A stretch of 23,085 bases of DNA from an uncultured Flavobacteriales bacterium (lineage in GTDB: Bacteria > Bacteroidota > Bacteroidia > Flavobacteriales > Crocinitomicaceae): contig CAMLIF010000060.1 in the NCBI GenBank assembly GCA_946479985.1, positions 1-23,085 on the forward strand. Direction: 5' to 3'. The translations under genes and the position numbers were made by a program. The notes under the pieces were generated by a model. It saw only the letters and a list, made by a program, of their open reading frames with translations. It was not told the origin of the DNA and searched no databases. Shown here piece after piece: positions 1 to 23,085 of this stretch. Within the stretch, counting starts at the first letter, position 1, and each line of letters opens with the position of its first letter.

Positions 1-660
1 ACATCAGTTTATTTACTTGGTGGAATTTCCAATTTTTACGATTCATTGGGAGTTATAGCGCAAAACAATGATGTTCCTTTTGTTCCGACCATTTCGCGTT
101 TATTGTTTAGCCCTGACGGGAAAGTGCTGGAATACCTGCTTCCTACAAAACTCCCGTTGTTGATGGGAGCCGGTGCTGCATTCGTTCCGAACGATGATCC
201 GAATTGGCAAAATGGTTTCTACAATTGGCTGGGGTCTGATGCTGAAGAAATAGAATTGGGATTAATGATCGGAGGAATTGTAGCTGACAAACCTTCAACC
301 CTATATTACAGCGAAGGAGAATGGAGCAGGGCTCAAAGTGGCTTTTACCGCGTTTACCTGCAGCATACTTCTGATTACCAGAAAGTGAATCCTTACAACG
401 CCAATCCGCTTCAGGCGAGATGTGAAAAAGGAAAAAAAGGTCGTTTTGAGTTGATATTGGATGTTCCGAAAGATTTGCAGATGACGGTGAAAATTTGGGA
501 CAAGAAAAACGAATTGGTAGTTGAACAATTGATAGGATTGAAGGAAGGAAAAATCACGCTAAAAAAAACACTTCCGAAGTACATTGGCGAATACCACGTT
601 TTGCTGGAATTCAAAAATGAACCACGACTGAAGTGGGAGCAGTATTTGGTTATAGATTAA
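1..660 (+). CDS. Unrecognised protein, 3' part of a gene cut by the window edge
   Basis: The frame is open from the first base, with no convincing start, so the true N-terminus lies outside the window; an internal TTG at 46 is not a likely start. About 219 residues are visible. The sequence begins with a VYLLGG segment reminiscent of a beta-propeller or kelch strand. The last 65 residues are beta-rich, with a pattern (VKIWDKKNELVVEQ, then GEYHVLLEF) that loosely resembles an Ig-like or secretion-type C-terminal domain, but it lacks the YPNP start of T9SS type A sorting domains. I do not recognise the family. The stop lies 7 nt from the stop of the convergent kinase gene, and no terminator hairpin separates them. 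Confidence 0.75.
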   Translation, partial: TSVYLLGGISNFYDSLGVIAQNNDVPFVPTISRLLFSPDGKVLEYLLPTKLPLLMGAGAAFVPNDDPNWQNGFYNWLGSDAEEIELGLMIGGIVADKPSTLYYSEGEWSRAQSGFYRVYLQHTSDYQKVNPYNANPLQARCEKGKKGRFELILDVPKDLQMTVKIWDKKNELVVEQLIGLKEGKITLKKTLPKYIGEYHVLLEFKNEPRLKWEQYLVID

Positions 661-667
661 CCAAGTC

Positions 668-2449
668 TCATTCCTCCAGTGAAAAGGCGAAAGAGAAAGA
701 AGTTCCGTCAGAATTAGAAGTGAATTTCATTTCACCGTGAAGCTGATTGTTCAGTGCCTCAACGATTTCTAAGCCCAAGGAGGAATGGTTCCTGAAATCT
801 TCACTTTCAAATCCTTTTCCGTTATCAGAAATATGTAATTCGAATCTGTTATCACTGACGCGGGTAACGAATGTCAGCAACGGATGAGAGGTTTCATCGT
901 AGGCGTGTTTTAATGCATTACTGATTATTTCTGATGCTATCAGTCCAAGCGGTACTGCCTGGTCAATACTCAATTCCTGTTCTACAAAATCGGTTTTTGT
1001 TTCAAGTTTCCGGGAGTCGCTTCCAAGCGCATTGAGCTGAAGATCAAGAATGCCTCTCAGGTACCTGGAAGAGTTTACCTTTCCTAAGTCGGCATCACGC
1101 TGATATAAACTTTGATGCATTAACCCAATGGTTTGAATTCGGGTTTTACTGTTTCTTAATGCTTCAATAGCCGTTTCATCCGTTAGTTGTGATTCTTGTA
1201 AATTCAATAAACTGGAGATAATTTGTAAGCTGTTCTTCACCCGATGATGAACCTCTTTGAGCAAAATGTCCTTTTCCTGAAGTGCCTTGTCAATTGTTTT
1301 GTTTTGCTCCAGTATTTCCGAATTGGATTTTTGTAATGCTTTGTTGAGTTTTCGGGATTTAATAAAGAAAAAGGTCCCAAGCAGAATTAACAGGCTGGCA
1401 AACGAAAGGGCGAGTACAACAACAGTAGTTTTTCGCTTATTTCGTTTTAATTTCTGTTTTTGATGCTCAATGATCCTGCCATTCAATCTCAATTCGTAGT
1501 CGGTCTCCAGGCGTGTAACCAACGCATTGTTTGCATTGGCAGCCAAACTATCCTTGTATGTATGAAATAACTCGTTGTATTTAAGAGCTGTTTTGTAATC
1601 TCCCTTTAAAGTATATGTTACTTCCAGTCCGGAATACGCGTAAGCAATGTCTTCCAGGCTGTGGACTTTTAAGCCAAGATCTAAACACAACTTACCATAG
1701 TACAGGGCTGAATCGAGTTGGTTTGCCGACCGGTATTGTCTGCCGATATTGTATAGCACCAGAAGTTCATCTAACGGATAATTGAGTTTTTTATATTGGG
1801 CGAGGGATTGCCTGTATAGTGGAAGTGCTTCTTCTGGTTTACCCGTGTTGACTAGAATATTGGCAATATTGTTTTGGATCTTTGCTGCTAAATACGGATT
1901 GTTTTCAGATTTTATTCTGGCTTCTGCTTCACGATAATAATTCATTGCTTCAGAATTCTCACCTGCCTGAAAACAGTTGTTTCCTTTCCCGTTGATTACT
2001 TCGATCTGAAGTATTTTATCGTTTCGGGACGCGGCGTACTTTTCTACCTGTTTCAGACATTTCTCTGATTTAACCCTTTCTTTGGTGATGCTGTATGCCT
2101 GACTCAGCAATAAATTAGCTCTCGTCACACCTTCTTCATTATCTAACTTGAAATAGTATTTGTGTGCTTCGAGCCCATTTTGAATCGCCAGGTCTAACTC
2201 GCCTCTTTGCAAATAGATTTTTGCTTTTGCCAGTATAATTTCTGCTTTCCATTTGTTGTTTTTCGATGAATATGCTTCAAGATATGCCGAATCAATGTAG
2301 ATCAGTGCCGAATCTGTATTGATCTTTCGAAATTTCAGCGCCCGGGCATATTGTCTTCTGCTTGCAGAAGTTTGCGCAGAAGAATCAAATGAAGTGAATA
2401 ATAGAAAAACGACCAAAACATGAGCTGTGATCCGCGAACCGAAATGCAT
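668..2449 (-). CDS. TPR-containing sensor histidine kinase (HisKA_2 type)
   Basis: Predicted membrane sensor kinase of 593 residues. In order: an N-terminal hydrophobic signal sequence ending near SSAQ, a periplasmic array of TPR-like helical repeats (about 30-320), one membrane helix (about 341-363), a coiled coil, then the dimerisation/phosphoacceptor segment KEVHHRVKNSLQ with the candidate His at about 401-402. The catalytic domain shows an N-box (SNALKHAY, Asn near 511) and a G-box (DNGKGF near 542). The HHRVKNSLQ form is typical of HisKA_2 kinases, not of classical HisKA. I chose the ATG at 2449; nine codons upstream there is only an in-frame TTG, which would extend the signal peptide. 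No response regulator is adjacent, so the partner is unknown. It converges tail to tail with the gene ending at 660. Confidence 0.88.
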   Translation of the reverse strand: MHFGSRITAHVLVVFLLFTSFDSSAQTSASRRQYARALKFRKINTDSALIYIDSAYLEAYSSKNNKWKAEIILAKAKIYLQRGELDLAIQNGLEAHKYYFKLDNEEGVTRANLLLSQAYSITKERVKSEKCLKQVEKYAASRNDKILQIEVINGKGNNCFQAGENSEAMNYYREAEARIKSENNPYLAAKIQNNIANILVNTGKPEEALPLYRQSLAQYKKLNYPLDELLVLYNIGRQYRSANQLDSALYYGKLCLDLGLKVHSLEDIAYAYSGLEVTYTLKGDYKTALKYNELFHTYKDSLAANANNALVTRLETDYELRLNGRIIEHQKQKLKRNKRKTTVVVLALSFASLLILLGTFFFIKSRKLNKALQKSNSEILEQNKTIDKALQEKDILLKEVHHRVKNSLQIISSLLNLQESQLTDETAIEALRNSKTRIQTIGLMHQSLYQRDADLGKVNSSRYLRGILDLQLNALGSDSRKLETKTDFVEQELSIDQAVPLGLIASEIISNALKHAYDETSHPLLTFVTRVSDNRFELHISDNGKGFESEDFRNHSSLGLEIVEALNNQLHGEMKFTSNSDGTSFSFAFSLEE

Positions 2450-2602
2450 ACGTAAAACTCGAATTTTGAATGTCAAGATAAGAATAAAATGCTAAAATAG
2501 TGAAAGTTAGTTGTATGACAGGTGTTAAAAAATTCCATGAGCGGCAATGCATTTGGCATGGGTCAGATTGGGGTCCAAAACAAATTTTCGAAAAGGGCCT
2601 GA

Positions 2603-2866
2603 AAATGTCTCGGCACCGAAAATAGGGTGGAGCTTTCAGAAATGGTAATCTGTTTGAGAGTTACAACTCTCTGCTACATAACTGACACAAATAGGCAATG
2701 GTGGTTTTTGCCGGAAGCAGGAATCAGTTTTCTCGGATTCGCGAATCTTACTTATGGCTACAATTTTAAATTATCACCGGGTACTATTGACGGAATTATG
2801 CGCCACCGTGTTTGTCTAAGCTTAAATCTGAACCCGCAATTGATGGGCGATGCTTTTGGGTTCTAA
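2603..2866 (+). pseudogene. Possible C-terminal remnant of an outer-membrane beta-barrel protein
   Basis: The frame is open from 2603 to the stop at 2866 with no good start: a GTG at 2627 and an ATG at 2642 are available. The peptide alternates like beta strands. Its PEAGISFLGFANLTYGYNF segment followed by RHRVCLSLNLN looks like the last strands of a Bacteroidota outer-membrane barrel protein, as I remember such families. A hairpin terminator follows 20 bp after the stop, as for a genuine gene end. I infer that this is the 3' end of a decayed or truncated gene. A short independent ORF or chance similarity cannot be excluded. No signal peptide is present, and upstream frames contain stops. Confidence 0.35.
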
Positions 2867-2885
2867 TCTATGGATTTCTAAAACA

Positions 2886-2928
2886 AAAATCCCTGGTCAC
2901 TGAGCGGAGCCGAAGTGCCAGGGATTTT
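2886..2928 (-). terminator. Bidirectional hairpin terminator with GAGCGGAGCCGA loop
   Basis: An 11-bp stem (aaaatccctgg pairing with ccagggatttt) continues through a bulged T into 4 bp (cact/agtg) around a 12-nt loop. On the minus strand the hairpin is followed by TTTTTGTTTT, so it best serves the universal stress protein gene that ends at 2949. The plus side has a weaker T run and could end the 2603-2866 reading frame. Confidence 0.8.
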
Positions 2929-2948
2929 AATATTTAAGTTATTTATTC

Positions 2949-3764
2949 TTAGCTAAACAAAACACTGCCATATTTTCCTTCAACCGGATTTACGATCAAT
3001 GCCGGAATCTGAGCATCGTTTGTTAGAATGTATTGCTCGTGATTTGCCGTTATAACGCCTAACATGTTATTTCGGTTCAAATTCATGATTGCAATTAAAT
3101 CAGCCTCAATAGCCACTGCGTGTTTTACAATTTCCTTATCGAAACCGCTGTTTGGGGCAACTTTCGTCGTTACCTCAATACCGCGTTCGTGGAAAAATTT
3201 GATAGCAAACTGAATATTTGCTTTTACCTGGTGACGCAGAAATTCATCTGTTTCATCAGGAGTAATGATATGTACCCGTGATTTGAAGTAAGTTGCAATA
3301 TTGGCAACATAAGCCAGTTTTTGTTTTGTCTCTTTGTTCAAATCTAAAGGAACAACGATATCGTCATACCCATTTCCTTTGATTTCACGTTCCTGAACAA
3401 CAATAAAAGGGACTGTAGAATGCGTAATAACTTTCAACGCATGACTTCCGGTAATATGCTGCCAGCCGTGTTGACCGTGCGTACCCATAATAATAAGCTC
3501 AGCACGTAATTCAGATGCAAGGTCACCGATGTCGTCGAAAATATTCCCTACACGAACTACAGGAACCAGCGTTGCTTCATTGCCGTGAGCGGAACAGATT
3601 TCTGCTAGTTTGTCTTGTGCTTCTTTGATGCCTTTTTCTTTACCAACAATATGCAATAAATGTATTTCTGCATTGGTAGTTTTAGCAACGCAAATTGCAT
3701 GTTTCAGTGCATTCTCCGCCACCGACGTGAAGTCGTGAGGAACAATGATGGTCTTTTTTTCCAT
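2949..3764 (-). CDS. Universal stress protein, tandem UspA domains
   Basis: 271 residues, roughly twice a single Usp domain: domain 1 about 3-125, domain 2 about 133-260. Domain 1 begins IIVPHDFT and carries a nucleotide-binding loop of the form G-x2-G-x8-G-S (Gly94, Gly97, Gly106-Ser107) followed by KVITHSTVPFIVV, the pattern of ATP-binding Usp proteins. Domain 2 begins DIVVPLDLN, but its corresponding loop (NLNRNNMLGVITANHEQ) is degenerate, so it may not bind nucleotide. It has no signal or membrane segment, so it is cytoplasmic. Usp proteins are generally linked to starvation and stress survival; the specific role here is unknown. The ATG at 3764 lies 35 bp downstream of a promoter-like box, and a strong hairpin follows the stop. 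Confidence 0.9.
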   Translation of the reverse strand: MEKKTIIVPHDFTSVAENALKHAICVAKTTNAEIHLLHIVGKEKGIKEAQDKLAEICSAHGNEATLVPVVRVGNIFDDIGDLASELRAELIIMGTHGQHGWQHITGSHALKVITHSTVPFIVVQEREIKGNGYDDIVVPLDLNKETKQKLAYVANIATYFKSRVHIITPDETDEFLRHQVKANIQFAIKFFHERGIEVTTKVAPNSGFDKEIVKHAVAIEADLIAIMNLNRNNMLGVITANHEQYILTNDAQIPALIVNPVEGKYGSVLFS

Positions 3765-3798
3765 AAAAGGAGTTTTGCGGGTTTTTAATAGTTTCGTG

Positions 3799-3828
3799 CA
3801 AAGTTACGTATTGATATTGTGACCAATA
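3799..3828 (-). promoter_or_regulatory. Candidate Bacteroidota promoter for the universal stress gene
   Basis: On the minus strand TAACTTTG (3799-3806) matches the TAnnTTTG -7 box exactly. A TATTGG (TTG at 3824-3826) lies 17 nt upstream, slightly closer than the usual 19. The predicted start of transcription leaves a leader of about 27 nt before the ATG at 3764. Confidence 0.5.
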
Positions 3829-3918
3829 CACTTTTTGTTGTTTCAATATTAAAAAATCAACGTTAATAAACCAATAAGTGCCGGTTTTTTTATCACCTTT
3901 GTTTCGTAAACAACAGTT

Positions 3919-5439
3919 ATGGCAGTACTTGGAAGAATAGTAAAGAAAACTACAGAGCTGGGTTCAAAAAGAAGATCGAATAAAGTTCCGACTTTCAATG
4001 ATCAGGTAAAAACGCTTTCAAAGCTCTTAAAATTTGCACAGCATACAGAATTTGGAGTTCATTATGATTTTGACAGCATCTTGCACAATGAAGAATTTAT
4101 CAAAGAGTATCAGCGAGTAGTTCCAATAACGGATTACGATTCTATTTATAAACGCTGGCTACATCATTCCATTGATGGCGAATCAAATATTTTGTGGCCC
4201 GGAAAGGTAAAATATTTCGCTCTATCTTCCGGAACTACTGGCTCGCCAAGTAAACGCATTCCTGTAACCAGACAAATGATCCGTTCATTTCAAATGAATA
4301 CGATCAAGCAATTTGCAGCGACGTCCCTTTTCGATTTATCTGATGCATTTTATCAGAAATCGTTTTTGGTTGTTGGAGGCTCCAGTAAATTGGAAAAATA
4401 CGGAAACAGGATAGAAGGAGATCTCTCAGGAATATTGAAGAAACATACCTCCATGGTCCTGCAGCCACTTACAAAACCTGATGCAACAACCGCGGCCATT
4501 AAAGATTGGAGCAAGAAACTGGAACGCATGGTCGAAAAAGCTCCTGAATGGGATATTAGCACTATTGCAGGTAGTCCGACCTGGTGTATAATGCTCATGG
4601 AAAAAATCGTCAAAAAATATAAGGTAACTACCATTCACGATATCTGGCCGAACCTGGAGTTATATGTTTTCGGAGGGGTTTATATTGAGCCATACCTGGA
4701 TCGTTTTGAGAAAGTTTGCGGAAAGAAAGTAGCATTGCTCAATACTTATCTGGCTTCTGAAGGTTACATAGCGTTTCAAACCAAACCGGATAAGGCAGGA
4801 ATGCAGCTGCTTGCAAAATCCGGAATTTTCTTTGAATTCGTGCCTTTCAATTCAACTAATTTTGATTCGTCCGGAAACATAAAACCGGAAGCAAAAGCCC
4901 TTACTCTAAAGGAGGTGGAAACTGGAGTTGACTATGCGCTTGTTATCTCAACAAATGCCGGTTTATGGCGGTATTTAATCGGTGATTTAGTGAGATTCAC
5001 AGATTTGGAACAAACTGAAATAATTATTAGTGGCCGAATCAAACAATATGTGAGTTTAACTGGTGAACATCTTTCCCTTGACAATATGAACCAGGCTATT
5101 CAAAGAACTACCAAAGAGCTGGGAATAACGATTCCGGAGTTTTGTTTATATGCCGATAAGAAAGAACTGCGCCATTATTGGTATTTTGGACTTGAAAATG
5201 AATCGGATAAGGAACGTGTTGTTGAAACAGTAGATAAATTTTTGTGTGAACTGAATGATGATTACAACTCATGCAGAAAATATGACACATTGAAACAGCC
5301 ACGTGCCCACGGTGTTCCGGTAAAGCTGTTTTACAAGTTCATGAAGGAAAAAGGTAAGTTCGGCTCCCAGCAGAAATTTCCGCGTGTTATGAATGATCAC
5401 CAGGCTAAAAGCTGGAGAATGTATATTAAGACGAAATAG
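3919..5439 (+). CDS. GH3-family acyl-adenylating enzyme (GH3 auxin-responsive promoter family)
   Basis: 506 residues, a usual length for bacterial GH3 homologues. The adenylate-binding loop is clear (SSGTTGSPSK, residues 103-112). Further GH3/ANL-superfamily landmarks are VFGGVYIEPY, the TYLASEGYIAFQ segment, WRYLIGDLVRF and SGRIKQYVSLTGEHLS near the start of the C-terminal domain. Plant GH3 enzymes adenylate small carboxylic acids and conjugate them to amino acids; the bacterial substrate is not known and cannot be read from the sequence. There is no signal peptide, so it is cytosolic. It is transcribed divergently from the stress-protein gene across a 154-bp AT-rich spacer. A CACCTTTG box at 3894 is a weak promoter candidate. 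It stands alone, with a convergent transporter gene downstream. Confidence 0.9.
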   Translation: MAVLGRIVKKTTELGSKRRSNKVPTFNDQVKTLSKLLKFAQHTEFGVHYDFDSILHNEEFIKEYQRVVPITDYDSIYKRWLHHSIDGESNILWPGKVKYFALSSGTTGSPSKRIPVTRQMIRSFQMNTIKQFAATSLFDLSDAFYQKSFLVVGGSSKLEKYGNRIEGDLSGILKKHTSMVLQPLTKPDATTAAIKDWSKKLERMVEKAPEWDISTIAGSPTWCIMLMEKIVKKYKVTTIHDIWPNLELYVFGGVYIEPYLDRFEKVCGKKVALLNTYLASEGYIAFQTKPDKAGMQLLAKSGIFFEFVPFNSTNFDSSGNIKPEAKALTLKEVETGVDYALVISTNAGLWRYLIGDLVRFTDLEQTEIIISGRIKQYVSLTGEHLSLDNMNQAIQRTTKELGITIPEFCLYADKKELRHYWYFGLENESDKERVVETVDKFLCELNDDYNSCRKYDTLKQPRAHGVPVKLFYKFMKEKGKFGSQQKFPRVMNDHQAKSWRMYIKTK

Positions 5440-5500
5440 AGTGTGATGTTCGCACCAGTTGGGGTTATGCAGTTAAGCTGGGGTAAGTTCCGGGCACCCC

Positions 5501-6439
5501 TTATTCCCCCTTTCGCCTGTGACGGAGTGGAGATTCAAATCCATCTTCGGTCCTGAGTCTTTTCCTTTCCCAGCTTTTATATACAGCGTTTGCAATAACA
5601 ACGGCGATAATCATGGCTGAACCGGCGTAGAAATTTCCGTTCAGGAGTTTTTCTTCATGCAGGATTGGAATGGCAAGGAGAATTGTGTAAACCGGCTCCA
5701 GATTGATACTCAGGCTTACGGTGAATGCCCCGAGTTTTTTCATTACTTCTATGGTGGCGATGAAAGCGAAAGCTGTACAGCAGATACCGAGGAACAGCAG
5801 CCAGAGTAAATCGCTCAGTGTCATTTTAAACAACGATGCATTGAGATTTCCCTGAAAACCAATTACAATCGTCAGTACAATAAACCCCATGGTCATTTCA
5901 TGTAATGTAATAGCCGGGGCTGAAACTTTCTCAACCATTTTTGCATTGAAAACAGAAAATAATGCTGCACACAAAGCGGAAAATAATCCCAATCCAAGAG
6001 CCTTATATTCTTTCGGATCAAAATCAGAGGACACAAAATAGATTCCGCCAATAACCAGGAAACCGAATAGAAATTCTACCCGTGAGAACTTCTTTTTGAA
6101 AATCAGGGGTTCTATCCAGGTAACATGCAGCGTTGCGGTCGATAAACATAAAATACCCAGAGACGCGGTGGAAAGTTTAATGGACTCGTAAAATGTAAGC
6201 CAGTGAAGGGCAACAATAACGCCAATTCCCAGAACTTTTAACAGTGATTTTCTATCGCGGATCCGCATAGGCATCTTCAGCAGTGAAAGCCCGATTAACA
6301 TGGCCAATCCTGCAATGAGGATCCGGAACCAAACTAATGGTAAGGTAGGCAGATGAATCAGTTTTCCAAGAATACCCGTAAATCCCCACATGAAAATAAT
6401 GACATGCATGAGAATATGGTATTTGAATTTTTGAAACAT
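5501..6439 (-). CDS. EamA/DMT-superfamily membrane transporter
   Basis: 312 residues, strongly hydrophobic, with about ten predicted membrane helices arranged as two related halves (about 10-140 and 155-290), the layout of two EamA domains. The N-terminal FMWGFTGILGKL segment and the second-half AFAFIATIEVMKKLGAFTVSLSINLEPVYTILLA segment are characteristic of this drug/metabolite transporter superfamily. The substrate cannot be predicted; relatives export amino acids, metabolites or drugs. The C-terminus is short and very basic. The ATG at 6439 is only a few bases from a perfect TAnnTTTG box, so the mRNA may be nearly leaderless. The gene is convergent with the GH3 gene across a 61-bp spacer in which I see no strong terminator. 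Confidence 0.88.
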   Translation of the reverse strand: MFQKFKYHILMHVIIFMWGFTGILGKLIHLPTLPLVWFRILIAGLAMLIGLSLLKMPMRIRDRKSLLKVLGIGVIVALHWLTFYESIKLSTASLGILCLSTATLHVTWIEPLIFKKKFSRVEFLFGFLVIGGIYFVSSDFDPKEYKALGLGLFSALCAALFSVFNAKMVEKVSAPAITLHEMTMGFIVLTIVIGFQGNLNASLFKMTLSDLLWLLFLGICCTAFAFIATIEVMKKLGAFTVSLSINLEPVYTILLAIPILHEEKLLNGNFYAGSAMIIAVVIANAVYKSWERKRLRTEDGFESPLRHRRKGE

Positions 6440-6443
6440 CCGC

Positions 6444-6451
6444 CAAAGGTA
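6444..6451 (-). promoter_or_regulatory. Candidate -7 box next to the transporter start
   Basis: TACCTTTG on the minus strand matches TAnnTTTG exactly. No TTG lies 19 nt upstream. It ends 4 nt before the ATG at 6439, so if it is used the transcript would be leaderless or nearly so. Confidence 0.35.
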
Positions 6452-6507
6452 GATATTAAGATAATAGGTCGTCTGGATCTAAGTGTTGTTTCTTCAACCA
6501 TACAATT

Positions 6508-7182
6508 TTAACGCCAACTGAGTTCTCTTACAATTGTTTTGTTAGATTCGAAGCGGTATTGAATTACCTGAGTACGGCCTTCTATACGATCGTCAATTGG
6601 TTGATAAATCTCTGAAGTTACAGTGAGTTTTAATCTGCTCGCTGAATATTCCAGTTTGCTCTGACAGGAGTAGCCTCCTTCACTGGCGTTTGAGGCTATC
6701 CATTCGGCATGTTTAATTTTTCCGGTTGCTTTATCGCAAGTGAAATGGATCAGTTCATCCTCTGAAAAACCGGAGTTTCTTACGATAATTGAGAAGAGGA
6801 ATAAATTGGTTGTTTCGGCAAAATCGTAAAAATAGTAGTTGGCCTTCTGGGGCAGAAAGATTAATTTTTTTTCTTTTCCTGTAAGTGGAGAATTTGCCAG
6901 CCATTTCCGAAAGAATGAATTTTTGATTGGTTTTAATGTAACGGGAAGTGCGTACAAATAAGTCCAGCGTTTTCTGTGTAAAGAGCTCTTCCTGATTTCA
7001 TCAAAAGGAAAAGGCTCCTCATGTTTCTTGATTTCTATTACCTGTTCAGCAGGAATGTGGTTTGCTGAATGTTTTTTGTGTGCACTGTTTTTATTCCCTT
7101 CAAGGATACGATTGATAGTTGAAAAGGCGATTAAAAAAATGAATGCGACCGGAATAATGTAAGTAGAGGGGGCTTTTTTCAT
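6508..7182 (-). CDS. Membrane-anchored or exported hypothetical protein
   Basis: 224 residues starting at the ATG at 7182, with an N-terminal hydrophobic helix (about 8-26), then a Lys/His-rich linker and a soluble beta-rich region beginning near residue 60. I do not recognise the family. Two cysteines (in FTCDK and YSCQS) could pair if the domain is periplasmic. An in-frame TTG at 7239 would extend the protein by 19 residues, but it sits inside a well-formed promoter (its own bases are the -33 TTG), so initiation there is unlikely. The gene is divergent from the small HTH gene; their promoter regions lie back to back, which makes regulation by that protein possible but unproven. Confidence 0.75.
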   Translation of the reverse strand: MKKAPSTYIIPVAFIFLIAFSTINRILEGNKNSAHKKHSANHIPAEQVIEIKKHEEPFPFDEIRKSSLHRKRWTYLYALPVTLKPIKNSFFRKWLANSPLTGKEKKLIFLPQKANYYFYDFAETTNLFLFSIIVRNSGFSEDELIHFTCDKATGKIKHAEWIASNASEGGYSCQSKLEYSASRLKLTVTSEIYQPIDDRIEGRTQVIQYRFESNKTIVRELSWR

Positions 7183-7209
7183 AAGAGGTTTTTTGGTAAC
7201 GAAGCAAAA

Positions 7210-7240
7210 CAAATATACAATATTTACATAAATGCGCAAT
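7210..7240 (-). promoter_or_regulatory. Well-formed Bacteroidota promoter (TTG-N19-TATATTTG)
   Basis: On the minus strand a TTG (7237-7239) is followed after exactly 19 nt by TATATTTG (7210-7217). This is the best match in the window to the Bacteroidota housekeeping promoter. It predicts transcription starting near 7203, about 20 nt before the ATG at 7182. Confidence 0.65.
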
Positions 7241-7249
7241 TAGTGTGAA

Positions 7250-7279
7250 TTGATTTGCTCGTTTCAGTGCAGAAATTTG
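7250..7279 (+). promoter_or_regulatory. Candidate promoter for the HTH gene
   Basis: A TTG at 7250-7252 and GAAATTTG at 7272-7279 are separated by 19 nt; the -7 box deviates from TAnnTTTG in its first base only. The ATG at 7284 is 4 nt downstream, implying a very short leader or none. Confidence 0.35.
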
Positions 7280-7283
7280 TTGA

Positions 7284-7610
7284 ATGATACATCGAGGAGA
7301 GATTGTGGAAAGAGTAGTCAGGAATAGTGGAATTCCATTGACCAGAATTGCGGCCAAAATGAACAGAAGCCGCCGGTGGATTTACAATGCGTTTGAAACT
7401 TCTGATTTGTCACTTGATCTTATCCTGGAGTTCGGAAAAATTCTGCATTATGATTTCTCAGCAGACATACCGCAGATCGTAACGAATAAATCGATTGTGA
7501 GTGATGTTGCCATTGATTATGACAAGGAAAACGTACAGTATTGGAAAGACAAGTACTATCAGCTCATGGAAGAACATAATGAATTGCTGAAGAGGTTATC
7601 TAAGAAGTAG
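7284..7610 (+). CDS. Small helix-turn-helix DNA-binding protein
   Basis: 108 residues. Residues about 4-55 form an XRE/lambda-repressor-like helical segment (IVERVVRNSGIPLTRIAAKMNRSRRWIYNAF, then LSLDLILEFGKIL), with the turn around SGIPLTRIAAKMN. The C-terminal third (VQYWKDKYYQLMEEHNELLKRL) is a short heptad coiled coil suited to dimerisation. Proteins with this layout are common as small regulators in Bacteroidota; the target is unknown. The gene is divergent from the hypothetical gene at 6508-7182, about 100 bp between starts, so it may regulate that gene or itself. Fructose-bisphosphatase lies 140 bp downstream behind a separate promoter box. Confidence 0.75.
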   Translation: MIHRGEIVERVVRNSGIPLTRIAAKMNRSRRWIYNAFETSDLSLDLILEFGKILHYDFSADIPQIVTNKSIVSDVAIDYDKENVQYWKDKYYQLMEEHNELLKRLSKK

Positions 7611-7625
7611 ATTTTTTGAAACAAA

Positions 7626-7720
7626 AGACTATAGACCCAAGACCAGAGACAATTGTTTCAAAGACAATCTTTTTCCTAACTCAAAAAGTCTTCAGTCTCA
7701 GGTCTATCGTCGCCTAGTCT
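7626..7720. repeat. Inverted heptad repeat: (AGACNNN)x4 facing (GTCTNNN)x4-5
   Basis: AGAC occurs at 7626, 7633, 7640 and 7647, exactly every 7 nt. In the opposite arm GTCT occurs at 7688, 7695 and 7702, a GTCG at 7709 and GTCT at 7717. The arms are imperfect inverted repeats (outer AAAGACTA against TAGTCTTT, inner GACC/GAGAC against GTCTC/GGTC), so the region can fold into a long hairpin. It fills the spacer between the HTH gene and the bisphosphatase promoter. Confidence 0.7.
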
Positions 7721-7724
7721 TTAC

Positions 7725-7732
7725 TATCTTTG
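7725..7732 (+). promoter_or_regulatory. Candidate -7 box of the fructose-bisphosphatase gene
   Basis: TATCTTTG is an exact TAnnTTTG match, 18 nt before the ATG at 7751. No TTG is found at the -33 position; instead that position falls inside the heptad repeat arm. Confidence 0.5.
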
Positions 7733-7750
7733 CGAAAAACGTTTTTGAAT

Positions 7751-8770
7751 ATGTCACACATTACCACATTGAACGAATTTATTATGGATCGCCAGGCTGA
7801 ATCACCGGGAGCTTCCGGAGAACTGTCGCGTATTTTGAATGATATTGCAGTAGCATCTAAAATAGTTTCGCGCGATGTGCGCAGAGCCGGATTGGTAGAT
7901 CACATTCTTGGCGCACATGGTGAAGTGAATATTCAGGGTGAAGAACAGCAAAAACTGGATGTGGTTGCAGACAATCAATTTATCAAGGTTTTTGAGAATG
8001 GAGGCGAAATTTGTGGTATCGCGTCTGAAGAAAACGACGATTTTGTTGCATTCGAAAGCGAAAACGCAAAAAATGGAAAATACATCGTCTTATTTGATCC
8101 GCTCGACGGTTCTTCCAATATTGATGTGAACGTTTCAATCGGAACTATTTTCTCAATTTATAAGCGTGTTTCTGCGAAAGGAACATTGGCTACTATAGAT
8201 GATATGCTTCAAAAAGGAACCGAGCAGATAGCTGCAGGATATGTTTTGTACGGTTCATCAACGATGTTGGTTTATACAACCGGCCATGGTGTAAACGGAT
8301 TTACTTTAGATCCTTCCATCGGCGAGTTTTGTTTGTCACACCCAATGATGCGGATGCCTGAAACCGGCCGTATTTACGCCATGAACGAAGGAAACATTCA
8401 CGAATGTGAACAAGGGGTGAAAGACTATGTTCAATTCTGCCAGCAGGTACAAGCCGATGGAAAACCGTATTCCGGACGTTACATTGGTTCTTTGGTTGCA
8501 GATTTTCACAGAAGTTTGATCAAAGGCGGAATTTATATTTATCCACGCACAAACCAAAGCCCGAAAGGGAAATTGCGTTTGTTGTATGAATGCAATCCGC
8601 TGGCGTTTATTGCCGAACAGGCAGGCGGTTTGGCAACAGACGGAACTGAAAGTATTTTGGAAATTGTTCCTACAGAATTGCACCAGCGCTGCGGGTTTTT
8701 CGTTGGATCTAAACAAATGATGGAAAAAGCCATATCTTGCCTGGAAGAAGCCAGAAAAGTCATTCAATAA
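7751..8770 (+). CDS. fbp: Fructose-1,6-bisphosphatase, class I
   Basis: 339 residues, normal length for class I FBPase, the gluconeogenic enzyme that hydrolyses fructose 1,6-bisphosphate to fructose 6-phosphate in the cytosol. The metal-binding signature is intact: EEND (93-96) and DPLDGSSN (116-123). Substrate-binding segments [20 protein letters not shown] and [15 protein letters not shown](IAEQAGG) are also present. I chose the ATG at 7751 because the in-frame TTG seven codons upstream overlaps the TATCTTTG promoter box. A secreted-protein gene starts 14 nt after the stop and is probably co-transcribed, although no functional link is evident. Confidence 0.95.
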
Positions 8771-8784
8771 CATATCCCCAACCG

Positions 8785-9873
8785 ATGAAAACCTTCCTTA
8801 CTCTTTTTGCTGCCGTATTTTTTTGCTCCGAATCAATGGCGCAGGATGAATACGATACGCTTTTCATGATCCACAATGTTTGGGTGAATGCAAAGGAACA
8901 ATCGTGTTCATTTAACCAAAGAGAGGCGGCAATGTTCGATGATTATCGGGTTTTTGCTTTTTATGTAGATGGTGAAACGCTTCATTTGTCAGCCGTCCAA
9001 ACAGACTATTACTATAGTGATGAGGAGGAAGAAGCGGAAGACTGCCTTTTTAAGATTTGTAAATTGACCAATGATGAGTTTGTATTGTATCCGTTGAATT
9101 CGGAAGCAATTTCGCTTATTGATGTAGAACGGGAGCTGTATGCAGAGCCACGGCCAACGCTTTACAAAAGCTATTTGAAAGATCTGAAAGCTGCCGGAAC
9201 TGATAAGAAGAAACGCGGTGTGGTAATGTCTAACTATAAAACCAAGTACGGACTCGATGCGGATACAATGAAGTTTGTTCCGAAATCGGCCTATTTCGAA
9301 GCGGTGAAAATTGACTCGGTTGATGTTTCACTGAGCTGGACTGACCAGTTTGATGATAAAGATATCATACGCACACAATACAACGATCTGCGATGGGTTC
9401 CCGGTTCAGGAAAATATTATTTTGGTTATCGTTTTAAAGACGCGAAGATTCCGGTTCAGCATCAGGGTGAAGGATTACAATTTGTTCCACCGGTAGTTGT
9501 GGATAGGGAAATGTCTGATGAACCCGTTCAATTAAAAGAAACTGCACAAGACAGCCTGATGCGTATTTTGGATGAAGCTCCTGCCGGCTGGTATACCGGA
9601 AAATTTGATCCAACCGGGATGCTTTTGCTTGAAACATCACTTCAAACGTATGGATTGAACAAACCGCATATCGCGGGTAAAAAGGAAGACAGTTATTATT
9701 CAGTTCGGGTTTATCACGAGGGAAAATTCACGGATTTTTATGCTAAAGGTGAAAACGCGTCCTGTTTGCAGGAAAACTTCATTGAGTTCGTTGAAAATTG
9801 GACTCACTACGTGCGAACTTTTGAAGCGTGCAAAAGCCAGGCAATTACATTCCCCGCCGCCCTTAGCAAGTGA
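8785..9873 (+). CDS. Secreted hypothetical protein
   Basis: 362 residues from the ATG at 8785, which opens a clean signal peptide (Lys, then hydrophobic LTLFAAVFFCS, cleavage after SMAQ). A longer in-frame ATG at 8737 would sit inside the bisphosphatase gene and place 16 charged residues before the signal peptide, so it is unlikely. The mature part is rich in acidic and aromatic residues, with no T9SS sorting domain or lipobox, so a periplasmic location is the simplest reading. I do not recognise a family. It follows fbp with 14 nt between and likely shares its transcript. Confidence 0.8.
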   Translation: MKTFLTLFAAVFFCSESMAQDEYDTLFMIHNVWVNAKEQSCSFNQREAAMFDDYRVFAFYVDGETLHLSAVQTDYYYSDEEEEAEDCLFKICKLTNDEFVLYPLNSEAISLIDVERELYAEPRPTLYKSYLKDLKAAGTDKKKRGVVMSNYKTKYGLDADTMKFVPKSAYFEAVKIDSVDVSLSWTDQFDDKDIIRTQYNDLRWVPGSGKYYFGYRFKDAKIPVQHQGEGLQFVPPVVVDREMSDEPVQLKETAQDSLMRILDEAPAGWYTGKFDPTGMLLLETSLQTYGLNKPHIAGKKEDSYYSVRVYHEGKFTDFYAKGENASCLQENFIEFVENWTHYVRTFEACKSQAITFPAALSK

Positions 9874-9921
9874 TATTGCTGTCTACTATTGACACAAACA
9901 AATTCTGAAGCGCATCCGAAT

Positions 9922-9937
9922 CGTTAATATATTAACG
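9922..9937. promoter_or_regulatory. Perfect 16-bp palindrome, possible operator
   Basis: CGTTAATATATTAACG is self-complementary over all 16 bases. Eleven of these bases (GTTAATATATT, 9923-9933) recur directly at 9985-9995, overlapping the -7 box of the small lipoprotein gene 62 bp downstream. Such an arrangement suits a dimeric regulator, but no binder is known. Confidence 0.35.
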
Positions 9938-9989
9938 CATTTCCCTTTTTTTCACAGGGCCATATTGTCGTTTGTATTTAGTCAGTTAA

Positions 9990-9997
9990 TATATTTG
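9990..9997 (+). promoter_or_regulatory. Candidate -7 box of the small lipoprotein gene
   Basis: TATATTTG is an exact TAnnTTTG match, 34 nt before the ATG at 10032. Upstream TTG candidates are spaced 15 nt (TTTG at 9971) or 22 nt (TTG at 9965), neither at the ideal 19. Confidence 0.45.
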
Positions 9998-10031
9998 CTT
10001 CAATTAATTAACAACACTTAAATCATCTAAA

Positions 10032-10247
10032 ATGAAAAAAATCCTTTTAGCAGCAGCAGTGCTGTCTTTTACATTGATTTCATGTAAAAAAGATTACACG
10101 TGCTCATGCACGGCAACCGACCTTCCGGAAAGCTACAAATCATTCAAGTACGGAAAAACTAAGAAAAAAGATGCAGAGTCTACTTGTGATACTCAGGAAT
10201 CTCAACTGAAAACATTAGGTTACACTGATGCGTCTTGTTCTATCTGA
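10032..10247 (+). CDS. Small Cys-rich lipoprotein
   Basis: 71 residues. MKKILLAAAVLSFTLISC is a textbook lipoprotein signal peptide with lipobox LISC, giving a mature peptide of about 54 residues attached to a membrane by its N-terminal Cys. After the lipid-bearing Cys there are four more cysteines (YTCSC, STCD and ASCS), enough for two disulfides, and a basic middle (KYGKTKKKD). I know no named family, though short CKKDYTCxC lipoproteins occur in Flavobacteriia. It is monocistronic: its own TATATTTG box upstream and a strong hairpin terminator 21 nt after the stop. Confidence 0.85.
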   Translation: MKKILLAAAVLSFTLISCKKDYTCSCTATDLPESYKSFKYGKTKKKDAESTCDTQESQLKTLGYTDASCSI

Positions 10248-10268
10248 TAGTTTAAAGACAATCGGATT

Positions 10269-10298
10269 GGGGGTTCACGTTTGTGGATCCCCTTTTTT
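10269..10298 (+). terminator. Rho-independent terminator of the small lipoprotein gene
   Basis: A 10-bp stem (gggggttcac with gtggatcccc, two G-T wobbles) around a GTTT loop is followed directly by six Ts. Confidence 0.85.
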
Positions 10299-10326
10299 GT
10301 TGCTAAATTCAGTACTTCTATCTTAA
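10297..10326 (+). promoter_or_regulatory. Candidate promoter for the thioredoxin-like gene
   Basis: A TTG at 10297-10299, inside the T tract of the preceding terminator, is followed after 19 nt by TATCTTAA (10319-10326), a partial match to TAnnTTTG. The ATG at 10336 is 9 nt beyond it. Confidence 0.35.
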
Positions 10327-10335
10327 ATAAGATCC

Positions 10336-10944
10336 ATGAGTTCTATAGAATTGTTTTTTCTGAATGCAGGAATGTCTTACTGGTTAAGTAAGCTTCTTGC
10401 GTATTTGTTCTTTCCGTTTATTGGACTGGTTATTTGGTTCATTCTTAAGAGACGAGTGAAGAAAAGAGTATGGAAGCTTGTTACGCTTCTTGTGCTTATT
10501 TTGCTTCCGTTTTTCGCTTATTTTATGGTTTATCCGATCTATGAAGGCGATTTTTCTAACCGCTCGGTTCAGGTTACACAAGCCTCCGAACTGGATAGTT
10601 TGCAAGCTGATAAACTGATTGTGATCTCCATTCCCGATTGTCCGTTTTGCCGTGAATCTGTTGGGAGAATGCTTGCAATGAAAGAACGACATCCGAATGT
10701 AGAAATAGAGTACCGTGTATGTGCAAACGATTCAATGGTGGAAGAGGCTGTTGCAAGCTATAAGGCTATTGCCGGAAACAAAATCAAAGTTACAGCTTCG
10801 CATGATGAACGTAAATTAGCGGGAATGGCTGAAATGTCGTTTCCAACATTTGTGCTGGTTACCAAATCTAAAAAGGTAAAATGGTCGAATGATAATTTTG
10901 GTGTTGGCGCATTGGATGAGGTGGTGGATCATTTTGAGAAGTAG
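10336..10944 (+). CDS. Membrane-tethered thioredoxin-like protein with CPFC motif
   Basis: 202 residues. Two N-terminal membrane helices (about 15-37 and 47-66) flank a basic loop (KRRVKKRVWK), followed by a soluble domain. That domain shows a short strand (KLIVISIP), the redox motif CPFC (Cys102, Cys105) at the start of a helix and SFPTFVLV with the expected cis-Pro at 169, which is the thioredoxin fold layout. With the positive loop inside, the domain would lie outside the cytoplasm. A thiol-disulfide role at the membrane is inferred; the partner is unknown. The CPFC pair is more like glutaredoxin/DsbC-type motifs than CGPC. The gene appears monocistronic. Confidence 0.78.
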   Translation: MSSIELFFLNAGMSYWLSKLLAYLFFPFIGLVIWFILKRRVKKRVWKLVTLLVLILLPFFAYFMVYPIYEGDFSNRSVQVTQASELDSLQADKLIVISIPDCPFCRESVGRMLAMKERHPNVEIEYRVCANDSMVEEAVASYKAIAGNKIKVTASHDERKLAGMAEMSFPTFVLVTKSKKVKWSNDNFGVGALDEVVDHFEK

Positions 10945-10968
10945 TTATTGTAAACAGCTAGAAATATG

Positions 10969-10994
10969 AACGGGCGCATGATTAGGTGCCCGTT
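10969..10994 (+). terminator. Probable hairpin terminator after the thioredoxin-like gene
   Basis: A 9-bp stem (aacgggcgc with gtgcccgtt, one wobble) around an 8-nt loop, 24 nt after the stop, followed by a weak T-rich stretch (TTACTCTTATG). It lies between convergent genes. Confidence 0.55.
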
Positions 10995-11050
10995 TACTCT
11001 TATGACATTACCCTATCCCAAAAAGGAACAGGCGGCTCGAAAATGAAAAT

Positions 11051-11734
11051 TTATATTGATTTTAGTTTTTTCACCAATTCGTTAACCGGGATCCTGTCAA
11101 TCGGATGTTTCCATTCGGAAACCTCAGCATAAACACCGTTTTGTAAAGCATTTACTGCCCATAATGTTTCTGCTTCGTTTACCATCTGGTCGTTTCCGCC
11201 GCGAAAACATACAACAGGAATGGTGATTTTTTTCAAAATTTCTTCGTTCACCGGGGGATTGCTTCCCATTTTCAGCATCATTTCAGCAGTTCGCTCTACA
11301 ACACTTTTCCAATGATCGTCGCCGTGTAATGATTTCAGATAAACAACAAAAGAGGCAATTTTTTCCTGCATTTTTTCCGTGTCCAGCATGCGTACTTCCT
11401 GCGCTGCAGATTCAGGATTCCAGTCGAATTTCGTTCCCAGTGTAATAATCTTCTCAAAAGTTCCCGGATGCAATGCCTCCAGTTTCAAAGCCACGTACCC
11501 GCCCATGCTATAGCCAAAAACAAGTGGTTTTCCCCATCCTAAAGCGCGTAAGGTTGCGCTGGTTTGTTCTGCGAAATGATCAATCGAATAATTTCCGGTG
11601 TAAGCATCATTCCTGCCGTGACCATCAAAATCTAATGAATAAACCTCGAATGTTTCCGATAGCGCAGAGATTAACTCTTTGAATTGGGATTTTGCACCTA
11701 AAGCACCGTGAAGAATGAGTAATTGCTTTTTCAT
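11051..11734 (-). CDS. Alpha/beta-hydrolase fold protein
   Basis: 227 residues with the standard fold landmarks: oxyanion-hole HG at 9-10 (LILHGALG), DFDGHG at 35-40, the nucleophile elbow GYSMGG with Ser76, an acidic residue in FRGGNDQMV (Asp182) and the likely catalytic His210 in EWKHPIDR. The cap region (about 102-165) is helical. There is no signal peptide, so it is cytosolic. Small relatives are esterases, thioesterases or C-C hydrolases; the substrate cannot be assigned. It starts 4 nt after the stop of the SseB-like gene, so the two form an operon. Confidence 0.87.
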   Translation of the reverse strand: MKKQLLILHGALGAKSQFKELISALSETFEVYSLDFDGHGRNDAYTGNYSIDHFAEQTSATLRALGWGKPLVFGYSMGGYVALKLEALHPGTFEKIITLGTKFDWNPESAAQEVRMLDTEKMQEKIASFVVYLKSLHGDDHWKSVVERTAEMMLKMGSNPPVNEEILKKITIPVVCFRGGNDQMVNEAETLWAVNALQNGVYAEVSEWKHPIDRIPVNELVKKLKSI

Positions 11735-11738
11735 AGAA

Positions 11739-12206
11739 TTATTTTTTGGCCGGTGAAATGTGTTCCAGAATTCCTTCCAGGTGACTCATTGGGAGAAAGA
11801 ATCCGGTAGATCCTTCATTGATGCGGATTCCGAAAACTCCTTTTCTGGCCAGTTCTTTGAACATTGGAATGCACTCAGCCATTGGAAGGTGCATGATGAA
11901 AGCCTTATCTTTTTCCCACTGAAATCCTTTTGTATTCATACAGAAATCGAATGCCATTGCAATATCTGTGAATGTAAAGATACAGGGTTGTTCGTTAATG
12001 TTCCCGATAAATGGCCCGGACTTTTTCCAGTCTTCCCTTGGTGGAGCGACAAAATATAAATTATCCAGCCCAAAAAATGTTGTAAACAAGGTGTTGAACT
12101 CTTCGTCTGTTTTGTTTTTGGTTGCATTTTCAACCAATACTTTGAATGGATTGAGCTTGCGCGCTGTTATCTTTGATTGGTCAATAAGTATATCTTTTAA
12201 TTCCAT
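11739..12206 (-). CDS. SseB-like N-terminal-domain protein
   Basis: 155 residues, cytosolic. The central pattern (LYFVAPP, then a short exposed region, then CIFTFTDIAMAFDFCM) resembles the SseB protein N-terminal domain, where a conserved strand ending in FTD/FTS is followed by a helix. The assignment is by memory of the pattern and is moderate. The family is widespread and its cellular role is poorly defined. The ATG at 12206 follows a TATTTTTG box by 27 nt, with a small GGGTT/AACCC stem-loop at the predicted 5' end of the mRNA. The hydrolase gene follows 4 nt after the stop. Confidence 0.6.
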   Translation of the reverse strand: MELKDILIDQSKITARKLNPFKVLVENATKNKTDEEFNTLFTTFFGLDNLYFVAPPREDWKKSGPFIGNINEQPCIFTFTDIAMAFDFCMNTKGFQWEKDKAFIMHLPMAECIPMFKELARKGVFGIRINEGSTGFFLPMSHLEGILEHISPAKK

Positions 12207-12233
12207 GGAATGCTTTACCGGGTTTATTCAACC

Positions 12234-12241
12234 CAAAAATA
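12234..12241 (-). promoter_or_regulatory. Candidate -7 box of the SseB-like/hydrolase operon
   Basis: TATTTTTG on the minus strand matches TAnnTTTG exactly. No TTG lies at the -33 position. A GGGTT/AACCC stem with a 5-nt loop (12220-12234) sits immediately downstream, at the predicted transcript start. Confidence 0.4.
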
Positions 12242-12358
12242 CACAAACAAAGAAAACCCCGACGTTTCGGCCAGAGTTAAAGGTGAAGATTTAAATTTAT
12301 CGTTGTGATGAAATGCCTTGCTTGCCTTACTTCAAATGTTGACCAATCCACCCCACAC

Positions 12359-12391
12359 AAAAAATCCGCCTGCCCAAAGGGACAAGCGGAT
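12359..12391 (-). terminator. Hairpin terminator of the lipoprotein gene
   Basis: On the minus strand GATCCGC pairs with GCGGAT, the stem continues with one mismatch and a bulge to CCC/GGG around an AAA loop, and six Ts follow. It is 48 nt after the stop at 12440 and separates this gene from the SseB-like operon. The ATCCGC/GCGGAT outer stem is the same as in the terminator at 18304. Confidence 0.75.
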
Positions 12392-12439
12392 CTTCTGTTT
12401 GAGTTACAGCTGATATTGGTTGTTAGATCATGTTGGTTG

Positions 12440-13171
12440 TTATTCCACTGTAATCTTGATGATGTTATCACCTTCCCACGTTACGTTTACTTTTTCGAAT
12501 AATCCTGTTTCTATGTCGTAAACAACAGTTCCGTCTGCAAGGATATTTGAAATTGTCAAACCTTGTGTGATCGGATCTCCCATCATTGGTGCACCGTTTT
12601 CTGAAGTAATGTCAGCAGCGTTTACTCCTTCTTTTACATATTTCGCAGCAGCTTCCAAAATGCGTCCGCCTGCAGCAAATTCGTTCGCGAAAGCTTTCAT
12701 TTTTTCGGTTACTTTCACGGTTGATTCGTCTTTCAAAGCCCCAACTTTAATTGAAACTGACTCGTCTCCGTAGCTCTTAATGTATACTGAGTAATTAGCG
12801 TTCTTGATGTCTACTAAAAACAACATACTTTTGTCAGGAGTTGTAGCAAGATCTAAATCTCTAACGAATGGACCTGCAATTAAGAAGTCAACTTCTTCAA
12901 GTTCTGTTTCACCATCTTTCAACGAAGCGAAATAAGAACTGTTTTGTCCTTTTACATCTACAATCAGGTAGATTTTTCCTTCAGGAGCAACTAATGTTGT
13001 TTGCTCTTTTTCATTAACTAAAACGGTGCTGGCTTTCACATCAACCGTCATTTTTTGCTCATCAAAAGTGAATTCTTTGCCCAAATCAGCAGTTGCCGAA
13101 GAAGAAGAAGATGATGAACATGATCCGAGGAAAAGCCCGATAAAGGCCAGTGATAAAATTGATAGTTTCAT
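12440..13171 (-). CDS. Lipoprotein with possible telokin-like (DUF4352-like) domain
   Basis: 243 residues from the ATG at 13171. MKLSILSLAFIGLFLGSC is a lipoprotein signal with lipobox LGSC; the lipidated Cys is followed by seven serines, encoded partly by a (TCT)4 run, then the mature domain. The segment TTLVAPEGKIYLIVDVKGQNSS resembles the opening of DUF4352-type extracellular beta-sandwich domains; this is a weak assignment. The C-terminal part (helical KVTEKMKAFANEFAAGGRILEAAAKYV) is unrecognised. A longer in-frame start at 13243 would put 24 residues before the lipobox and lies upstream of a TACTTTTG promoter box, so I rejected it. It is monocistronic. Confidence 0.82.
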   Translation of the reverse strand: MKLSILSLAFIGLFLGSCSSSSSSSATADLGKEFTFDEQKMTVDVKASTVLVNEKEQTTLVAPEGKIYLIVDVKGQNSSYFASLKDGETELEEVDFLIAGPFVRDLDLATTPDKSMLFLVDIKNANYSVYIKSYGDESVSIKVGALKDESTVKVTEKMKAFANEFAAGGRILEAAAKYVKEGVNAADITSENGAPMMGDPITQGLTISNILADGTVVYDIETGLFEKVNVTWEGDNIIKITVE

Positions 13172-13192
13172 AATATATTTTATGTTTGAGTT

Positions 13193-13200
13193 CAAAAGTA
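13193..13200 (-). promoter_or_regulatory. Candidate -7 box of the lipoprotein gene
   Basis: TACTTTTG on the minus strand matches TAnnTTTG exactly, 21 nt before the ATG at 13171. No clear -33 TTG is seen. Confidence 0.45.
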
Positions 13201-13277
13201 GCTCAACAGAAGGGAGTAAAACGCCTGTTTTGGTGTGCGACAAGGAGTAATTGGCAAGTGCGTGCGTTTTTCAAATA

Positions 13278-13325
13278 AGCGCAACCTCGACACATCCGCC
13301 CGAGGCGGACACTCGGTTTGACGCT
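13278..13325. other. Large imperfect hairpin around TCCGCC-CGA-GGCGGA
   Basis: A perfect 6-bp GC stem with a CGA loop (13295-13309) is nested in weaker outer pairing (AGCG with CGCT, CAA with TTG, CC with GG). It lies in the 380-bp spacer between the LytS-type kinase stop (13552) and the lipoprotein gene. It lacks a T tract, so it may be a repetitive palindromic element or part of a 3' UTR rather than a standard terminator. Apart from this hairpin, the lipoprotein promoter and the candidate small ORF beside it, I see nothing in the spacer. Confidence 0.45.
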
Positions 13326-13327
13326 AA

Positions 13328-13441
13328 TTATCGTTTAAAGTGGTCAGTAATAATAGTAGCAAGCACTTCCAAACTCTTAAATGGAATGAGAACACTCCGT
13401 TTGATGCGGGATTCGCTGGTTGAATAATGAATTAAACCCAT
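13328..13441 (-). CDS. Candidate 37-residue ORF or gene remnant
   Basis: An ATG at 13441 opens a 37-codon frame ending in TAA next to the large hairpin. The peptide (MGLIHYSTSESRIKRSVL, then IPFKSLEVLATIITDHFKR) has a protein-like composition with an amphipathic C-terminal helix. No family is recognised and no promoter or ribosome site is visible. It may be a small protein, a decayed 3' end or chance. Confidence 0.15.
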   Translation of the reverse strand: MGLIHYSTSESRIKRSVLIPFKSLEVLATIITDHFKR

Positions 13442-13551
13442 TTCAGACTGAATGGCAAAGGATCATTCATGTTTGAAGGTAAATTGGACAGAACCCACGC
13501 CAGGCTGAGTGACTCAACGATAGTCGAGGTGTTTTGAAGTCAAGTAGGGGA

Positions 13552-15492
13552 CTAGTCAAAAAGCGTTTTATACGGAATGGAGAAATAAACCGAAGTTCCT
13601 TCAGCAGGGACAGAAGCAATGTGGAATTTGAAGGCGCCTTTTCTTCTTTTATTCAGAAGAATAATTCTTTTTTCGGTAATCTGAACGGCGGCTGATTCAT
13701 GTTCCTTTGTTGTAGATGTCTGGTTTTCCGCAGAAAATCCTTTTCCGTTGTCGGTAATCCGGATCTCGACCTCCTTTCCTGTTTTTTTGTAGTTGATGGT
13801 CAGCTTCCCCGGTTTGTCTAATCCGGAGAATCCATGCTCAATGGCATTTTCAATGAAGGGCTGTATCAGCATTGGCGGAAGCAGCATATTGTCAGGAGAT
13901 ATTGCTTCGTCAATTTCGATGGAATATTCGAAAGAATCAGTAAAGCGCAATTGCTGCAGGCGAATGTAATCTTTTAGCCAGTTCAATTCCTCCGATAAAG
14001 GAATATTGTCTGTGGATGAATGCTGGAGAATGGAGCGGACCAGTCGTGCAAAGGAAGTGAGCAATTTACCTGATTCCTGGGTGTCTTTACGCAGCATGTA
14101 GGTGTGAATTGCATGCAGGACGTTGAAAATGAAATGTGGATTCATTTGGGTTTGAAGCAATCGCTGTTCCATTTCAACGGCTATCTTCTCATTTTTCAAC
14201 CGGTTGTATCGAATTGTAGTAAAAGCGATAATGGACATGAGAACAATTAGAAGAACAGAACCGAAAACGAAATAATTGCGCTGGCTGATCTGTAAGTCTT
14301 TCAATTCATTGTCTCTTCTAAGCTGCAGGTTTTCCTGTTGTTTTTTTGCCGATTCATAATGCTCTTTCGCTCGTGAAACACCATGCTGAATACGGATATC
14401 ACGGCTTAAATCCTCCAGCGACTTCGATTCTTCCAGGTACTCCAAAGCAATATCGGTTTTCCCCATTGCCTTATAGACTTTATAATATTGCCATAGAAAA
14501 TCGGCTTCTAACTGGCGATAATGTTTTTGGTTTTTTACAAAGTGGTGTTTTGTATTCAGGGCAAGAATGGCTTTGTTATACTGTTTCAATTTGGTATAGG
14601 CAATAGATTCATAGATTCCCATCTTCACCAGGTTGGCGGTATCCTTATCTTTCGTAAACGCACTGATACATTCTTTCGCCAGATCCAATGCTTTTTTAGA
14701 CCTTCCGGTTTCAGCATAAACATGCACCAGGTTGGCTTTTGACACAACTGCATTGGATTCGTCGTTCATCAATTTTTGCAGACGAATAGATTCAACCAGG
14801 TACGGCTCGGCCCTGACAAATAATCCGCGCTCAGCCAGCATAGCACCGTAATTCAGTAGAGCTCTCGATTCGCCCAGATAATCGTGCATTTCTTTTCGGA
14901 GATCAATCGATTTTTTGTAATAGACTTCGGCTTCTTTATAACGTTCCAGTTGTGTTAACAGCAGCGCAACTGCCCCGAGGAACTTTGCTTCGGATATTTT
15001 CGGTCCGTTGCGTTCATAATATTTTAGAAGTGCAAGGTCGTTCTGAAGTGCCTTGTTGTATTCACCAACGTACTTGTAGTAAGCAGAATAGAGTTCCTTA
15101 TTCCGCATGATATGAGAAGTCTTTCCCAGTTTTTCATATACGCTGTCAGATTTTTGGAGATTGATTTTTACCTTTTCCCAATCATTTTCATAGGAATAAT
15201 AAAAACTGTACGCCGCGTATGAAAGGCCAATTCCGCTGCTATATTTCAGCTTGCGCGACAGGCGGAACATACTGTCGGTATAGATCTTAAACATCGAGCG
15301 GTCTCTCCCAAAATAGCTTTTCGCGATATCGTAATAGAGCTTGGCTTTTGTAGTATCTTCTTTTTGGTAGCTGATCTGGTGCAATAAACTGTCGAGTGAA
15401 ACCTGGGTGTAAGACCCATGACTTAAAAATACTATTGCAAGTAAAAGCAGATTTCTCTTTAGCGGGAAAGATGGCACTATCCGGAAATTCAT
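13552..15492 (-). CDS. LytS-type sensor histidine kinase with periplasmic TPRs
   Basis: 646 residues. Signal sequence (about 1-30), a long TPR-like array (about 35-385), a coiled coil, one membrane helix (407-427), then a His_kinase domain with QMNPHFIFNVL (His453), an N-box around Asn549 (IENAIEHG) and a G-box DNGKGF (581-586). This NPHFIF-type kinase normally partners a LytTR regulator, and here the partner gene is directly upstream: the regulator's TGA and the kinase ATG share one base (TGATG), which implies translational coupling. TPR ectodomains on this kinase class are common in Bacteroidota; the signal is unknown. A 380-bp spacer with a large hairpin lies after the stop. Confidence 0.92.
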   Translation of the reverse strand: MNFRIVPSFPLKRNLLLLAIVFLSHGSYTQVSLDSLLHQISYQKEDTTKAKLYYDIAKSYFGRDRSMFKIYTDSMFRLSRKLKYSSGIGLSYAAYSFYYSYENDWEKVKINLQKSDSVYEKLGKTSHIMRNKELYSAYYKYVGEYNKALQNDLALLKYYERNGPKISEAKFLGAVALLLTQLERYKEAEVYYKKSIDLRKEMHDYLGESRALLNYGAMLAERGLFVRAEPYLVESIRLQKLMNDESNAVVSKANLVHVYAETGRSKKALDLAKECISAFTKDKDTANLVKMGIYESIAYTKLKQYNKAILALNTKHHFVKNQKHYRQLEADFLWQYYKVYKAMGKTDIALEYLEESKSLEDLSRDIRIQHGVSRAKEHYESAKKQQENLQLRRDNELKDLQISQRNYFVFGSVLLIVLMSIIAFTTIRYNRLKNEKIAVEMEQRLLQTQMNPHFIFNVLHAIHTYMLRKDTQESGKLLTSFARLVRSILQHSSTDNIPLSEELNWLKDYIRLQQLRFTDSFEYSIEIDEAISPDNMLLPPMLIQPFIENAIEHGFSGLDKPGKLTINYKKTGKEVEIRITDNGKGFSAENQTSTTKEHESAAVQITEKRIILLNKRRKGAFKFHIASVPAEGTSVYFSIPYKTLFD

Positions 15493-16232
15493 CAGATTGT
15501 TTTGAAGTAAGTGAGAATTTCTTCCTTTTTCCGACTCGAAACAGGAACTTCAACATTGTCAGGAAGCAGCAGAAAGCCTCCGTTTCGCTTATCGAATTGT
15601 GCCACACGATGCATGTTCACTAAATAACTTTGGTGTGTGCGGATAAAATGCTCGCTGCCAATAATGCTTTCGAAATGCGCCAGGGTCTTTGAAACCATAA
15701 TTGGCTTTCGGTTGATGAAGAAAAAATGTGTATAAGCGCCATCGGCCAGACAATAGGTGATTTCTTCAATAGCTACTATGTGCAATGAATCTGCGGTATT
15801 CAGTACGATCTTTCTGGGTTCAGTTGTTTTGAACTGCTGACGAAACACTTCCAATTGTTCCAGAACTCTGTCGTTCTGAATGCGGGTTTGGGCTTTCAAA
15901 ACGGCTGAACTCAATTCCGACGGATCGAAAGGTTTTAATAAATAATCAAGCGCCGAAACCTGAAAAGCCTTCAGTGCGAAATCATTGTACGCCGTAATGA
16001 AAATAGTTGGAATATAACGTGGCGCAATGCTATGCAGAATATCGAACCCGGTTTTGTCGTGCAGCTGAATATCCAGTAAGAGCAAATCCGGATTAAAATC
16101 TTCAATTTTTTCCAATGCATAAGACACACTATCAGCTTCGCGGGTTACCAGACCGGGAATACCAATCTGAGATAAAACCAGCTGACAGTTTTCTCTTGCA
16201 ATTTTTTCGTCGTCTATAATTAAGATCTTCAT
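15492..16232 (-). CDS. LytTR-family response regulator
   Basis: 246 residues from the ATG at 16232; the preceding in-frame codon is a TTG and would add one residue. The receiver domain (1-115) has the acidic pocket (IIDDE, Asp7-Asp8), the phospho-acceptor Asp54 in LLLLDIQL, Thr80 in FITAYND and Lys100 in LLKPF. The C-terminal half (about 135-246) is a LytTR DNA-binding domain, recognisable by IEEITYCLADGAYTHFFF and HFIRTHQSYLVNMHRV. It regulates transcription on phosphorylation by the adjacent kinase. Targets are unknown. The 381-bp tandem-repeat region begins about 150 bp upstream of its start, so its promoter abuts that array. Confidence 0.93.
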   Translation of the reverse strand: MKILIIDDEKIARENCQLVLSQIGIPGLVTREADSVSYALEKIEDFNPDLLLLDIQLHDKTGFDILHSIAPRYIPTIFITAYNDFALKAFQVSALDYLLKPFDPSELSSAVLKAQTRIQNDRVLEQLEVFRQQFKTTEPRKIVLNTADSLHIVAIEEITYCLADGAYTHFFFINRKPIMVSKTLAHFESIIGSEHFIRTHQSYLVNMHRVAQFDKRNGGFLLLPDNVEVPVSSRKKEEILTYFKTI

Positions 16233-16258
16233 CAATGGAGGGCTTGAATTGGAGAGTT

Positions 16259-16266
16259 CAAAAATA
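16259..16266 (-). promoter_or_regulatory. Candidate -7 box of the LytTR/kinase operon
   Basis: TATTTTTG on the minus strand matches TAnnTTTG exactly and would give a leader of about 20 nt before the ATG at 16232. The nearest TTG is 22 nt upstream rather than 19. Confidence 0.45.
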
Positions 16267-16404
16267 CGAAAAACCCGTGGCGTCTCGACAAGCTTAATGA
16301 CCGTGGAGAGTATAATAGAATATGATTGTGTTAATTCTTCACGCGTTTCATGGTTTTTTCATTTTCGCCAGGAATTCATGAGTAAAATTACCTTATCCGG
16401 AAGC

Positions 16405-16764
16405 AAACCCATCACGCCGGATTGTAAACCTGACCAAATCTAAGAGCAAACCTATGGTGTTATAATAAGAAACCTAATACCATCTGCGAACAAACTTAAT
16501 ACATCAAGGTCGCAAACCTATCACGTTTATGGATAAACCTATGGTGTTATGCTAACAAACCTAACACATCACGGCCGCAAACCTATCATGTTTAAGAACA
16601 AACCTATGGTGTCATGATAACAAACCTAACCCATCACCGGAATAAACCTACCGCGTATGCGAATAAACCTATCACGTCATGAAGGCAAACCTATCACGCC
16701 GGATTGCTAAACCGAAGAAGTTTAAGAACAAACCTGTCACGTCATGAAAGCAAACCATCTGCTG
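16405..16764. repeat. Tandem array of 17 diverged 21/22-bp repeats (core AAACCTA)
   Basis: AAAC(C/T) begins at 16405, 16426, 16448, 16470, 16492, 16514, 16535, 16557, 16579, 16600, 16622, 16644, 16665, 16687, 16709, 16730 and 16752. Every interval is 21 or 22 bp (mean 21.7, about two helical turns). Eleven units have the full AAACCTA core; the other 14-15 bp of each unit vary but are related. Units 65 bp apart are most alike: the units at 16535 and 16600 differ at 2 of 22 positions, as do those at 16665 and 16730. A degenerate unit may precede at 16384. Because the intervals are not multiples of 3, the array is not coding. It abuts the stop codon at 16765. The remaining 16233-16383 holds only the regulator promoter. 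Confidence 0.92.
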
Positions 16765-18213
16765 TTATTGGTTCACCTGAACCGGAATCTGAATTTCCCG
16801 GCCACTCGCTTCCGCAATAATTACATACGAACCATGTGCGTTGTGCATTTGAACGCTTCCGAATGAACCGTCAGCCTGGTAACTGAACGGAACGCTTCTG
16901 CCGTTGTGGTCCACCACTTTTAATACCTGGTCTATCTTCCCGGTAAAATGAAAAACTCCTGATGAAGGATTCGGGTAAACAGAAACAGAAACCAGTTCAT
17001 TTTCGTTTATTCCAACTGTTCCTACGCTTCCGGTTTTGTAGATAATAGAACCCGACTGCGAGTCCTGGAAGACATAATGAATAATCCCGTTTCTGTAGAT
17101 TACATCGGGATTGGTTTGTGATCCGGTTGGCTCCGTGTTTACCTGTGCTTTTGTAGTTTGGAAATCATTCACGGCCCCAGTCGTTGTAAAAGCACAAAAC
17201 ACCTCATAGTTCGAGGGATCATTTTCCTGCCAAGCTAGAACAATGGTATCCTGAGTTCCTGATATACGCGGATAGTTTTGATTTCCGTTAACATTTGTCG
17301 GAGGGGTGAGCATAAATTCAGTGGAACTTCCAAGAGCAGTGGTTGCCGGATTTGTAGTCACGTAAACACGATTTTTCCCGCTTGCTTTACTGGTAGAAAC
17401 GGTAATTAAATCGGTATTTCTCAGCAGCCCGTGCGGCCCGGTTGACGGACAGGAATTCACCACCCAATTTAACTGATTGATCTGCGAAACGGAAGGATAA
17501 GTAAGCCCGCCATCGTTGGAATATACACCATAAATATCACGGACATTATTGTCGTTATTGCGGAAAAGCATCACTTCCCGGTTTCCGTTTATAAGGTATT
17601 CTGCCGGACAGCAATCGCAGGCCTCTTCCGGAATTGATAAAGCAATATCCATTGTTGGATTGTAGCTCAAACCAGCGTCTGTTGAATGCGCAACAACATA
17701 TCTTGGGTGAACCATCACCGAATCGTGTGCCATATAAACCACGCTAGGATTTCCGTTTTCATCTATATCAAGCGATGGCATCCAGGCCATTCCGGCATCA
17801 TGATCATCTACACGAACCGTATCTGAAAATGTCATTCCGCCATCTGTTGAACGAACTGCGTAAACATTTCCTTCGGTCATTGGTTCCGCTTTGAAAACTA
17901 CAATGATGGTATCGCCTTTTGCTGCTACGTCAGGCCCGGTCCATGTAGCCAAGTAAGCCTCCATATTTTCCGGAAGAAGAGCGACAGGTGTGGAAAAAGC
18001 CGTTCCGTTCCAACGCGCTGCATAGAGTTGTTTCGTCGCACCATTTCCAGCAAGAACCACCGGGATGTTGTTTGCGGTTAAAACCATTCTTGGCCGGAGA
18101 TTCCCGTAGCTGGCGCCATCGGCAACTTCGATTTCAGAATTCCATTGAATCAGGTTTTGAGCTGCGGCCATTCCGCAGAAAGCAACGAATAGTGAAGTGA
18201 GCAGATTTTTCAT
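16765..18213 (-). CDS. Secreted sialidase-like (Asp-box) protein with T9SS sorting domain
   Basis: 482 residues: signal peptide MKNLLTSLFVAFCGMAAAQ, a beta-propeller-like body and a C-terminal type A sorting domain starting VSVYPNPSSGVF about 70 residues from the end. The body carries Asp-box motifs RSTDGGMTF (121-129), HSTDAGLSY (177-184) and YSNDGGLTY (232-239), and a CDCCP segment (199-203) followed by FRNNDNNVRDIYGV. I know this combination from Bacteroidota proteins annotated as exo-alpha-sialidase/BNR-repeat proteins; the Asp boxes are structural, so enzyme activity is not established. It would be exported and then processed or anchored by T9SS. No clear promoter box is seen; the 21/22-bp repeat array begins right after its stop. 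Confidence 0.85.
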   Translation of the reverse strand: MKNLLTSLFVAFCGMAAAQNLIQWNSEIEVADGASYGNLRPRMVLTANNIPVVLAGNGATKQLYAARWNGTAFSTPVALLPENMEAYLATWTGPDVAAKGDTIIVVFKAEPMTEGNVYAVRSTDGGMTFSDTVRVDDHDAGMAWMPSLDIDENGNPSVVYMAHDSVMVHPRYVVAHSTDAGLSYNPTMDIALSIPEEACDCCPAEYLINGNREVMLFRNNDNNVRDIYGVYSNDGGLTYPSVSQINQLNWVVNSCPSTGPHGLLRNTDLITVSTSKASGKNRVYVTTNPATTALGSSTEFMLTPPTNVNGNQNYPRISGTQDTIVLAWQENDPSNYEVFCAFTTTGAVNDFQTTKAQVNTEPTGSQTNPDVIYRNGIIHYVFQDSQSGSIIYKTGSVGTVGINENELVSVSVYPNPSSGVFHFTGKIDQVLKVVDHNGRSVPFSYQADGSFGSVQMHNAHGSYVIIAEASGREIQIPVQVNQ

Positions 18214-18303
18214 TCTTTTTTCTTTGTAGCGATAAAAACGCGATTAATTCCTTGAACGTTGGAATTCACGGAACTAAAATAGAGAACAAGTTGGTAAGAA
18301 ACA

Positions 18304-18344
18304 AAAATCCGCCTCATCTGGTTTATGGAGATGCAGCGGATTTT
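18304..18344 (-). terminator. Terminator of the T9SS paralogue operon
   Basis: A 9-bp outer stem (aaaatccgc with gcggatttt) and a 5-bp inner stem (catct with agatg) around a 9-nt loop, followed on the minus strand by TTTTTG. It is 22 nt after the stop at 18367 and closes the four-gene run. Confidence 0.85.
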
Positions 18345-18366
18345 CCAAAATTGTATCGTTGTTCAA

Positions 18367-19617
18367 TTAATTCTTCACCACTCTTTTCACCGCGTTTCCG
18401 TTCTCGGTTTTAAGCTCGAAGAAATAAATTCCATTCTCCAAATCCTTCAGGGAAACGCCTTCACCGGAAACAATGCCCGAACTTTGAATCAACTTCCCTT
18501 GCGCATCATAAAGTATATAATCAGCAGCATTTCCTTCAAACGAAACAGTAAAGACATCTTTGGTTGGGTTCGGAGCAAGTGAAACAGAAATGGTTTCGTT
18601 TTCTTTTATGCCAACCCAAGCTGGTGCATTGCCCTCATCTAAAACCCATAAAAATAAATTATCAATGACCCACAAATTCCCGAGGTTATCCATTTCAATG
18701 GAGACTTTTGGGCTAACGAAATTGATCGGAGAGTTGTTCTCATCATAGTATTGATCCCAAACTTTAGTCGTTACATTGTAATGAGCAAGACCCGTCTTAA
18801 CAGACAATCCGGCGTTGCCAATGAGCGCCCAGATATTCTTATCTGCATCAAATTCAAACTCTAAAATTTTTCCGGTTGGCATATTCATGCAGTTAGTTGC
18901 ACAAATACTATCTACAAAAGTGAGTCCATCAGCGATGGCAAATCCGGCATTATTGGCAACAAAGAGCGAATCAGTTTCGGGGTAAAACTTCATATCCCAA
19001 TTGCCCCAATCCATCAGTTTAGAAGTGTCTGGAGAATAAAGAATATATTGTTGATCGTCCTCGACCCTATACACAGCATCATATTGAGCACCTCCCCAAA
19101 ATAGCCCATTTTTACTTATTGCTTTACTGCATACACTAACCGTACTTTGTGAATTCAGCCCTCCATACCATTTTAGGTAATTTTCACCATCACGTATGCA
19201 CCATACAGTGTCAGCGTCATAATTCAAATTGACACCTTCATCAAATGGTATTGCCAAATTCCAGGTTAATCCATTTAACTGGTATAGACCATCATTTGCA
19301 CATAAAGCAAATGTGTATTGAGATGTAAATGCAAAATCCCGAAAATCCGCGGTTGTTGGAAATAATGGTGTATTTGAATTGTTATAATAGAAATAATCCC
19401 CATCACCTGTCAATTGCTGAATCGCCTCATTATAGGTCAACCAAATATCGTTATTATAAGGATTGACTCTGAAATAATGATTGTCTCCAGAACCACCACC
19501 GCTGGTACTGTACGTATACGCAAAGGGACTCATTTCTTTTATGTCCACGCTTCGCCAGGTTTGTGTACTTGCATCAACCAATTGCAATGAAAAAAGAAAT
19601 ACTAATAAGGTTCTCAT
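18367..19617 (-). CDS. Secreted T9SS propeller-like protein, paralogue A (third copy)
   Basis: 416 residues from ATG 19617, with a signal peptide (MRTLLVFLFSLQLVDAST), a body of about 320 residues and a 72-residue type A sorting domain (VSLAPNPTKDVF to KRVVKN). Body segments such as NPYNNDIWLTY, KNIWALIGN and GNLWVIDN recall two-component-regulator-propeller strands, so a beta-propeller is likely; no enzymatic residues are recognised. The body is close to paralogue C (for example NSQSTVSVCSKAIS and GGAQYDAV), while the C-terminus is almost identical to paralogue B. An upstream ATG at 19629 (MDHAM) is a relic of duplicated neighbour sequence, so I start at the next Met. It is the last gene of the operon. 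Confidence 0.85.
   Translation of the reverse strand: MRTLLVFLFSLQLVDASTQTWRSVDIKEMSPFAYTYSTSGGGSGDNHYFRVNPYNNDIWLTYNEAIQQLTGDGDYFYYNNSNTPLFPTTADFRDFAFTSQYTFALCANDGLYQLNGLTWNLAIPFDEGVNLNYDADTVWCIRDGENYLKWYGGLNSQSTVSVCSKAISKNGLFWGGAQYDAVYRVEDDQQYILYSPDTSKLMDWGNWDMKFYPETDSLFVANNAGFAIADGLTFVDSICATNCMNMPTGKILEFEFDADKNIWALIGNAGLSVKTGLAHYNVTTKVWDQYYDENNSPINFVSPKVSIEMDNLGNLWVIDNLFLWVLDEGNAPAWVGIKENETISVSLAPNPTKDVFTVSFEGNAADYILYDAQGKLIQSSGIVSGEGVSLKDLENGIYFFELKTENGNAVKRVVKN
18449..18561. repeat. 113-bp block identical to 19722-19834
   Basis: Part of the sorting-domain coding region of paralogue A is identical, base for base over 113 bp, to paralogue B, while flanking sequence differs at many positions including silent ones. 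This is expected after recent gene conversion. Confidence 0.85.
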
Positions 19618-19639
19618 AGCATGATCCATTTTTTTGGCT

Positions 19640-20881
19640 CTAGTTTTTCACTACTCTTTTCACCGCGTTTCCGTTCTCAGTTTTAAGCTCGAAGAAATAA
19701 ATCCCACTCTCCAGATCCTTTAGGGAAACGCCTTCACCGGAAACAATGCCCGAACTTTGAATCAACTTCCCTTGCGCATCATAAAGTATATAATCAGCAG
19801 CATTTCCTTCAAACGAAACAGTAAAGACATCTTTAGTTGGATTTGGTGCAAGCGAAACGGAAATGGCTTCATTTTCTTTTATTCCAACCCACGCCGGAGC
19901 GTTTCCTTCATCCAGTACATGTAAAAACAAATTATCTACTACCCATAAATTTCCGAGGTTATCCATTTCAATAGAAACTTTCGACCCACCAAAAAGGATA
20001 GGAGAATTGTTCTCATCATAATACTGATCCCACACTTTAGTCGTCAGGTTGTAATGAGCAAGCCCATCTTTAACATTTAGACTTGAATTACCGATTAAAG
20101 CCCATATGTTTTTGTTAGCATCGAACTCAAGTTCCAATATGATTCCAGCGGGCATATTTGTGCTATTCAAAGCACAGATGCTATCAATAAAAGTGTTTCC
20201 ATCAGCAATAGCCAATCCTCCGTCATTTGCAACAAAAAGAGAATCGGTTCCCGGGTAAAATTTCATGTCCCAATTACCCCAATCCATCAATTTCGATGTA
20301 TCAGGAGAATATATAACAGGTAGATCGTCTATTAGTTTAATAACACCGCTATTTCCTGCACCACCCCATAAATTTCCATTTCCTGTAATGGCTTTTCTAA
20401 AACCAGTGTAGTTTTCCATACCATTAAAACCACCATACCATTTCATGTAATTTTCATTTGTACGAAAGCACAATACGGTGTCAGTATCATAAGCTAAACT
20501 AAGACCTTTGTCAAACGGAATAGCAAGATTCCAATTTAAACCATCTAATTGATAGAGTCCGTAGTTTTCACATATTGCAAAGGTATATTGCTGAGTAAAG
20601 GCAAAATCCCGGAAATCTGAATCTGTTGGAAAAAGTGTGGTATTTGAATTCTGATAATAAGAATAATTCCCTTCACCTGTCAATTGCTGAATTGCATCTT
20701 CGTAAGTCAGCCAAATATCGTTGTTGTATGGATTGATACGAAAATGACGACTATTTACTGAACCGGATCCACTATACGTATAGGCGAAAGGACCCAATAC
20801 TTTTACATCAACACTTCGCCAGGTTTGAGCTGAAGAATTTAGTAACTGCAATAAGAAAAGGATTACTAATAAGGTTCTCAT
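19640..20881 (-). CDS. Secreted T9SS propeller-like protein, paralogue B (second copy)
   Basis: 413 residues from ATG 20881: signal peptide (MRTLLVILFLLQLLNSSAQ), propeller-like body, type A sorting domain (VSLAPNPTKDVF to KRVVKN). It is the most diverged copy in the middle (NGMENYTGFRKAIT, NSGVIKLIDD) and lacks the NSQSTV(S/N)VCSKA segment shared by A and C. The region TSKLMDWGNWDMKFYP and the last 90 residues are nearly the same as in A. Twenty-two nt separate it from the preceding stop, and this spacer contains a copy of the protease gene's end; the resulting in-frame ATG at 20893 is not a good start. It is co-transcribed with its neighbours. Confidence 0.85.
   Translation of the reverse strand: MRTLLVILFLLQLLNSSAQTWRSVDVKVLGPFAYTYSGSGSVNSRHFRINPYNNDIWLTYEDAIQQLTGEGNYSYYQNSNTTLFPTDSDFRDFAFTQQYTFAICENYGLYQLDGLNWNLAIPFDKGLSLAYDTDTVLCFRTNENYMKWYGGFNGMENYTGFRKAITGNGNLWGGAGNSGVIKLIDDLPVIYSPDTSKLMDWGNWDMKFYPGTDSLFVANDGGLAIADGNTFIDSICALNSTNMPAGIILELEFDANKNIWALIGNSSLNVKDGLAHYNLTTKVWDQYYDENNSPILFGGSKVSIEMDNLGNLWVVDNLFLHVLDEGNAPAWVGIKENEAISVSLAPNPTKDVFTVSFEGNAADYILYDAQGKLIQSSGIVSGEGVSLKDLESGIYFFELKTENGNAVKRVVKN
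19722..19834. repeat. 113-bp block identical to 18449-18561
   Basis: Copy in paralogue B of the identical block described at 18449; it encodes the middle of the T9SS sorting domain. Confidence 0.85.
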
Positions 20882-20903
20882 AACTTGATCCATTTTTTGG
20901 ACG

Positions 20904-22157
20904 CTAGTTCTTCACCACGCGTTTCACCACACTTCCTTTTTCGGTAACAACTTCAAAAAGATAGACACCAGCCGGCAGCTCATTTAAAGAAATATTCTCA
21001 CCTGAAATAATAGCGGAAGTTGAAATCTCTTTTCCCTGCACATCACGAATGGTCAATACTGCGCTGTTTCCTTCAAAAGCAAGGTTGATCAGTTCATTGG
21101 AAGGATTGGGGTAAACGTTCAATGCAAACGGAGCGGGAATTTCTTTCATTCCAAGCCAGGTAGGGGTATTTCCTTCATCTAAAATGTGCAGGAAATACTT
21201 GTCTACTACCCACAAATTTCCCAAGGTATCTATTTCAATTGAAATTTGAGAATAGCCAAAATTTATAGAAGAATTACTTTCATCGTAATACTGATCCCAA
21301 ACCTTGGTTGTAACATTGTAATGCGCAAGGCCAGTTTTCACGTATAGACCTCCGTTTCCCATCAATGCCCATATGTTTTTGTTAGCATCAAATTCGAACT
21401 CTAAAATTTTTCCGCCTGGCATATTCGTACAGTTAGCAGAACAAATACTATCCACGAAAGTAATCCCATCGGCTATTGCAAATCCTCCGTCATTTGCTAC
21501 AAATAATGAATCAGTATCAGGATAAAATTTCATGTCCCAGTTCCCCCAATCCATCAACTTAGAGGTGTCAGGAGAATAAAGAGAATATTGCTGATCATCA
21601 TCGACTTTAAATACCGCATCATATTGAGCCCCCCCCCATAAAAGACCATTATTACTGATTGCTTTACTACAAACATTAACGGTGCTTTGAGAGTTAACTC
21701 CTGCAGCCCATTTCAGGTAGTTTTCTCCATTACGGATGCACCATACGGTGTCCAACTCATAGTTTAAATTGACACCCTCATCAAACGGAACTGCTAAGTT
21801 CCAGACCGAATTGCTCAATTGATACAATCCATAATTTCCTGAAAGCGCAAACGTGTAGTTGCTTGTAAAACCAAAATCCCGAAAACTTGAGTTCACTGGA
21901 AATAAAGGTGTATTCGAATTATTGTAATAGAAATATTGACCACCGTCACCTGTTAGTTGTTGAACCGCATCTCCGTATGTCAACCAAATGTCATTGTTGT
22001 ATGGATTGATTCTGAAATAGCGTGTGTTTTCGGATCCTCCTGAGCCAGAATACGCCCATGTAAATGGATTCATGGTTCGAATGTCCACATTCCTCCAAGT
22101 CTGAGCAGATGAAGTCAGTACTTGTAATGACAAAAGAGTTATTAGTAGAGCCCTCAT
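20904..22157 (-). CDS. Secreted T9SS propeller-like protein, paralogue C (first copy)
   Basis: 417 residues from ATG 22157, which overlaps the protease stop as ATGA, so the two genes are translationally coupled. Signal peptide MRALLITLLSLQVLTSSAQ, propeller-like body, then a sorting domain (LNVYPNPSNELINL to KRVVKN) clearly different from that of A and B. It shares with A the segments YFYYNNSNTPLFP, FDEGVNLNYE and NSQSTVNVCSKAIS. A run of nine Gs on the coding strand (21629-21637) encodes the WGGA turn; A and B break the same codons with other bases. The upstream in-frame ATG at 22169 lies within the protease gene. Its position next to the protease suggests it occupies the original locus. Confidence 0.87.
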   Translation of the reverse strand: MRALLITLLSLQVLTSSAQTWRNVDIRTMNPFTWAYSGSGGSENTRYFRINPYNNDIWLTYGDAVQQLTGDGGQYFYYNNSNTPLFPVNSSFRDFGFTSNYTFALSGNYGLYQLSNSVWNLAVPFDEGVNLNYELDTVWCIRNGENYLKWAAGVNSQSTVNVCSKAISNNGLLWGGAQYDAVFKVDDDQQYSLYSPDTSKLMDWGNWDMKFYPDTDSLFVANDGGFAIADGITFVDSICSANCTNMPGGKILEFEFDANKNIWALMGNGGLYVKTGLAHYNVTTKVWDQYYDESNSSINFGYSQISIEIDTLGNLWVVDKYFLHILDEGNTPTWLGMKEIPAPFALNVYPNPSNELINLAFEGNSAVLTIRDVQGKEISTSAIISGENISLNELPAGVYLFEVVTEKGSVVKRVVKN

Positions 22158-23085
22158 AACTTGATCCATTTTTTGGTTAATACCATTCCATCTTTACGCG
22201 TAAACACAACCATGTACACACCACTTGCTAATTTACAGCAATCAACCGTTTTCACAAAAGTTTTTTTGTCTTGTTCCGATTCAACGTATTGTACGGGTTT
22301 TCCATTAAGTTCACAAATTGTAATTGAGCGAATTGGCGTATTAACAGAAACGGTTAATTGATTCCCAGGGTTGGGGAAAATAGAAATTAATGATTCGAAA
22401 TCTAAAGAGCTTATTGTCAATAACGTATCAAAGAGTGGGTTTGCTGCATAACATGAATCGAAGTAAAATGGCGCTAGGGAATCACGTAAGTAAATACTGT
22501 AGGCCATTTTTGGATTATTGATATTTGGATTCAGAGGATACCAAAAATCTTCTGAGGTTGTAGAACTCGCTGGATCGTTTTGGTCAGTATGTCTGCGAAT
22601 AAAATGATAATAGTATCCCTTCAATGTGAGATTTCCGGAGGAGAAATTGGTGATTTCTGCATGAGGTTCCAGTTTGAACGTGTCTTCTATAAATAAGATG
22701 CTGCTGGAATTCGGATCGGGAATATAGCTGGTGTCATTAATCAATCCCAGGGAATTAGTAGTACTCGGTCTTACCCAGTAGTCCAAAATTTGTGTGCTGG
22801 GTAAAATGTAATCGGAGAAATCATAAGTCACTTCATATTCATATCGCTCAACATCGTAATATCGTTCGAGAAACAATGGAAAGTCATCTCCAATTGGGCC
22901 ATTGGAAATGGAATAGAATGGTTCATTCAAAAACAATGTTATTGTATCAACTGCTATTTCCGTTATTGAAACCGGGTCGAGTTCCGGATGCACAACCTGG
23001 TATTCGGGAAAGTCGATCATTTGCAATGCGGCTTCTGCATTTACCAGGCCGTAGCCAGTTTGATGATCGTAACCTACACCACTTA
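22154..23085 (-). CDS. Subtilisin-like (S8) protease, C-terminal part, with T9SS sorting domain; cut by the window edge
   Basis: The frame is open to the right edge, so the N-terminus and catalytic core are outside; about 309 residues remain. The first residues, GVGYDHQTGYGLVNAEAAL, match the end of the S8 catalytic domain (the GxGlvNAeaA helix), which is the basis of the call. The next 200 residues (beta-rich, with DYWVRP and SSGNLTLKGYYYH) look like a P-domain-like or jelly-roll module, and the last 75 form a type A sorting domain (ISIFPNPGNQLTV to LTKKWIKL). An in-frame TTG at 23026 is not a real start. Stop and the next start overlap as ATGA. It is probably the first gene of the operon in view. 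Confidence 0.75.
   Translation of the reverse strand, partial: SGVGYDHQTGYGLVNAEAALQMIDFPEYQVVHPELDPVSITEIAVDTITLFLNEPFYSISNGPIGDDFPLFLERYYDVERYEYEVTYDFSDYILPSTQILDYWVRPSTTNSLGLINDTSYIPDPNSSSILFIEDTFKLEPHAEITNFSSGNLTLKGYYYHFIRRHTDQNDPASSTTSEDFWYPLNPNINNPKMAYSIYLRDSLAPFYFDSCYAANPLFDTLLTISSLDFESLISIFPNPGNQLTVSVNTPIRSITICELNGKPVQYVESEQDKKTFVKTVDCCKLASGVYMVVFTRKDGMVLTKKWIKL

Follow-up and report, generated by a model that had tools for sequence, protein, structure and literature searches.

Genomic context of the repeat array

The window, by which we mean the whole stretch of 23,085 nucleotides that was analysed, holds a long row of short phased repeats between the gene of a LytTR-family response regulator and a BNR-like gene (Table 1). 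The histidine kinase gene is presumably co-transcribed with the regulator gene. A promoter-like TTTTTGTATTTTTG is present in the window, and close variants of it, recognised by eye, are kept at orthologous LytTR loci. Among the matches listed, the close named homologues of the regulator are from Fluviicola, and three more, 92-97% identical, lie on short contigs; judging from its sequence, the window comes from a Fluviicola-like bacterium. In the order to which Kordia belongs, a search for the kinase in 395 genomes returned no match at E 1e-60, a threshold that was too strict.

On the other side of the array, the BNR_2 match of the gene at 16765-18213 is sub-threshold. A preliminary description of the locus had called this a T9SS gene; no T9SS sorting domain was found in it with Pfam (E up to 0.001) or NCBIfam (E up to 0.01), so that the label depends on the look of its C-terminus. 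Three similar tandem genes of 417-421 aa lie further along on the minus strand (window 18367-22169), and the one that was scanned has a T9SS sorting domain.

Table 1. Features around the repeat array, with positions in the window
Feature	Position	Strand	Basis and remarks
TPR sensor histidine kinase gene	13552..15492	-	Pfam His_kinase, HATPase_c, TPR
LytTR-family response regulator gene	15492..16235	-	Pfam Response_reg and LytTR; homologues in Fluviicola; start about 170 bp from the array
Promoter-like TTTTTCGTATTTTTG before the LytTR regulator gene	16259..16273	-	Read by eye; close variants before orthologues
Phased array, 17 units of 21 or 22 bp	16403..16764	.	Core (G/A)CAAACCTA on +, TAGGTTTG(T/C) on -; variable remainder
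65-bp higher-order repeat (units 22+22+21 bp), most regular stretch	16489..16697	.	Tandem Repeats Finder
BNR-like gene, 3' end adjoining the array	16765..18213	-	BNR_2, 24.9 bits (cut-off 31.4)

The stop codon of the BNR-like gene borders on the array, and the preliminary description had allowed for a repeated RNA element in the 3' UTR of that gene. We consider this very improbable: the folding energy of the array is no better than that of shuffles (z +0.76 and +0.89 for the two strands), there is no Rfam match up to E = 1, and no array lies in the 1.5 kb fetched to either side of any of the 11 genes related to the BNR-like gene that were found in 9 of 14 Fluviicola genomes. On this last count we also rejected the idea that the array is kept together with the gene.

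Structure and phasing of the units

Seventeen AAAC(C/T) cores (AAACC in 16, AAACT in one) lie between 16405 and 16752, a span of 347 bp, and each of them starts 21 or 22 bp after the previous one. The first nine start at 16405, 16426, 16448, 16470, 16492, 16514, 16535, 16557 and 16579, and the last eight at 16600, 16622, 16644, 16665, 16687, 16709, 16730 and 16752, which makes five intervals of 21 bp and eleven of 22 bp with a mean of 21.69. In the whole window the AAAC(C/T) word occurs 88 times on the plus strand and 100 times on the minus strand, and outside the array neither strand has two of these words at a distance of 21 or 22 bp. Among 200 single-base shuffles of the window the longest chain had two members, and the 21/22-bp periodicity score of the array is 29.0 compared with at most 6.3 in 300 dinucleotide-preserving shuffles. 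Recount and shuffles thus uphold the unbroken row of 17 cores over 347 bp that had been described earlier. Its start had been placed at 16384 and has to be moved, as the units actually span about 16403 to 16764. A further addition to that description is the 65-bp higher-order repeat, which Tandem Repeats Finder gave as two overlapping rows (16489-16637 and 16513-16697) with 86% matches; the self-identity of the array at lag 65 is 0.64.

Because a mixture of 21- and 22-bp units breaks any reading frame, the array is non-coding, as had been claimed, and a protein-coding repeat was rejected. Over all unit pairs the seven core columns agree in 89% and the other 14 columns in 37.5%. With remainders so different between units a microsatellite was rejected as well, and so was a CRISPR, given a core of 5-7 bp with related remainders and no cas family among the nine window proteins scanned; the earlier statement that the array is unlike either of them is borne out.

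A harder question is whether the array is a functionless minisatellite, that is, a row of units multiplied by slippage and unequal crossing-over whose core was kept by promoting the copying or has simply not decayed yet. Tandem duplication has certainly taken place, as the 65-bp and 43/44-bp higher-order repeats show. However, units one 65-bp step apart should share recent ancestry, and neutral tandem copies should therefore lose core and remainder alike. Between such units 90 of 98 core positions are identical but only 101 of 196 other positions (sites that are not independent of each other), so that the contrast is sharp even here: the core is selectively conserved while the rest of the unit drifts, also between copies of recent common origin. 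Furthermore, a check of the array flanks for inverted repeats, made with 10-mers, gave a single match of 9 of 10 positions, which reaches into the gene. We regard the minisatellite as a possible but rather doubtful explanation.

The neighbouring regulator offers another one. It might bind the TAGGTTTG(T/C) half-sites and control its own operon, or be titrated by them, in which case the array would be an autoregulatory operator. The start of its gene is about 170 bp away from the array, and against what we take to be the LytTR half-site consensus, used here for matching the minus-strand units, nine places at 21/22-bp distance have at most one mismatch (one is exact), with a deviating third position. 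A half-site of 9 bp with a spacer of 12-13 bp makes 21-22 bp, and according to sections of the published work the repeats of LytTR operons are mostly 12 bp apart, some of them 11 or 13 (PMC6193735). These operators resemble the array in being direct repeats of about 21-22 bp from start to start, and the array does lie beside a LytTR gene; they differ in that the sections drawn on describe pairs (PMC6193735, PMC4227749), not rows of 17, and in that orthologous LytTR loci have no array. A survey of 240 genomes of the family gave seven orthologous loci, and the array is absent from all of them. The ten arrays described below hold between zero and seven near-matches per strand in no pattern, a range that stands without a chance expectation, and no LytTR gene was noticed in their neighbourhood. 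Thus the operator fits the core and spacing of the window array but neither the orthologous loci nor the other arrays; we rejected it as a general explanation and think it improbable for the window itself.

The same minus-strand word also allows the array to be read as a string of promoters. The -7 promoter box of the phylum is TAnnTTTG, which TAGGTTTG fits, and nine such boxes stand on the minus strand of the window array. Over the ten other arrays, however, the total is one, so that this reading was rejected and seems to us very improbable.

Search for the core in other genomes

Three AAACCT cores in phase were found in none of the 14 Fluviicola genomes and in 4 of the 240 genomes of the family, at one place each, as against 14 places for the reversed pattern; the core of the window is therefore not widespread. 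When the array was compared by BLAST with the fetched Fluviicola DNA, the best match had an E of 0.02 and was 24 bp long. Wider scans returned 104 stretches from viral contigs, by eye mostly in-frame coding repeats, and at least 117 from genome contigs, many of which are 7-bp microsatellites. The search among relatives that the preliminary description had proposed thus has a divided outcome: the AAACCT core is not found in phase in the 14 Fluviicola genomes, but the same 21/22-bp build occurs there with other cores, in some cases at the same gene position in several genomes.

Arrays of the same build in Fluviicola

A constant-phase scan for any 5-mer in the first 400 kb of G748, a complete Fluviicola genome, gave one microsatellite and one array with the core CCCTTACAA, with which a second G748 array has TTACAA in common. 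Three TACAA words at 21/22 bp occur at 55 places in 9 of the 14 Fluviicola genomes, compared with six places for the reversed pattern. Single matches in G735, G740, G741, G742 and G746 and at G739:C145, G747:C8 and G748:3531582 look coding by eye and were set aside before arrays were counted. Parsing of the TACAA matches into units led to eight arrays in G739, G743, G747 and G748, and lag profiles added one in G736 and a third one in G743. The total is ten arrays of 21/22-bp units in 5 of the 14 genomes, mostly with ACAA-type cores and one to three per genome, plus one that is cut by an assembly gap. For each of the ten, and for the window array, the periodicity score was reached in none of 300 dinucleotide shuffles.

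Such arrays are rare, since an exact 5-mer scan over 2.4 Mb of G743 and G748 gave as phased rows other than microsatellites only two arrays that had already been counted. With a softer lag score, 7 of 632 intergenic clusters reached 11.6 or more: one is an array, three are strongly self-similar at short periods, one is another repeat cluster and two are ambiguous. One intergenic cluster of G743 (L460:14700-15200, lag score 14.8) looks different, with GATACTCyayAGATAAAGCATA units of about 22 bp and a repeated palindrome.

The mean spacing is 21.6-21.8 bp in six arrays (the two of G748, the two of G747, one of G739 and the G743 array at position A1, described below), 21.4 bp in the G736 array and 21.0-21.2 bp in three TTACAA..ATCTC-type arrays of G743 and G739. 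These values come from scripts that permitted units of 20-23 bp only, and the lag profile served as the unconstrained check: in all four arrays or loci profiled, the window included, the leading lags are 21, 22 or near-multiples of them.

By its build the window array belongs to this class of phased arrays, with at least 12 units at 21/22 bp and a core better conserved than the remainder; the assignment rests on architecture and not on proven sequence homology. When its units were compared with those of eight arrays, 2 of 300 column scrambles matched one G743 array as well as the real units did, and the same number was obtained for the reverse complement against a second G743 array; against the remaining Fluviicola arrays the units did not stand out over column scrambles. 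The window array occupies another site and has another core than the Fluviicola arrays, and its core strand is directed away from the nearest gene start, unlike at the position that we describe next.

Shared positions of the arrays

The position A1 lies between a small membrane-protein gene and a gene of 226 aa, which are adjacent in five genomes. Arrays at A1 have periodicity scores of 22.2 in G748, 16.6 in G736, 15.9 in G747 and 11.6 in G743, and the highest score among 33 comparable loci that lack an array is 8.3. The cores at this one position differ from each other, being about CCCTTACAA in G748, CCATACAAA in G747, CCCYACAAGT in G743 and CCCGAACG in G736. In G739 the A1 region is 94% identical to that of G747 over 605 bp. 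Its regular array part falls in an assembly gap and the assembled part, without runs of N, scores 6.5, which is background; it is therefore the one counted apart from the ten scored arrays. G740 has the membrane-protein gene and no array, and the 11 kb fetched from it did not show the 226-aa gene. The product of the 226-aa gene has no Pfam match, and its NCBIfam matches are absent or far below the cut-off. A further G743 array precedes a paralogue of the gene (35% identity) by about 120 bp, in the same orientation as at A1, so that arrays stand before two paralogous members of this protein family (L402:6538-7215, L400:5914-6579, L407:6401-7081, L396:4766-5449).

A second position, A2, lies before a gene with an endonuclease/exonuclease/phosphatase domain and a T9SS sorting domain. 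Arrays are present there in G747 and G748, that is, in two of the nine genomes that have the gene, which means that arrays come and go between genomes. One G739 array matches this G747 array unit by unit but sits on a different contig from the A2 gene of G739. For the minisatellite these positions cut both ways: many orthologous sites are without arrays, as it would predict, but the presence of an array at A1 outlasts changes of the core.

Upstream of the A2 gene, a motif of about TAGTGTTTCAGTTATnnGnCCGCAAAGTA is common to four Fluviicola genomes (L344, L346, L348, L351), at the edge of a site with differing upstream genes. In G748 these include a ParDE toxin-antitoxin pair (Pfam), and others look defence-like by eye. 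The site is perhaps a hotspot of gene exchange.

A possible function of the arrays

The results support the phased, non-coding array with a short core that had been described before, and the best reading of it, in line with the protein binding suggested there, seems to us to be a row of docking sites for a putative sequence-specific protein of Fluviicola, which would bind side by side every two turns of the helix. We hold this to be quite plausible although still somewhat short of probable; the binding of a protein, its co-operativity and its effect are what we infer. Each conserved core would be one half-site of the candidate DNA-binding protein. With successive cores two turns apart, the protein units could sit adjacent and touch head to tail, and about 12 to 19 of them might form a co-operative filament with the DNA. 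Such an array would most likely regulate or shape its intergenic region, or titrate its binder. The earlier claim that all cores lie on nearly one face of the DNA holds only at about 10.8-11 bp per turn; with 10.5 bp they shift round the helix by about one full turn from the first unit to the last. Helical repeat values near 11 bp per turn have been reported in living cells. A model for how the array might work is BldC, a small protein for which parts of its description show head-to-tail oligomers on direct repeats of varying number (PMC5859096); the analogy is one of mechanism only.

Measured against docking sites, the minisatellite is the closest rival, and its model would be the BrickBuilt MITE of Porphyromonas gingivalis, also a member of the Bacteroidota. 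According to sections of its published description, BrickBuilt is intergenic and made of tandem 23-nt units, roughly two turns of the helix, in which some sites are conserved and others variable, and its internal repeats multiply by slippage and unequal crossing-over (PMC4596501). The same sections report it only from P. gingivalis and P. gulae, with a leader and a tail that carry IS5-type terminal repeats and with 19 copies per genome (PMC4596501). The arrays of the window and of Fluviicola differ in having units of 21/22 bp, and the latter number one to three per genome. A further likeness is that to the TAACTGA direct repeats, which are short, intergenic, in some cases arranged in long arrays, known from Bacteroidota too, and candidate binding sites. 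They differ in being heptamers that in the main species mostly stand just before start codons, and the sections of the source used here mention no two-turn phasing with variable linkers (PMC4679880).

It might also be possible that the arrays are iteron- or centromere-like sites for replication, segregation or chromosome organisation. In plasmid iterons and in ParR-type centromeres, direct repeats stand two turns apart and are bound side by side, so that this spacing is typical of such sites, and there are few arrays per genome. Yet no Rep or Par family was recognised among the nine window proteins and ten array-neighbour proteins scanned, apart from the ParDE toxin-antitoxin pair beside one G748 array; none of the nine window proteins was thus recognised as a replication or partition protein. 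Several arrays at separate places of one genome do not fit such a site either, and we think it decidedly improbable.

If the docking-site reading is taken further, Fluviicola may have a class of phased docking arrays in which the two-turn spacing and, for at least one site, the position are kept while the core changes between species, which is what co-evolution of an array with its binding protein would produce. This wider proposal is an unlikely one in our own estimate. If true, it would give bacteria an equivalent of rapidly evolving satellite DNA with its binding protein. Phased direct repeats are mostly known as plasmid iterons, centromeres or short operators; long rows on the chromosome with a fixed spacing, one fixed position and a changing core would be a rare case of co-evolution between a repeat and its binder in bacteria. 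The reading could further lend a meaning to the intergenic tandem repeats that in other Bacteroidota are at present classed as minisatellites. The arrays appear to be undescribed, as no description of them was found among the top-ranked matches in the full-text literature, a scope outside which most subscription papers fall.

Similar arrays in other bacteria

Outside Fluviicola, pairs of AAACCTA at 20-23 bp are abundant in a Prevotella MAG (173), Hoylesella saccharolytica (21), Odoribacter lunatus (51) and a Bacteroidales MAG (146), with 0, 0, 0 and 6 counts, respectively, for the reversed pattern. These are four of 12 genomes that had been chosen for their matches in the genome-contig scan, and in two of the 12 the reversed pattern is the commoner one. 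The many-copy 22-bp arrays of Prevotella, Hoylesella and Odoribacter may be further cases of the docking-array class. Their core of about AAAACCTATGCTTTTG is near-palindromic, however, and they and the Bacteroidales arrays may therefore be of another kind. In Prevotella sp. RGIG4852 (genome G922), where the 173 paired matches stand against none in the control, many intergenic 22-bp arrays have this near-palindromic AAAACCTATGCTTTTG core (L026, L034, L036, L037, L056, L059, L063, L075, L084, L100, L109, L115).

Arrays of 21 bp with a palindromic AAACCTAAGTCTAGGT-like core were seen in Pyrinomonadaceae of the Acidobacteriota (L029, L060), where the reversed pattern is commoner. In Acinetobacter and Psychrobacter (L011, L016, L035, L058, L066) four or five near-identical 22-bp AAACCTA units stand on short contigs; they look like plasmid iterons.
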